DNA of 64,000 nucleotides. Source: Subtercola boreus (GTDB lineage Bacteria; Actinomycetota; Actinomycetes; Actinomycetales; Microbacteriaceae). A program made the translations under genes and the position numbers. Under the pieces are notes generated by a model. The model was not told where the DNA came from. It worked only from the letters and a program-made list of their open reading frames with translations, and ran no database searches. Positions 1 to 64,000 of the stretch are shown here, piece by piece (the stretch's first letter is position 1; each line of letters starts with the position of its first letter). Location of the stretch: contig NZ_NBXA01000021.1 in the NCBI RefSeq assembly GCF_003399625.1, positions 186,001 to 250,000 on the forward strand, written 5' to 3'.

Positions 1-1042
1 TGCCGCCGACGAGGTGGATGCCCACGACGTCGAGCGAGTCGTCGAAGCCGAGCTTGAACTTCAGCTCGATGGCCAGGCAGCAGACCGCACCGGTGATGAG
101 ACCGAGCACCATGCCCCAGCCGGGCGTCAGGATGTTGCAGGCCGGGGTGATGGCGACGAGGCCCGAGACGGCACCGGATGCCGCACCGATCGAGGTCGGC
201 TTGCCGTCCTTGATCTTCTCGACGATCAGCCAGCCGAGAATGGCGGCGGCGGGAGCGGCGAGGGTGTTGATCCAGGCCAGGGCGGCCGTTCCGTCGACAC
301 CGGCTTCTGAACCGGCGTTGAAGCCGAACCAGCCGAACCACAGCAGCGCGGCGCCGAGGAGCGTCAGAGGCACGTTGTGAGGCTTCTGGATGCCCTTCTG
401 GAACCCGATGCGCTTGCCGAGAACGAGAGCGAGAGCGAGACCTGCGGCACCGGCATTGATGTGCACCGCCGTACCACCGGCGAAGTCGTTCACGCCGAGG
501 CCGAAGACGATCCAGCCGCCGTCGGACGTCTTGCCGTCGGTGAGGGTGAAGTTGAAGACCCAGTGCGCGACCGGGAAGTAGACGATGGTCACCCAGAGGA
601 AGGCGAACAGCATCCAGGAGCCGAACTTTGCACGGTCGGCGATGGCGCCCGAGATCAGGGCGACGGTGATGATGGCGAAGGTCGCCTGGAAGCCCGCGAA
701 GGCCAGGCCGTAGAGGTTCGGGCCCGATCCGTCGGGTGCGGAGACCAGGTCGCCGAGCAGGAACTGGCCGCTCGGGTTGCCGAGAACGCCCTTGATGAGG
801 TCGTTCGAGGTGTCGCCCACCGAGGTGCCGAAGGCGAAGCCGTAGCCGTAGAGCACCCAGAGCACACCGACGAGGCCCATGGCCCCGAAGCTCATCATCA
901 TCATGCTGACAACGCTCTTGGCCTTGACCATGCCGCCGTAGAAGAATGCTACGCCGGGAGTCATGATCAGAACGAGCGCTGCTGCTACAAGTAGCCAGAG
1001 CGCGTTGACCGTGGTGGTCAGGTCTCCAATTGTGGGATCCAT
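1..1042 (-). CDS. amt: Ammonium transporter Amt, 3' end cut by the window
   Basis: Polytopic Amt/Rh-family channel that takes up ammonium across the cytoplasmic membrane. About 347 residues are visible. The protein begins MDPTIGDLTTTVNALW, continues with the family block TPGVAFFYGGMV, carries the first pore histidine in AVHINAGAAGLAL and just reaches the second in VVGIHLVGG before the window ends. The ATG at 1042 has the purine-rich stretch GAGAGAGG about ten bases upstream. A GlnR-like box sits about 130 bases upstream (1170-1185), so nitrogen limitation probably controls it. In many actinobacteria glnK and glnD follow amt; that part is outside this window. Identity is clear from the motifs; only the C terminus is missing. 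Confidence 0.95.
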   Translation of the reverse strand, partial: MDPTIGDLTTTVNALWLLVAAALVLIMTPGVAFFYGGMVKAKSVVSMMMMSFGAMGLVGVLWVLYGYGFAFGTSVGDTSNDLIKGVLGNPSGQFLLGDLVSAPDGSGPNLYGLAFAGFQATFAIITVALISGAIADRAKFGSWMLFAFLWVTIVYFPVAHWVFNFTLTDGKTSDGGWIVFGLGVNDFAGGTAVHINAGAAGLALALVLGKRIGFQKGIQKPHNVPLTLLGAALLWFGWFGFNAGSEAGVDGTAALAWINTLAAPAAAILGWLIVEKIKDGKPTSIGAASGAVSGLVAITPACNILTPGWGMVLGLITGAVCCLAIELKFKLGFDDSLDVVGIHLVGG

Positions 1043-1169
1043 CGAAAAGTTACCTCTCTCGAACCGAGTTGTTGCACCGGTGCACAGATGCCCCCACTGT
1101 CGGGTCTGCGATTGCCTCGGCTACGCCCAACAGCATCGCGGGTGGACGTTTCGGCTGAGGTGAAACTAT

Positions 1170-1185
1170 GTTTCGCGGACGTAAC
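1170..1185 (-). promoter_or_regulatory. GlnR-like box upstream of amt
   Basis: On the minus strand the sequence reads GTTAC-GTCCGC-GAAAC, a perfect match to the GTNAC-N6-GAAAC half-site pair bound by the OmpR-family nitrogen regulator GlnR in actinobacteria. A further pair of half-sites in the arrangement GAAAC-N6-GTTAC lies at 1201-1216. The box is about 130 bases before the amt start. Binding is inferred from the motif and from recurrence of the same box before two glutamine synthetase genes in this window. Confidence 0.65.
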
Positions 1186-1276
1186 GCGCTTCTGCCCTTT
1201 GTAACAACTGTGTTTCGCGGAGCCGAAAGTTCGATTGAGGTCTGTGGCCCCCGTTTGGGGGCTCGCCCGAAAGGTG

Positions 1277-2314
1277 TTAGCGCTGGGTCGAGGCGATCAG
1301 CCGGGACACGGATCGCAGATACTTCTTGCGGTATCCCCCGTTCATCATGTCTCCCGCGAAGACACTGTCGAGCGGCACCCCGGACGCCAGGATGGGCAGC
1401 TGCGCGTCGTACACCCGGTCGATGAACGCCACGAAGCGGAGGGCGTCGGTCTGGTTCGTGAGCTCCACGACGTCGGTCAGCACCAGCGCATCGAGTGAAT
1501 CGAGCAGCTTGACGTACTTCGACGGGTGCAGCGACCCGAGGAACTGGATCACCTCCCGGAAGCTGTCGGCGGTGAACGTCTCACCGGCGGCGGCCAGGCG
1601 GTCGATCTCGGCCTCCAGCTGTTCGGCGGTGTACGTCTTCGCGTGCCCCTCGATGTCGCGGCGGCGGTAGTCGGTGCCGTCGATGCGGATGATCTCGAAC
1701 CGGTCGGCGAGGGCCTGGATCTCGCGGAGGAAGTCCTGGGCCGCGAACCGGCCCTCCCCCAGCGCGTTCGGCGGCGTGTTGGATGTCGCGGCGATCTTCG
1801 TACCCGTGGCGACGAGGTCGCCCAGCAACCGTGTCATCATCATCGTGTCGCCCGGGTCGTCGAGCTCGAACTCGTCGATGGCGATGAGTTTGGCGCCCTT
1901 CAACAGGTTCACGGTCTCGAGGTAGCCGAGCGCGCCCACGAGCGCGGTGAACTCGATGAACGTGCCGAAGTACTTCGGCCCCGGGGCTGCATGCCAGAGG
2001 GCGGCGAGCAGGTGGGTCTTGCCCACGCCGAACCCGCCGTCGAGGTAGATGCCGGGTTTTGCCGCGGGCAGCTTCTTCGCACGGGAGAAGAATCCCCCGC
2101 CCCTGGCCGGGGCCCACGAGGCGGCGAAGTCGCGCATCCGGTGCAGGGTCTCGCCCTGGGAGGGGTAATCCCGGTCGGGCCGATAGGACTCGAAGGATGC
2201 CGTGTCAAACTGGCGGGGCGGCACGAGCACCGCCGCCATCTCCGCACCGCTCAGTGTCGGTCGGAGGTCGACGAGGTGCAAAGGAATACTTGTACTGCCG
2301 CTGTCAGTTGTCAT
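1277..2314 (-). CDS. zapE: Cell division protein ZapE / AFG1-type ATPase
   Basis: P-loop ATPase of the AFG1/LACE1/ZapE family, 345 residues. Walker A is GGFGVGKTH (residues 93-101) and Walker B is IAIDEFELDDPGD, followed by the family block TSNTPPNALGEGRF. In Escherichia coli ZapE is a Z-ring-associated ATPase that affects FtsZ polymer stability; in actinobacteria its role is not well studied. The ATG at 2314 is directly preceded by an in-frame GTG (2317) and by TAATAC six bases upstream, which suggests a leaderless mRNA rather than a Shine-Dalgarno start. It is divergent from the sulfurtransferase gene. Identity is firm; the exact first codon is not. Confidence 0.9.
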   Translation of the reverse strand: MTTDSGSTSIPLHLVDLRPTLSGAEMAAVLVPPRQFDTASFESYRPDRDYPSQGETLHRMRDFAASWAPARGGGFFSRAKKLPAAKPGIYLDGGFGVGKTHLLAALWHAAPGPKYFGTFIEFTALVGALGYLETVNLLKGAKLIAIDEFELDDPGDTMMMTRLLGDLVATGTKIAATSNTPPNALGEGRFAAQDFLREIQALADRFEIIRIDGTDYRRRDIEGHAKTYTAEQLEAEIDRLAAAGETFTADSFREVIQFLGSLHPSKYVKLLDSLDALVLTDVVELTNQTDALRFVAFIDRVYDAQLPILASGVPLDSVFAGDMMNGGYRKKYLRSVSRLIASTQR

Positions 2315-2376
2315 CACTGAGTATTAAAGCGCAATGAGGAACGCCCGGCCGCACGGCCGCTACTGGAGGTATCACC

Positions 2377-3282
2377 ATGGCTGTCGAAACCGACAACACA
2401 CCGAAGTTCGCCGAGTACGCCCACCCCGACCGTCTGGTCAGCACCGAGTGGCTCGCCGAACACCTGGGCGACCTCGACCTGGTGGTCGTCGAGAGCGATG
2501 AAGACGTGCTGCTGTATGAGACAGGCCATATCCCCGGTTCGGTCAAGATCGACTGGCACACCGACCTCAACGACCCCGTCACCCGCGACTACATCTTCGG
2601 TGAGCAGTTCGCCGAGCTCGTCGGCTCCCGCGGCATCGACCGCAACTCGACCGTGGTCATCTACGGCGACAAGAGCAACTGGTGGGCGGCCTACACGCTC
2701 TGGGTGTTCAGCCTCTTCGGCCACGAAGACGTGCGCCTGCTCGACGGCGGCCGCGACAAGTGGATCGCCGAGGGCCGCGAGACGACAACCGACGAGCCCC
2801 CGATCATCCCCCGCGAGTACCCGGTCTCAGAGCGGAGCGACGTGGAGATCCGTGCGTTCAAGGATGACGTGCTCGACCACCTCGACATGGGCGGCAAGCT
2901 GATCGACGTGCGTTCCCCCGAGGAGTACAGCGGTGAGCGCACCACCGCCCCGGCCTATCCCGACGAGGGCGCGCTCCGGGCCGGACACATCCCGAGCGCG
3001 CACAACGTGCCGTGGGCGAAGGCCGCGGCCGAAGACGGCACGTTCAAGCCGCTGGCCGACCTGAACGAGATCTACCGGGAAGGACTCGGCCTGACCGACG
3101 ACGACGACGTGATCGCCTACTGCCGCATCGGCGAGCGGTCGAGCCACACCTGGTTCGTCCTGACGCACCTGCTGGGTTTCGAGGGCGTGCGCAACTACGA
3201 CGGCTCGTGGACCGAGTGGGGCTCCGCCGTGCGGGTGCCGATCGTGAAGGGCGCTGAGCGCGGCGAGGTTCCGACGGCGTGA
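2377..3282 (+). CDS. Thiosulfate/3-mercaptopyruvate sulfurtransferase (two rhodanese domains)
   Basis: A 301-residue protein with two tandem rhodanese domains. The N-terminal domain is catalytically silent; the C-terminal one carries the active cysteine Cys249 in the loop CRIGERS, which is typical of actinobacterial CysA/SseA-type thiosulfate sulfurtransferases. The enzyme moves sulfane sulfur from thiosulfate or mercaptopyruvate to a thiol acceptor. The ATG has a strong GGAGG seven bases upstream. The next gene, a SufE-like protein, starts inside its stop codon, so the two are translationally coupled and probably pass sulfur from one to the other. Confidence 0.9.
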
Positions 3283-3725
3283 GCACTGTCGAACTGCCGG
3301 AATCGCTCGCGGAGATCCGGGACGACTTCCTCGCGCTGACGCTCAAGGAGCGGCTGCAGCTGCTGCTCGAGTTCTCGAACGAGCTGCCCGAGCTTCCCGA
3401 ACGCTACGCCGAGCATCCAGATCTCTTCGAGCGTGTCGAGGAGTGCCAGTCGCCGGTGTTCATCATCGTAGAGGTCGACGACGCCGACGTGGTGCACCTG
3501 CACGCCACAGCTCCGAAGGAGTCGCCCACCACGCGCGGTTTCGCGTCGATCCTCGCGCAGGGCCTCGCCGGCATGACCGCCGGCGAGGTTCTGGCCGTGC
3601 CCGACGACTTCCCGCAGATGATCGGCCTGATGGAGGCCGTCTCACCCCTCCGCGTGCGGGGCATGACCGCGATGCTCGGCCGCACCAAGCGCCAGGTGCG
3701 CGAACGGATGCACGCGACATCCTGA
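3279..3725 (+). CDS. SufE-like sulfur acceptor protein
   Basis: A 148-residue SufE/CsdE-fold protein. The conserved sulfur-accepting cysteine is Cys56 in VEECQSPVF, and the C-terminal part ([17 protein letters not shown]) matches the family. SufE proteins receive persulfide sulfur from a cysteine desulfurase and hand it to Fe-S assembly. Here no desulfurase is adjacent: the gene starts at a GTG overlapping the stop of a rhodanese gene by four bases. Rhodanese-SufE pairing is common in actinobacteria and suggests a sulfur relay fed by the sulfurtransferase. That functional link is inferred from gene order. Confidence 0.85.
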
Positions 3726-3759
3726 CCCCCGGACCCCCTCACCCCCCGGCATCGCCCAG

Positions 3760-3823
3760 CAATCGAGTGGGCAGTTCGGGCCCTGAAGGCGGCGGAACAG
3801 GGCCGGAACTGCCCACTCGATTG
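3760..3823. repeat. 26-bp near-perfect inverted repeat between convergent genes
   Basis: The arms 3760-3785 and 3798-3823 are complementary over 26 bases with one mismatch (at 3778), around a 12-base loop. The arms start CAATCGAGTGGGCAGTTC. It lies between the ends of the convergent sufE-like and hydrolase genes. It could act as a bidirectional terminator, but it is longer than the other terminators in this window and has no T-tract, so a dispersed REP- or MITE-like palindrome is an equally good reading. A G-rich stretch follows at 3840-3885. Confidence 0.7.
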
Positions 3824-3888
3824 CGCGCGCGGGGCGTTCGGTCGGGGCGGGGGCAGGGGCGGGGGCGGGGGCGTGGCCGCGGGCTGGG

Positions 3889-5100
3889 TTAGAGCGCGCG
3901 GGACGTGATCCAGTCACGGATGGCGGCCGTGTAACGGACCGGGTCGTAGTTCCAGAGGCGCACGTGTTTCGCGATCGAGAACGGCACCAGCGTCACGAGG
4001 TCGGGGCGCGCTTCGGCGAGCTTTCGGGATGCGGTGGAGGGCACGAAACCGTCGTCGTCGCTGTGCAGGATGAGCACGGGGAACGAGATCTCCGAGGCAC
4101 GCGCCACGAAGTCGAGCCGCTTGAAGTCGATCGGCTGCTGCTGACCGGTGACCACCTTGCCGACAGCGTTGCCGATTGTGGCCATCACCGCCTGGGAGAC
4201 CGGCTCGGGCAGGTGATTGAGGTGCCCCTGGAACACGATCGTGTCGCTCCACGCGACGACCGGCGAGTCGAGGATGACCGCGGTGATGCGATCTCGGAAC
4301 TCCGACCGCGTCGCCGCCTGCAACACGGTCGCCCCGCCCATCGACCAGCCGAAGAGCACGATGCTCGTCGCCCCGTGATCCACGGCGTTCCGGATGCCCG
4401 CCTCCACGTCGTGCCACTCGGTGTCGCCGAGCGCATAGCGTCCGTCGGAGCTCCGCGGTGCCTCACCGTCGTTGCGGTAGGAGACCTGCAGCGTGGTGAA
4501 GCCGAGTTCGTGCAGCAGCGGCAGGGCGCGGATCGTCTCGGCGCGCCGCACTCCGCGGCCGTGCACGGCGATGACCCAGCGGCCCGGTCTCGCGCCGGGC
4601 GCCTCTGGATCGGCCCGCACGACCCAGGCCGGAGCCGGGCCGAGCTCCGTCTCGACGACGACGTCTTCGACGCCCAGCCCGAGTTCCCTCGGGTCGAGGT
4701 AGTACCAGCTGCCGAGGCGGCCCCAGCGGGCATCCTGCAGCGTGCCGTGGTCGATGCGTTCGAGGCTCCGGATGACGCGGCCACCGCCCACGCTCACGAT
4801 GTCGCCGACGCGGGCGTGCCCTCGGCCGTTCGCGAACCAGAGGCTGTAGCGGCCGGGCACCAGCGAGTCGGCTGAGACGCCGAGGGTCACCGTGCGGGCG
4901 TCGAGGTCGACGGCGTGGATGCGCAGATCCTCGACGGCGGAATCGGTCGGGATGACGACCGACCGCGAGAACTTGGCGGTCACGAAGGCGAGGCCTGCCG
5001 CGGCGAGAGTCGCGACGGAGCCGACCGCGATGGCTGTGACCGCCCAGGCGGGAACGGCTCGGCCGGCGTCTGCCCCGATCGGAGCGTGTTCGTCTGACAT
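3889..5100 (-). CDS. Membrane-anchored alpha/beta hydrolase
   Basis: A 403-residue protein with one N-terminal membrane segment (about residues 17-42, AVTAIAVGSVATLAAAGLAF) followed by an extracytoplasmic alpha/beta hydrolase domain. The nucleophile elbow is GWSMGG with Ser253. Asp in HSDDDGFVPS and His in IAKHVRLW can complete the triad. The oxyanion-loop motif VIAVHGRGVRR also fits. The ATG has AAAGG eight bases upstream. Substrate is unknown; related proteins are annotated as peptidases or esterases without proof. It converges with the sufE-like gene and is divergent from DUF3000. Confidence 0.8.
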   Translation of the reverse strand: MSDEHAPIGADAGRAVPAWAVTAIAVGSVATLAAAGLAFVTAKFSRSVVIPTDSAVEDLRIHAVDLDARTVTLGVSADSLVPGRYSLWFANGRGHARVGDIVSVGGGRVIRSLERIDHGTLQDARWGRLGSWYYLDPRELGLGVEDVVVETELGPAPAWVVRADPEAPGARPGRWVIAVHGRGVRRAETIRALPLLHELGFTTLQVSYRNDGEAPRSSDGRYALGDTEWHDVEAGIRNAVDHGATSIVLFGWSMGGATVLQAATRSEFRDRITAVILDSPVVAWSDTIVFQGHLNHLPEPVSQAVMATIGNAVGKVVTGQQQPIDFKRLDFVARASEISFPVLILHSDDDGFVPSTASRKLAEARPDLVTLVPFSIAKHVRLWNYDPVRYTAAIRDWITSRAL

Positions 5101-5176
5101 CGGACCAGCCTTTCACGTACCCGCCCCGGGGCAGGACGCCGACGGCGTGCCTCCCAGCGGACACACAAAAAAACTC

Positions 5177-5182
5177 TAGTCT
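5177..5182 (+). promoter_or_regulatory. -10 box for leaderless DUF3000-rnd mRNA
   Basis: TAGTCT lies six bases before the GTG at 5189, which has no Shine-Dalgarno sequence. The expected transcription start would coincide with the start codon. No good -35 hexamer is visible. Confidence 0.5.
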
Positions 5183-5188
5183 GGCGTC

Positions 5189-5797
5189 GTGTCCGATTCT
5201 CCCTTCAGCCCTGCTCTGCCGGCGGCTTTCACTGCGGCTCTCGGCTCACTCCGCCAGGCGGTCACCCGGCCAGAACTCGTCGTGAGCGAGATCGCCTCAC
5301 CCGCCAACCTGGCCCCGTACTCCCTCGCCCTCAGCGCCGACGTGAGGCGTGCCGACGGATCGCCGCGCCACGGCTCCGACAGCGACCTGGGCACGGGCCG
5401 CTTCATCCTGTTGCACGACCCGGAGGAACCCGAGGCCTGGGGCGGGGCGTTCCGCGTGGTCTGCTTCGTGCAGGCACCGCTCGAGACCGAGATCGGGCTC
5501 GACCCGTTCCTGGCCGACGTCACGTGGTCGTGGTTGATCGATGCTCTCGACACAAAGGGTGCAGACTATTCCCATGCCTCCGGAACGGCGACGAAGATCA
5601 TCTCGTCGGGGTTCGGGGAGCTCGCCAAGCAGGGCGACGGTGCCCAGATCGAACTGCGGGCATCGTGGACTCCAGGAGACGAACAGATGAAGGCGCACGT
5701 CGAAGGGTGGGGCGAGCTGCTCTGCATGCTGGCCGGCCTCCCGCCCGTTCCCGAAGGGGTGAGCCTGCTCCAGGCGAGGCGCCAGGCGCGTGGCTGA
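5189..5797 (+). CDS. DUF3000 domain protein
   Basis: A 202-residue actinobacterial protein recognised as DUF3000 from its N-terminal and central parts (LVVSEIASPANLAPYSLAL; FVQAPLETEIGLDPFLADV; GTATKIISSGFG). No catalytic motif, signal peptide or membrane segment is visible. It overlaps the start of the RNase D gene by eight bases, an arrangement widely conserved in actinobacteria, so a role linked to RNA processing is possible but unproven. The GTG start is probably leaderless. Confidence 0.85.
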   Translation: MSDSPFSPALPAAFTAALGSLRQAVTRPELVVSEIASPANLAPYSLALSADVRRADGSPRHGSDSDLGTGRFILLHDPEEPEAWGGAFRVVCFVQAPLETEIGLDPFLADVTWSWLIDALDTKGADYSHASGTATKIISSGFGELAKQGDGAQIELRASWTPGDEQMKAHVEGWGELLCMLAGLPPVPEGVSLLQARRQARG

Positions 5798-7031
5798 GCC
5801 TGCTTCGACTCCCGCTCCCGCCGACGCCGCACCTGCCGCCGGTCGCACGGTCATCGACACGCGTGAGGCCTACCTCGACGCTGTTGAACAGATCGCCGCC
5901 GGAACGGGCCCGCTCGCGATCGATGCGGAACGGGCATCCGGCTTCAAGTACTCCCAGCGCGCCTACCTCATCCAGCTCTACCGTCGCGGGGCCGGCACGT
6001 TCCTCTTCGATCCGCCGCCGATCGGCTCGTTCACCGAGCTCTCCGAGCTGATCGCGGGCGAGGAGTGGATCCTTCACGCAGCCAGCCAGGACCTGGCCTG
6101 CCTCCGTGAGGTGGGCCTCGAACCCACCCGCATCTTCGACACCGAGCTCGCCGCGAGACTCCTCGGGCTCCCCCGGGTGGGGCTCGGTACCGTCGTCGAG
6201 GAGCTGCTGGGCATCCATCTCGCCAAGGAGCACTCCGCGGCCGACTGGTCGACGCGGCCCCTGCCCGCGACCTGGCTCGAATACGCTGCCCTCGACGTGG
6301 AATTGCTGATCGATGTGCGCGACGTGATGGTGGGCATGCTGGGCGAACAGCGGAAGACCGACATCGCCGCGCAGGAGTTCCAGGCGACGCTCGACAAGGA
6401 GGCGAAGCCGCCGGCAGCGGAGCCGTGGCGTCGGCTCTCGGGCGTGCACTCGCTCCGCGGGGCGAAGAACCTCTCGGCTGCCCGTGAGCTCTGGCTCGCC
6501 CGCGACGCGCTCGCCCAGGAACTCGACGTGTCGCCGGGACGGCTCGTGCCCGATCTCTCCCTCACGGCCGCAGCTCGTGCGCTCCCCGCCACCAAGCGCG
6601 ACCTTGCCTCGATGCGGGACTTCACCGGCCGGGCATCTCGGTCGGAGCTCGATCGGTGGTGGAATGCCGTCGAGGCGGGGCGGGCATCCACCGAGCCGCC
6701 GCAGATTGCCCGGAACGGCGACACGCTGCCCCCACCTCGCAGCTGGTCCGATCGGAACCCCGAGGCAGATGCCCGGCTCAAGGCGGCGCGACAGGTTCTC
6801 GTCGAACTCGGTGAACAGCAGAACATCCCGCTCGAGAACCTGCTCACCCCGGAGTACCTGCGCCGCACAGCGTGGACTCCCCCGGCGCCCATCACCCCGG
6901 AGACCATCGGCGAAGCGCTTCAGAAGGCTGGTGCGAGGCCGTGGCAGATTGAGCTAACCGCACAGCCAATCGCCCAAGCCTTTGTAGAAGCCCACCAAAC
7001 GCTTCTCGACGACGCTGAGAGCGGATCGTAG
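5790..7031 (+). CDS. rnd: Ribonuclease D (3'-5' exonuclease with HRDC domain)
   Basis: A 413-residue DEDDy-type exonuclease. Exo I is LAIDAERASGF (D-x-E), Exo II contains LHAASQDLACL, and Exo III is YAALDVELLIDV with the Tyr-Asp pair. An HRDC domain follows at about residues 225-300 (LWLARDALAQELDVSPGRLV). The family trims the 3' ends of structured RNAs such as tRNA precursors. The GTG start overlaps the end of the DUF3000 gene by eight bases, so the two are coupled. The length matches actinobacterial homologues. Confidence 0.92.
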   Translation: MAEPASTPAPADAAPAAGRTVIDTREAYLDAVEQIAAGTGPLAIDAERASGFKYSQRAYLIQLYRRGAGTFLFDPPPIGSFTELSELIAGEEWILHAASQDLACLREVGLEPTRIFDTELAARLLGLPRVGLGTVVEELLGIHLAKEHSAADWSTRPLPATWLEYAALDVELLIDVRDVMVGMLGEQRKTDIAAQEFQATLDKEAKPPAAEPWRRLSGVHSLRGAKNLSAARELWLARDALAQELDVSPGRLVPDLSLTAAARALPATKRDLASMRDFTGRASRSELDRWWNAVEAGRASTEPPQIARNGDTLPPPRSWSDRNPEADARLKAARQVLVELGEQQNIPLENLLTPEYLRRTAWTPPAPITPETIGEALQKAGARPWQIELTAQPIAQAFVEAHQTLLDDAESGS

Positions 7032-7111
7032 GAAGCAACAACCGATTTCAGGGCGAAAATGTGGGTGCGTAGGGTGGGAACCACGCGAATCCATGAAAGG
7101 CATGAGGCACA

Positions 7112-8320
7112 GTGGCCGAAATATCTGAAGTCGTCTTTGTTGATGGAGTCCGCACCCCCTTCGGGCGTGCCGGCGAAAAAGGAATGTACTGGAACACGCG
7201 GGCCGACGACCTCGTCGTCAAGGCGATGCTGGGCCTCCTCGAGAGAAACCCGAACGTGCCGCACGACCGCATTGACGAGGTCGCCATCGCGGCCACGACC
7301 CAGCAGGGCGACCAGGGCCTGACCCTCGGCCGCACGGCTGCCCTCCTCGCCGGGCTGCCGAAGTCGGTTCCCGGCTTCGCGATCGACCGGATGTGCGCCG
7401 GCGCCATGACGTCGGTCACGACCCTCGGCAGCGGCATCGGTTTCGGCGCCTACGACCTCGTGATCGCGGGGGGCGTCGAGCACATGGGCCGCCACCCGAT
7501 GGGCTTCGGGGCCGACCCGAATCCACGGTTCCTCTCGGAGAAGCTCGTGGGCGCAGAAGCTCTCAACATGGGCATGACCGCCGAGCGCATCCACGACCGC
7601 TTCCCGGCGCTCACCAAGGAGCGCTCCGACCGCTACGCGCTCCGCAGCCAGCAGAAGGTCGCCGCCGCCTACGAGGCGAACAAGATCCAGCCCGACCTGA
7701 TTCCGGTCGCCACCCGGAGCGAGAGCGGCTGGGGGCTGGCCACGAGGGATGAGGCGCCCCGCCCTGAGACGACCATGGAGGGTCTCGCGGGCCTTCGCAC
7801 ACCCTTCCGGCCGCACGGCCGCGTCACAGCGGGCAACTCGTCCGGCCTGAACGACGGTGCGACGGCGAGCCTGCTCGCGAGCGGCGCCGTCGCGAAGGAA
7901 CTCGGCCTGACCACCAAGATGCGCATGGTGAGCTTCGCCTTCGCCGGCGTCGAGCCCGAGATCATGGGCATCGGCCCGGTGCCCTCCACTGAGAAGGCGC
8001 TGAAGAAGGCCGGCCTGGCGATCACCGACATCGGGCTCTTCGAGCTCAACGAGGCCTTCGCCATCCAGGTGCTGTCCTTCCTCGACCACTTCGGCATCGA
8101 CGACGACGATCCGCGCGTGAACGAGTACGGCGGGGCCATCGCCATCGGGCATCCGCTCGCCTCCTCGGGCGTCCGCCTGATGAACCAGCTGGCCCGCCAG
8201 TTCTCGGAACACCCCGAGGTGCGCTACGGAATCACGGCGATGTGCGTCGGCCTCGGCCAGGGCGGCACCGTCATCTGGGAGAACCCGAACTACGACCGGA
8301 AGGCGAAGAAGTCGCGCTGA
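7112..8320 (+). CDS. fadA: Acetyl-CoA C-acyltransferase (thiolase)
   Basis: A 402-residue thiolase that cleaves 3-ketoacyl-CoA with CoA in the last step of beta-oxidation. The acyl-accepting nucleophile is Cys95 in DRMCAGAMTS, the general-base histidine is in AIGHPLASSG, and the second cysteine is in CVGLGQGG. The GTG start has GAGG four bases upstream. The FadB-like gene starts 15 bases downstream, so the two form an operon and should make the trifunctional oxidation complex. The upstream gap has a -10 candidate TAGGGT near 7070. Confidence 0.92.
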   Translation: MAEISEVVFVDGVRTPFGRAGEKGMYWNTRADDLVVKAMLGLLERNPNVPHDRIDEVAIAATTQQGDQGLTLGRTAALLAGLPKSVPGFAIDRMCAGAMTSVTTLGSGIGFGAYDLVIAGGVEHMGRHPMGFGADPNPRFLSEKLVGAEALNMGMTAERIHDRFPALTKERSDRYALRSQQKVAAAYEANKIQPDLIPVATRSESGWGLATRDEAPRPETTMEGLAGLRTPFRPHGRVTAGNSSGLNDGATASLLASGAVAKELGLTTKMRMVSFAFAGVEPEIMGIGPVPSTEKALKKAGLAITDIGLFELNEAFAIQVLSFLDHFGIDDDDPRVNEYGGAIAIGHPLASSGVRLMNQLARQFSEHPEVRYGITAMCVGLGQGGTVIWENPNYDRKAKKSR

Positions 8321-8335
8321 CGCGGCGATCCTCAC

Positions 8336-10471
8336 ATGACGAACTACGCTGACATCGATTTCACCGACCTGCTCGAATTCTCCGCCGACGAGGTCGTCAC
8401 GCACTCGTACGTGCGCGACATCCCGCTCCCGAGCGGCAAGGTCCTCGCCCTACTGACGCTCGACAACGGGCGGGACCACACGCGCCCGTCCACTCTCGGG
8501 CCGGTGACCCTGCTCGAGTACGGCACCGCTCTGGATGCCCTCGCCGCCCGTGCAGCCGCCGGGGAGATCCATGCCGTAGGCGTGACGGGCAAGCCGTTCA
8601 TCCTCGCCGCCGGCGCGGATCTCAGCAAGGTCGGCGAGGTGTCCTCCCGTGACCTCGCCCTCAAAATGGCCCAGCTCGGGCACTTCATGCTGTCGAAGCT
8701 CGGCTCGGTGGGTGTGCCCTCGTTCACGTTCATCAACGGGCTCGCGCTCGGCGGCGGGGTGGAGATCGGCCTGAACGGCGACTACCGCACCGTCGACTCC
8801 GGTATTGCCGCCGCAGCCCTGCCCGAGGTCTTCCTCGGCATCATCCCGGGCTGGGGAGGCGCCTACCTGCTGCCGAACCTGATCGGCATCGAGAACGCCC
8901 TGAAGGTCATCGTCGAGAACCCCCTGAAGAACAACCGCACCCTCAAGGGGCAGGATGTCTTCGACCTTGGCATGGCAGACGCGATCTTCGGCTCGGCGAA
9001 CTTCCTCGAGGAGTCGCTGGTCTGGGCCGACGGCGTGCTCACCGGCCGGATCACCGTCAAGCGCGCCAACGAACCGGGGCGCGTTGAGCGCCTTGTGAAG
9101 TGGGATGCCGCGATCGGCATCGCGCGCAAGATGCTCGAAGGCCGTATCGGTACGGTGGCCCGTTCGCCGTACGCTGCGCTGGACCTGCTCAAGGCTGCCA
9201 AGTCGGGCACCCGCGAGGAAGCGTTCGCCAGGGAGGACGAGGCGCTGGCCGATCTCGTGGCCGGGGACCAGTTCCGCGCGAGCATCTACGCGTTCAACCT
9301 CGTGCAGAAGCGCGCGAAGAAGCCGGCAGGGGCCCCCGACAAGGCACTCGCCAAGAAGGTCACCAAGGTCGGCGTCATCGGAGCAGGTCTCATGGCCTCG
9401 CAGTTCGCGCTGCTCTTTGTGCGCCGTCTGCAGGTGCCCGTCGTCATCACCGACCTCGACCAGGCGCGGGTCGACAAGGGGCTCTCCTACATCCGCGGGG
9501 AGATCGGCACGCTTCTGTCGAAGAAGCGCATCTCCCCCGACGAAGCCAACCGCCTCAACCACCTCATCTCGGGCACGACCGACAAGGCCGACTTCGCCGA
9601 CGCGGACTGGGTGATCGAGGCTGTCTTCGAGGAGCTCGGGGTGAAGCAGGACGTCTTCGCCGACATCGAGCAGTACATCTCCGCGACCGCCGTGCTGGCC
9701 ACCAACACCTCGTCGCTCTCGGTCGAGGCCATCTCGGCGAAGCTGGCGCATCCGGAGCGCGTCGTGGGCTTCCACTTCTTCAACCCGGTGGCCGTGATGC
9801 CGCTGGTGGAGGTCGTGAACACGCCGCAGACCGATGAGGCGACGCTGTCGACCGCGATGGTGACGGCCGCTCTGCTCCGCAAGAACGCGGTGATCACGCG
9901 CGACACCCCCGGGTTCGTCGTGAACCGCATCCTGGCGAAGCTGCTCGGTGAGGCGATGCACGCCGTCGACACCGGAACCCCGTTCGAGGTCGTCAACACG
10001 GCTCTGGATCCCTTCGGGCTGCCGATGTCCTCGTTCGAGCTGCTCGAGCTCGTGGGGCTGAAGGTCGGCGCGCACGTGCTCGACACGCACCACGCGGCCT
10101 TCCCCGACCGGTTCTTCGAGAGCACCAACCTGCACCGGCTCGCCGAGCACGGGAAGATCTTCGAGCGCGACGCCAAGGGCAGGGTCAAGGGCTTCGACAG
10201 GACCGCGGAGAAGATCGTGTCGGGTGGAACGTCGCCCATGACCGGTGAGGAGATCCTGCGGCGCGTCGAGGACGGCCTGGCCGACGAGATCCACCGCATG
10301 CTCGAAGACGACGTGGTGCACGCGGCAGAGGACATCGACCTCTGCATGATCCTCGGTGCCGGCTGGCCGTTCCAGATGGGCGGAGTGACGCCGTACCTCG
10401 ACCGTGTCGGTGCCTCGGAGCGCGTCTTCGGCGACACGTTCCACCACCCCCGCATCGCGGGCGTCGCGTAG
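8336..10471 (+). CDS. fadB: Enoyl-CoA hydratase / 3-hydroxyacyl-CoA dehydrogenase (FadB/FadJ type)
   Basis: A 711-residue bifunctional beta-oxidation enzyme. The N-terminal crotonase domain (about residues 20-300) includes AAGADLSKVG and the oxyanion block GLALGGGVEIGLN. The NAD-binding domain follows from about residue 340 (VGVIGAGLMAS), with the catalytic histidine in VGFHFFNPVAVMPLVEVV, and then two C-terminal dehydrogenase helical domains. Together with the preceding thiolase it converts enoyl-CoA to acetyl-CoA. A strong hairpin lies just after the stop. The order hydratase-dehydrogenase and the length match actinobacterial FadB. Confidence 0.92.
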   Translation: MTNYADIDFTDLLEFSADEVVTHSYVRDIPLPSGKVLALLTLDNGRDHTRPSTLGPVTLLEYGTALDALAARAAAGEIHAVGVTGKPFILAAGADLSKVGEVSSRDLALKMAQLGHFMLSKLGSVGVPSFTFINGLALGGGVEIGLNGDYRTVDSGIAAAALPEVFLGIIPGWGGAYLLPNLIGIENALKVIVENPLKNNRTLKGQDVFDLGMADAIFGSANFLEESLVWADGVLTGRITVKRANEPGRVERLVKWDAAIGIARKMLEGRIGTVARSPYAALDLLKAAKSGTREEAFAREDEALADLVAGDQFRASIYAFNLVQKRAKKPAGAPDKALAKKVTKVGVIGAGLMASQFALLFVRRLQVPVVITDLDQARVDKGLSYIRGEIGTLLSKKRISPDEANRLNHLISGTTDKADFADADWVIEAVFEELGVKQDVFADIEQYISATAVLATNTSSLSVEAISAKLAHPERVVGFHFFNPVAVMPLVEVVNTPQTDEATLSTAMVTAALLRKNAVITRDTPGFVVNRILAKLLGEAMHAVDTGTPFEVVNTALDPFGLPMSSFELLELVGLKVGAHVLDTHHAAFPDRFFESTNLHRLAEHGKIFERDAKGRVKGFDRTAEKIVSGGTSPMTGEEILRRVEDGLADEIHRMLEDDVVHAAEDIDLCMILGAGWPFQMGGVTPYLDRVGASERVFGDTFHHPRIAGVA

Positions 10472-10490
10472 CGCGGGGCCTCCCACACGG

Positions 10491-10540
10491 CGAAAGGCCC
10501 CGTCGGTCATCCACTTCCGGATGCCCGGCGGGGCCTTTCG
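10491..10540. terminator. Bidirectional terminator between fadB and dxs
   Basis: A perfect 12-bp stem, CGAAAGGCCCCG at 10491-10502 pairing with 10529-10540, encloses a 26-base loop. It lies between the convergent stops of fadB (10471) and dxs (10549). The stem reads AAAGG...CCTTT, so T-containing tails occur in both directions. Confidence 0.75.
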
Positions 10541-10548
10541 CGAGACGG

Positions 10549-12492
10549 CTAGTGGGAGTCGAGCTGGCGGGACGAGTCCGCATCGTCGGGCAGGGCGCGG
10601 GCGTGCGGGATCTTGCTGCCGATGACCTGCGCCACGATGTCGCGCGCGATGTGCTGGGGTGTGAGACCCACCCGTTCGAGGATCTCGGAGCGTGAGGCGT
10701 GGTCGAGGAACTCGTCGGGCAGCCCCAACTCGGTGAGCGCCGTGTCGACGCCGGCCGCACGGAGGTCCTGCCGGATGCGGGTGCCGACTCCCCCGACGCG
10801 CACGCCGTCCTCGATGGTCACCACGAGGCGGTGCTCCGCGGCGAGGTCGATGAGGCTCTGGGCGACGGGAACGACCCAGCGCGGATCGATGACCGTCGCC
10901 CCGATGCCCTGTGCCGCGAGCCGCTCCGCGACCTCGAGGCCCATGGCCGCGAACGGACCGACGGTGACGATGAGCACATCCTTCTGGGAAGCGTGCCGGA
11001 GAACATCCACTCCGTCGGAGAGGCGCTCGACAGAGTCGATGGTCGCACTCGCCGCACCCTTCGGGAAGCGAACGACGGTGGGGGCGTCATCCACAGCGAT
11101 CGCCTCGGCGAGCTCCTCACGCAGACGCTCGGCGTCGCGGGGCGCGGCCAGACGGATGTGCGGCACGACCTGCAGGATCGCGAGATCCCACATCCCGTGG
11201 TGACTCGGACCGTCGGGGCCCGTCACACCGGCGCGATCGAGCACGAACGTGACACCGGCCTTGTGCAGGCCGACGTCCATCAGCACCTGGTCGAAGGCGC
11301 GGTTGATGAAGGTCGCGTAGAGGGCCACCACGGGGTGCAGGCCACCGAAGGCGAGGCCGGCGGCACTCGTCACGGCGTGCTGCTCGGCGATTCCCACGTC
11401 GAGCACCCGCTTCGGAAAGCGTTCGGCCATCGTGTGCAGGCCCGTGGGGCGGAGCATCGCGGCGGTGATGCCCACGATGCGGTCGTTGGATGCCGCGAGC
11501 GTGGCGATCTCGGCCGAGAAGACGCTCGTCCACGACGGGCCGCTCGACGCGCCCCCGATGGGCTCGCCCGTCTCGGGGTCGATCTGCCCGACGGCGTGGA
11601 ACTGGTCGGCCTCGTCGTTCCGGGCGGGCAGGTAGCCGCGTCCCTTCTCGGTGATGGCGTGCACGATGACCGGGCCGTGGTACTCCTTGGCCTGGTGGAG
11701 GGCCTCCTCCATGGCGCTGAGGTCGTGGCCGTCGATCGGCCCTAGGTACTTGATCTCGAGGTTGGAGTAGAGCGATTCGTTGTTCGTGAGACGGGAGAGG
11801 AAGCCGTGCATCCCGCCGCGCGCGCCGCGGTAGATGGCCCGGCCGGCCGCACCGAAGTGACTGAACAGCCGCTCGCTCGAGTGGTGCAGATCCTGGTAGC
11901 CGGCCTTCGTGCGGACGCCGTTGAGGTAGCGCGCCATGCCGCCGATCGTCGGGGCATAGGAGCGACCGTTGTCGTTCACCACGATGACCAGGTTGCGGTC
12001 GTTGTCGTCGCTGATGTTGTTGAGCGCCTCCCACGTCATGCCGCCGGTGAGGGCGCCGTCGCCCACCACGGCCACGACGTGCCTGTCGGCCTGGCCGGTC
12101 ATGGTGAAGGCGCGGGAGATGCCGTCGGCCCAGCTCAGCGAGCTGGAGGCGTGCGAGCTCTCGACGACGTCGTGCTCGCTCTCCGAGCGCTGCGGGTAGC
12201 CGGCGAGGCCGCCCTTCTCGCGCAGGCGGCTGAAGTCCTGGCGACCGGTGAGGAGCTTGTGGACGTAGGACTGGTGGCCGGTGTCGAACACGATTGCGTC
12301 GCGCGGCGAGTCGAAGACCCGGTGGATGGCGATGGTCAGCTCGACCACGCCGAGGTTCGGCCCGAGGTGGCCGCCGGTCTTCGACACCTCGGCGATGAGG
12401 AAGTCCCGCACCTCGGCGGCGAGCTGCACCAGCTGCTCCGACGTCAGCGCGTCGAGGTCGCGCGGGCCGTGGATCTTGTCGAGAAGTGTCAC
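10549..12492 (-). CDS. dxs: 1-deoxy-D-xylulose-5-phosphate synthase
   Basis: Thiamine-diphosphate enzyme that condenses pyruvate and glyceraldehyde 3-phosphate, the first step of the MEP isoprenoid pathway; 647 residues. The TPP motif is VVGDGALTGGM...NN, the catalytic glutamate is in GIAEQHAVTSAAGLA, and transketolase domains 2 and 3 follow. I chose the GTG at 12492 (VTLLDKIHGP) over the upstream in-frame ATG at 12534 because AAAGGTGG lies at ribosome-binding distance and family members begin there. A -35/-10 pair is visible at 12570-12542. The gene ends at a shared terminator with fadB. Confidence 0.94.
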   Translation of the reverse strand: MTLLDKIHGPRDLDALTSEQLVQLAAEVRDFLIAEVSKTGGHLGPNLGVVELTIAIHRVFDSPRDAIVFDTGHQSYVHKLLTGRQDFSRLREKGGLAGYPQRSESEHDVVESSHASSSLSWADGISRAFTMTGQADRHVVAVVGDGALTGGMTWEALNNISDDNDRNLVIVVNDNGRSYAPTIGGMARYLNGVRTKAGYQDLHHSSERLFSHFGAAGRAIYRGARGGMHGFLSRLTNNESLYSNLEIKYLGPIDGHDLSAMEEALHQAKEYHGPVIVHAITEKGRGYLPARNDEADQFHAVGQIDPETGEPIGGASSGPSWTSVFSAEIATLAASNDRIVGITAAMLRPTGLHTMAERFPKRVLDVGIAEQHAVTSAAGLAFGGLHPVVALYATFINRAFDQVLMDVGLHKAGVTFVLDRAGVTGPDGPSHHGMWDLAILQVVPHIRLAAPRDAERLREELAEAIAVDDAPTVVRFPKGAASATIDSVERLSDGVDVLRHASQKDVLIVTVGPFAAMGLEVAERLAAQGIGATVIDPRWVVPVAQSLIDLAAEHRLVVTIEDGVRVGGVGTRIRQDLRAAGVDTALTELGLPDEFLDHASRSEILERVGLTPQHIARDIVAQVIGSKIPHARALPDDADSSRQLDSH

Positions 12493-12541
12493 CTGATGCC
12501 ACCTTTCGAGTTCTCGTCGCCCGGAAGAGGGCACCCCTGAG

Positions 12542-12570
12542 TCTATAAGTGCTTCATGAGAACCCTTGAA
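12542..12570 (-). promoter_or_regulatory. Promoter of dxs
   Basis: On the minus strand TTCAAG (12570-12565) and TATAGA (12547-12542) are spaced by 17 bases, a sigma-A-like promoter about 50 bases before the dxs GTG. It means dxs need not depend on the upstream beta-propeller gene for expression. Confidence 0.55.
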
Positions 12571-12602
12571 GGCTGGCGCACGCTTGACAGCGTGAATCGG
12601 GG

Positions 12603-13862
12603 TCAGCCCGTCACGGCCAGCACCTCGTGCTGTGCCGGCGTCGCTCCCCAGTGGTTCACCGCGACGAGATCGAAGGCGTATGTGCCCGGCGTGGTCGGGG
12701 TTCCGGAGATCCGCCCGGTCGACTCGTCGAGGATGAGGCCGGGTGGCAGAACTCCGACACTGGCGAGGACTCTCGGTGCGAGACCGGTGGCGGTGACATC
12801 CAGTGCCGTTTCCACACCCCGGCGAATCGTCGTCGCCAGGGGCGCTGAGGCCAGCGTGGGAGACAGCTCGACGCGCACGATGGCACCGGAGCCGTAATCG
12901 GCCGCGAAGAACCCGCTGCCCGCGAGGGCGACGGCCCGGACGATCGAACCGTGACCGAAGTCGGCGATGGATGTCGCGGCGCCGCCGGCTGCGTCGACAA
13001 CCGTCACCCCGCCGCTGAGCTCGTCGGGCACGAAGGCATCGCCGAACGCGTCGAGGAGTACGCCTGTCGGGTGATGCGGGCCGGCCGGCAGGGTGACCTC
13101 TGCCTTGAGCACAGAACCGTCGGTGGCGAACGTCGAGAGACCGCGAGTGGATGCGACGTAGACCGTTCCCCAGGGATCGACGGCCACCGCGACGGGCCCC
13201 GTGGGGGCGCCCGGACCCTTCGGCAGAACAGCGAACGCCTCCCGCACCGCGCCTGACGCGGACACCTTCGAGATGCGATCGGTCTGCGTCTCGGCCACGT
13301 AGAGGTTCCCTGCTGCATCGGTCGCGAGACCGAGTGGCCGGTCGGCGGAGTCGAGGCGTGCGAAGACCGGCACCACCCGGCCTGTCGCCTCGATCCTGGT
13401 GATGGTCGAGGTACCCCAGTTCGACACGAAGACGGAGCCCGAGGCGTCGGAGGTGATTCCCCGGGGCATCGACCCGACACCGTCGTACGCCCAGTAGGCG
13501 ATGACGGTGCCTGTCGGCGAGATGCGGGTGACCGAATCGGTTCCCGCGCAGGCCACGAAGAGATACCCCTTCGGGTCGATCGTCATCGCCTGCGGACTGG
13601 CGGCGGTGCCGAGTGCCGCGAAGACCCTGGTGAGAGCGCCGCCCGGAGTGATCTTCGAGACGGTGGCGTCGCCCTCGTTCAGCACGTAGACACTGCCTGC
13701 GGCATCAGACACTGCGGCGACGGGCTTGGCGGCGGATCCGAGGGCGGCGGTGACCACAACCGGTGCCGTGGCGTCGGCCGGGCCAGCGGCAGCGATGCCC
13801 GTCAGCGCCAGGATGGCGGTGCCGACGAGGACCGCAGCGAGTCGACGGGTGAGCGGCTTCAC
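12603..13862 (-). CDS. Secreted NHL/Vgb-type beta-propeller protein with C-terminal Ig-like domain
   Basis: A 419-residue exported protein. It has a signal peptide (MKPLTRRLAAVLVGTAILAL...PADA), then about six NHL/SMP-30-like blades with the recurring pattern DAAGNLYVAETQTDRISKV or DASGSVFVSNWGTSTITRI, and a C-terminal putative-Ig block (GVLPPGLILDESTGRISGTP). No cell-wall anchor is visible. Such propellers often bind ligands or cleave lactones (virginiamycin B lyase), but the lyase catalytic residues cannot be assigned here. It is divergent from another secreted propeller gene with the same kind of C-terminal Ig module, suggesting paralogous surface proteins under joint control. Confidence 0.8.
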   Translation of the reverse strand: MKPLTRRLAAVLVGTAILALTGIAAAGPADATAPVVVTAALGSAAKPVAAVSDAAGSVYVLNEGDATVSKITPGGALTRVFAALGTAASPQAMTIDPKGYLFVACAGTDSVTRISPTGTVIAYWAYDGVGSMPRGITSDASGSVFVSNWGTSTITRIEATGRVVPVFARLDSADRPLGLATDAAGNLYVAETQTDRISKVSASGAVREAFAVLPKGPGAPTGPVAVAVDPWGTVYVASTRGLSTFATDGSVLKAEVTLPAGPHHPTGVLLDAFGDAFVPDELSGGVTVVDAAGGAATSIADFGHGSIVRAVALAGSGFFAADYGSGAIVRVELSPTLASAPLATTIRRGVETALDVTATGLAPRVLASVGVLPPGLILDESTGRISGTPTTPGTYAFDLVAVNHWGATPAQHEVLAVTG

Positions 13863-13918
13863 GAGTGTCCATTCCGGTTGGGAGGGGCGCGCGTCGGCCC
13901 CATCGTCCCCCCGAATGG

Positions 13919-13938
13919 TGACAGTCTCTCATCTGTCA
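13919..13938. promoter_or_regulatory. Palindrome in the divergent propeller-gene promoter region
   Basis: TGACAG-N8-CTGTCA is a perfect 6+6 inverted repeat in the 140-base gap between the two divergent secreted-propeller genes. A second small inverted repeat, ATGAC-GAAAA-GTCAT (13986-14000), ends two bases before the ATG of the rightward gene and could mask the start. The regulator is unknown. Confidence 0.45.
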
Positions 13939-14002
13939 CAAAGAATATCCACCACAGGATCTTCTGCTCCAATCTTTCACACTTCATGACGAAAAGTCAT
14001 CT

Positions 14003-15691
14003 ATGGTGGTCACCATGCTGCGAACGCACCAGGCCCCCCACTCCCCCCTCGTCCCCCTCGGTGCGCTCGTCGCGCTCCTTCCCCTCACCCTGGCCGGAAT
14101 ACCCGCCCTTGCCCTCGCCGCGACCACGGTCTACCGGGTGACCTCGACGCTCACCGTGAACGCGCCTCTCGCCGTGGCGGTCGACACGATCGACCACACT
14201 CTCTACGCCGTGAACAGCGCCGGGTCGACGGTGACGGTCTTCCGAGGGGGTGTCTTCGTGCGTGCGCTCAGTATCGGGGCGGATGCGACGGCTGTCGCCG
14301 TCGACAGCACCACCCATACGGCGTACGTCACGAACGCCGGGTCGAGCAACGTGACGGTGATCCGCGCCGACACGGTCGTCGGAACCGTCGGAGTCGGCAC
14401 CGCGCCCACCTCGGTCGCCATCGACGACACGACGGGAACCGCGTATGTCGGCAACCGTCTGAGCAACAGCGTCTCGATCATCCGGGAGACGACGCCGGGT
14501 GCGTTCGCGGCGACCACCGTTCCCGTGGGCACCCTCCCCGTGGCCGTTGCCGTCGACACCGCGACGCACACCGCCTACGTCGTGAACACACTCTCGACCA
14601 ACGTCTCCGAGATCGTCGGCAACGCCGTGGTGCGCACCGTGAGCGTGAATACCGACCCGGATGCGATCGCTGTCGACAGCACCACCCACACCGCCTATGT
14701 CGTGAACAACACCTCGCAGAACGTCTCGGTGATCGAGGGCACGAGCATCCTGACGACGACGGTCCCGGTCGGGGCCGATCCCCGTGCCGTCGCCGTCGAT
14801 CCTGTGACCCACACGGCCTACGTGCTGAACGCGCAGTCGACGAACGTCACCGAGATCCGGGCCAGAGCCGTGCTGCGGACGGTGAGCGTCAACGCGGACC
14901 CCGACTCCCTCGCCGTCGACAGTGCCACCCACACGGCCTACGTCGTGAACAACACCTCGCAGAACGTGTCGGTGATCGAGGGCGAGTCGGCCCTCACCCA
15001 GACGGTCGCCGTCGGGTCGGATGCCCGGCAGATCGTCGTCGACCCGACGCTCGGCTCAGCCATCGTGGCCGATTACGGCAAAAACAGGCTCTCGGTGATC
15101 AGCCGACAGACCAGCCCGACCATCACCAGCGGTACGCCGCCCGCTGCCATCATCGGCGAGCCGTACTCGTTCACCATCACGACCACCGGCACACCGTCGC
15201 CGACCCTGGCGCTCACGGGCGCCCTTCCTCCCGGCCTCGCTTTCGCCGCGGCAGCCGGCAGTGGAACGGGCACCATCAGTGGCACACCGACCTCGCTGCC
15301 CGTCTCGCCTGTTCCGTTCACAGTGACGGCCTCGAACGGTGTCGACCCGGTTGCCTCGGCCACCCTCACGCTCGTCGTGCAGCCCGCCCCGGCGCCACCG
15401 ACCACACCGCCCACGCCGCCGATCGACCCGCTCGCACCCGGCGGCGGCGCCGGCACTGCCGGCGCCGGTACGGCAGGCGGTGGCACCGGCACAGGCATCG
15501 GCACAGGCATCGGCATCCCGAACCGCCCTGGGGTGGGCACCGGAGCGGATGCGCGTCACCTGGCGTCGACAGGCTCCGGTCTGGCCTCGGGATGGTCCAT
15601 CCTGGCGGCTGCTGCCGCTGCTGCGATCCTCGGTCTGGCGGCGACACTGTCGGCGCGGAGGCGCATCCGCCCCCTCACCCGCAGAGTGTGA
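14003..15691 (+). CDS. Surface protein with YVTN beta-propeller repeats and sortase-like sorting signal
   Basis: A 562-residue exported protein. After a signal peptide (residues 1-40) come about eight YVTN-type blades of 40-44 residues with the core AVDSTTHTAYVVNN...NVSVIEG. These are followed by a putative-Ig domain (GALPPGLAFAAAAG...GTISGTP), a Pro-rich linker, a Gly-rich linker, and the C-terminal LASTG motif, a hydrophobic segment (SILAAAAAAAILGLAATL) and RRR. LASTG is an LPXTG variant, so cell-wall attachment by a sortase is likely. Two blades are almost identical at DNA level (14701-14740 and 14944-14983), showing recent internal duplication. Function is unknown; adhesion or ligand binding is possible. 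Confidence 0.8.
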   Translation: MVVTMLRTHQAPHSPLVPLGALVALLPLTLAGIPALALAATTVYRVTSTLTVNAPLAVAVDTIDHTLYAVNSAGSTVTVFRGGVFVRALSIGADATAVAVDSTTHTAYVTNAGSSNVTVIRADTVVGTVGVGTAPTSVAIDDTTGTAYVGNRLSNSVSIIRETTPGAFAATTVPVGTLPVAVAVDTATHTAYVVNTLSTNVSEIVGNAVVRTVSVNTDPDAIAVDSTTHTAYVVNNTSQNVSVIEGTSILTTTVPVGADPRAVAVDPVTHTAYVLNAQSTNVTEIRARAVLRTVSVNADPDSLAVDSATHTAYVVNNTSQNVSVIEGESALTQTVAVGSDARQIVVDPTLGSAIVADYGKNRLSVISRQTSPTITSGTPPAAIIGEPYSFTITTTGTPSPTLALTGALPPGLAFAAAAGSGTGTISGTPTSLPVSPVPFTVTASNGVDPVASATLTLVVQPAPAPPTTPPTPPIDPLAPGGGAGTAGAGTAGGGTGTGIGTGIGIPNRPGVGTGADARHLASTGSGLASGWSILAAAAAAAILGLAATLSARRRIRPLTRRV

Positions 15692-15705
15692 CGCGCGGAG
15701 ACAGC

Positions 15706-15740
15706 GGAATGGCCCCCTCCACGAGGGAGAGGGCCATTCC
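15706..15740. terminator. Bidirectional terminator between propeller gene and acnA
   Basis: A 15-bp stem with one mismatch, 15706-15720 (GGAATGGCCCCCTCC) pairing with 15726-15740, closes a five-base loop. It lies between the convergent ends of the propeller gene (15691) and acnA (15763). Confidence 0.75.
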
Positions 15741-15762
15741 GGCCGAAGCGCCGAGCGTGTTC

Positions 15763-18600
<2,838 letters not shown>

Positions 18601-18711
18601 GGCGTCTTCTCCTTCGCTGACTACGTCAATCTTGTTCGTCTGGGACAACAGTGGCTAGCAAGGGTCCCCTTACCAAAGTATCTTGACGTCGAGATAACTT
18701 TACCACCTGGA

Positions 18712-21102
18712 TCAGGCCCGGTCGACGACGAGGCCCCTGCGTTTTGCGAACCGGTAGTAGAGCTCGATCCCGGATGCCCCGAGGGCACCGATCGCGGCAA
18801 CGTAGGCCAGCCACGGGGACAGCGTGAACGACAGCATGAAGAAGTCCCGCGTGAAGGGCACCACGAACGACAGCACGAACGCCGCGCTCACCGAAGCGAC
18901 GAGGATCACCCGGGGCCTCGACAGGGGCCTGGCGAGCACCGACACGATCCAGAGCGACACCATGAACAGGGCGATCGTCGTGAGACTCCGCGCGTCGGAC
19001 TGGGGCAGCGCCACCCGGAGCGGCGCATACGCGACCAGGCACGTCGCCGCGGCGATCAGCCCTGTGGGCAGGGAGAACTTCAGCACCCTCGGCAGCACCC
19101 CCGAACGGTAGCGCCGCCGGTTGGGGGCGAGAGCGAGGAAGAACGACGGGATCCCGATCGCCAGCGTCGACACCAGGGTCAGCTGGCGCGGCAGGAACGG
19201 GTACTCCCAGGCCGCGGCCGCCGTCACGAGAGCCAGCACGATGCCGTAGACCGTCTTCGAGAGGAACAGGTTCGACACTCGCTCGACGTTCGCGATGACC
19301 CGCCGCCCCAGCATGAGCACCTCCGGCAGGCGGTCGAACCGGCTGTCGAGCAGCACCAGCCGCGACACGGCCCGGGTCGCCGGCGTGGCGTTGCCCATTG
19401 CGATGCCGAGATCGGCGTCTTTGATGGCCATCGCGTCGTTCACGCCGTCACCGGTCATCGCGACCGAGCGGCCCTCGGCCTGGAGCGTCTTCACGATGCG
19501 GCGCTTCTGCTCGGGGGCGACACGGCCGAACACGCTGCCGGCGGCCAGGGCATCCGCCAGTTCCTCGTCTGTGACGAGGGTGCTGGCGTCCACCGCCGCA
19601 TCGCCGAGACCCAGCTGGCGCGCGATCGATCCGACGGTGTGCGGATTGTCGCCGGAGAGGATGATCACCCGCACACCCTCGTCGGCGAAATAGCCGAGCG
19701 TGCCGGGTGCCTCCGGGCGGAGGGTCTCCTCCAGGATCACGAAGCACGCGGGTTCGGCCCGCTGGAGCAGAGCAGGATCGTCGAGCAGGCTCGAGGGTGC
19801 ATCCGTCGTCTGAGACAGGGCGAGCGTGCGACGCCCCGTCGCCGCGATGGCGTGCGCCTCGGCGAGGTATTCCGGATGCCCGGCCAGCAGACGCTCCGGA
19901 GCCCCGAGCAGCCACGTGGTGGGAACATCGCCACGGGTCAGGCTGACCGCGCTGAAACCGCGGAGCGAACTGAACGCGAGCCGTTCTCCCACGACCGCAC
20001 CGCCGAGATCGAAACGGTTGGCGAGGGCCCGTGAGGTGGCGTTGCCCGCGTCATCCGTCGACAGCGCGGCCAGCGCGCGGGTGGCCGCGGCAAGGTCGTC
20101 GTCGCGGCCGGGCAGTTGCTGCAGGCCGTGGAACCCGATGGCCCCGGTGGTCAGGGTGCCGGTCTTGTCGAGGCAGAGCACGTCGACGCGGGCCAGCACC
20201 TCGACAGCCGCAAGTTCCTGCACCAGCACCCGCTGGCGGGTGAGTTGGATGGCGGCCACCCCGAAGGCGAGGCTGGTGAGCAGCACCAGGCCCTCGGGGA
20301 TGATGCCGACCACGCTCGCGACCGCATCGATCAGCGCCTGGCGGTAGCTCTGGTCGTTCGGGTCGAACAGTGCGGCGAACCCGCCGTAGGCGCCGATCCG
20401 GCCCAGCAGGATGATGACGATGAGGGGAATGAGGATCCACGACAGGTAGACGAGGATGCGGTTCGTGGCGGCCCGCAGCTCGGAGTGCACCAAACTGTGG
20501 CGCTTGATCTCGGCCGTCAGCCTGCTCGCGTAGGAGTCGGCGCCGACAGCGACGACGCGGGCCTCGCCCGTGCCGGAGGACACCAGCGACCCCGACATCA
20601 GGGTGTTGCCGGCCTTCTTCAGAATGGGGTCGGACTCCCCCGTCAACATCGACTCGTCGAGGAAGAGAGCCGTCGTCGCCTCGACCACGCAGTCCGCCGT
20701 GATCTGGTCGCCCGGTCGCGCGATCACCAGGTCACCGAGCACCACCTGTTCCGGCGGGATGACCACCAGCTCACCGCCCCGGCGCACCGCCGTCTCGGGC
20801 GAGGCGAGCAGGGCGAGGCGGTCGAGGGCGCGCTTGGCGCGCAGTTCCTGCACGATCCCGATGGCCGCGTTGAAGACGACGACTCCGAAGAAGAACCCGT
20901 CACGGAGATCTCCCAGGAGGCAGACCACGATGAAACAGACGGTGAGGATGCCGTTGAACAGCGTGAAGACGTTCTCGGCCAGGATGCTCGCGACCGGCCG
21001 GGAGGTCGGGGTGCGGGTGACGTTCACCTGCCCCGCGGCGATCCGCTCCTCGACTTCGGCACGGGACAGGCCGGGATCGGTCGCCACCTTGTCCTGGGTC
21101 AT
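18712..21102 (-). CDS. Cation-transporting P-type ATPase (CtpE-like)
   Basis: A 796-residue P-type ATPase. The phosphorylation motif is CLDKTGTLTTG, the hinge motif is TGDGVNDAMAIKDADLG, and the actuator motif is MLTGESDPI. The membrane segment before the phosphorylation domain has PEGL (VGIIPEGLVLLTSLAFGV), and hydrophobic segments follow the P domain at the C terminus. There is no N-terminal metal-binding Cys domain. The layout resembles mycobacterial CtpE, which takes up calcium; Mg or Ca is the likely cargo, but ion choice cannot be read from sequence alone. It is the last gene of the minus-strand run dut-DUF3710-DUF3159-ATPase, 22 bases after DUF3159. Confidence 0.88.
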   Translation of the reverse strand: MTQDKVATDPGLSRAEVEERIAAGQVNVTRTPTSRPVASILAENVFTLFNGILTVCFIVVCLLGDLRDGFFFGVVVFNAAIGIVQELRAKRALDRLALLASPETAVRRGGELVVIPPEQVVLGDLVIARPGDQITADCVVEATTALFLDESMLTGESDPILKKAGNTLMSGSLVSSGTGEARVVAVGADSYASRLTAEIKRHSLVHSELRAATNRILVYLSWILIPLIVIILLGRIGAYGGFAALFDPNDQSYRQALIDAVASVVGIIPEGLVLLTSLAFGVAAIQLTRQRVLVQELAAVEVLARVDVLCLDKTGTLTTGAIGFHGLQQLPGRDDDLAAATRALAALSTDDAGNATSRALANRFDLGGAVVGERLAFSSLRGFSAVSLTRGDVPTTWLLGAPERLLAGHPEYLAEAHAIAATGRRTLALSQTTDAPSSLLDDPALLQRAEPACFVILEETLRPEAPGTLGYFADEGVRVIILSGDNPHTVGSIARQLGLGDAAVDASTLVTDEELADALAAGSVFGRVAPEQKRRIVKTLQAEGRSVAMTGDGVNDAMAIKDADLGIAMGNATPATRAVSRLVLLDSRFDRLPEVLMLGRRVIANVERVSNLFLSKTVYGIVLALVTAAAAWEYPFLPRQLTLVSTLAIGIPSFFLALAPNRRRYRSGVLPRVLKFSLPTGLIAAATCLVAYAPLRVALPQSDARSLTTIALFMVSLWIVSVLARPLSRPRVILVASVSAAFVLSFVVPFTRDFFMLSFTLSPWLAYVAAIGALGASGIELYYRFAKRRGLVVDRA

Positions 21103-21124
21103 CCCGCGCTCGTCGTCGTGGCCG

Positions 21125-21889
21125 CTACGGGCGCTCGGCGGGCGCTGCGTCGCTCTTCTGGTGCCCGAAGGCAGCGCGCACGAGCAACCAGGTCACCCAG
21201 AGCATCGCCGCGTAGAGCGGAACCCCGAGCAGCAGCTTCACCGAGGCGAGCGCCGCGGCCTGGCTCGCGAGATACAGCGGCCCCTCGACGCCCAGGCGGA
21301 GGGCGAACAGCCCGACCCAGCACCAGGAGGCGATCAGCACCACGCGGAACTTCGCCGGGTCGGATCGCCACCCCGTCATGTCGCCGGTCAGCACACCGAC
21401 GATCAGCCCGATGAGCGGCCAGCGCACGATGATCGACACCAGCAGCACCACGATCGAGACGGCGTTGATGATGAGCCCGGGCAGGAAGTTGTCTTCGGCC
21501 CGCCCGGTGAAGAGCGCGAGAGCGGCGGAGATCGCCACACCGACGAGCCCGGCGACGGCCGGCATCACGGGGCTCCGCGTGGCGAGGCGCACCACGATGA
21601 ACACGGCCGAGACCACGAGCGGAGCAACCACGCTCGGCGTCAGGTCTTTCGTGACGGTGTAGATGACGAGGAAGGCGAGCCCCGGGAGGATCGACTCGAC
21701 GAGGCCACGGACACCCCCGATGGCGCGCACAAGGGACTGCGCGGTCGGCGTCTCGCCGGGCGCGACCTGGCCGATACCCGAGCGCCGGGCGGCAGCGGCG
21801 AAGGCATCGGAGAACGAGGCCGTGCGCTCGGCTGGCTCCCGGGCGGCCAGTGAATCGGGTGTCTCGGGGGAACCGGGGGTCTCGGGCAT
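21125..21889 (-). CDS. DUF3159 integral membrane protein
   Basis: A 254-residue protein with about six membrane segments (for example PGLAFLVIYTVTKDL, SPVMPAVAGLVGVAISAAL, VKLLLGVPLYAAMLWVTWLL). It matches the actinobacterial DUF3159 family by its layout and the GWRSDPAKFR block. The ATG at 21889 (MPETPGSPETPDSL) is eight bases after the DUF3710 stop; longer in-frame extensions upstream would overlap the DUF3710 gene and are rejected. Function is unknown. It sits in the dut-DUF3710-DUF3159 order conserved in actinobacteria. Confidence 0.85.
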   Translation of the reverse strand: MPETPGSPETPDSLAAREPAERTASFSDAFAAAARRSGIGQVAPGETPTAQSLVRAIGGVRGLVESILPGLAFLVIYTVTKDLTPSVVAPLVVSAVFIVVRLATRSPVMPAVAGLVGVAISAALALFTGRAEDNFLPGLIINAVSIVVLLVSIIVRWPLIGLIVGVLTGDMTGWRSDPAKFRVVLIASWCWVGLFALRLGVEGPLYLASQAAALASVKLLLGVPLYAAMLWVTWLLVRAAFGHQKSDAAPAERP

Positions 21890-21897
21890 CCGGTGGC

Positions 21898-22647
21898 TCA
21901 GATCGCTGCGCTCGACTTGGGGATGGTCAGCGGGATGAGATCGCGGGGCGGCATCGGCGAGTTGCCACGCACCACGACGACGCTGCGGAAGAGTTCCTCG
22001 ACCGCAGCCCGTGATGCCTCGTTCTGCATGGCGTCGCCCGCGATGACCCCGCGAAGGAACCAGCGCGGACCGTCGACACCCACAAAACGCGCGAGGCGCA
22101 GTACCGGCGTGCCGTCGGGACCCGGAGCGGGCACCTCGGCGATGAGTTCGGGCCCGAAGACGCCCACCTGCTCGACGAGCGTTCCGCCCTGTCCGGTGAT
22201 CTGGTCGCGGATCTGGGCCCGGATGTCGTTCCACAGCCCCGTCGAGCGCGGAGCGGCGAATGCCTGCACCTGCAGGGTGGAGCCGGCGAAGTCCAGACCG
22301 ACGGCGACGACCCGCTGTGTGCCCTCCTCGACCTCGAGTCGCAGCTGCAGGCCCTCACGCGGAAGGATCTTCACGCCGCCGAGGTCGACGTAGGGCCTCG
22401 CCGGATTGGCTTCGTCGGAGTCGAAGGGGCCGTCGGTTGCACGGTTCTCCGGGGCCGACTTCGCGTCGACGGGTTGCGCGGTGGCGACATCCGAGTCCCC
22501 GCCGTTGACAGCGACCTGGTCGGCGTCTGCCGTACCCGGTTCGAGCTCGGTGGACTCCTCGCCGGCCAACTCGACCGCGGTCGACCGGGAGCGTTTTCCC
22601 CTTCCGCGCTTGCCTGCCGGGGTGGTGCTCTCTGCGTTGTCTGACAC
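21898..22647 (-). CDS. DUF3710 domain protein
   Basis: About 249 residues. The first third is charged and probably disordered (KRGRGKRSRSTAVELAGEES). The folded DUF3710 part begins near GPFDSDEANPARPYVDLGGV and includes LRLEVEEGTQRVVAVGLDF, IRAQIRDQITGQGG and the C-terminal LIPLTIPKS. The start is either GTG 22647, ten bases after GGAAG, or TTG 22653, which directly follows the dut stop; I prefer GTG for its spacing. Function is unknown. It is translationally close to dut on one side and DUF3159 on the other. Confidence 0.85.
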   Translation of the reverse strand: MSDNAESTTPAGKRGRGKRSRSTAVELAGEESTELEPGTADADQVAVNGGDSDVATAQPVDAKSAPENRATDGPFDSDEANPARPYVDLGGVKILPREGLQLRLEVEEGTQRVVAVGLDFAGSTLQVQAFAAPRSTGLWNDIRAQIRDQITGQGGTLVEQVGVFGPELIAEVPAPGPDGTPVLRLARFVGVDGPRWFLRGVIAGDAMQNEASRAAVEELFRSVVVVRGNSPMPPRDLIPLTIPKSSAAI

Positions 22648-22653
22648 GTTCAA

Positions 22654-23106
22654 TCAGCTTCCTGAGGGGAGGGTGGTGGTGCCGGTCGAGCCGAAGCCGC
22701 CGGCTCCGCGGGCGCTGCCCGGGAGGTGTTCGACGGGAATGAAGACGGCTCGCGTCACCGGCATGACGATGAGCTGGGCGATCCTCTCCCCGACGGCGAT
22801 ATCGTACGCCACAGAGGTGTCCGTGTTGAGAAGTGCCACCCGGATCTCGCCCCGGTAGCCGGCATCGACGGTTCCGGGCGAGTTCACGATGGTGATTCCG
22901 TGCTTGCTGGCGAGTCCGCTCCGCGGAACGACGAAGGCCGCGTAACCGTCGGGGAGCGCGAGGGATACGCCTGTGCCGACGGTACGGCGCTCGCCGGGAG
23001 CCAGCGTCAGTGCTTCGGTCGAGTGGAGGTCGGCACCCGCGTCGCCCGGGTGGGCGTAGCTGGGAATGTGCTCAGCCTTGATGAGAACTTCGACGGATTC
23101 AGTCAC
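22654..23106 (-). CDS. dut: Deoxyuridine 5'-triphosphate nucleotidohydrolase
   Basis: Trimeric dUTPase of 150 residues that hydrolyses dUTP to dUMP, keeping uracil out of DNA and supplying the dTMP pathway. Motif 1 is AGADLHS, motif 2 PRSGLASKHG, motif 3 NSPGTVDAGYRGEI, and motif 5 near the end is GSARGAGGFGSTG. The GTG start has no Shine-Dalgarno sequence but has TACCCT six bases upstream, so it is probably leaderless and heads the dut-DUF3710-DUF3159-ATPase transcript. Confidence 0.95.
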   Translation of the reverse strand: MTESVEVLIKAEHIPSYAHPGDAGADLHSTEALTLAPGERRTVGTGVSLALPDGYAAFVVPRSGLASKHGITIVNSPGTVDAGYRGEIRVALLNTDTSVAYDIAVGERIAQLIVMPVTRAVFIPVEHLPGSARGAGGFGSTGTTTLPSGS

Positions 23107-23112
23107 GAGTCG

Positions 23113-23118
23113 AGGGTA
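23113..23118 (-). promoter_or_regulatory. -10 box for leaderless dut mRNA
   Basis: TACCCT on the minus strand lies six bases before the dut GTG, with no ribosome-binding site between. Confidence 0.45.
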
Positions 23119-23157
23119 GTGCAGTTTGCTCCGGGGAATATCTGATCGAATAGGGTC

Positions 23158-23610
23158 ATGTCGACGTATCGCGAGAGACTCAGCCCCAGCGGGCGGATCT
23201 ACCTCTACCTGATTCTGCTCATCCCTGCGAGCATCCTGGTCTTCGCGCCGATCAACATGCTGGCCGGAATCATCTGCGCCATCGTTCTGTACGGCGGAAG
23301 CGTGCTCGTTCTGTTCGTTCTCTCACCCGTGATCAGTGTGGAGCGCGGGATGCTCGTGGCCGGCAAGGCACGCATTCCCCTGTCGCTCGTCGGTGAGCCC
23401 GAGGCGATGACCGGAGCTGCGGCCACGATGGCCCGGGGGCAGCGGCTCGACGCGCGGGCGTGGCTGTGCATCCGGGGCTGGATCCAGCCTGTCGTCAAGG
23501 TGAGCATCCTCGATCCGGAAGACCCCGTGCCCTACTGGCTCATCTCGACCCGTAATCCAAAAGAGCTCGTGGCCGCCCTCGAGAAGGCTGACCACGAGCG
23601 CACGTCGTAG
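23158..23610 (+). CDS. DUF3093 membrane protein
   Basis: A 150-residue protein with two N-terminal membrane segments (YLYLILLIPASILVFAPINM and GIICAIVLYGGSVLVLFVL) followed by a cytoplasmic domain ending WLISTRNPKELVAALEKA. This matches the actinobacterial DUF3093 family, usually found next to dut and DUF4193 as here. Function is unknown. It is divergent from dut by 51 bases; the only start signal is TCGAAT just upstream, so it may also be leaderless. Confidence 0.85.
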   Translation: MSTYRERLSPSGRIYLYLILLIPASILVFAPINMLAGIICAIVLYGGSVLVLFVLSPVISVERGMLVAGKARIPLSLVGEPEAMTGAAATMARGQRLDARAWLCIRGWIQPVVKVSILDPEDPVPYWLISTRNPKELVAALEKADHERTS

Positions 23611-23622
23611 ACGTCTGGTTTT

Positions 23623-23916
23623 TTACATCTCGCATTCGATGCAGACGGGCCCGAGCTTCGTCTGGTGATCGATCTGCGAACGGTGCTTCACCAGGAAGCA
23701 GCTCACACAGGTGAACTCGTCTGCCTGCGGTGGGAGCACCACCACGTCGAGATCGAGGTCTGAGAGATCTGCGCCGGGCAGTTCGAAGCCACCGGGGTTG
23801 TCGGCGTCGTCAACGTCTACGACCCCGGACATCTTGTCGGGGACCCGCTCCTTCAACGCCTCAATCGAGTCGGAATCGTCGTCGGTCTTGCGCGGAGCGT
23901 CGTAATCGGTTGCCAT
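23623..23916 (-). CDS. DUF4193 zinc-ribbon-like protein
   Basis: A 97-residue acidic protein. The N-terminal half is rich in Asp and Glu, and the C-terminal half has two CxxC pairs (FTCVSCFLV and VCIECEM) that could bind zinc. This is the actinobacterial DUF4193 family; the role is unknown. I start it at ATG 23916 (MATDYDAPRKTDDDSDS), as family members do, with AGAAGTGG upstream, rather than at the longer in-frame ATG at 23949. It converges with DUF3093 and is divergent from sepH. Confidence 0.88.
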   Translation of the reverse strand: MATDYDAPRKTDDDSDSIEALKERVPDKMSGVVDVDDADNPGGFELPGADLSDLDLDVVVLPPQADEFTCVSCFLVKHRSQIDHQTKLGPVCIECEM

Positions 23917-24118
23917 GCTTATCCACTTCTCATACGCCAGCTGAAACAAAATCGGCGGCGTTAGTTTGCATCATTCAAGTAGGAATAGCAAACCGCCTCG
24001 GCGACCACTATCTCCTATGCCCGTAGCAACTTACGGCACGCCCCGAACATTCCCGGGATCCGGGGGTTTGTCGTGGCATCCTTGCAGGGAACTCCAGACC
24101 AAGACGGGGCCAGAAACC

Positions 24119-25621
24119 ATGCAAGATCTCACAGTCATCGGCATCGAGAACGGGGCGCTCCTCGTCTCCTCGGAGACCGGCGAGCGTTACCGCGTGGCCA
24201 TCGACGAAGTGCTCCAGTCACGGCTCCGCCAGAGCACCTCGGCCGCGACCACCGGCGTGAAGGTGTCGCCGCGCGAGATCCAGTCGCAGATCCGGGCGGG
24301 CATGAGTGCCGAGGATGTCGCCCGGGCAACTGGAGCCTCGCTCGAATACGTCGAGCGCTTCGAGGGCCCGGTGGTGGCCGAGCGGCTGCACATCGTGTCG
24401 TCGGCCCTGAAGGTCGCCGTGAAGGTCGCCTCCTCGAACGACCCGCTTCGCGGCGACCCCCTCAGCGACGAGCAGTCGTCGACGTTCGGCGAGATCATCG
24501 AGGAGCGCCTGGCAGGACTCGGCGCCACGGACCTCCGCTGGGCGAGCTGGAAGGAGGAATCGGGCTGGATCGTCAAGCTCACCTTCGCGGCGAGCGAGAT
24601 CGAGCATGATGCGCGCTGGCAGTACGAGCCGAAGAGGCACTCCCTCACGCCGCTCAACTCGGGGGCGATCACCCTCTCCCAGCACGGAGAGCTCTCCGAC
24701 GGGCTGATCCCGCGCCTTCGCGCCGTCGACCTGAACGGCGTCGAGACGACGCCCGCAGGCCCGGGCATCCAGCGCACCGATGCTTCCGGACGCACAGCGA
24801 ACGCCGGACTCGGCCTCGACGAGTTGGATGCCGCGTTCGGCGTCGACCGGAGCGACCACGACCTGGGCAGCCAGGGCCGCTTCGCCGACGACGCCTCGGA
24901 CTCCGACGACGAGGCTGCCCAACCGGACGCCCGCCCCGCAGCTCCCCCGGCGGCAGAGCGCACCGAGAGCCCGGCCGCGCGCTCCATCTGGGGTTCGGTC
25001 GCTCGCTCGGCTCCCGTGTCGCCGGCAGAATCGGCTGAGCAGACCACGCGCGAGCCGGGTCGCGGCCCCACCGCTCCCCCGGTGATCGTCGATCCGACTC
25101 CCTTCGCTCGTCCGGCATCCCGCACCGACCAGGAGTCGTCTGCGCGTGCCGCAGCAGCCGCCGTCAATCGCGCCACCCCGCCGGCAGCCGCCCACAACGA
25201 GACGGCCGATCTGCTTGAGGCGCTCCGCCGCCGACGGGGCGAGCGTGAATCTGCTTCGTTCACCGACGACGGCGAGGACCTCGACAGCTATGACGACGGC
25301 CGCGCCGACCACCCCTCCCAGCACGCGCACGCCGGCATGTTCACCCGCGGGTCCTCCGGTCTCGGCCGCGACAGCCGCCCGGTGGCGCACCTCACGCCGG
25401 CCGTCGAGAGCGATGCGACGTCGTCCCTCGATGACGCAGACACCACCGAGCAGTCAGCCCAGGATGCCTCAGACACGCCGCTCGCGGGTCTCGAACCGAC
25501 GGAGGCAACAGCGGGCAGGCAGCGACAGACGGGCTCCCAGCCTCGCCGGAAGGCACGCGCCTCCATGCCGAGCTGGGACGAGATCGTGTTCGGAGCGCGA
25601 AGCGACGACGACCTGAGCTGA
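24119..25621 (+). CDS. sepH: Septation protein SepH
   Basis: A 500-residue actinobacterial cell division protein. The N-terminal DUF3071 domain (residues 1-190) includes VSPREIQSQIRAGMSAEDVARATGA in its helix-turn-helix region; in Streptomyces and mycobacteria SepH binds FtsZ and promotes its assembly. The long middle part is disordered and Ser/Ala/Asp-rich. A conserved C-terminal block follows: SASFTDDGEDLDSYDD, HPSQHAHAGMFTRGSSGL and ASMPSWDEIVFGARSDD. The start ATG 24119 (MQDLTVIGIENGALLV) fits the family; the in-frame extension to 23966 is not supported. A second, diverged copy of the C-terminal half lies at 26238-26816. Confidence 0.92.
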   Translation: MQDLTVIGIENGALLVSSETGERYRVAIDEVLQSRLRQSTSAATTGVKVSPREIQSQIRAGMSAEDVARATGASLEYVERFEGPVVAERLHIVSSALKVAVKVASSNDPLRGDPLSDEQSSTFGEIIEERLAGLGATDLRWASWKEESGWIVKLTFAASEIEHDARWQYEPKRHSLTPLNSGAITLSQHGELSDGLIPRLRAVDLNGVETTPAGPGIQRTDASGRTANAGLGLDELDAAFGVDRSDHDLGSQGRFADDASDSDDEAAQPDARPAAPPAAERTESPAARSIWGSVARSAPVSPAESAEQTTREPGRGPTAPPVIVDPTPFARPASRTDQESSARAAAAAVNRATPPAAAHNETADLLEALRRRRGERESASFTDDGEDLDSYDDGRADHPSQHAHAGMFTRGSSGLGRDSRPVAHLTPAVESDATSSLDDADTTEQSAQDASDTPLAGLEPTEATAGRQRQTGSQPRRKARASMPSWDEIVFGARSDDDLS

Positions 25622-25624
25622 GTT

Positions 25625-26122
25625 GTGCCTGCCGTGCGCCTGGTCACCGCACGGTTGATCCTCCGGCCGCTCCGGGTTGCCGATGCGGAACAGATGGTCG
25701 ACGTGCTGGCAGACCCTTCGCTCTACGGCTTCACCGGGGGCGAGCCGCCGAGCATCCAGCAGCTGAGATCGCGCTACGAACGCCAGGTCGTGGGCCTGTC
25801 GCCCGACGGCCGTGAGCAGTGGCTGAACTGGATCGTGTGCCGCCTTGATGGCCCAGCCCTCGGTTTCGTGCAGGCGACCGTGATGAGCGAGCCAGCACTC
25901 TCTGCCGAGGTGGCGTGGGTGGTCGCGCCAGCGCACCAGGGCCAGGGCTTCGCCAGCGAGGCTGCGGGGGCGGTGGTGGAATTGCTCACAGAGAGCGTGG
26001 GTGCGACCACCTTCGTCGCGCACATCCATCCCGACCACGCCGCCTCGCAGGCTGTCGCCCGCCACCTCGGCCTCCGACCGACGCCGGAGTCTGTCGACGG
26101 CGAACAGCGCTGGCAGTCCTGA
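25625..26122 (+). CDS. GNAT-family N-acetyltransferase
   Basis: A 165-residue RimJ/RimL-type acetyltransferase. The start VRLVTARLILRPLRVADAEQM is typical, and the acetyl-CoA motif A is WVVAPAHQGQGFASEAAGA (Q-x-G-x-G/A). The substrate cannot be deduced. The GTG start is three bases after the sepH stop, so it is coupled to sepH. It lies in the first of two sepH-to-phosphatase intervals of the rearranged region, directly before a fragment of a phosphatase gene. Confidence 0.82.
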   Translation: MPAVRLVTARLILRPLRVADAEQMVDVLADPSLYGFTGGEPPSIQQLRSRYERQVVGLSPDGREQWLNWIVCRLDGPALGFVQATVMSEPALSAEVAWVVAPAHQGQGFASEAAGAVVELLTESVGATTFVAHIHPDHAASQAVARHLGLRPTPESVDGEQRWQS

Positions 26123-26186
26123 CTGCTCGAGCGTCACGCCGGGTGGATCACCTGCTCCTCGTGCATACGGTCACACCGTCACACTG

Positions 26187-26237
26187 TCACGCGCCAGCGA
26201 ACGCCCCGAAGCGCAGCAGCGGCACGTAGAGCTCATC
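26187..26237 (-). pseudogene. Fragment: 3' tail of a second phosphatase gene
   Basis: Read on the minus strand this encodes ELYVPLLRFGAFAGA plus a stop, the C terminus of the phosphatase whose intact copy lies at 31423-32568 (ending ELYVPLLRFGAFAA). 26197-26237 is a perfect 41-bp direct copy of 31430-31470, but the last codons differ, so this tail comes from a diverged allele with its own stop. It joins directly onto a sepH fragment at 26238, which marks a recombination junction. Confidence 0.8.
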
Positions 26238-26816
26238 CGCAGCGGTCCCGCCGCTCCGCCCGTCCTGACCCAGCCCACCCCTTTCGCACGCCCCTCCTCG
26301 CGCACGGGGCAGGAATCGTCCGCGCGGGCCGCGGCGGCCGCGGTGAACCGGGTGAACCCGGCCCCCGCCGCGCACAACGAGACCGCCGACCTCCTCGAGG
26401 CGCTCAGGCGTCGACGCGGCGAACGGGAGTCGGCGTCCTTCCTCAGCGAGGGTGACGGTGACGATCTCGATTCGTTCGACGACTCGCGGTCGGAGCATCC
26501 CTCCCAGCACGCCCATGCAGGCATGTTCACGAGAGGTTCGTCGGGTCTGAACTCCTCGGGCTCACACTCCCCCGGTGCGCAGGGCGACACCCGTCCCGTG
26601 GCCCACCTGAAGCCCGGATCCGCAGAAGATGCCTCGGCGCCAGAAGTCGAGCCCGAGTCATCCACCTCCGCCGACGTTCCGCTGGCGGGGCCGGAGGAGA
26701 CCCAGTCGACCTCCAAGCAGCGTGGCGCCGCTCCTGCCAGGCGCAAGAGCCGTGCTTCGATGCCCAGCTGGGACGAGATCGTCTTCGGCGCCCGCAGCGA
26801 CGACGACCTCAGTTGA
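26238..26816 (+). pseudogene. Fragment: C-terminal half of a second, diverged sepH
   Basis: This stretch encodes a second copy of the SepH C-terminal half: PTPFARPSSRTGQESSARAA, AHNETADLLEALRRRRGERE, HPSQHAHAGMFTRGSSGL and the end ASMPSWDEIVFGARSDDDLS, all matching sepH at 25090-25621. Protein identity is high in these blocks, but many synonymous sites differ, so it is not a recent copy. The DUF3071 domain is missing, and there is no ribosome-binding site or plausible start. The frame stays open back into the GNAT gene only by chance. A weak 7-bp hairpin (26819-26843) follows. Confidence 0.85.
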
Positions 26817-26941
26817 CGGGAGGCGCAAGCCGCACCCGCCTCCGCCGCCACTTCTGAGCGGATTTCGCACTTTCGAGTAATGGACGGGGGTTCTCCGACT
26901 CTCTCCTCATGGCAGTCCTGCCGACGATGAGGAGCATGCGC

Positions 26942-29740
26942 GTGAGAATCCACCAGACCCTGGCGACAGTGGGTGTCGCCCTGCTCGGTGTGGGCGTCCT
27001 GAGTTCCCCCGCCGCCGCTTCACCCCCGCCAGCCTTCTTCTACGGACTCCCCTCCGCGGTCTGGGAGTACGGTGGCCCGGCACTCACGGCTGTCGGCATG
27101 AACCAGTCGTTCTCCGGTGACGGTGTGTACACGGTCTTCGAATCAGATGAGCAGCTGACCACCGACGCCACCGGCCACCAGCGCCATGTCTACCGCCGCA
27201 CGGTCGCAGATGGCAGCCTTGTTCTCGTCTCCCAGCGCGTGCGTACCGACGCACCCTTCGGATCCTCCTACAACCCCTCGATCTCGTCCGACGGAAACCT
27301 GATCGCCTTCGAGACGACCGATACCGGCCTCTTCGCAGAGGATCCCGGATGTTCAGGCTGCATCCAGATCGCGCTGAGAGACCTCTCCGCCGGCACCACG
27401 ACGCTCGTATCGGCGCCACGCGGTTCGGTCGCACCCGGCCAGGAGGGCGACAGCACCGACGCCATGATCTCAGCCGACGGCAGTCGCGTCGTGTTCACCT
27501 CGAGCCAGCCCGGCATGAGCAACAGGGGCGCGGTGACCCGCGACTTCGCGGCGATCGAGTCATGGAACCGCGGCAGCGGCGACATCACGGGCGTCACCGG
27601 AGGAGTGGATTCTCTGGGCCATCCGACTCCCGTCAACGGCGCCAGCTACGGCGCGGTGCTCTCGGCCGACGGTCGGTTCGTCGCCTTCACCTCAGTCGCG
27701 ACGAACCTTGGTGTGCCGCAGGTCGTTGCGCCGGCGCCGGCCCCTGCTCCGACATCCACGCCCACCCCGACTGCGGCACCGACGGCGACCGCCACCTCGA
27801 CACCCACTCCGTCTTCTCCGCCCGCTCCGGCCACCCCGGCACCCGCCGACGTCCAGAAGCCGCGCAGTCACGTCTACCGGTGGGATGCCCAGACGGGCAC
27901 GACCGCGCTCGTGAGCACCGCGGCATCCGACGCCCCTGACAAGCCCACTCAGACAGACGAGGATTCGTACCTCCCGTCGATCTCCGCAGACGGCGACAAG
28001 GTCGCCTTCATCTCGGGCGCAACCAACCTCATCGGTACCACGGAGGTACCCAAGACGGCCAACCACATGACAGATGCCTACGTGCGCACCCTCTCCACCG
28101 GGACCACCCACCGCATCTCGGTCGTCATGGTCGACGAACCGCGTGCAGACCTCGCGGACTCGAAGGGCGGCAAACCCTCGATGATGCGCTCCCGGCGGTG
28201 GTTCGAGCCGTGGGTCTCGACAACCCGAGTGTCCCTGGCCAGTGACGGTCAGAGCGCAGTACTGACCTCCATGAATCCGCTCGTCGAGATCCACGGAGAC
28301 TGCATGAGCTGCCAGACCTTCCAGGACAACAACAACGCTCTCGACGTGTTCCAGGTGAGGCTCACCGCAGACGGCCGCCCCGCCTCCGTGCAACCGATCT
28401 CGCTGAAGCGTGACAACCAGACATTCGGCAACACGATGGACCTCTTCCTCCGCGATTCCAGCACCGGCGGTGGTGACTCCATCGCCGACGGCAAGACTCC
28501 GGCCACGTCGAACGGGAGCCAGATCGCGTTCTCCTCCGAGGCGGGGGACCTCCGCGGTGTGAAGGATCTGACAGTGATCCAGGACAGCGGCCCTCCTTAC
28601 TTTCTCCCTCTGGAGAAGCTACCGAACTACGTGGACGGCGGTGTACCGGACGAACACAGCAACCCCATCCGCACCTTCACTGTGGCGGCCAATGCCTTCA
28701 ACCCTCACCTCGACCTTCCCGCGAACCTCCGGAACCAGCTCGCATCCCAACTCAACTCCGAGGTGCACTACGAGACGCGCGGCAAGGCACAGCCCACTCT
28801 GGCGTACGCGCCTGCGCCAGTCACTGCAACCAGCTTCCTGAGTCCCTCGCCAGTCGTACCCGGTGCTTCTGGCATCGTCTACGGACTCAGCGTGACGGCG
28901 ACCTCGGCGGGTTCGGCCGAAGTCGTGCTCGATCTGGATCAGCTGTCGCTCGAGTCGGAATCGAGCATCCCCACCTACTGGACTCGAGCGGCATCCGATG
29001 CGCCCAACACCCTGACCTACCGCACAACGCTCATGAACGCCGGCGACTCTGCCGTGTTCTCGCTGCACCTGAAGAACACGAACGCGCTCGCCACCGCGCA
29101 GGTCAGTGCTGTCAACGCCACCGTGAACGGTGTGGGCACAGCGAGTCGGGCCGAAACGAAGCTCGCTCCGGCGAAGCCCGTCTGCACCCTGCCGAGCGAC
29201 CCGCTGGTCGTCGTGACAGGTGTTGCTACGGCACTGAAGGGTGCCCAGTGCACCTCGGCGAAAGCCACGGTCGCCGTCGGTGCCGCCCACGGCTCAGCCA
29301 GCATCAACGCCACCGGGATCATCACCTACACAGCGAACGCCACCTTCACTGGAACGGACACGGTGAGAGTCACAACCCTCGACGGCGCTCTGCGTTCGAG
29401 CGAATCCGTGCTGATCCCCGTCACGGTGAACGCGGCCGCGACCCCGAAGAACGACGAGTACTCCGTCGCGAAGGGCCAGTCGCTCACCGTGCCGGCTCCC
29501 CAGGGGGTGCTCGCCAACGATGTCCTGACCGGTCCCGCAGGTACGTGGCCCATTCAGGAGGGGAACGCTCCCCTGCACGGGAAGCTGGCAATGGACGATT
29601 CCACAGGCGCCTTCATGTTCACTCCAGACGCGCACTATGTCGGCGATGTGACCTTCAAATATCTGCTTCGCGGAACCGGCTGGGCTGAGGGCTCCCGATC
29701 CGCCGCCGCAACCGTGACCATCCACGTCCTGGAGAAATGA
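26942..29740 (+). CDS. Large secreted protein with PD40-like repeats and C-terminal cadherin/Ig-like domains
   Basis: An exported protein of 932 residues. After a signal peptide (VRIHQTLATVGVALLGVGVL...AAASPPP), the N-terminal half has PD40/WD40-like beta-propeller strands (SYNPSISSDGNLIAFET; MISADGSRVVFTSSQPG; YLPSISADGDKVAFISGATN). These are interrupted by a Thr/Pro/Ala low-complexity stretch. The C-terminal quarter has two tandem Ig/cadherin-like modules, the last beginning NDEYSVAKGQSLTVPAPQG. No wall anchor is visible. The GTG at 26942 is chosen over ATGs at 26909-26936 because GAGGAG (26929-26934) lies exactly seven bases before it. The metzincin gene starts one base after its stop. Function is unknown; a secreted binding protein partnered with the protease is likely. 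Confidence 0.8.
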   Translation: MRIHQTLATVGVALLGVGVLSSPAAASPPPAFFYGLPSAVWEYGGPALTAVGMNQSFSGDGVYTVFESDEQLTTDATGHQRHVYRRTVADGSLVLVSQRVRTDAPFGSSYNPSISSDGNLIAFETTDTGLFAEDPGCSGCIQIALRDLSAGTTTLVSAPRGSVAPGQEGDSTDAMISADGSRVVFTSSQPGMSNRGAVTRDFAAIESWNRGSGDITGVTGGVDSLGHPTPVNGASYGAVLSADGRFVAFTSVATNLGVPQVVAPAPAPAPTSTPTPTAAPTATATSTPTPSSPPAPATPAPADVQKPRSHVYRWDAQTGTTALVSTAASDAPDKPTQTDEDSYLPSISADGDKVAFISGATNLIGTTEVPKTANHMTDAYVRTLSTGTTHRISVVMVDEPRADLADSKGGKPSMMRSRRWFEPWVSTTRVSLASDGQSAVLTSMNPLVEIHGDCMSCQTFQDNNNALDVFQVRLTADGRPASVQPISLKRDNQTFGNTMDLFLRDSSTGGGDSIADGKTPATSNGSQIAFSSEAGDLRGVKDLTVIQDSGPPYFLPLEKLPNYVDGGVPDEHSNPIRTFTVAANAFNPHLDLPANLRNQLASQLNSEVHYETRGKAQPTLAYAPAPVTATSFLSPSPVVPGASGIVYGLSVTATSAGSAEVVLDLDQLSLESESSIPTYWTRAASDAPNTLTYRTTLMNAGDSAVFSLHLKNTNALATAQVSAVNATVNGVGTASRAETKLAPAKPVCTLPSDPLVVVTGVATALKGAQCTSAKATVAVGAAHGSASINATGIITYTANATFTGTDTVRVTTLDGALRSSESVLIPVTVNAAATPKNDEYSVAKGQSLTVPAPQGVLANDVLTGPAGTWPIQEGNAPLHGKLAMDDSTGAFMFTPDAHYVGDVTFKYLLRGTGWAEGSRSAAATVTIHVLEK

Positions 29741-29741
29741 C

Positions 29742-30773
29742 ATGTCGACCAGCAACCGCATCCGAACCAGAACGCTCGGCGCTGTCGTCTTCGCGCTCCT
29801 CGTCACCACGGTCGTCCTACCGGCCAGCAGCCCCGTCGCCCACGCAGAAGCATGCTCGGATGCGGGCCATCCGCAGAGAGTGAACACAGCAGGCACGACC
29901 GACTACCTCGAGACACAGGCCTGTATCGGCGGTGAGTGGAAGACCGTTCTGGCCATTAAGATCGGTCCCGACAAGATGACTATTGTCGAGTCGCCGACTG
30001 AGCCCAGCTGGAGGCTCGACGTACGGTCACTGTTCGATCTGAGCGCCTTCAACGCTCTCGACGCGCTGCAGAAGTTCAAGGATGCAGTAGCCACCGGAAG
30101 GGCCATCTCAGAAGACGAAAAAGCGGTGTTCCGCCTTGAAATGGCCAACGTCAAAGCGCAATCTCTGATTCTCCGGGGTATTCGTCCGGCGAACGAGGGC
30201 TGCAAGGTGCGCTCACGAACGACGAGTCCAGCGGAGCGGAAGGAGGGTAAGGGGTGGGGTCCGCCCAGCTATTCCGTCTTGACGTATGCGTTCGACCCGA
30301 GCGTGCCCGACTGGGCAAAGGCCGTGATTCTGAGCGCTGTGGTGCAGTATCCACTCGCCATTGATGCACAGGACGCGGCATTCCAATACCCCCAGCAGAT
30401 GGTCGCTCTCGACCCGGCTTCCACCGTTCCGCCCAGCATTCTCTTCAAACTGGTTCCCAGTCTGCACGGGGCGGACGATGACCCCGCTCTAGGGATCACC
30501 CACGGCAATGAGTGGGACCGCTCAGGCTCCGATGTTCGTTGGAAGTCAGGCGAAATCAGGCTGACCACGAATCCAAACCTTCTCACCCCGGCCGTGGTCG
30601 GACACGAGATCGGCCACGTTCTCGGGCTGGATCATCAGACCGAAAATGTCGATTCCGTGATGGCACCGATCGCCACCGTAGGCCTCGTTATGGCGCCTTG
30701 GTCAGCCCACCAGACAGAGAATGCCTATGACTCGCGCGCCTTTGACCCCTGCATGTTCCTGCCAGCAAACTAG
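29742..30773 (+). CDS. Secreted metzincin (matrixin-like) zinc metalloprotease
   Basis: A 343-residue exported protein with signal peptide MSTSNRIRTRTLGAVVFALL...VAHA. The zinc site HEIGHVLGLDH occupies residues 288-298 (H288, E289, H292, H298), and the Met-turn follows in DSVMAP, defining a metzincin-type endopeptidase. The upstream part SVLTYAFDPSVPDW matches the start of matrixin catalytic domains. The N-terminal 130 residues are probably a propeptide or accessory domain. The gene is coupled to the preceding large secreted protein (one-base gap), and a decayed second copy follows. Its substrate is unknown. Confidence 0.85.
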   Translation: MSTSNRIRTRTLGAVVFALLVTTVVLPASSPVAHAEACSDAGHPQRVNTAGTTDYLETQACIGGEWKTVLAIKIGPDKMTIVESPTEPSWRLDVRSLFDLSAFNALDALQKFKDAVATGRAISEDEKAVFRLEMANVKAQSLILRGIRPANEGCKVRSRTTSPAERKEGKGWGPPSYSVLTYAFDPSVPDWAKAVILSAVVQYPLAIDAQDAAFQYPQQMVALDPASTVPPSILFKLVPSLHGADDDPALGITHGNEWDRSGSDVRWKSGEIRLTTNPNLLTPAVVGHEIGHVLGLDHQTENVDSVMAPIATVGLVMAPWSAHQTENAYDSRAFDPCMFLPAN

Positions 30774-30839
30774 GCGAGCGCTCGTGAAACCCACCCGGAG
30801 AAATGTCCTGAACTTCATTCGGCAGTCGAAACAACGAAA

Positions 30840-31417
30840 GGGTTTTCATCCTCTTTGTTGGTCTGATCGCCGCCACAGTGCTCCTCCTCACGCTGTTCTG
30901 ATCCTGTCAGCGTGCTGCCGGCAGCCGAGCCCTCGACCATTACCTACGCCTTCGACCCGATCAGGACCGACGCGGCGAAGGGCGGGGTTCTCAGTGCCCC
31001 GGTGCAATATCCGTTGGCCGTCGATGCCCGTACGCCGCCTTCCAGTATCCGAGGAGGATCGTCCTCCAAGACCATGCTGATCCAGCTTCGGCTACCACCA
31101 CCTTCCAACTCGTCGACAATCTCGCGCGCGACGGCAAGCGCCTAGCCGGTACTACCATCGCCGACCCCAGCGCCCATGACACCGTGCCGCATCGCTGGGT
31201 GTCGGGAAACCTTAAACGATCGGGCTACCTGCTCGAATTGACTCCCCTGCTGGTCGGGCACGAGATCGAGCTGGTGCATACCGGGGAGAAGGTGCAGAGC
31301 TTCATGGATGGAGAGACCATCGATCTGGGACTGTCGGCGCCATGGACGGCCCACCAGACAGGCAACGTCGCCAACAACGTCGCCTTCGACGACTGCATGT
31401 TCCTGCCCGCGAACTGA
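30840..31417 (+). pseudogene. Decayed tandem copy of the metzincin gene
   Basis: Homologous to the C-terminal two thirds of the upstream protease. ITYAFDPIRTDAAKGGVLSA and VQYPLAVDA are in one frame. After a frameshift near 31028 the match continues in another frame (YAAFQYPRRIVLQDHADPAS) to the end APWTAHQTGNV...AFDDCMFLPAN. The zinc site reads HEIELVHTGEK instead of HEIGHVLGLDH, so the catalytic histidines are lost. The region before it encodes a signal-like hydrophobic stretch (ILFVGLIAATVLLLTLF) that ends in a stop. A tandem duplication followed by decay explains all of this. Confidence 0.8.
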
Positions 31418-31422
31418 GCGGG

Positions 31423-32568
31423 TCAGGCCGCGAACGCCCCGAAGCGCAGCAGCGGCACGTAGAGCTCATCGTCGCTCCACGAGCCGTGCTGCCCGATCAT
31501 CGAGCGCTTCGCCGGGGGCGTGCGCCTGGAGTCGTAGTAGGCGATGTTCTTCCGCGCCGCCACGAGCACGTCGCCGATGCGGTTCCGGATGCCCGGCAGA
31601 ACCTCACCGAACCATCCGGCGTCGATCGCTTCGTCTCTGGTCGCCACCCAAGCCCGCGACCCCTCGACCGCGCGCCAGGCCGCGGCGAGGGCATCCGCCG
31701 CTCCCGCCGGCAACCCGGGCTCGAGGTGCAGTTGCAGGCAGCGCGGGTCGCCGGCCACGTGACGCACGCCGTCGACGAGGGCCGGCACGGTGTCGAAGAG
31801 CACGTGGGAGGTGGTGGGGACATCCACCATTCCGTGGTCGGCGGTCAGCAGCATCCCCTCGCCCGCTCGCAGTGTGCCGGCAAACCCGGCCATGCCTGCG
31901 TCGACGGCTTCGAGGGCGGTGATGAACTGCGCGGACTGCCAACCGTGCGCGTGAGACGCCATGTCGAGTTCGGGAACGTAGAGGTACACGAGCTGGCGCC
32001 CACCGGCGTCGAGTGCCGTGCGCGCTGCGGCGAAGCGGTCGGCGATGCTCTTCCCGGCGATGTAGCGCGCGCCGCGCAACACTGCCTCGCTGAAGCCGCT
32101 CGACTCGTAGCGGGGCGCACCGATGGCCGAGCATCCGATGCCGGCTGCACTCGCCCGCTCGAACAGGGTCGGCTGCGCCTGCCATTCGAGAGGCTTCATC
32201 TGCGCATTCCAGCCGCTCAGCTGGTTGAGCACCACGTCGTGCCCGGGAACGAGAGCGGTGTAGCCGACCATCCCGTTCGTGCCGGGCGACGTACCCGTCG
32301 TCAGGGAGGCGAGTGCGGCGGCCGTCGTGGTGGGAAACCCGCTTGCGAGCTTCGCCTTCTTCGTGAGCGCCGCCATGAGGTGACGCGCATGCCCGGCCCG
32401 CGCCCGGAGGGAGGAGACCCCGAGCCCATCGACCAGCACCACGACGATCCGTTCGGCGCGAGGGAGCTCGAGCACGTTGGGCTGGCCGTCGAACGCCTGG
32501 AGACAGCTGGGCAGCACGTCGACGAGGTGCGGCACGTCGGGAGAGAGGGTGGGAAGCGGTGCGGTCAT
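31423..32568 (-). CDS. Alkaline phosphatase-superfamily nucleotide pyrophosphatase/phosphodiesterase
   Basis: A 381-residue metal-dependent phosphodiesterase of the type I phosphodiesterase/nucleotide pyrophosphatase fold. Metal and nucleophile sites are VVVLVDGLGVSSL, the Thr nucleophile in FPTTTAAALASLTTGTSPG, VPELDMASHAHGW and LTADHGMVDVP. No signal peptide is visible, so it is probably cytoplasmic. I start at ATG 32568 (MTAPLPTLSPDVPHLVDVLP); the longer frame to 32673 would overlap parC. It normally converges with sepH next to parC in related genomes; here an approximately 5.8-kb mosaic separates them. Its last codons are duplicated at 26197-26237. Confidence 0.87.
   Translation of the reverse strand: MTAPLPTLSPDVPHLVDVLPSCLQAFDGQPNVLELPRAERIVVVLVDGLGVSSLRARAGHARHLMAALTKKAKLASGFPTTTAAALASLTTGTSPGTNGMVGYTALVPGHDVVLNQLSGWNAQMKPLEWQAQPTLFERASAAGIGCSAIGAPRYESSGFSEAVLRGARYIAGKSIADRFAAARTALDAGGRQLVYLYVPELDMASHAHGWQSAQFITALEAVDAGMAGFAGTLRAGEGMLLTADHGMVDVPTTSHVLFDTVPALVDGVRHVAGDPRCLQLHLEPGLPAGAADALAAAWRAVEGSRAWVATRDEAIDAGWFGEVLPGIRNRIGDVLVAARKNIAYYDSRRTPPAKRSMIGQHGSWSDDELYVPLLRFGAFAA
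31430..31470. repeat. 41-bp direct repeat, right copy
   Basis: Perfect copy of 26197-26237 in the same orientation. It covers the 3' coding end of the intact phosphatase. The two copies flank the sepH fragment and the secreted-protein genes, so they could recombine to delete 5.2 kb. Confidence 0.9.
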
Positions 32569-32657
32569 CCCCTCCAGTCTGACAGGTCGACCCCCGCCGG
32601 GACACGTACCCGGCGGTACCCGGCCCGAGCCGGCCGAGCCGGTATCATGGGGGGCAA

Positions 32658-35246
32658 ATGACGCCGAGAACACCCGAGCCCGCGCCCGACATCGTCGAGA
32701 ACATCGAGGACATCGATGTGTCGAGTGAGATGCAGGGGTCCTTTCTCGAATACGCCTATTCGGTCATCTACTCGCGGGCGCTCCCGGATGCCCGGGACGG
32801 GCTGAAGCCGGTGCAGCGCCGCATCATCTACCAGATGAGCGTGATGGGACTGCGTCCCGACCGTGGGCACGTGAAGTCGGCCCGGGTGGTCGGCGACGTG
32901 ATGGGCAAGCTCCACCCGCACGGCGACGCTTCCATCTACGACGCTCTGGTGCGCCTCGCCCAGAGCTGGACGCTCCGCCTGCCGCTGGTCGACGGCCACG
33001 GCAACTTCGGGTCGCTCGACGACGGCCCCGCAGCATCCCGGTACACCGAGGCCCGCCCGGCGCCCGCCGCACTCTTCATGACCGACGGCCTCGACGAAGA
33101 CGTCGTCGACTTCATCCCCAACTACGACAACACCGAGGTGCAGCCGGATGTGCTGCCCGCCGCATACCCGAACCTGCTGGTGAACGGGGCGAGCGGGATC
33201 GCCGTCGGCATGGCCACGAACATGGCCCCGCACAACCTCATCGAGGTTATCGCCGGGGCGCGCTACCTCATCACCCATCCCGACGCGAGTGTGGATGACC
33301 TGATGCAGTTCATCCCGGGCCCCGACCTGCCGGGCGGCGGCACGATCGTGGGTCTGGCGGGCATCCGCGACGCCTACGCCACCGGCCGCGGCGCCTTCAA
33401 GACCCGCGCCAAGGTCAGTGTCGAGACCCTCACTGCGCGAAAGGTCGGCCTCGTCGTGACCGAGCTCCCCTATCTCGTGGGAGCCGAGAAGGTCATCTCG
33501 AAGATCAAGGACGGCGTGAACTCGAAGAAGCTGCAGGGCATCTCGGATGTCACCGACCTGACCGACCGCGTGAACGGGCTGCGGCTCGTGATCGGCATCA
33601 AGACGGGGTTCAGCCCGGAGGCCGTTCTCGAGCAGCTCTACCGCCAGACCCCGCTCGAGGACTCGTTCAACATCAACAACGTGGCCCTGGTGAACGGCAG
33701 CCCGCAGACGCTCGGGTTGAAGCAGCTGCTGCAGGTCTACGTCGACCACCGCATCGAGGTCACGACGCGCCGCACCCGGTATCGGCTGAGGAAGCGCCGC
33801 GAGCGTCTGCACCTGCTGCTCGGGCTGTTGATCGCCATCCTCGACATCGATGAGGTGATCCAGGTCATCCGCAACTCGGACGACACCGATCAGGCCCGCA
33901 CGCGGCTCATCGATGTGTTCGACCTCGACCAGCTGCAGGCCGACTACATCCTCGAGCTGCGGCTCCGCCGGCTGACCCGCTTCTCGCGCATCGAGCTCGA
34001 GACCGAACGCGATCAACTGCTGAAGGAGATCGAGCATCTGGAGGCGTTGCTGGCCAGCAAGGCTCTCATTCGCCAGACCGTCTCCGAGGAGTTGGATGAG
34101 GTCGCCGATGCCCTCGGAACCCCCCGCCGCACCCTCCTGACCGAGGCGCGGGCAGCGCCCGCCTCGACGGCCGCTGCCCGCAGGGCGCAGGTGTCGCTCG
34201 AGCTGGCGGATGTGCCGTGCCGCGTGTTCCTGTCGACGACGGGGCGCACCATGCGGGTCGACCTGCCCACGGCGGCCGAGGTCATCTCGGGCGGTGGCGA
34301 CAGCGACGGTGCTGACGGCCCGGCAGCGGCATCCTCCACGCGCCCTTCCGGTGCCCCCCCGCGGCGCAGCAAGCACGACGCCGTGCGGTCGGTCGTCGAC
34401 ACGACGACGCGCACCGAGATCGGCGCCGTCACAACCCTCGGCCGCGTGCTCCGGATGAGCGTGCTCGACCTGCCCGTCGCCCCGGCCAACTCGGTGCAGC
34501 TCGGCGCAGGGGTGCGGATCGCCGACTACCTCACCCTCGGGCGCGGCGAACGGGTTCTCGCCCTCGTCTCGCTCACCTCAGAGGTACCCATCGCCCTCGG
34601 CACCAAGCTCGGCACAGTGAAGCGCGTCACCCCGGGCGACTGGCCGAACAAGCCCGATTTCGAACTCATCACGCTCAAGCAGGGCGACGAGGTTGTCGGC
34701 GCCGAGCAGGCCCCCGAGGCGGCGAACCTCGTCTTCGTGGCGTCGGATGCCCAGCTGCTGCATTTTGGAGCGGCCGCCGTGCGCCCCCAGGGCCGGCTCG
34801 CCGGCGGGATGGCCGGCATCAGCCTCGGCGCGGGTGCGACCGTGATCGCCTTCAGCGCCGTCGATTCGTCACCGCCCGCCACGGCTGCGAATGGCGACGA
34901 TCCCATCGAGGGTGAGCTGGCCGAGGCATCCGCCCCCCGGATCGTGGTTGTGACAGTGGCCTCGAGTTCCGGCACCCTGCCCGGCACCGACGCGGGCTCG
35001 GCGAAGGTCTCGGAGTTCGGAGAGTTCCCGCCGAAGGGCCGCGCCACGGGCGGAGTGCGCGCACACCGCTTCCTCCGCGGCGAAGACGCCCTGCAGCTCG
35101 CCTGGGTGGGATCGGCGCCTGCCCTGGCGGTCTCGGCAGACGGTGCCGTGCGTACCCTGCCCGACGCGGGCGCGAAGCGTGACGCCTCCGGCACTCCGCT
35201 GGCAGCCCCGGTCGACTCGGTCGGCTCCGCCGCCACCCTTCCCTGA
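32658..35246 (+). CDS. parC: DNA topoisomerase IV / gyrase-type subunit A
   Basis: Type IIA topoisomerase breakage-rejoining subunit, 862 residues. It has the [20 protein letters not shown] and [19 protein letters not shown] regions and the catalytic Tyr129 in AASRYTEAR. The C-terminal part is a beta-pinwheel interrupted by a low-complexity Ala/Ser/Gly stretch near residue 550. I call it ParC because a ParE-like partner follows within 0.6 kb and actinobacterial gyrA/gyrB normally sit at oriC. The subunits form an A2B2 enzyme that decatenates or relaxes DNA. ATG 32658 follows GGGGGG by a few bases, with TATCAT (32643-32648) as -10 candidate. Confidence 0.9.
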
Positions 35247-35267
35247 CCGGAGCGGGCACGAAGAAGA

Positions 35268-35296
35268 GGCCCCCTCGTCCGGTGGACGAAGGGGCC
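35268..35296. terminator. Bidirectional terminator parC / DUF7455
   Basis: A 13-bp stem with one mismatch, 35268-35280 (GGCCCCCTCGTCC) with 35284-35296, closes a three-base loop. It lies between the convergent ends of parC and the DUF7455 gene. Confidence 0.75.
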
Positions 35297-35322
35297 GCTT
35301 GCGTTCGGGGAGGCGGTGGAGC

Positions 35323-35553
35323 CTAGCGCTGCTCGAGCAGTCGGTCGGACTCGTCGTGCCAGCTCTTGGCGATCGGGAACAGCTTGGCGTGCACCTCACG
35401 GCCGTGGTGCGCGCAGAACAGCAGGTCGCCGCTGTTCATCTCGACACGGATGTAAGCCTGTGCACCGCAGCTGTCGCAACGGTCTGCTCCGGTCAGCTGG
35501 CGGCTCGCCTGCAGATCGCCCACCACGTTGGTCTCTGTTGCAATTGATTGCAT
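35323..35553 (-). CDS. DUF7455 small zinc-ribbon-like protein
   Basis: A 76-residue protein with DRCDSCGAQAYIRV and LLFCAHHGREV; the cysteines and histidines could form one zinc site. It matches the small actinobacterial DUF7455 family commonly located between the two topoisomerase genes. I start it at ATG 35553 (MQSIATETNVVGDLQ), since GAGGAG lies seven bases upstream. Function is unknown; the shape suggests a nucleic-acid- or protein-binding factor. Confidence 0.82.
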   Translation of the reverse strand: MQSIATETNVVGDLQASRQLTGADRCDSCGAQAYIRVEMNSGDLLFCAHHGREVHAKLFPIAKSWHDESDRLLEQR

Positions 35554-35783
35554 CTTCTGGCTCCTCACGGGTTGTTACCTCAGACAATCTGTAGAACCCA
35601 TACAAGCATGAGTATGTTCCCACGATGTTACATTCGCCTGTGTTTCGCTCTGCGCGTAGCCGAGCCCTCTGGAGCGAGTGTCATCGCGGTGGATGATGGA
35701 TGATCTCACTAGGCTAAATCGTTGGGACGGGCTCCGCGCCCCCCTTGCCGTCATCTTCAGTCACGTCTCAGCTAGGAGCTCCT

Positions 35784-37871
35784 TTGGCATCGTCCGATTA
35801 CTCGGCCAGGCACCTGTCGGTACTGGAGGGTCTCGAGGCGGTGCGGAAACGCCCCGGAATGTACATCGGCTCGACCGGACCCAAGGGTCTGATGCACTGC
35901 CTGTGGGAGATCATCGACAACTCAGTCGACGAGGCGCTCGGCGGCCACGGCAACGAGATCTCCATCACCCTCCACGCCGACAACAGCGTGGAGGTGCGTG
36001 ACCGGGCCCGCGGCATCCCGGTCGACATCGAGCCCCGCACGGGCCTCAGCGGTGTCGAAGTGGTGTTCACGAAGCTCCACGCCGGCGGAAAGTTCGGGTC
36101 GGGATCGTACGCCGCATCCGGAGGCCTGCACGGCGTGGGCGCCTCGGTGGTGAACGCGCTGAGCGAGCGGCTCGACGTGGAAGTGGATCGCGACGGCAAG
36201 ACGTTCGCGATGTCCTTCCATCGAGGCGAGCCGGGCAACTTCGCCGACGCCGATCCGGCGACTCCCTCTCCGCGTTCTCCCTTCACACCCTTCGAGAACC
36301 AGAGCGAGCTGCGGGTGGTGGGCAAGGTGAAGCGCGGTGTCACAGGCACGCGCATCCGGTACTGGGCCGACCCCCAGATCTTCACCGAATCGACAGAGTT
36401 CCAGACCTCGGAGCTCATCGACCGGGCCCGGCAGACGGCCTTCCTGGTGTCGGGCCTGGCTCTCGACATCACCGACAACCGCGGCGAAGTGCCCCTCCAC
36501 GAGTCGTTCAAGTACGACGGTGGCTTGGCCGAGTTCGTCGACTTCCTGGCTCCGGATGCCCCGCTGACCGACACCTGGCGTCTCGAAGGGGCCGGCACCT
36601 TCACCGAGACCGTGCCGGTGCTGAGCGACGCCGGGGCGATGGTGCCCACCGAACTCACGCGCGACTGCGCGGTGGACATCGCCCTCCGCTGGGGAACCGG
36701 CTACGAGACCGAACTCAAGACCTTCGTCAACATCATCTCCACGCCGAAGGGCGGCACGCACCTCGCCGGATTCGAGGCGGGGCTGCTGCGCTTTCTCCGC
36801 AAGACCGTCGAGGACAATGCGCGTCGGCTGAAGGTCGGCAACGACAAGCTCGACAAGGAGGACGTGCTCGCCGGGCTCACCGCGGTGCTCACCGTGCGCC
36901 TGCCCGAGCCGCAGTTCGAGGGGCAGACGAAGGAAATCCTCGGCACGCCCGCTGTGCGGGCGATCGTCACCTCTGTGGTGACCAGGACGCTCACCGAACG
37001 GTTCTCTTCGACGAAGCGCGACGACAAGACGCAGACCGCCCTGGTGCTCGACAAGGTCGTCGCCGAGATGAAGTCGCGCATCTCCGCCCGGGCCCACAAG
37101 GAGACACAGCGCCGCAAGAACGCGCTCGAGAGCTCGTCTCTCCCCGCCAAACTGGTCGACTGCCGCTCGAGCGACGTGACGGGCAGCGAACTGTTCATCG
37201 TGGAGGGCGACTCCGCCCTCGGTACGGCCAAGCAGGCCCGCAACAGCGAATTCCAGGCGCTGCTGCCGATCCGGGGCAAGATCCTGAACGTCCAGAAGGC
37301 CTCCGTGAGCGACATGCTCTCGAACGCCGAGTGCGCCTCGATGATCCAGGTGATCGGCGCAGGATCCGGCCGCACGTTCGACCTCTCTGCCGCGCGCTAC
37401 GGCAAGATCATCCTGATGAGCGACGCGGATGTCGACGGAGCGCACATCCGCACCCTGCTGCTGACCCTGTTCTTCCGGTACATGCGGCCGATGATCGACG
37501 CCGGACGCGTGTTCGCCGCGGTACCGCCGCTGCATCGTGTGGTCGTGATGAACCCCGGAACCAAGCCGAACGAGACGATCTACACGTATTCCGAGGCTGA
37601 ACTGAACGGCGTGCTGGCGGGCTTGAAGAAGACGAACAAGAAGTACCAGGACCCCATCCAGCGCTATAAAGGCCTCGGCGAGATGGACGCCGACCAGCTC
37701 GCGCTCACCACGATGGACAAGGCGCACCGCATGCTCCGCCGGGTGCGGGTGGATGATGCCGCCGCCGCCGAGCGTACCTTCGAGCTGCTCATGGGCGACG
37801 ACGTGGCCCCCCGCAAGGAGTTCATCATCGCGGGCAGCGACACCATGTCGAAGGACCGCATCGACACGTAG
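35784..37871 (+). CDS. parE: DNA topoisomerase IV / gyrase-type subunit B
   Basis: GHKL ATPase subunit, 695 residues. The N-terminal region has RPGMYIGSTGPKGLMH, the ATP site EIIDNSVDEAL and GGLHGVGASVVNAL. The Toprim domain has LFIVEGDSALGTAKQARN and MSDADVDGAHIRTLLLT, and the C-terminal end contains QRYKGLGEMDADQL. TTG 35784 is selected because AGGAG (35774-35778) precedes it by five bases; the next in-frame start, TTG 35745, lacks such a site. It pairs with the subunit A encoded upstream. Confidence 0.9.
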   Translation: MASSDYSARHLSVLEGLEAVRKRPGMYIGSTGPKGLMHCLWEIIDNSVDEALGGHGNEISITLHADNSVEVRDRARGIPVDIEPRTGLSGVEVVFTKLHAGGKFGSGSYAASGGLHGVGASVVNALSERLDVEVDRDGKTFAMSFHRGEPGNFADADPATPSPRSPFTPFENQSELRVVGKVKRGVTGTRIRYWADPQIFTESTEFQTSELIDRARQTAFLVSGLALDITDNRGEVPLHESFKYDGGLAEFVDFLAPDAPLTDTWRLEGAGTFTETVPVLSDAGAMVPTELTRDCAVDIALRWGTGYETELKTFVNIISTPKGGTHLAGFEAGLLRFLRKTVEDNARRLKVGNDKLDKEDVLAGLTAVLTVRLPEPQFEGQTKEILGTPAVRAIVTSVVTRTLTERFSSTKRDDKTQTALVLDKVVAEMKSRISARAHKETQRRKNALESSSLPAKLVDCRSSDVTGSELFIVEGDSALGTAKQARNSEFQALLPIRGKILNVQKASVSDMLSNAECASMIQVIGAGSGRTFDLSAARYGKIILMSDADVDGAHIRTLLLTLFFRYMRPMIDAGRVFAAVPPLHRVVVMNPGTKPNETIYTYSEAELNGVLAGLKKTNKKYQDPIQRYKGLGEMDADQLALTTMDKAHRMLRRVRVDDAAAAERTFELLMGDDVAPRKEFIIAGSDTMSKDRIDT

Positions 37872-37878
37872 TAGCCCC

Positions 37879-37937
37879 TCGACTCGGGAGTTCCCGTCGC
37901 TTCGCTCGCGTCAGAACGACTGGGACTCCCGACTCGA
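37879..37937. repeat. Imperfect inverted repeat after parE
   Basis: The arms TCGACTCGGGAGTTCCC (37879-37895) and GGGACTCCCGACTCGA (37922-37937) pair along almost their whole length, with one bulge and one mismatch, around a 26-base loop. A second small perfect hairpin lies at 37970-37986. They fill the 128-base gap between the convergent parE and gatD genes and can terminate both; no T-tract is present. Confidence 0.6.
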
Positions 37938-37999
37938 CGAACAGGCGAGGCGTGCCGCGCTGGGAGCGAGCGGCCGTTCAGGCCGCCCGCCGCGCTCAC

Positions 38000-38815
38000 C
38001 TATTCGCTGAGGGGGGCCGCGGCGATGGTGTCGCGCGCCTTGGATGCGCGGCGGTCGATCTCGGCGAGCGAGGGCGGCGCGGCGGGCAGGGTCTCGCCGC
38101 GACGCGCCAGCGCCGCCGTGAGCAGCCAGTCCGCGAGGGCGGGGTTGTTCGCAAGAACCGGGCCGTGCAGGTGGGTTCCCACCAGGTTGCCGACCCAGTA
38201 CCCCTCGACCCGATCATCTGGTGCCACCCGCACGGTGCCCTCGGCCGTCGCACCCGAGGCCGCGACGGCTGCGGCACCCGCAGAGGCTCCCGGCCCTGTC
38301 GCCGCGACGTTGCCCCGGCCGTAGACGACGTGGCCGATCGGCGCCGCGTCCCGGATGTCGACGTACGATCCACGGTTCTCGAACCCGACGAGCGTGCCGA
38401 GCACAGGCGACGAGACGACGAAGTCGCCCACCACGCGCTCTCCCGCGACCGTGGTCGTGACCGGGTAGACCCCGGCACCGGCGAGCACCGTACCGTCGGC
38501 GAGCGTCACCGTCTCACCGAGCAGCTGGAAGCCGGCGCCGACCGCGAGGAAGGGCACATCGTGGGCGGCCAGCGCGCGAAGCGGAGGCGCGACCACGCTC
38601 AGGTACGGGTGCGTCTGGAGTTGTGCCGAGACGGGGCCGCTTCCGATGAACACCAGGTCCACCGCAGCGGGCAGAGAATCGCCGTCTTCGTAGCGCTTCA
38701 CGTTCACGCTGAGACCGCGGGCCTCGGCACGGTGGACGAGGATGTCGACGTTGCCGTTCTCCCCGTTCATCCCGAGGGTGCGCGGGAACAGATGCAGGAT
38801 ATTCAGATCCGTCAT
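38000..38815 (-). CDS. gatD: GatD-like glutamine amidotransferase subunit lacking the catalytic cysteine
   Basis: A 271-residue protein of the GatD/CobB-CobQ class I amidotransferase fold. Family GatD hydrolyses glutamine and passes ammonia to MurT, which amidates the alpha-carboxyl of D-Glu in lipid II. The N terminus (LHLFPRTLGMNGENGNVDIL), GFENRGSYVDI and the histidine block GTHLHGPVLANNPALADWLL fit GatD. The nucleophile elbow, normally C-x-G-x-Q, reads VGAGFQLLG, placing Gly93 where Cys should be (codon GGC). The whole protein has no cysteine. It cannot be a normal glutaminase unless another residue substitutes. Its start overlaps the murT stop by four bases. See findings for the proposed new role. 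Confidence 0.85.
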   Translation of the reverse strand: MTDLNILHLFPRTLGMNGENGNVDILVHRAEARGLSVNVKRYEDGDSLPAAVDLVFIGSGPVSAQLQTHPYLSVVAPPLRALAAHDVPFLAVGAGFQLLGETVTLADGTVLAGAGVYPVTTTVAGERVVGDFVVSSPVLGTLVGFENRGSYVDIRDAAPIGHVVYGRGNVAATGPGASAGAAAVAASGATAEGTVRVAPDDRVEGYWVGNLVGTHLHGPVLANNPALADWLLTAALARRGETLPAAPPSLAEIDRRASKARDTIAAAPLSE

Positions 38816-40095
38816 GCCTGCCCACCGCCTTCCAGCTCCTTGAAGCCGAGGATCTTGCGGATCCCCATCATCTGTTCGTAGTTCAGGATCATCGTCTTCC
38901 GGCCGCTCGCGGGGCGCGGCAACGCGAGGAACTGCTTCACGGCCGCGCGCACATCGAGATCGACCGTTCCGACCGGGATGCCGGCATACCCGAGGCGCAC
39001 CGCGAACTGCCAGGCCTTCGACCCCGTGATCACGTCGACATGCGACAGGCTCGACAGGTCGATGTCGTAGATCCACGACGGATCGGGGGTGCCCTCGTCG
39101 ATCGCCATGAAGACCTGCTCAGGCTGGGTCTCGAGCGAGTCGAGGTTCAGCTGGAGGCTGGCGGGGTTCTTCATCATGATGATCTCGATGCTCTCGCCGT
39201 CGACCTCCAGGAGCTCGCCGCGACCGTAGACCGTCGTGAGCCCGCCGAGGGCCGAGGTGACCTTCTCGGCACGGAAGTCGGCACCGAGCACGGAGCGGGC
39301 CGTGGCGGCTGCGCCCGCGGCATCCAGAGCGTAGTGCAGGCCACGCGCGGGGAGCCGCACGTCGATCTGCTGACCGTCGATGCTGAGGGTCGCACTCGAG
39401 TCGCCGAGCGCGGTGACGGTCACGGCGGCTTCGCGCGTACCGGCGGCCGCGTGGGCGTCGCCGAAACGATCGGCGGAGGCCACGCCATGGACCGCTCCGG
39501 AGATGAGCTCGGCAGAGGCACCGAAGAAGGCGACGTCCCTGCTGCCCGGAATGCGCTTGTCCATGTCGACGAGATGGTTGTCGTCACGGTTCAGGATGAG
39601 CGAGGTGGTGGCCGTCATGGCGACCTGTTCGAGCATCCGCACGACCCGGTCGGGCTCGTGGTAGCGGTTCAACTGGTCGATCTGGATGTTCAGCAGCAGC
39701 ACAGTGCGCGGCTTCAGCAGCTTCGCAAGTTTTGGCCCATACCCCTCGTCGACTTCGAGGATCGCGATGTCGGCGTCGAGGCGCCCGTTCAGAGCCACCT
39801 GCGAGAGTACAGACGAGGCGATGCCCTGCGGCAGGTTTCCGCCGGACGGGTTCGTGAACACCGTCAGGCCGTGCTCCCGGAGGATCGCCGCCAGCATGTT
39901 CGTGGTGGTCGACTTGCCGTTCGAGCCCGACACCGCGACGACTCCGCGCGGGATAGCAGCGATGGTGTCTTCGAGGAAGCGCGGCGCGATGCGGAGCGCG
40001 ACTGTACCGGGGATAGCAGATCCGCCGCCGCGCAGCCGTGCGGCAACCCGTACAGCGCGGCCGACTGCGACGGCCGCGCTGGTGCGAACTCCCAC
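38812..40095 (-). CDS. murT: MurT-like Mur ligase without zinc ribbon
   Basis: A 427-residue Mur-ligase-family protein with the MurT C-terminal domain (DUF1727). The P-loop is VAVSGSNGKSTTTNML, the Mg/ATP region is ILEVDEGYGPKLAKLL, and the C-terminal block is MMKNPASLQLNLDSL...DPSWIYDIDL. Characterised MurT proteins carry a Cys4 zinc ribbon in the middle domain; this one has no cysteine anywhere, and the corresponding part (around GAVHGVASADRFGDAHAAAG) looks unrelated. The usual DQLDRYGE block is DQLNRYHE. The start is GTG 40095, five bases after the sigA stop; the frame upstream to 40188 overlaps sigA and is rejected. It is probably co-transcribed with sigA and gatD. Confidence 0.85.
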   Translation of the reverse strand: MGVRTSAAVAVGRAVRVAARLRGGGSAIPGTVALRIAPRFLEDTIAAIPRGVVAVSGSNGKSTTTNMLAAILREHGLTVFTNPSGGNLPQGIASSVLSQVALNGRLDADIAILEVDEGYGPKLAKLLKPRTVLLLNIQIDQLNRYHEPDRVVRMLEQVAMTATTSLILNRDDNHLVDMDKRIPGSRDVAFFGASAELISGAVHGVASADRFGDAHAAAGTREAAVTVTALGDSSATLSIDGQQIDVRLPARGLHYALDAAGAAATARSVLGADFRAEKVTSALGGLTTVYGRGELLEVDGESIEIIMMKNPASLQLNLDSLETQPEQVFMAIDEGTPDPSWIYDIDLSSLSHVDVITGSKAWQFAVRLGYAGIPVGTVDLDVRAAVKQFLALPRPASGRKTMILNYEQMMGIRKILGFKELEGGGQA

Positions 40096-40099
40096 CGGT

Positions 40100-41413
40100 C
40101 TACTCGAGGTAGTCGCGCAGGGACTGCGACCGCGACGGGTGACGGAGCTTGGCCATGGTCTTCGACTCGATCTGGCGGATGCGCTCACGCGTCACACCGA
40201 ACGTGTCGCCGATCTGGTCGAGAGTCTTCGGCATGCCGTCCCCCAGGCCGAAGCGCATGCGGATGACGCCCGCTTCACGCTCGGACAGGGAGTCGAGCAG
40301 CGACTCGAGCTGCTTCTGCAGCATCGTGAAGCCCACGGCGTCGGCGGGGACGACCGCTTCGGTGTCCTCGATGAGGTCACCGAACTCGCTGTCGCCGTCT
40401 TCACCCAGAGGCGTGTGCAGCGAGATCGGCTCGCGGCCGTACTTCTGAACCTCGACGACCTTCTCGGGCGTCATGTCGAGCTCGCGGCTGAGCTCCTCGG
40501 GCGTGGGCTCGCGGCCCAGGTCCTGGAGCATCTGGCGCTGCACGCGGGCGAGCTTGTTGATGACCTCGACCATGTGCACCGGAATACGGATGGTGCGGGC
40601 CTGGTCGGCCATGGCGCGGGTGATGGCCTGGCGGATCCACCAGGTCGCATACGTCGAGAACTTGAAGCCCTTGGTGTAGTCGAACTTCTCGACGGCACGG
40701 ATGAGGCCCAGGTTTCCCTCCTGGATGAGGTCGAGGAACTGCATTCCGCGGCCGGTGTAGCGCTTGGCGAGCGAGACCACGAGACGGAGGTTGGCGCCGA
40801 GCAGGTGGCTCTTCGCTCGCTGTCCGTCTTTCGCGACCCACTGCAGCTCGCGCTTGGCGGACGGGCTGAGACCCTCGGAGTTCGCCAGCTTGTCTTCGGC
40901 GAACAGGCCCGCCTCGATGCGCATCGCGAGCTCGACCTCTTCGGCCGCGTTCAGCAGGGCGACCTTACCGATCTGCTTCAGGTAGTCCTTGACGGGGTCG
41001 GCCGTCGCGCCTGTGATGGCGCTCGAGTACACGGGCACGTCGTCGTCGTCGTCGACGAGCGACAGTACGAGCGCACCGGTCGGCAGGGCCTCGGTCGCCG
41101 CGCTCTTGGGGCTGTCGTCGTCGGAGTCGTCGTCGCCCGTTGCAGCGGCATCACCGTCGACGGCAGCCTCGCCCTCGGCTACGACCACAACGGCGTCGTC
41201 AGTGGCGTCAGTCTCGAGCTCGCCGGCGTCGACCGCATCCTCTTCTTCGGAGTCGGGATCGGACTTCGCCTTGCTGGCCGTCGCCCTGCCCTTGGCAGCT
41301 GTCTTCGTGGCTTTCGGAGCCGCCGTCTTGGCGGGGGTCTTGACTGCCGCCTTCGCGGCAGTGGAGGTCTTCGTGGCGGCGGCTTTTGCCGCAGGAGCCT
41401 TCGTGGTGGCCAT
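40100..41413 (-). CDS. rpoD: Primary sigma factor SigA/RpoD
   Basis: A 437-residue sigma-70 protein. The N-terminal 130 residues are Lys/Ala-rich and then strongly acidic ([26 protein letters not shown]). Region 1.2 starts [15 protein letters not shown]; region 2 has [20 protein letters not shown] and the -10-binding [18 protein letters not shown]. Region 3 follows, and region 4.2 ends [20 protein letters not shown]. Such a tail is typical of actinobacterial housekeeping sigma factors. ATG 41413 is chosen for AAAGGTG seven bases upstream; the longer ATG at 41422 has no such site. The upstream gap contains an inverted repeat at 41498-41522. Confidence 0.95.
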
Positions 41414-41497
41414 ATGGATCACCTTTCACACGGGAAGAGGTTGCGATGGGACGTAAGAGATCTGCGCCCCCGCGCCACTGTCACCCAGAGTTGTTTT

Positions 41498-41522
41498 TTG
41501 ACATTACTAAGACCCATGTCAA
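41498..41522. promoter_or_regulatory. Inverted repeat upstream of sigA
   Basis: TTGACAT-N11-ATGTCAA, perfect 7+7 arms, 85 bases before the sigA start in a 218-base gap otherwise without features. The left arm also contains a TTGACA hexamer on each strand, so this could be part of a promoter or an operator. No matching -10 at 17 bases is evident. Confidence 0.4.
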
Positions 41523-41631
41523 GTGCTGGGACTCTGTGTGGCCGACATGCGGACCACCCCAACACAAGAACGGGTCTCTGTCTACAATTATTGCACGGAT
41601 TGCGAACCTTGGCTGACAGGTGGCGCTTTTG

Positions 41632-42945
41632 TCAAGTCCGCTTTCGGGCCCAGGCCGCAGAGAGTGCAACCCAGAGCGGCCCCACCGATATTCCCTCGTC
41701 TTCCTCCAGCTGCAGGCGGGCCCGCCGACGGGCGTTGAGGAGGAACAGCACTCCGATCCCGATGATGACGTACTGCACCGCGAACGCGATCCGGAAGGCG
41801 TTCACGTCGTAGAGATCCGCACTGAATCCCGCGGTGTGCAGGGCATCCAGGATGACTCCGATGAGAAAGAGCATCACGAAGCTCGCCGTGAACCCGCCGA
41901 CGTTCACCACGCCGTTCGCCGACCCGAGCGTGTGCGGCGGGTTGAAGGTGCGGGCGAAGTCGAACCCGATGAGGGATCCGGGCCCACCGGCCCCCATCGA
42001 CACGACGAGCACCACCATCAGCCAGAGCGGCGGGGCGACGGGCCAGAGGAGCACGGCCGTCCAGACGACAGCCAGCATCACCACGATCCCGATCACCAGG
42101 TTCGAGCGCCGCATCGGGAACCTTGCCGTCAGCACACCCAGGATCGGGCCCGACACCAGACCCACCAGCACGATCACGACGAGGAGGCCCGACGCCAGCC
42201 CGGGGCTGTAGCCGAGGGCCGACACCATGAAGGGGAAGCCCCAGAAGATCGTGAACACCGTGCCCGAGGACTGCGTGACGAAGTGCGACCAGAACCCGAG
42301 CTGCGTTCCGGGCCGGCGGAGAGTCGGGCCGAGCCGGGACAGCACGTCGCGAAGGGTCGGCTGGGTGCCGACCACGGCATCGGCCGGACGGTCGGCGAGC
42401 ACGATGACACCGAGGATGAACGCCAGCACACCGACGGCCGCCGCGGAAGCAAAGGCGGTCGTCCAGCCGGCGGCGTGCAGCACGATGGCGAACGGCACGG
42501 CCGAGAGGATCTGGCCGATCGCTCCGAGGTTACCCATCCACTGGGACAGCTGCGGCACGATCCGACCCGAGAACCACGAGTTCACCAGCCTGATGACCGA
42601 GATGAAGACAGCCGAGTCTCCTGCACCGACGAGGATCCGGCCGAGGATCGCCGTGCCGACGTCTGTCGAGAAGGCGAGGGTCAGCTGGCCGACAACCATC
42701 ACGGCGGTTCCCACCACGATCAGTGCTTTCGGTCCGACCCGGTCGATCAGGATGCCGTTCGGGATCTGGAGCGCCGCGTAGACGATCAGCTGCACGACGG
42801 CCAGGCTCGACAGGATCGCGGCCGACGTATCGAAGCGTTCAGCGGCGGAGACGCCCGCCACCCCGAGCGTGGTCCGCTGGAGCACCGCCGACACGTAGGC
42901 CAGGGCGGCGATCCCGAAGACGAACCACGACCGTTTTGAGTTCAC
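41632..42945 (-). CDS. MFS transporter
   Basis: A 437-residue major facilitator protein with about twelve membrane segments. The start SWFVFGIAALAYVSAVLQRTT and the loop 2-3 motif GILIDRVGPKALI are typical of the sugar-phosphate/anion:cation or nitrate-type MFS branch. The central loop contains RPADAVVGTQPTLRDVLSRL and the C-terminal tail is basic (LNARRRARLQLEEDE). Substrate cannot be inferred. GTG 42945 has no Shine-Dalgarno site but has TAAACT six bases upstream, so it is probably leaderless. No partner gene suggests a cargo. Confidence 0.85.
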   Translation of the reverse strand: MNSKRSWFVFGIAALAYVSAVLQRTTLGVAGVSAAERFDTSAAILSSLAVVQLIVYAALQIPNGILIDRVGPKALIVVGTAVMVVGQLTLAFSTDVGTAILGRILVGAGDSAVFISVIRLVNSWFSGRIVPQLSQWMGNLGAIGQILSAVPFAIVLHAAGWTTAFASAAAVGVLAFILGVIVLADRPADAVVGTQPTLRDVLSRLGPTLRRPGTQLGFWSHFVTQSSGTVFTIFWGFPFMVSALGYSPGLASGLLVVIVLVGLVSGPILGVLTARFPMRRSNLVIGIVVMLAVVWTAVLLWPVAPPLWLMVVLVVSMGAGGPGSLIGFDFARTFNPPHTLGSANGVVNVGGFTASFVMLFLIGVILDALHTAGFSADLYDVNAFRIAFAVQYVIIGIGVLFLLNARRRARLQLEEDEGISVGPLWVALSAAWARKRT

Positions 42946-42951
42946 CGGTCA

Positions 42952-42957
42952 AGTTTA
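42952..42957 (-). promoter_or_regulatory. -10 box for leaderless MFS gene
   Basis: TAAACT on the minus strand, six bases before the GTG at 42945; no ribosome-binding site is present. Confidence 0.5.
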
Positions 42958-42975
42958 CCGATGGTGAGAGGTGCC

Positions 42976-43911
42976 CTACAGTCCGCCGAAACCGGGTCCC
43001 GAGTCGTCACCGCGGCGTTTGATCGCCAGGAAGTTCTCGAGTTCCGCTGCGATCTCGTCGGCGGAGGGAAGCTCGCCGTCTTCGTCGGTCAGCGGCGAAC
43101 GCACGCCGGCATTCTGCATGTAGCTGTCGTGTCGTTCCTCGAGCGTGCCGACCAGCTTCTCGAGTTCGGCGTTCGCCTTCACCTGCTGGTCGATCTTCGT
43201 GAGGAACTCACGCCCCTCTTCCCGCAGCCTGTCGGTCGGGAAGATGAGCCCGGTCGCCGCGCTGATGCTCTCGAGAGACGAGACCGCAGCGAGGGGGTAC
43301 TCGGTGTCGGCGAGGTAGTGCGGGATGAGCAGCACGAATCCTGCCACCGGGTGTCCCAGCTGCTGCAGCCGGTACTCGGCCAGGTGCAGCACGTTCGCCG
43401 GAACCTGGGTGTGCGGCCGCCACACCGACAGGGCATCGGTCAGTTCGACCCGGTTGCCGCTCACCGTCACTCCGATGGCTCGGGTGTGCGGCACGGGCAT
43501 CGGGATCGCGTGCACCCAGGTCGTGGTCTTCGCCTGGAACCGGTCGACCAGGTGCACGATCGCCGCGGTGAACTGCTCCCAGCGGAAGTCGGGCTCGAAT
43601 CCGTTCAGGAAGAGGAACTGCTGGCCCAGCTCGTCGCTGACGAGATAGAGCCGGAGGGTCTGCGGCTGGTAGTCGCTCAGGTGGTCCTGGTCGAAGTCCA
43701 CGATGGGCCGGCGGGCACGGTAGTCCAGCAGGATGTCGGGGTCGAACTCGGCGACCACGCGGTTGTTCAGGGTGTCGAGCACGTAGTCGCCGAACTGGCT
43801 CACCGCGGCCCCCGCGTCGGTGAAACCGGTCAGCGCGGCCACGAGTGGCAACCCCTCTGGAATCAGGTCGACCTCGTCTGCCAGCTCGAACAACTCAGTC
43901 GGATCCTTCAT
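42976..43911 (-). CDS. PAC2-family protein
   Basis: A 311-residue member of the PAC2 (proteasome assembly chaperone 2-like, DUF75) family. Typical blocks are LVAALTGFTDAGAAVSQFGDYV near the N terminus and GHPVAGFVLLIPHYLADTEYP in the middle. The C-terminal third is helical and charged (EKLVGTLEERHDSYMQ). Bacterial PAC2 proteins occur widely in actinobacteria, and their role is not settled; a link with the proteasome is only by name, and no proteasome gene is seen here. ATG 43911 follows TAGAGT by six bases, indicating a leaderless mRNA. Confidence 0.87.
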   Translation of the reverse strand: MKDPTELFELADEVDLIPEGLPLVAALTGFTDAGAAVSQFGDYVLDTLNNRVVAEFDPDILLDYRARRPIVDFDQDHLSDYQPQTLRLYLVSDELGQQFLFLNGFEPDFRWEQFTAAIVHLVDRFQAKTTTWVHAIPMPVPHTRAIGVTVSGNRVELTDALSVWRPHTQVPANVLHLAEYRLQQLGHPVAGFVLLIPHYLADTEYPLAAVSSLESISAATGLIFPTDRLREEGREFLTKIDQQVKANAELEKLVGTLEERHDSYMQNAGVRSPLTDEDGELPSADEIAAELENFLAIKRRGDDSGPGFGGL

Positions 43912-43917
43912 GTACCC

Positions 43918-43923
43918 ACTCTA
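43918..43923 (-). promoter_or_regulatory. -10 box for leaderless PAC2 gene
   Basis: TAGAGT on the minus strand, separated by six bases from the ATG at 43911. Confidence 0.5.
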
Positions 43924-44002
43924 ATCCGGTCACCGCCCGGCACCCGCTGGGAACGGTCCGCCCGTGGCGAACGCAGGCGCCGTGGTGACACATCGGCGTA
44001 GA

Positions 44003-44008
44003 TAGGGT
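44003..44008 (+). promoter_or_regulatory. -10 box for leaderless pepA
   Basis: TAGGGT lies seven bases before the pepA ATG at 44016, with no Shine-Dalgarno sequence in between. Confidence 0.5.
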
Positions 44009-44015
44009 TAAGCGC

Positions 44016-45527
44016 ATGAGCCTCTACGATATTTCCGTCACGTCACAGTCCGCCGCAGAGTTCGCTGCGGATGCCCTCGTCCTCGCTGTCTCGAAGGTGG
44101 ATGACCGCGTGGTCATCCTGGGCGGTGAGGGCCTGCCGGGCGAGGCGCGATCCGCCCTCGAGGGCATGTTCGAGGGCCTCGGGTTCGGCGGCAAGAAGGA
44201 TGAGGTGCAGCGGGTCGGGCCCATCGCGGGCATCCAGTCCCCTGTCGTGATCCTGGTGGGGCTCGGCGCGTCCGATGCAACGCCGGATGCCCTGCGGTAC
44301 GCCGCCGGGGCCGCCACCCGTCGCGTGCGGGGCTTCGACACCGTCGCGCTCGGCCTTCCCGTCACCTCGGTGGCGGATGCCCGGGCGATCCTCGAAGGCG
44401 CGGCCATGGGCGCCTACGACTACACCGAGTACCGGTTCTCGACGATGGAGGGCCGCTCCCGGGCGGCCAGCAGCCTGGTGCTCGCGACCGCGTTCGAGGG
44501 CGCCGAGTCGGCCGTGGTTCCGGCCCGTGAGACGGCCCGCGCCGTCGCCCTGGTGCGGGACCTCGTGAACGCTCCCCCGCTCGACCTCTATCCCGAGTCC
44601 TTCGTCGAGGAGGCCCGGCGGGCTGCGGGTGAACTTCCGGTCGACCTGAAGGTGTGGGACGTGCCTGCGCTCGAAGCCGAGGGCTTCGGCGGGATCGTCG
44701 GTGTGGGGCAGGGCTCCACGCGCGGCCCGCGACTCGTCAGGGTCTCGTACCAGCCGAGCGGTGCATCCCGGCACCTCGCGCTCGTCGGCAAGGGCATCAC
44801 GTTCGACTCCGGCGGACTCTCGCTGAAGCCCCCGGCCTCGATGATCGGCATGAAGGACGACATGACGGGAGCCGCGACCGTTCTCGCTGTGGCTCTCGCC
44901 GCCGCCGCTCTCGACCTGCCCGTCCGCATCACGGCGTGGCTGTGTCTTGCCGAGAACATGCCCTCGGGTTCGGCGATCCGCCCCGGTGACGTGCTGAAGA
45001 TCCACGGCGGCAAGACCGTCGAGGTGCTGAACACCGACGCGGAGGGGCGCCTCGTGCTGGCCGACGGCCTGGTCGCGGCGAGCGAGGAGCACCCTGACGC
45101 GATCATCGATGTGGCGACACTGACCGGCGCGCAGGTCACGGCGCTCGGCAACCGGTATGTCGGAGTCATGGGCGAGAACGATCTCGTCGCGTCAGTACTC
45201 GCGTCGGCGACATCCACCGCAGAGACGCTCTGGCACATGCCGATGCCCGCGGAGCTCCGGCCGCTGCTGAACTCGGACATCGCCGACCTGCAGAACATCA
45301 AGCCGGGCAACACGGCGGGTGGGATGCTCATCGCGGCGATCTTCCTGCGGGAGTTCGTCGGGCAGAAGGCCGATGGCAGCGGTCCGATCCCGTGGACGCA
45401 CCTCGACATCGCGGGCCCCGCGCTGAACGGCGGCGAGGGTTACGGTTTCACCGGCAAGGGGCCGACCGGCGTGACCGTCCGCACGCTGATCGACCTGGCC
45501 GAAAGGATGAGCACCGAGGGAGCGTAG
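44016..45527 (+). CDS. pepA: Leucyl aminopeptidase (M17)
   Basis: Cytoplasmic dimetal aminopeptidase of 503 residues that removes N-terminal residues from peptides. The metal and catalytic sites are in VGKGITFDSGGLSLKP, MKDDMTGAATV and NTDAEGRLVLADGL, with the signature ATLTGAQVTALGNRY after them. The N-terminal domain is less conserved, as usual for M17. Length is normal. It is divergent from the PAC2 gene and is probably transcribed from its own leaderless promoter. Confidence 0.95.
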   Translation: MSLYDISVTSQSAAEFAADALVLAVSKVDDRVVILGGEGLPGEARSALEGMFEGLGFGGKKDEVQRVGPIAGIQSPVVILVGLGASDATPDALRYAAGAATRRVRGFDTVALGLPVTSVADARAILEGAAMGAYDYTEYRFSTMEGRSRAASSLVLATAFEGAESAVVPARETARAVALVRDLVNAPPLDLYPESFVEEARRAAGELPVDLKVWDVPALEAEGFGGIVGVGQGSTRGPRLVRVSYQPSGASRHLALVGKGITFDSGGLSLKPPASMIGMKDDMTGAATVLAVALAAAALDLPVRITAWLCLAENMPSGSAIRPGDVLKIHGGKTVEVLNTDAEGRLVLADGLVAASEEHPDAIIDVATLTGAQVTALGNRYVGVMGENDLVASVLASATSTAETLWHMPMPAELRPLLNSDIADLQNIKPGNTAGGMLIAAIFLREFVGQKADGSGPIPWTHLDIAGPALNGGEGYGFTGKGPTGVTVRTLIDLAERMSTEGA

Positions 45528-45621
45528 TAGGCTCAGTTGGGCGAAAAAACAACTCGCCGTCAAGACACCTGCCGAGGCGCGGGTGCAGTCACCAAGCTCG
45601 ATGCATAAGGGAGTCTCTCAA

Positions 45622-46995
45622 GTGTCGGAAACCAATTTTGACATCGTCGTCCTCGGCGGCGGGAGTGGTGGCTACGCTGCCGCCCTCCGCGCCGTGCAGC
45701 TCGGCTTCACCGTCGCGCTGGTCGAGAAGGACAAACTCGGCGGCACGTGCCTTCACCGCGGGTGCATCCCCACCAAAGCGCTGCTGCACTCTGCCGAGGT
45801 CGCGGATGTCTCGCGTGAATCCGCCAAGTACGGCGTGAACACGACGTTCAACGGTGTCGACATCGCTGCGGTCACCGCATACCGCGAGGGCATCGTCACC
45901 AGCAAGTTCAAGGGGCTCGAGGGCCTCATCAAGGCGCGGAAGATCACTGTCGTCCGCGGTGAGGGCAAGCTCGTCGCCCCCAAGACGGTGCAGGTCGGAG
46001 ACGACCTCTACACCGGCAAGAACATGATCCTCGCCACGGGGTCGTACTCACGCACGCTCCCGGGCCTCGAGATCGGTGGCCGCGTCATCACGAGCGAGAC
46101 CGCACTCGCGCTCGACTACATCCCCAAGAAGGTCGCGATCCTGGGTGGCGGTGTCATCGGGGTCGAGTTCGCCAGCGTGTGGAAGTCGTTCGGTGCCGAG
46201 GTGTCGATCATCGAAGCTCTCCCGCACCTCGTTCCCAACGAAGAGGAGTCGGTCTCCAAGCAGTTCGAGCGGGCCTACCGCAAGCGCGGCATCGAGTTCT
46301 CCCTGGGCATCCGTTTCCAGAGCGTCACGCAGAACGACCAGGGCGTGGTCGTGACCCTCGAGAACGGCACCACCGTCGAGGCCGACCTCTTGCTGGTGGC
46401 CGTCGGCCGTGGTCCGTCGACGGCGGGGCTCGGCTTCGAAGAGGCGGGCGTCACCATCGACCGCGGGTTCGTCATCACGAACGAGCGGCTGCAGACGAAC
46501 CTCGAGGGCGTCTACGCTGTCGGCGACATCGTTCCCGGTCTCCAGCTCGCGCACCGCGGATTCCAGCAGGGCATCTTCGTCGCCGAGGAGATCGCGGGCC
46601 TCAAGCCGCAGGTCGTCGACGACGTGAACATCCCGAAGGTCACCTACTCCGACCCCGAGGTCGCCTCCGTGGGCTACACCGAGGCGAAGGCCGCCGAGAA
46701 GTTCGGTGCCGACAAGGTCTCGTCGTACGACTACAACCTCGCCGGCAACGGCAAGAGCCACATCATCGGCACCGCCGGTTCGGTGAAGGTCGTGCGGGTG
46801 AACGACGGCCCGGTCGTCGGCATCCACATGATCGGCGCCCGCGTCGGCGAGCTCATCGGCGAGGGCCAGCTCATCGTCAACTGGGAGGCCTACCCCGAAG
46901 ACGTCGCGTCGCTCGTGCACGCGCACCCCACGCAGAACGAAGCACTCGGTGAAGCGCACCTCGCGCTCGCCGGCAAACCGCTTCACGCGATGTAG
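45622..46995 (+). CDS. lpdA: Dihydrolipoyl dehydrogenase (E3)
   Basis: FAD/NAD-dependent E3 subunit, 457 residues, which reoxidises dihydrolipoyl groups of 2-oxoacid dehydrogenase complexes. The FAD site is VVLGGGSGGYAAALRA, the redox-active disulfide is GGTCLHRGCIPTKALLH, the NAD-binding site is VAILGGGVIGVEFAS, and the C-terminal base is HAHPTQNEALGEAH. GTG 45622 (MSETNFDIVVLGGG) is chosen because AAGGGAG precedes it by eight bases; the upstream in-frame starts have none. sucB follows after a terminator-like hairpin. Confidence 0.95.
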   Translation: MSETNFDIVVLGGGSGGYAAALRAVQLGFTVALVEKDKLGGTCLHRGCIPTKALLHSAEVADVSRESAKYGVNTTFNGVDIAAVTAYREGIVTSKFKGLEGLIKARKITVVRGEGKLVAPKTVQVGDDLYTGKNMILATGSYSRTLPGLEIGGRVITSETALALDYIPKKVAILGGGVIGVEFASVWKSFGAEVSIIEALPHLVPNEEESVSKQFERAYRKRGIEFSLGIRFQSVTQNDQGVVVTLENGTTVEADLLLVAVGRGPSTAGLGFEEAGVTIDRGFVITNERLQTNLEGVYAVGDIVPGLQLAHRGFQQGIFVAEEIAGLKPQVVDDVNIPKVTYSDPEVASVGYTEAKAAEKFGADKVSSYDYNLAGNGKSHIIGTAGSVKVVRVNDGPVVGIHMIGARVGELIGEGQLIVNWEAYPEDVASLVHAHPTQNEALGEAHLALAGKPLHAM

Positions 46996-47002
46996 CACCC
47001 CT

Positions 47003-47030
47003 GCCCGCCGTCGCTCCTGCGGCGGCGGGC
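47003..47030 (+). terminator. Terminator after lpdA
   Basis: GCCCGCCG (47003-47010) pairs perfectly with CGGCGGGC (47023-47030) around a 12-base loop, directly after the lpdA stop. It separates lpdA from sucB, which has its own -10 candidate TAAACT at 47091. Confidence 0.6.
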
Positions 47031-47170
47031 ATTGCACGCGCCCAGCGCAACCGGGCCGTGCAGCAGCACCCCGCGAGAGGGCCGCCCGCCTAAACTCGTA
47101 CCGAGTGACTGTACGAACTGACACACTGAACACGCAGAACTGAAACCTTCTGCGAAGAGGAGACCTACCG

Positions 47171-48664
<1,494 letters not shown>

Positions 48665-48683
48665 GAGGAATCCGGAACCGGGC

Positions 48684-50132
48684 CTACGCCCAGTCACCGA
48701 ACAACTCCCGAAGACGCCAACCGGCCTCGCCCTTCACCAGAAGGAGCGAGGCCGGTTCTCGTTGTGGATCAGCCTCCACCACCTCCACGAGCGCCGAGGC
48801 CCCCGCGGTCTGCACCAGCCGGAGCATGCCAGGCGCCACAGTCCTGCCGACGCCGGGCGCCAGAGTTCCGCCGACACCCGGCGGGACCGCGGACAACGCG
48901 TCGGCGACCGACGCCGCGTCCGCCTGCAGTACAGCCGAAGCTGCCTGTTCGGCGCCACGGAGACAGGTCTCTGATCTCGCCGCCAGGCAGCGGGCCCGGA
49001 GATCGAGAAGGGCGCTTGCCGCCGCGACGGGGTCCGCGGCCACCACGGCCGCCGATTCCGCCGCAGAGATCGTGGCCGCCACCGAGGGTGAAGCGGTTGC
49101 GGGTGCAGCGGTTGCGGGTGCAGCAGATCCGGGTGTCGCGGAGGTGGGTGCAGCAGATCCGGGTGTCGCGGAGGTGGGTGCAGCAGATCCGGGTGTCGCG
49201 GAGGTGGGTGCAGCAGATCCGGGTGCTGCGGAGGTGGGTGCCGCGGGCGATTCCGCTCCGCGGCCTCCAGCACCGCCGACCGGCAGGGTGACCAGCGCAC
49301 CGACGACGGCCAGTGCGCAGACCGTGATGGCCACTGCCACAGTACGCAGCCGGACCCGCCGGCCCCTCTCCCGCGCGCCCACCCACGCCCCCGCGGAGCC
49401 GCCTCGCTGGCGCAGCCAGGTGATCGCCCCCGTCAGCCCGGACCTCATGCGCGCCCGAAGACGATCCGCCTCCGCGTCGTCGCGGGCCACCGCATCGACC
49501 TCAGCCTGCACGCTGGCAAGCGCGCCGGCACTCTCCGAACCCCAGTCGTACTCCTCTTCGGCGAGACCCCTGCCCTCCCCCGGTACTGGCACCGGCAACG
49601 GCACGCCCAGCGCGAACAACCACTCCTCGCACTCCCGCACGAACGGTTCCCGTCGCCCGTGCTCCAGCCTGGACAACGCCTCGACGAGGAACGGGAGCGC
49701 GCCCGCACCGCCGCCACCACCCGCACCGCCTCCACCACCCGCACCGCCGGCACCTAACGCGCCGCCAGCACCCGACGAACCGACGGGCACCACCTGACGC
49801 ACGAGCTCGACGAACCGCCGGCAGTCATCGACCATGGCCGCCCGGAAGGACGGTGCCAGAACATCACCTCGCCTGTGCTCAACGCAGTCGTCCCAGCCAT
49901 CGAAGGTTGCTCGTCCCGTGTCGTCGAACAGCACCGTCTCGATCGAGACCCGACCGTGAGTGCAGTCGAGTGAGTGCAGGTCGTCAAGGGTGTGCAGCAG
50001 AGGCACGAGCACGGTGACGGCCTCCCCCGCGGCAAGCGGGCGCTCGGCCAACAGGGTGGCGAGCGTCATCCGTGACGTGGAGGGGGTGCGGGACGCGGAG
50101 GGTGTGCGGGACGCGGAGAGTGTTCGGTGCAT
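48684..50132 (-). CDS. Pseudokinase-like single-pass membrane protein with repeat-rich linker
   Basis: Up to 482 residues; I do not recognise a named family. The N-terminal 100 residues resemble a degenerate protein kinase C-lobe: LLHTLDDLHSLDCTHGRVSIETVLFDD looks like helix E plus a catalytic loop in which the Asp and Asn are missing. Then come a Gly-rich stretch, a charged helical part, and one membrane segment (VAVAITVCALAVVGALVTLP). Next is a Pro/Ser/Thr/Ala linker with four 10-residue repeats (PTSATPGSAA) and a small C-terminal domain ending LLLVKGEAGWRLRELFGDWA. The start is uncertain: ATG 50132 or ATG 50069; neither has a good ribosome-binding site. It converges with sucB. Confidence 0.65.
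   Translation of the reverse strand: MHRTLSASRTPSASRTPSTSRMTLATLLAERPLAAGEAVTVLVPLLHTLDDLHSLDCTHGRVSIETVLFDDTGRATFDGWDDCVEHRRGDVLAPSFRAAMVDDCRRFVELVRQVVPVGSSGAGGALGAGGAGGGGGAGGGGGAGALPFLVEALSRLEHGRREPFVRECEEWLFALGVPLPVPVPGEGRGLAEEEYDWGSESAGALASVQAEVDAVARDDAEADRLRARMRSGLTGAITWLRQRGGSAGAWVGARERGRRVRLRTVAVAITVCALAVVGALVTLPVGGAGGRGAESPAAPTSAAPGSAAPTSATPGSAAPTSATPGSAAPTSATPGSAAPATAAPATASPSVAATISAAESAAVVAADPVAAASALLDLRARCLAARSETCLRGAEQAASAVLQADAASVADALSAVPPGVGGTLAPGVGRTVAPGMLRLVQTAGASALVEVVEADPQREPASLLLVKGEAGWRLRELFGDWA
49121..49240. repeat. Four tandem 30-bp repeats
   Basis: Units 49121-49150, 49151-49180 and 49181-49210 are identical, and 49211-49240 differs at two positions. Each begins CAGCAGATCCGGGTGTCGCG. 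On the minus strand a unit encodes ten residues, PTSATPGSAA, of the extracytoplasmic linker. Two 15-bp repeats precede it at 49093-49122. The near identity suggests copy-number change by slippage. Confidence 0.95.
50074..50127. repeat. Three tandem 18-bp repeats
   Basis: Units 50074-50091, 50092-50109 and 50110-50127 share the pattern GACGYGGAGNGTGTKCGG. In the minus-strand frame they encode a six-residue Ser/Arg/Thr/Pro repeat (SASRTP) between the two candidate starts of the pseudokinase-like gene. The array therefore lies in its N terminus or 5' leader. Confidence 0.85.
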
Positions 50133-50263
50133 GGAACACGAGCCTGCCGCCAGACAGCGGCACCCGGGCATCCAGAACCCGCATCTGTGGACAGTTCGCC
50201 CACAGCGCCACAAGTGGACGAGCGGATGCGGCCTTCCGAGCATCCGTCGACGTTCCGACTCGG

Positions 50264-50269
50264 TACCAT
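50264..50269 (+). promoter_or_regulatory. -10 box before DUF4191 gene
   Basis: TACCAT lies six bases before the ATG at 50276. The G-run between (GGGGG) could serve as a weak ribosome-binding site, so this is a less certain leaderless case. Confidence 0.35.
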
Positions 50270-50275
50270 GGGGGT

Positions 50276-50998
50276 ATGGCACGAAGCAAAGACAAAGCCC
50301 CGAAGGCTCCCAAGAAGCCGAAGGAGGACGGCCGCCTCAAGCAGATGTGGCAGGTCTTCCAGATGACCCGCCGGTACGACAAGAACATCGTCCTGCTGCT
50401 GGCGCTGAGCATCCTCGTGCCGGTGGTCGTCGGCCTCGTTCTCGCCCTGTTGCTCAGCGACGGCAACGGCTTCGTGATCGCCATGTGGATCGTCGCCGGG
50501 GTTCTCGCCGGCGTGCTGATCGCGCTCATCGTGCTCGGTCGACGGGCCGAAGCGGCCGCCTATGGCCAGATCGCCGGCCAGCCGGGCGCTGTCGGCGCCG
50601 TGCTCCGCAGCTCGCTGAAGCGCAGCTGGCGGGGCAGCGAGATGCCCGTGGCCGTCAACGGCAAGACGCAGGACGCGGTCTACCGTGCGGTCGGCCGGGG
50701 CGGTGTCGTGCTCATCAGCGAGGGACCGAAGTCCCGCACCACCCGCATGCTCGAGGAGGAGCGCCGCAAGGTGCTGCGCGTTCTGCCGAACGTTCCGGTC
50801 ACCTTCCTCTACGTCGGGCCCGACGACGACGCGATCCCCCTGCACAAGGTGCCCGCAAAGCTGAACCGCATCAAGCCGAACCTCACCAAGCCCGAGGTGC
50901 TCGCCGTCAGCAACAGGCTCACCTCCCTCGGCTCGGGCAACCTGCCGATCCCGAAGGGTGTCGACCCGATGAAGGCCCGCCCGCAGCGCGGCCGCTGA
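50276..50998 (+). CDS. DUF4191 membrane protein
   Basis: A 240-residue actinobacterial DUF4191 protein. A basic N terminus ([17 protein letters not shown]) precedes two membrane segments ([22 protein letters not shown] and [18 protein letters not shown]). A cytoplasmic domain follows with [37 protein letters not shown] and [21 protein letters not shown] 50276 is preferred; the in-frame upstream extension reads through the region of 18-bp repeats and has no family similarity. Function is unknown; it is often near lipoyl-enzyme and glutamine synthetase genes, as here. Confidence 0.87.
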
Positions 50999-51020
50999 CC
51001 GTAGCGATCCGTTACAGACC

Positions 51021-51036
51021 GTCACGCATCCGAAAC
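51021..51036 (+). promoter_or_regulatory. GlnR-like box upstream of the type III glutamine synthetase
   Basis: GTCAC-GCATCC-GAAAC matches GTNAC-N6-GAAAC perfectly, 84 bases before the start codon. A further GTTAC half-site precedes it at 51011. It is the second of three such boxes in the window. Confidence 0.65.
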
Positions 51037-51119
51037 AACCCGGACTCAACAGCTCTCTAGATTTACCCCACCGGATACCGCCGACGTGCGGATCGTGTCC
51101 GCGCACGCAAGGGGCAATC

Positions 51120-53294
51120 ATGAGCAACAAGGCCAGGCAGCAGGCCATTCGCGACGTCGAGGCCTACGTGCCTCCCGCGGTCAGTTTCATCGACTCGGAG
51201 GCTCCCGGCGAGGTCTTCGGCGAGAACGTCTTCAACCAGGTCGTCATGCAGAAGCGCCTGCCGAAGTCGGTCTACAAGTCGGTCACCGCGACGATCGAGC
51301 ACGGAGCAATGCTCGATCCGGCTGTCGCCGACGCCGTGGCCAGTGCGATGAAGGACTGGGCGCTCGAGAAGGGTGCCACCCACTATGCGCACGTCTTCTA
51401 CCCTCTGACCGGTCTCACCGCCGAGAAGCACGACAGCTTCTTCGAACCGATCGGCGATGGCACGGCCCTCGCCGAGTTCGCGGGCAAGACACTCACCCAG
51501 GGTGAGCCCGACGCGTCCAGCTTCCCGAACGGCGGACTCCGCAACACATTCGAGGCCCGCGGCTACACCGGCTGGGATGTCACGAGCCCCGCCTACGTGC
51601 TCGAGAACCCGAACGGCAACACCCTGTGCATCCCGACCGTCTTCGTGTCGATGACCGGCGAGGCCCTCGACCACAAGACGCCGCTGCTCCGCTCGCAGCA
51701 GGCGATGGGAACCCACGCCGAGCGCATCCTGACCCTCTTCGGACACACGGATCCCGAACACGTGGTGTCGTACTGCGGCCCCGAGCAGGAGTACTTCCTC
51801 GTCGACCGGCACTTCTTCCTCGCCCGCCCCGACCTGCTGAACGCCGGCCGCACGCTGTTCGGTGCGAAGCCGCCCAAGGGCCAGGAATTCGACGACCACT
51901 ACTTCGGCGCGATCCCGGAGCGCGTGCTTGGTTTCATGATGGACACCGAGCGCGAACTCTTCAAGCTCGGTATCCCCGCGAAGACCCGCCACAACGAGGT
52001 CGCCCCCGGCCAGTTCGAGATCGCCCCGATGTTCGAGAAGGCCAACCTCGCGGCCGACCACCAGCAGCTGCTGATGACGACGTTCAAGACGATCGCCAAG
52101 AAGCACGGCATGGAGTGCCTGTTCCACGAGAAGCCTTTCCAGGGCGTCAACGGATCGGGTAAGCACGTGAACTTCAGCCTCGGCAACTCCCAGGTCGGCA
52201 GCGTGTTCGTGCCCGGCGACACCCCGCACGAGAATGCGCAGTTCCTGGTCTTCTGTGCGGGCGTCATCCGTGCCGTGCACACGTATGCGGGGCTCCTCCG
52301 GGCATCCGTCGCCAGCGCGACCAACGACCACCGTCTCGGCGCGAACGAGGCTCCCCCGGCGATCATCTCGATCTTCCTCGGCGACCAGCTGGCCGACGTG
52401 TTCGAGCAGATCGCGAAGGGCCCGGCCACGAGCTCGAAGGGCAAGGGGAAGATGGTGATCGGTGTCGACACGCTGCCGGTGCTGCCGACCGATCCCGGGG
52501 ACCGCAACCGCACCAGCCCGTTCGCCTTCACCGGCAACCGGTTCGAGTTCCGTGCTCCCGGTTCGATGCAGTCGGTCGCGGGGCCCATGACGACCATCAA
52601 CACGATCATGGCCGACTCGCTCGACTACATGGCGACGTACCTCGAGGCTGCCGTGGCCGAGGGCACCGACTTCGACCAGGCCGTTCAGACCCTCCTCACC
52701 GAGATCATCAACGAACACGGCTCTGTGGTCTTCAACGGTGACGGGTACGCCGATGCGTGGCCGATCGAAGCAGAGAAGCGCGGGCTCGCGAACCTGAAGA
52801 CGACGCTGGATGCCCTGCCCGAGCTGATCACCGAGCCGGCGATGGAACTCTTCGAGAAGTACAAGGTCTTCAACCACCGCGAGATGCACAGCCGGTACGA
52901 GATCGGACTCGAGCAGTACACGCTCACAATCGGTGTCGAGGCGCGCCTGACGCTGGAGCTCGGGACCACTGTCGTGCTGCCGGCGGCCGTTCGCCACCAG
53001 ACCGAACTCGCCCTGAACATCGGCGCCCTCAAAGCCGCAGGGGTCGAGACCGACACCTCGACGCTGGATGTGGTCTCAGCGCCTCTCGCAGAGCTCCGGG
53101 CAGCACTCGTCGTGTTGAAGGACGCGCTCGACGACGACGGTCACCACGAAGCGCTGGCCGAGGCCGAGCACGCCCGGAACGCCCTGCTGCCCGCCATGTC
53201 GGCGGTGCGCGCCGCGGCGGACACGCTCGAGGAGATCGTCGCCGACGACCTCTGGGCCCTGCCGACCTACCAGGAGATGCTCTTCATCCTGTAG
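51120..53294 (+). CDS. glnN: Glutamine synthetase, type III
   Basis: A 724-residue GSIII-family enzyme (ATP-dependent glutamate + ammonia to glutamine), much longer than GSI. Family blocks are [50 protein letters not shown]-like [51 protein letters not shown] and [23 protein letters not shown] is dodecameric and not adenylylated by GlnE. It is an additional ammonium-fixing enzyme alongside two GSI genes 3-9 kb away. The ATG follows GGGGCAATC; a GlnR-like box is upstream. A perfect 16-bp palindrome (53306-53321) lies after the stop. Confidence 0.92.
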
Positions 53295-53328
53295 ACCGTC
53301 GGAGCGGGCATCCGGATGCCCGGCGCCG

Positions 53329-53754
53329 CTACCGGCGCACCAACACCGTTCCCGCGAACACATCATGGAGCCCGCGCTGGTCTGAATCCCAGATCAGCGC
53401 GGGAATCGTGAGCACGAGCAGGGCGGTGCGGATGATCGGGCGCCACCATCCCGCGTAGGTGCCGTCGACCTTCACCACGCGGAGGCCGAGGATGAGGTGG
53501 CCGAATCCGCCGCCCGTGAACACGATCAGCACGATCTGCTCGATCATGAAGATGATGGTCGAAGCCCAGGGATTCTGGAAGAAGAAAGCGGCGTACACCA
53601 CGAAACAGGCTGCCCAGTCGATCAGGAGCGCGAAGATGCGCCGCCCCGGTCGGCCGACAGAGCCACGACCCTCATCAGGGAAACCCAGTCGCTCACCGGG
53701 CCACTTGCTCGGTGCAGCGCCAGACCAGCGGGACGGGGGCTTTACGTTCGACAC
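53329..53754 (-). CDS. RDD-family membrane protein
   Basis: A 141-residue RDD protein. The signature Arg/Asp positions are in GRRIFALLIDWAACFVVYAA and near WWRPIIRTALLV and DQRGLHDVFAGTVLV; three membrane segments are visible. Function is unknown; RDD proteins have been linked to ion transport in a few cases. The GTG at 53754 lies seven bases after TAGACT and lacks a Shine-Dalgarno site, so it is probably leaderless. An RDD gene just before glnA is a conserved actinobacterial arrangement. Confidence 0.87.
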   Translation of the reverse strand: MSNVKPPSRWSGAAPSKWPGERLGFPDEGRGSVGRPGRRIFALLIDWAACFVVYAAFFFQNPWASTIIFMIEQIVLIVFTGGGFGHLILGLRVVKVDGTYAGWWRPIIRTALLVLTIPALIWDSDQRGLHDVFAGTVLVRR

Positions 53755-53761
53755 GCGTGCG

Positions 53762-53767
53762 AGTCTA
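53762..53767 (-). promoter_or_regulatory. -10 box for leaderless RDD gene
   Basis: TAGACT on the minus strand, seven bases before the GTG at 53754. Confidence 0.5.
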
Positions 53768-53794
53768 GGACACCTCTCTTTGACGAGCCTGCAC

Positions 53795-53810
53795 GTAACA
53801 TGCCCGAAAC
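53795..53810 (+). promoter_or_regulatory. GlnR-like box upstream of glnA
   Basis: GTAAC-ATGCCC-GAAAC is a perfect GTNAC-N6-GAAAC match, 107 bases before the glnA ATG and between the divergent RDD and glnA genes. A second GTGAC half-site follows four bases later at 53815-53819. Confidence 0.7.
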
Positions 53811-53916
53811 AATCGTGACACGGCGGAGTAATGGCTTCGCGATACCCTGACGGAAGTTGTGTTCACAACTGAGCACATCCAAGCCATTCAGTACCAAGCC
53901 ATTTGGAGTCTCTCAA

Positions 53917-55341
53917 ATGTTCAGTGATTCTTCCGAGGTGCTCAAGTTCATCAAGGACACCGACGTCAAGTTCCTTGATATCCGCTTCACCGACCTTCCC
54001 GGTGTGCAGCAGCACTTCAACATTCCCGCTTCGACAGTTGACGAGGACTTCTTCTCCGTCGGCCAGATGTTCGACGGCTCGTCGATCCGTGGGTTCGCGT
54101 CGATCCACGAATCCGACATGCAGCTCATCCCGGATGTCTCGACCGCCTACATCGATCCGTTCCGCGTCGAGCGCACCCTGATCGTGATCTTCGACATCTA
54201 CAACCCGCGGAACGGTGAGATCTACTCCCGCGACCCGCGCCAGGTCGCCAAGAAGGCCGAGAAGTACCTCGCCTCGACCGGCATCGCCGACACCGCGTTC
54301 TTCGCCCCCGAGGCCGAGTTCTATATCTTCGACGACGTGCGCTACGAAGTGAAGCAGAACAAGAGCTTCTACTCCGTCGACTCCAGTGAAGGCGCCTGGA
54401 ACTCGGGCCGCGAGGAAGAGGGCGGCAACCTCGCCAACAAGACCCCCTTCAAGGGCGGATACTTCCCTGTCAGCCCGGTCGACCAGCACGCTGATCTCCG
54501 CGACGACATCTCGCTGAAGCTGATCGACTCCGGCCTCATCCTCGAGCGTGCGCACCACGAAGTGGGCACCGCCGGCCAGGGCGAGATCAACTACCGTTTC
54601 GACACCATGGTGCACGCGGCCGACGACATCCTCAAGTTCAAGTACATCGTGAAGAACACGGCGGCCCAGTGGGGCAAGACGGCGACCTTCATGCCGAAGC
54701 CGCTCTTCGGCGACAACGGATCGGGCATGCACACCCACCAGTCGCTTTGGAACGACGGCACCCCGCTGTTCTACGACGAGGCCGGCTACGGCGGGCTCAG
54801 CGACATCGCCCGCTGGTACATCGGCGGGCTCCTGAAGCACGCTCCCGCTGTGCTCGCCTTCACCAACCCGACCGTCAACTCGTACCACCGCCTGGTTCCG
54901 GGCTTCGAAGCTCCGGTGAACCTGGTCTACTCGGCCGGCAACCGTTCGGCGTCGATCCGCATCCCGATCACCGGCACGAACCCGAAGGCGAAGCGCATCG
55001 AGTTCCGGGCTCCGGATGCCTCGGGCAACCCCTACCTCGCGTTCGCCGCGCAGCTCATGGCCGGCCTCGACGGCATCCAGAACCGCATCGAGCCGCACGA
55101 GCCGGTCGACAAGGACCTCTACGAGCTTCCGCCCGAAGAGGCCAAGAACATCCCCCAGGTTCCCGCGTCGCTCGGTGAGGCCCTGCTGGCTCTCGAAGCC
55201 GACAACGAGTTCCTGACCAAGGGCGGCGTCTTCACGCAGGACCTGATCGAGACCTGGATCGAGTACAAGCGGGAGAACGAGATCAAGCCGATCGCCCAGC
55301 GTCCGCACCCGTTCGAGTTCGAGCTCTACTACGGCGTGTAG
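53917..55341 (+). CDS. glnA: Glutamine synthetase I (adenylylatable)
   Basis: A 474-residue GSI-beta enzyme, the main ammonium-assimilating glutamine synthetase. Conserved blocks are [38 protein letters not shown] and [16 protein letters not shown]. The adenylylation loop is intact, with Tyr402 in [11 protein letters not shown], so the GlnE enzyme encoded nearby can regulate it. ATG 53917 ([14 protein letters not shown]) is selected because GGAG precedes it by eight bases; the frame opens further upstream to 53857 without such a site. A strong terminator follows. Confidence 0.95.
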
Positions 55342-55351
55342 TCACCCCTCT

Positions 55352-55403
55352 GCAGACCGAGCGGGGCCGCTCTTCCTTCGGGAAGGGGCGGCCCCGCTTC
55401 TGC
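55352..55403 (+). terminator. Terminator after glnA
   Basis: A long hairpin. AGCGGGGCCGCTCTTCC (55360-55376) pairs with 55381-55398 around the TTCG tetraloop with one bulge and one mismatch. The outer GCAGA/TCTGC bases (55352-55356 and 55399-55403) extend it. Confidence 0.8.
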
Positions 55404-55438
55404 GTGTCCGGGCTGCGAGTCCGGGCGACGAGCCTGCT

Positions 55439-55645
55439 CTAGCCGAGGACAGGCCGCTCGATCACCGGCAGCAGGAGCGCGCTCCGGCGAGAGACGAACT
55501 CCGACTCGGAGATCGAACCGTGACGGCGCATCCGGCCGAGTTCGCGGAGCCCCTGCTCCACCTCCCGCTCCGCTGCCGCCTCTGCCTCGCTCTTCACGAG
55601 TCTCTGGGCACGGCGGTGGGATTTCAGGAGTCTGGACGCTTTCAC
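55439..55645 (-). CDS. Small charged protein with SHOCT-like C terminus
   Basis: About 68 residues. The helical, basic N terminus (KASRLLKSHRRAQRLVKSEA) is followed by EREVEQGLRELGRMRRHGSI and SESEFVSRRSALLLP. This last part resembles the SHOCT motif (L-x-x-G-x-I-x-x-x-E-F-x-x-x-K-x-x-L-L) found at the end of many bacterial oligomerising proteins. The start is uncertain: GTG 55645 is the nearest in-frame codon, without a clear ribosome-binding site. It lies between glnA and glnE and converges with glnA. Its role is unknown. Confidence 0.55.
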   Translation of the reverse strand: MKASRLLKSHRRAQRLVKSEAEAAAEREVEQGLRELGRMRRHGSISESEFVSRRSALLLPVIERPVLG

Positions 55646-55776
55646 AGATGATTTGTTCGGAGCCGTGGAGACGACCGTTTGCTCCTCGCACCGAAGTTCG
55701 CTGGAATCACTGCAGGTTCTGTGCCAGCGTGACCCGCGACAGGAACTCGAGGTCGAGTGCGTCAGCACACCGCAGC

Positions 55777-58700
55777 CTACTGAACGCCGTAGAAGTCCCG
55801 CTCGAAGACCGCCCGGGAGCGGCGGGTCACGGCCAGATAGTCCTCCTCGAGCGCCGTCGCTGAGCCGGGCGGGTACTCCAGGAGCCGGGCGACACCCTCG
55901 AGCTGCCGGCGGTCGGAGGGAAGCACGTCGACCGTGCGGTTGATCCACAGCGTCATCGCCGAGCGGGCCCGTGAGGCGAAGATCCACGCCTCCCGGAGTC
56001 TTGCGGCATCCTCCTCGTTCACGTACCCGGCTCTGACCTCGGCATCGAGCGCATCGAGGGTCGACGTGGTCTGGAACTCCGGATGCTCGGCCCCGTGCTC
56101 GAGCTGGAGCAGCTGCACATACCATTCGACATCGCTCAGCGATCCCCGGCCGAGTTTCAGGTGGCGGGCGGGGTCCGCTCCCTGCGGCAGTCGTTCCTTC
56201 TCCACCCGCGCCTTGATGCGTTTGACCTCGCGCACCGCGTTCTCCTCGATGGCGCGCGGGTAGCGCACCTCGTCGGCGACCGCCTCGAAGGCGCGCATCA
56301 GGGACACGTCGCCCGCGACTCCCCTGGCGCGAAGCAGCGCCTGTGCCTCCCAGGTCAGGGACCAGCGCTTGTAGTAGGCGCGGTAGCTGTCGAGCGAGCG
56401 CACGACGATCCCGTTCTTGCCCTCGGGGCGGAGGTCGATGTCGAGTTCGAGCGGGAGACGGTGGTCCTCGGTGAGGCGCACCAGTTCGTTCACGATGAAG
56501 CGTGCGACCGACTGGGCTGTTTCGGCGTCGACGGAGACGGCGCGGTAGACGTACATCACGTCAGTGTCCGATCCGAAACCGATCTCGCGTCCGCCGTAGC
56601 GCCCCATGCCGATCACCGCGAACTCGATGCCGTCACCGCGTGCCAGGGCAGCGGAGCCTCGGATCGCGTTCAGCGTCCCCTGGAGGAACACGGTGGTGAT
56701 GTCCGTCAAGCCTTTGGCGAGCTCCTCTACCGTCACCAGCCCGAGGATCGCTGCGCAGGCGAGCCGCAGCACCTCCCGCCGGCGGGCCGACCGGAGCGCC
56801 GCGGCAACGGCGTCGGGGGTGTCGTGGCGCGCGATGATCGCGTCGGTCTCGCCGGTGAGCACGTCGAACGGCCGGGGCCGGAGTTCGTGGTCGTTCTCCA
56901 GCCAGGCTGCGGCCTCGGGGATGCGTTCGAGCAGCTCGGCTGCGAACCGGGAGCCGGAGAGTACCTGCGTGAGGCGTGCTGCGGCGCCCGAGGAGTCCCG
57001 CAGCATCCGCAGGAACCAGTAGGTCTCACCCAGTGTGTCGCTCAGCCGCCGGAAGGCAAGCAGGCCGTAGTCGGGGTCTGCCCCGTTCGCGAACCACTGC
57101 AGCATCACGGGCAGCAGGTGGCGCTGGATGGCGGCGCGCCTCGACATGCCGGCTGTCATCGCCCGGATGTGCCCGAGCGCGCCCTTCGGGTCACGGAAGC
57201 CGATCGCGGCGAGGCGCGCGGTGGCCTGCTCGCTGGTGAGGCTGATCTCGTCGGGCCCGAGCGCTGCGACGGCGGCGAGCAACGGACGGTAGAACAGCCG
57301 CTCGTGGAGTGTGCGCACCCGCACCTTGATCGCGTTCCAGATCTCGAGCAGCGCCGGTGCGCTGGTCGCGAGCTCGGTCGCCCGCGCCAGAACCCGCTGG
57401 CCGAACTCGTCGCGCGGAACGAGATGCGTGCGACTCAGCCGCCGCAACTGCAGCCGGTGCTCCATCAGGCGGAGCACCCGGTAGTCGTGGGCGAACTCGT
57501 GCGCTTCGACCCGCCCGATGTACCCCTGGTCTGCCAGCGCGGGCAGAGCGGCGAGGGTACCGGCCTGGCGCACCAGCGGATCGTTCTGCCCGTGCACGAG
57601 TTGCAGCAGCTGCACGGTGAACTCGATGTCCCTCAGCCCCCCGGGGCCGAGCTTCAGCTGGTAGTCGACCTCGTCTGCCGGGATGTGGTCGGTGACCCGC
57701 TGCCGCATCTTCTGTACCGACTCGACGAACCCCTCCCGCGACGCGCTCGTCCAGACCTTGGGGGCGACCGCCTCGACGTACCGGGCACCGAGCGGGCGAT
57801 CCCCCGCCAGCGGCCGGGCCTTCAGGAGTGCCTGGAACTCCCAGCTCTTCGCCCAGCGCTCGTAGTAGGCGAGGTGCGATTCGAGCGAGCGCACCAGAGC
57901 GCCGGCCTTGCCCTCCGGACGGAGGTTCGGGTCGACCTCCCAGAGCGGCGGCTCCATGGTGGTCTCCATGATGCCGTGCATGGTCATCATGGCCAGGGCG
58001 GTCGCGATGTCGATCGCCCTGCCGGTGCTGAGCCCCGCATCCTCGTCACCCTCGCCGACGAAGATCACGTCGACGTCGCTCACGTAGTTGAGTTCCTGGG
58101 CCCCCGACTTGCCCATGCCGATGATCGCCAGCTTCGTCAGAGCGACCTCGTCGTGCCCGAACACCCATCGGCTCCGGCCCCGGGTGGATGCCCGGCTGCG
58201 CGCACACGCCAGTGAGGCGTCGAGCGCGGCGGCCGCCAGATCGGCGAGGGTGTGGGCGATCGCGCCGACGCCCGCCACGGGGTCGGACTGCTCGAGGTCG
58301 TAGGCGGTGATCTGCGCAAGCACGCGGCGGTACCGGATGCGGAGGAGGGTCCAATCGCCGTCGCCCGAACTGCCGCCGCCCTGCACCGTAGCGAAGCCGT
58401 CGGCGGCAGCGACGGAGTTCAGGAGGTCTTCCTGGAGCTCGTCGGCCGTCGGCAGGCGCGAGATGCGTTCAGCCAGCGCTCCGAGTTCCTCGGGGTGCCG
58501 GAGGAAGAAGTCGCCGAACCCGGCTGACGCACCGACGATCCGCAGCAAGCGGGTGCGCGTCGGTTCCTCAGCGAGCAACGACACCACGGGCGTCGCAGTC
58601 AGGCGCAACAGCCTCACGAGGTAGGTCAGTGCCTGGTCGGGGTCGGCCGTCAGCCGGAGCGACGCGAGCAGATCATCGATGCCGACCGAGCCCAGTTCGC

Positions 58701-58794
58701 TCGCCAGTTCCAGATCCCGCGTCGCCGCCGAGAGTTCTGAGAAGCCGACCCTGGCCAGTTCGGTGAGGCTCAGCGGGCCCTGAATGCGTGCCAT
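55777..58794 (-). CDS. glnE: Bifunctional glutamine synthetase adenylyltransferase/deadenylase
   Basis: A 1005-residue GlnE that adds AMP to, or removes it from, the regulatory tyrosine of GlnA in response to nitrogen status. Two nucleotidyltransferase domains are visible: MGKSGAQELNYVSDVDVIFV in the N-terminal half and MGRYGGREIGFGSDTDVMYV in the C-terminal half. Each is followed by a helical GlnE domain (DYQLKLGPGGLRDIEFTVQLL and HLKLGRGSLSDVEWYVQLLQ). It starts ten bases after the glnA2 stop and forms an operon with it. Its expected substrate, the GlnA encoded at 53917, retains the target tyrosine. Confidence 0.94.
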   Translation of the reverse strand: MARIQGPLSLTELARVGFSELSAATRDLELASELGSVGIDDLLASLRLTADPDQALTYLVRLLRLTATPVVSLLAEEPTRTRLLRIVGASAGFGDFFLRHPEELGALAERISRLPTADELQEDLLNSVAAADGFATVQGGGSSGDGDWTLLRIRYRRVLAQITAYDLEQSDPVAGVGAIAHTLADLAAAALDASLACARSRASTRGRSRWVFGHDEVALTKLAIIGMGKSGAQELNYVSDVDVIFVGEGDEDAGLSTGRAIDIATALAMMTMHGIMETTMEPPLWEVDPNLRPEGKAGALVRSLESHLAYYERWAKSWEFQALLKARPLAGDRPLGARYVEAVAPKVWTSASREGFVESVQKMRQRVTDHIPADEVDYQLKLGPGGLRDIEFTVQLLQLVHGQNDPLVRQAGTLAALPALADQGYIGRVEAHEFAHDYRVLRLMEHRLQLRRLSRTHLVPRDEFGQRVLARATELATSAPALLEIWNAIKVRVRTLHERLFYRPLLAAVAALGPDEISLTSEQATARLAAIGFRDPKGALGHIRAMTAGMSRRAAIQRHLLPVMLQWFANGADPDYGLLAFRRLSDTLGETYWFLRMLRDSSGAAARLTQVLSGSRFAAELLERIPEAAAWLENDHELRPRPFDVLTGETDAIIARHDTPDAVAAALRSARRREVLRLACAAILGLVTVEELAKGLTDITTVFLQGTLNAIRGSAALARGDGIEFAVIGMGRYGGREIGFGSDTDVMYVYRAVSVDAETAQSVARFIVNELVRLTEDHRLPLELDIDLRPEGKNGIVVRSLDSYRAYYKRWSLTWEAQALLRARGVAGDVSLMRAFEAVADEVRYPRAIEENAVREVKRIKARVEKERLPQGADPARHLKLGRGSLSDVEWYVQLLQLEHGAEHPEFQTTSTLDALDAEVRAGYVNEEDAARLREAWIFASRARSAMTLWINRTVDVLPSDRRQLEGVARLLEYPPGSATALEEDYLAVTRRSRAVFERDFYGVQ

Positions 58795-58804
58795 CGGGGC
58801 CTCG

Positions 58805-60142
58805 CTACAGCATCTCCAGGTTGCTCTGCAATTCGAACGGCGTGACCTGGTCGCGGTAGGCGGCCCATTCCTGGCGCTTGTTCAGAAGCACGTAGTTGAA
58901 GACGTGCTCGCCGAGGGTCTCCGCCACCAGCTCCGACTTCTCCATCTCGCCGATGGCCTGGTCGAGGCTCGCGGGCAGAGCGTTGTAGCCGAGCGCGCGG
59001 CGCTCCGTGTCGCTGAGGCTCCAGACGTTGTCCTCGGCCTCGGCGGGCAGCTCATAGCCCTCCTCGATGCCCTTGAGCCCGGCAGCGAGCAGCAGCGAGT
59101 ATGCGAGGTACGGGTTCGCGGCGGAGTCGATCGCCCGGTACTCGACGCGGGACGACTGCCCCTTGTTCGGCTTGTAGAGCGGAACCCGCACCAGCGCAGA
59201 ACGGTTGTTGTGGCCCCAGCAGACGAAGCTCGGCGCCTCGTCGCCGCCCCAGAGCCGCTTGTAGGAGTTCACGAACTGGTTCGTCACAGCCGTGATCTCG
59301 GGGGCATGCTTCAGCAGCCCTGCGATGAACTGGCGGCCGATCTTCGACAGCTGGTACTCGGCCCCGGCCTCGAAGAACGCGTTCGAGTCGCCCTCGAAGA
59401 GCGACATGTGCGTGTGCATGCCCGATCCAGGATGCCCGGAGAGCGGCTTCGGCATGAAGGTCGCATAGACGCCCTGCTCGATCGCCACCTCCTTCACGAC
59501 GGTGCGGAAGGTCATGATGTTGTCGGCCGTCGTGAGAGCGTCGGCGTAGCGGAGGTCGATCTCGTTCTGGCCGGGGCCCGCCTCGTGGTGGCTGAACTCC
59601 ACCGAGATGCCGAGGTCTTCGAGCATCCGCACCGACCGGCGACGGAAGTCGTGGGCCGTCCCACCCGGGACGTTGTCGAAGTACCCCGCCTTGTCGACGG
59701 GCTCGGGGCCGTCGGGGCCGTACTTCGACGACTTCAGCAGGTAGAACTCGATCTCGGGGTGCGTGTAGAACGAGAATCCTCGATCCCCGGCCTTCGCGAG
59801 GGTGCGCTTCAGCACATTGCGAGGATCTGCCACGGCGGGCTGCCCGTCGGGCGTCGTGATGTCGCAGAACATGCGCGCGGTCGGGTCGACCTCGCCTCGC
59901 CACGGCAGGATCTGGAAGGTGGTGGGATCGGGATGCGCGAGCACGTCCGCCTCGAACGAGCGGGTCAGGCCCTCGATGGCACTGCCGTCGAAACCGAGCC
60001 CCTCGGCAAAGGCCCCCTCGACCTCTGCGGGCGCGATGGCCACGGATTTGAGGGTGCCGACCACGTCGGTGAACCACAGCCGAACGAACTTGACACCGCG
60101 TTCTTCAATGGTACGAAGAACGAAGTCGCGCTGCTTATCCAT
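58805..60142 (-). CDS. glnA2: Glutamine synthetase I paralogue GlnA2, not adenylylatable
   Basis: A 445-residue GSI protein. Active-site blocks are GLGFDGSAIEGLTR, PEIEFYLLKSS, HHEAGPGQNEIDLRYADAL, GSGMHTHMSLFEGDSN and RVEYRAIDSAANPYLAYSLL. Where GlnA has the adenylylated tyrosine, this protein reads EDNVWSLSDTERRALG, so GlnE cannot modify it at that position. This matches actinobacterial GlnA2. It heads the glnA2-glnE operon. I find no GTNAC-N6-GAAAC box in its short upstream gap, unlike glnA. In vivo catalytic role is unknown. Confidence 0.92.
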   Translation of the reverse strand: MDKQRDFVLRTIEERGVKFVRLWFTDVVGTLKSVAIAPAEVEGAFAEGLGFDGSAIEGLTRSFEADVLAHPDPTTFQILPWRGEVDPTARMFCDITTPDGQPAVADPRNVLKRTLAKAGDRGFSFYTHPEIEFYLLKSSKYGPDGPEPVDKAGYFDNVPGGTAHDFRRRSVRMLEDLGISVEFSHHEAGPGQNEIDLRYADALTTADNIMTFRTVVKEVAIEQGVYATFMPKPLSGHPGSGMHTHMSLFEGDSNAFFEAGAEYQLSKIGRQFIAGLLKHAPEITAVTNQFVNSYKRLWGGDEAPSFVCWGHNNRSALVRVPLYKPNKGQSSRVEYRAIDSAANPYLAYSLLLAAGLKGIEEGYELPAEAEDNVWSLSDTERRALGYNALPASLDQAIGEMEKSELVAETLGEHVFNYVLLNKRQEWAAYRDQVTPFELQSNLEML

Positions 60143-60184
60143 CGACGGTTGTTACCTCTTTCCGGCACGTGGTTCTGCCGCTAT

Positions 60185-60190
60185 TAGGCT
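60185..60190 (+). promoter_or_regulatory. -10 box for leaderless nadE
   Basis: TAGGCT lies seven bases before the ATG at 60198; no Shine-Dalgarno site is present. Confidence 0.5.
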
Positions 60191-60197
60191 AGTGGCT

Positions 60198-61946
60198 ATG
60201 CCGAGACTTCGCTTAGCGCTGGCCCAAACCAACCCCATTGTCGGAGACCTCGAAGGCAACTCCGCCGAGATCGTCGCCGCCGTCCGCCGCGCCCGGGACG
60301 CGGGCGCCGACCTCGTCGCGTTCGGGGAGATGGCCCTCTCGGGCTACCCCATCGAAGACCTCGCCTCCCGGCCGTCGTTCCTGGCCGCCTGCCGCGCCCG
60401 CGTCGCCGCGCTGGCGACGGAGCTCGCCGAGTCCGGCCTCGGCGACATCGTGGTCGTGGTGGGGCACCCCGACGGGCCGTTCGAGCCCCGCGCCTTCACG
60501 ACCACGAATGCGCCGACGGCGATCGCCCAGAACGTGGCCTCGATCATCCAGAACGGTGAGATCAAGGCCCGCTACGCCAAGCATCACCTGCCGAACTACT
60601 CGGTGTTCGATGAGTACCGGATCTTCATCGCCGGAGACGAACTCCTCGTGCTCCGGATGCGCGGAGTCGACGTCGCGCTCATCATCTGCGAAGACCTCTG
60701 GCGTGACGGCGGGCCGGTGAACCGCGTCGCCTCTGCCGACGCCGGGGTGCTGCTCGTCATCAACGCCTCACCCTATGAGCGCGACAAGAACGAGGTGCGA
60801 CTGCCGCTCGTGGTGCGGCGTGCAAAGGAGAACGACACCATCGTCGCCTACGTGAACATCGTGGGCGGCCAGGACGACCTGCTCTTCGACGGCGACAGCG
60901 TGGTGGTCTCCCCCAGCGGTGAGATCCTGGCGCGCGCACCCCAGTTCCAGCCGCACCTGCTCGTGGTCGACATCGACCCCGAGGCGGCGACGCTGGATGA
61001 TCTGCCCCCGGATGTCGCGCGCGTGACGCTCTCGCTGCCTGCCACCGGCTCCTCCTCGCCGCAGACCGCCCTCACCTCCGACATCGCCGTCGTGCCCGAC
61101 GAACTCGAGCAGGTCTGGAACGCGCTCGTGCTGGGCCTCGGCGACTACGTGCGGAAAAACCGGTTCCGCTCGGTCGTCCTCGGGCTCTCCGGAGGCATCG
61201 ACTCGGCCGTCTGCGCCGTGCTCGCCGCCGACGCCATCGGGGCCACCAACGTGTACGGCGTGTCGATGCCCAGTCGCTGGTCGAGCGATCACTCGCGCTC
61301 CGACGCCGACGATCTCGCAGAGCGGATCGGCGTGCACTACGAGACCCAGGCGATCGCCGATCTCGTGCAGCCCATCGAGACCCAGCTCGCGCTCGACGGT
61401 GTCGCGGCCGAGAACCTGCAGGCGCGCATCCGGGGCATCATCCTCATGGGGCTCTCGAACCAGCTGGGCCACCTCGTTCTCACGACGGGCAACAGGAGCG
61501 AGCTCGCGGTGGGCTATTCGACCATCTACGGCGACTCGGTCGGCGGTTTCGCGCCCCTGAAGGACGTTCCGAAGATGCTGGTCTGGGAGTTGGCTCGCTG
61601 GCGCAACTCCTTTGCAGCGCGGCGCGGCGAGACACCGCCGATACCCGAGAACTCGATCTCGAAGCCCCCGTCGGCCGAACTCCGGCCCGACCAGACCGAC
61701 CAGGACTCGCTGCCCGAGTACGAGATCCTGGACGCCCTCCTGGAGGACTACATCAACGGCGGCTTCGGCCGTGACGAATTGGTCGCCCGCGGTTTCGAGG
61801 CGGAGACCGTCGATCGGATCATCGGTCTCGTCGACCACTCCGAGTGGAAGCGTCGCCAGAGCGCGATCGGCACGAAGATCTCCCGCACCGCCTTCGGGCG
61901 CGACCGTCGCCTACCGATCACCTATCGCCCGACCGCCGTCTCGTGA
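60198..61946 (+). CDS. nadE: NAD+ synthase, glutamine-dependent
   Basis: A 582-residue two-domain enzyme making NAD+ from deamido-NAD+ with glutamine-derived ammonia. The N-terminal nitrilase-type glutaminase has its Glu in VAFGEMALSGYP, Lys in KARYAKHHLPNYSVFDEYR and Cys in ALIICEDLWRDGG. The C-terminal synthetase has the PP-loop LGLSGGIDSAVCAVLAADA and GNRSELAVGYSTIYGD. ATG 60198 (MPRLRLALAQTNPIVGD) fits the family; the open frame upstream lies in the glnA2 gene's complement and is not coding. Confidence 0.94.
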   Translation: MPRLRLALAQTNPIVGDLEGNSAEIVAAVRRARDAGADLVAFGEMALSGYPIEDLASRPSFLAACRARVAALATELAESGLGDIVVVVGHPDGPFEPRAFTTTNAPTAIAQNVASIIQNGEIKARYAKHHLPNYSVFDEYRIFIAGDELLVLRMRGVDVALIICEDLWRDGGPVNRVASADAGVLLVINASPYERDKNEVRLPLVVRRAKENDTIVAYVNIVGGQDDLLFDGDSVVVSPSGEILARAPQFQPHLLVVDIDPEAATLDDLPPDVARVTLSLPATGSSSPQTALTSDIAVVPDELEQVWNALVLGLGDYVRKNRFRSVVLGLSGGIDSAVCAVLAADAIGATNVYGVSMPSRWSSDHSRSDADDLAERIGVHYETQAIADLVQPIETQLALDGVAAENLQARIRGIILMGLSNQLGHLVLTTGNRSELAVGYSTIYGDSVGGFAPLKDVPKMLVWELARWRNSFAARRGETPPIPENSISKPPSAELRPDQTDQDSLPEYEILDALLEDYINGGFGRDELVARGFEAETVDRIIGLVDHSEWKRRQSAIGTKISRTAFGRDRRLPITYRPTAVS

Positions 61947-61958
61947 GACTGCCCTCGG

Positions 61959-61964
61959 TAGACT
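61959..61964 (+). promoter_or_regulatory. -10 box before panB
   Basis: TAGACT lies six bases before the panB ATG. The bases between (GAGGGC) could instead serve as a ribosome-binding site, but they are too close for that. Confidence 0.45.
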
Positions 61965-61970
61965 GAGGGC

Positions 61971-62789
61971 ATGACGGAGCAGTCCCCCCGCAAGCGCGTA
62001 CGCACCCGGCACTTCCAGAACGCGAAGGAGAACGGCGTCCCGATCGTGGGGCTCACCTCCTACGACCAGCTCTCAGCCGCGATCTTCGACGCCGCCGACA
62101 TCGACTTCCTGCTGGTCGGCGACTCAGCGGGGAACAACGTCTTCGGCAACGAGACCACGCTCTCGGTGACGGTCGACCAGCTCATTCCCCTGACGCGGGC
62201 CGTCGCCGGCGCCTCCAAGCGCGCCCTGGTGATTGCAGACATGCCGTTCGGTTCCTATGAAGGCGGCCCCGACGATGCTCTGCACACCGCCGTGCGATTC
62301 ATGAAGGAGTCGAATGCGCACGCTGTGAAGCTCGAGGGCGGCGTGCGGAGCGCAGCGCAGATCCGCCGCATCGTGGATGCCGGAATCCCCGTGATGGGAC
62401 ACATCGGCTTCACCCCGCAGAGTGAGCACGGCCTCGGCGGGCACATCATCCAGGGCCGGGGCGAGGGCGCCGAAGCGCTCGTCGCCGATGCCCACGCCGT
62501 GGAGGACGCGGGGGCCTTCTCCGTTGTGCTCGAGATGGTTCCGAGCGACATCGCCGGCCGCATCACGAAGGAACTCCGTATCCCGACCATCAGTGTCGGT
62601 GCGGGCCCGGACACCGACGGCCAACTGCTCGTCTGGACCGACTTCGCGGGCTTCTCCCAGGGCCGCACCCCCCGCTTCGTTAAGCAGTACGCGAACCTCA
62701 CCCAGGTGCTGACGGAGGCCGTCACCGCGTTTCGCGCCGATGTCGCCTCCGGCGCCTACCCGGCCCCGGAGCACGAGTACGAGGGCTGA
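61971..62789 (+). CDS. panB: 3-methyl-2-oxobutanoate hydroxymethyltransferase
   Basis: A 272-residue TIM-barrel enzyme of pantothenate (coenzyme A) synthesis that transfers a hydroxymethyl group from methylene-THF to ketoisovalerate. Signature blocks are LTSYDQLSAAIFDAADIDFL, LVGDSAGNNVFG, VIADMPFGSYE, VKLEGG and GHIGFTPQSEH, including the Mg-binding aspartates. The distance of 24 bases from nadE suggests possible read-through, but a -10 box is present just before it. Confidence 0.95.
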   Translation: MTEQSPRKRVRTRHFQNAKENGVPIVGLTSYDQLSAAIFDAADIDFLLVGDSAGNNVFGNETTLSVTVDQLIPLTRAVAGASKRALVIADMPFGSYEGGPDDALHTAVRFMKESNAHAVKLEGGVRSAAQIRRIVDAGIPVMGHIGFTPQSEHGLGGHIIQGRGEGAEALVADAHAVEDAGAFSVVLEMVPSDIAGRITKELRIPTISVGAGPDTDGQLLVWTDFAGFSQGRTPRFVKQYANLTQVLTEAVTAFRADVASGAYPAPEHEYEG

Positions 62790-62819
62790 CCGCACTCAGT
62801 GCAGGCGGCGAAGACGGAG

Positions 62820-63005
62820 TCAGTCGTTCGCGGCGTCCTCCTCGGCCCACTTGGCCGAATTCGCGCGGAGCGTCTCGAGGGCGTGCTCGGCCTCTTCCTT
62901 CGTCTCGAACGGGCCGACCCGGTCGGGAGCGGGTGAGACGTAACCGAACTCCACGTCACCGGTGTTGGTGTTGTACCAGTACTGCTTCGAGGGATCGCCT
63001 GACAT
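62820..63005 (-). CDS. Small SPOR-like protein
   Basis: A 61-residue soluble protein reading KQYWYNTNTGDVEFGYVSPA, then DRVGPFETKEEAEHALETLR, the beta-beta-alpha pattern of a SPOR or SPOR-like domain. No signal peptide or membrane segment is visible, unlike typical septal SPOR proteins. Small proteins of this kind occur next to map in many actinobacteria. The ATG at 63005 has a purine-rich upstream sequence (CTTGGAGC). It is divergent from map by 36 bases. Confidence 0.75.
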   Translation of the reverse strand: MSGDPSKQYWYNTNTGDVEFGYVSPAPDRVGPFETKEEAEHALETLRANSAKWAEEDAAND

Positions 63006-63028
63006 GAGTGCTCCAAGGGGTCGTGAAC

Positions 63029-63034
63029 TACGAT
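63029..63034 (+). promoter_or_regulatory. -10 box for leaderless map
   Basis: TACGAT lies seven bases before the map ATG at 63042, and no ribosome-binding site is present. Confidence 0.5.
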
Positions 63035-63041
63035 AGATCCT

Positions 63042-63920
63042 ATGCCCAAGGACTCCGCCGGCCACCTCACCCCGGGCCGGATCTCCCCTCTCCGCACCGT
63101 CCCCGCAGCCATAGGACGACCCGAGTATGTCGGTCGCCAGGAGCCTGACGAGGGCGGCGGCAGCGACGTCTACACGGGCGAACGTCTGCTGGGCATCCGG
63201 GAATCCTCGCGTATCGCCGCGAATGCTCTCGCACACGTCGGAGCCCATGTCGCGCCCGGCGTCACGACGGACGAGTTGGATGCCCTCGGCCACGCCTACC
63301 TCGTCGAGCACGGTGCCTATCCGTCCACGCTCGGTTACCGCGGTTACCCCAAGTCGCTCTGCACGAGCGTGAACGAGGTCGTCTGCCACGGCATTCCCGA
63401 CAGCACCGTGCTGGAGGACGGCGACATCGTGAACATCGACATCACCGCCTACAGGAACGGCATGCACGGCGACACGAACGCCACCTTCTTCGCGGGGCAG
63501 CCCGCCGAAGACGTGCGCCAGCTCGTGGAGCGCACCCGCGAAGCCATGAACCGCGGAATCAAGGCCGTGGCACCCGGCCGGCAGGTGAACGTCATCGGCC
63601 GCGCCATCGAGTCCTACGCCAAGAGATTCGGCTACGGGGTCGTGCGCGACTACACGGGGCACGGCGTCGGCGAACAGTTCCACTCGGGGCTGATCATCCC
63701 GCACTACGATTCGGCACCCCGGTTCGACGACGAGATCCAGGTCGGCATGGTCTTCACCATCGAGCCGATGCTCACGCTCGGCTCCCAGGACAACGAGCTC
63801 TGGCCCGACGGCTGGACGGTCGCCACCCGCGACCACTCGTTCAGCGCGCAGTTCGAACACACACTTGTGGTGACCGAGCGCGGCGCCGAAGTCCTGACCA
63901 TCGCCGACACGGCAGAATAG
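63042..63920 (+). CDS. map: Methionine aminopeptidase, type I
   Basis: Dimetal enzyme of 292 residues that removes the initiator methionine from new proteins. Metal ligands are in [20 protein letters not shown] (two Asp), [12 protein letters not shown] (His), [12 protein letters not shown] (Glu) and [11 protein letters not shown] (Glu). An N-terminal extension of about 40 residues ([20 protein letters not shown]) is typical of the actinobacterial form (MapB type). It is probably leaderless from TACGAT. Confidence 0.95.
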
Positions 63921-63967
63921 AACCGCCGGCCGCGTCTCACGGCCGAGACAGAGAACGAGGGAACACG

Positions 63968-64000
63968 ATGACTGGCAGCACGGACTCTTCGATAGCCATC
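63968..64000 (+). CDS. Start of a further gene, cut by the window
   Basis: ATG 63968 begins MTGSTDSSIAI, with GAGG seven bases upstream, 47 bases after the map stop. Only eleven codons are visible; the product cannot be named. Confidence 0.4.
   Translation, partial: MTGSTDSSIAI

Follow-up and report, generated by a model that had tools for sequence, protein, structure and literature searches.

What a MurT-GatD pair could do once its glutaminase subunit has lost the catalytic cysteine is the question raised by a locus in the 64,000-nucleotide stretch of DNA analysed here (the window). Homologues of the two subunits of lipid II isoglutaminyl synthase lie between sigA and parE, a position referred to below as the sigA-parE slot, and the relevant features are as follows.

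35745..37871, plus strand: parE/gyrB-like topoisomerase subunit B, the other border of the sigA-parE slot
38000..38815, minus strand: GatD homologue without the catalytic Cys, 271 aa (stop codon included in the coordinates), assigned by reading of the open frame, Pfam and structure match
38537..38539, minus strand: codon GGC for Gly93, at the position that in S. aureus GatD is Cys94, the Cys of class I glutaminases
38812..40095, minus strand: MurT homologue without Cys, with a GTG start and an ATGA overlap with gatD
40100..41422, minus strand: sigA (rpoD), directly upstream of MurT and a conserved neighbor of the Cys-less pair

The gatD start overlaps the end of the MurT gene at 38815-38812, and MurT begins at 40095, four bases past the sigA stop codon. 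The initial annotation had proposed from a set of motifs that this pair could be a cross-bridge ligase of group B peptidoglycan, and all of those motifs were reread in the window. The two proteins together contain zero cysteines, the GatD nucleophile elbow reads VGAGFQ with Gly93 where Cys is expected, and HLHGP with the catalytic His (H189) is present. In MurT, the P-loop is intact, as are GSNGKSTTT and DPSWIYDID, DQLDRYGE is changed to DQLNRYHE, and the P-loop Lys, acceptor Asn, Mg residues, and Asp349 are all in place. Pfam matched the pair (PF07685, 53.9 bits with a cut-off of 27; PF08245, 50 bits with a cut-off of 24; PF08353, 38.1 bits with a cut-off of 25), and scores against the NCBIfam isoglutaminyl-synthase models, which may be narrow, were far under the cut-offs for both GatD (113.3/450 and 82.2/400) and MurT (108.3/800 and 103.6/800). 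The structure of GatD predicted by AlphaFold (pLDDT 90.4) had S. aureus GatD (6gs2) as its best PDB match (E value, 3.4e-24; TM 0.80/0.87), and as modeled the protein folds as GatD.

Gene order, folds, and the P-loop are common to the window pair and the lipid II isoglutaminyl synthases of S. aureus (6gs2), S. pneumoniae (6fqb), and S. pyogenes (9sq9), as are the carboxylate-binding Asn, the intersubunit-triad Asp and, in the window, the GatD His. The window pair differs in its GatD Gly nucleophile, its missing zinc ribbon, a changed GatD-facing loop, and its fixed place between sigA and parE. Since changing Cys94 of S. aureus GatD to Ser or Gly is reported to abolish amidation (PMC6113224, PMC6085368), amidation via glutamine should be impossible for the window pair. 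Loss of the MurT Cys4 zinc ribbon had initially been counted as part of the change. The ribbon is absent in the window, but many pairs of the same order that do have the Cys likewise showed no CxxC..CxxC, and the loss was rejected as a marker of changed function; the ribbon is reported to occur in a subset of bacteria only (PMC6113224). MurT_C and MurT profile searches of the window genome, a 98.7% complete draft, identified no second canonical pair, a check that the initial annotation had proposed. There was one MurT_C match and one strong MurT profile match (6e-190), and the other four profile matches (best, 8e-14) scored as ordinary Mur ligases do.

Group B peptidoglycan, a class recognized since 1972, has its bridge on the D-Glu carboxyl that MurT-GatD amidates. 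To our knowledge, no enzyme is assigned to the defining bond of this wall type, and a literature search found neither a MurT-GatD assigned to it nor a description of an exchangeable ligase locus. Group B is reported for Subtercola, Agreia, Frondihabitans, Clavibacter, and Rhodoluna; L-Lys, D-Orn, and diaminobutyrate are listed as diamino acids of Microbacterium, and the split-off genus Paramicrobacterium is described with a B2 wall. The other Microbacteriaceae genera of the named set described below are generally assigned to group B as well. MurE of the window genome (L080, G000:C18, in the dcw cluster) reads DFHPR instead of DNPR, which we take to be the motif of the meso-DAP type, as would fit a residue other than DAP at position 3. 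The MurE motif was tried as a discriminator between groups A and B and set aside, as all five sequences compared read D-x-(H/N)-P-R, including those of G014, which has a canonical pair, and G049, in which no ligase was found. The named locus closest to that of the window was from Subtercola boreus (identities of 88.6% for MurT, 84.0% for GatD, and 93.8% for ParE), and Subtercola is reported to have a B2gamma wall with diaminobutyrate, with 3-hydroxyglutamate in described species (PMC5945732). The genus of the closest named relative has the wall group that the initial annotation had presumed.

The distribution of the pair was surveyed in 60 genomes (59 genera) of the family of the window, the Microbacteriaceae, and MurT was identified in 49 of them by profile search (E value of ≤1e-40). 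The MurT-GatD operon has been said to be universally present in Actinobacteria (PMC6085368); here, at the thresholds used, no MurT match was obtained in 11 of the 60 family genomes or in 98 of 119 genomes of a single genus. Pairs were read from the survey genomes and from four further genomes of the family, giving 42 slot loci of one class group and three of a second clade. sigA was seen at 41 of the 42 and at all three, respectively, and only ParE was seen at L027. The catalytic Cys was found in none of the 44 readable sigA-slot GatDs, window included (L073 had no readable GatD). Seven Cys-bearing pairs were identified in the family, one in each of six genomes and one in G054, where this canonical pair is the second besides a Cys-less one, and none adjoined sigA. 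Two divergent Cys-less pairs (L044 and L075) lay outside the slot. From other families, 55 pairs were hand-picked over families with divergent ones favored (16 of 41 MurT genomes outside the family and 39 of 109 outside the order); 49 carried both Cys and the catalytic His and six lacked both, with five of the six from one genus. Cys loss and the sigA-slot position go together.

In a MurT tree of 74 pairs, including 31 of the 42 slot-clade loci, the slot clade formed one side of a branch with an SH-aLRT of 100. The second slot clade, a separate Cys-less MurT-GatD lineage in the sigA-parE slot of three genomes, grouped (SH-aLRT, 95) with both divergent pairs and with four of the six Cys-less pairs from outside the family, and the Cys-bearing pairs of the family branched among those of other families. 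Two Cys changes suffice on the whole tree, one of them being that of the sigA-slot clade. The second Cys-less clade, as represented outside the family (L096, L104, L105, and L122 to L124), has elbows like FTGNAPEVL and has lost the His; its DQLDR and SWIYD motifs are changed and its zinc-ribbon motif is kept. Genus g197 of this clade may be Collinsella, a guess on our part. A unique wall type has been described for Collinsella (PMC4149003). The shortest GatDs read, at about 196 to 206 aa, were in the sigA slot of L043, L046, and L072, from genomes of about 1.4 to 1.5 Mb.

Named records were searched using the MurT motifs of the Cys-less classes, so that the GatD elbow played no part in selection, and 336 loci were confirmed. 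The best 80 of these 336, ranked by similarity to the Cys-less classes, were analyzed; some come from the same genomes as the 60-genome survey, as judged by six contigs of equal length, and the two sets are not independent. The 80 bear 29 Microbacteriaceae genus names, with a few records under other titles (Planococcus sp. APC 4015, an uncultured Cellulomonadaceae, and an Actinomycetes bacterium). An elbow Cys was present in 0 of these best 80 of 336 (69 G, 8 A, 2 N, and 1 S), and the MurT residues K62, N88, D117, E118, D141, R145, and D339 (P0002 numbering), comprising the P-loop Lys, the acceptor Asn, both Mg acids, the loop Asp and Arg, and the triad Asp, were identical in 80/80. Within the same best 80, the distance from sigA to the MurT match downstream of it was at most about 50 nt at 73 loci and 0.57 to 1.04 kb at six, and one contig ends first. 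At L229, the GatD read stands 7 kb from MurT.

These genes could be decaying remnants of an amidation system, and several observations from relatives would fit such a history. GatD identity was below that of MurT in 17/17 pairs of relatives, down to 55% within one genus; selection on GatD was the weaker, with a dN/dS above that of MurT in 15 of the 17; the catalytic His was lost in 35 and kept in 45 of the best 80 of 336 named loci; and in each of G013, G047, and G048 the profile search flagged a single internal stop codon in the part of MurT that it matched. Decay is nevertheless very improbable. Across the same 17 pairs of relatives, dN/dS was 0.06 to 0.47 for GatD and 0.02 to 0.30 for MurT, and the pair is kept in genomes of 0.9 to 1.8 Mb (G010, G013, G015, G027, and G030). 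For the window pair, comparison with a congener gave values of 0.064 for GatD and 0.074 for MurT, and by this measure it is under purifying selection with no decay, in agreement with the original view, based on the overlapping open frames, that the pair is maintained. As GatD is under purifying selection, it appears to be needed, perhaps to hold the acceptor.

A second type of ligase was found to take the place of the pair. A CofE-like protein (PF01996) was identified in seven of the 11 family genomes without MurT versus one of the 49 with MurT (Fisher p 6e-6). Six of the seven genes lie behind sigA, the one in G020 after an aminotransferase, and that of G044 is on a contig without sigA in view. 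The slot protein scored 34.9 bits against a TIGR01916 cut-off of 180.65 and was therefore not filed as a true CofE. The F420 gamma-glutamyl ligase family to which it belongs consists of carboxylate-amine ligases, and its fold is unrelated to that of MurT-GatD. One large genus, represented by the 119 genomes mentioned above, gave the same picture, with MurT in 21, the CofE-like protein in 98, no overlap, and no genome without either. This genus is probably Microbacterium; MurT of two of its genomes (G097 and G170) was 84 to 85% identical to that of Microbacterium arabinogalactanolyticum. The chance of such a 21/98 non-overlap would be 9e-24 for independent genomes, and shared ancestry makes the real figure larger. 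Positions within this genus were inspected for nine CofE and two MurT loci, and all nine of the former follow sigA. On the weakly resolved species tree, the six CofE genomes need six changes, and the starred branches force four. The exception to the exclusion is G053, the only one of the 60 genomes with both ligases, in which divergent genes for a CofE-like protein, MurT, and GatD are adjacent (L044, G053:C1:609000-615500). CofE-like domains were also identified in eight of 119 genomes of the order outside the family, within larger proteins and all from two other families. At L259, L260, and L261 (family f12) the domain stands, by eye, behind an apparent asparagine synthetase B domain, and the match in family f18 is inside a 1016-aa frame.

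Genes of the F420_ligase, ATP-grasp (PF14397), alanine-racemase, and EctB types were identified in the slots. An EctB-type diaminobutyrate aminotransferase was present in those of G020 and G057 (in G057 by likeness to the G020 protein), and among the best 80 of 336 named loci, 32 had racemase-like matches near the pair and one an EctB-like match. Neither a racemase nor an aminotransferase was found in the sigA-parE slot of the window. Where alanine-racemase-like slot genes occur in tandem (L153, L156, L157, L160, L161, L163 to L165, L167, and L169), the full copy keeps the PLP lysine, as it does in 13/13 slots read, and in the 10 slots where the motif of the second paralogue was readable, this lysine is replaced by Arg, Ser, Gly, or Thr; judged by these residues, the tandem genes possibly encode a heteromeric racemase with a pseudo-subunit. 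A cassette racemase was rejected as a simple predictor of a D-amino acid bridge, as the Clavibacter, Agromyces, and Curtobacterium loci have no slot racemase match. D-isomers occur in the walls of Agromyces and Curtobacterium. They are also reported for the Clavibacter wall (PMC9603630).

That a CofE-like ligase can replace the pair, and that their slot holds racemase-like genes in some genomes and rarely an aminotransferase gene, is best explained if the pair is the ligase that joins the bridge amino acid to D-Glu. The Cys-less pair is thus probably a carboxylate-amine ligase of group B assembly that places the bridge amino acid on the D-Glu alpha-carboxyl. MurT, with its P-loop, Mg2+ residues, and acceptor-carboxylate Asn intact, would phosphorylate the alpha-carboxyl of D-Glu or 3-hydroxy-Glu in a wall precursor, probably lipid II, and the amino group of the bridge amino acid, rather than ammonia, would attack the acyl phosphate. 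Such an acyl-phosphate amide ligation with an amino acid nucleophile is the reaction of MurC-MurF, from which MurT differs in having no UDP-binding N-terminal domain, as reported (PMC6113224), and in its partnership with GatD. In the Subtercola-like organism of the window the acceptor would most likely be diaminobutyrate, as in a B2gamma wall, and elsewhere it could be Orn, Lys, or Gly. GatD would be a pseudo-glutaminase, retained for a structural role and perhaps to bind the acceptor. The initial proposal as a whole is partly supported; its core, namely activation of the D-Glu carboxyl by MurT, an amino acid acceptor, and a GatD that is no longer a glutaminase, is supported by distribution, slot synteny, the invariant MurT residues, and mutual exclusion with the CofE-like ligase.

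The slot as a whole would be a cross-bridge cassette in which the Cys-less pair, the second Cys-less lineage, or a CofE-like ligase equivalent to the pair serve as alternatives; in some genomes the amino acid would be provided by racemase-like genes and, rarely, by a diaminobutyrate aminotransferase. We lean slightly toward this wider reading, in which an exchangeable slot ligase builds the group B bridge of Microbacteriaceae and is partly fed by a racemase pair with one paralogue lacking the PLP lysine. More than one ligation step may exist, as the slots of G001, G020, G023, and G057 hold an ATP-grasp gene together with a CofE-like gene, an ATP-grasp gene lies beside the Cys-less MurT in G009, G018, and G032, and the CofE-like and MurT-GatD genes of G053 adjoin. 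The pair could accordingly act on another carboxyl of the precursor, a second bridge residue, or a non-wall molecule, with GatD only a scaffold. We consider this unlikely, as the carboxylate-binding Asn is invariant, the near-perfect exclusion with the CofE-like protein favors one common step, and MurT-GatD enzymes are reported to act on the D-Glu alpha-carboxyl (PMC6113224).

The same invariant residues, including the third triad residue D339 in 80/80 (best 80 of 336), would also suit a MurT that still makes D-isoglutamine from free ammonia with the glutaminase dispensable, and amidated D-Glu is reported among Clavibacter muropeptides (PMC9603630). Amidation of the bridge-carrying carboxyl would, however, block cross-linking at that stem, and replacement of an amidase by a CofE-like ligase would be unexpected. 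The MurT loop facing GatD is described as lining the proposed ammonia channel (pneumococcal residues 135 to 143; PMC6085368), and residue 144, which corresponds by motif to pneumococcal D139, is D in 14 of 42 slot pairs versus 49/49 canonical pairs outside the family. This last argument is weak because D139A is reported to have had only a minor effect in the pneumococcus (PMC6085368). Overall, an ammonia-dependent amidase appears rather improbable, and ligation of a bridge amino acid is preferred.

Several genomes of the family do not fit a simple scheme. No MurT or CofE-like ligase was found in the slot of 11 of the 60; in nine, parE follows sigA with no large gene between, whereas G049 has transporter genes and G053 only racemase-like genes after sigA. 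Canonical Cys pairs lie at other sites in six of these 11, G005 and G053 have a divergent Cys-less pair away from the slot, and profile searches of G019, G049, and G051 found neither MurT nor a CofE-like protein. The weakly resolved species tree places seven of them (G003, G005, G014, G019, G024, G047, and G051) in a single clade. sigA was not found in G022 (87% complete). Group B walls in the genomes without a slot ligase would require a third ligase. The initial annotation had expected Cys loss to follow wall type. The loss is indeed non-random, with two changes on the tree, but there is no one-to-one link with group B, given these 11 genomes and the six Cys pairs among them, the use of the other ligase by most genomes of the Microbacterium-like genus, and the second Cys-less clade in other families. 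A canonical Cys-bearing MurT-GatD was also identified on a Leifsonia shinshuensis plasmid (L262, NZ_CP043642.1), whereas the named Leifsonia loci are Cys-less. The plasmid pair adjoins a gene annotated as an M15 metallopeptidase (predicted vanY-like, 38% identity) and metal-transport genes.

The locus thus probably contains an exchangeable ligase with a pseudo-glutaminase subunit, in which a glutamine amidotransferase has probably turned into an amino acid ligase through loss of its glutaminase activity. Annotating the sigA-slot pair of Microbacteriaceae as "lipid II isoglutaminyl synthase" is likely an error. For the bond that defines group B peptidoglycan, two unrelated candidate ligases and a locus can now be named, and the question of how this bond is made becomes a simple assay.
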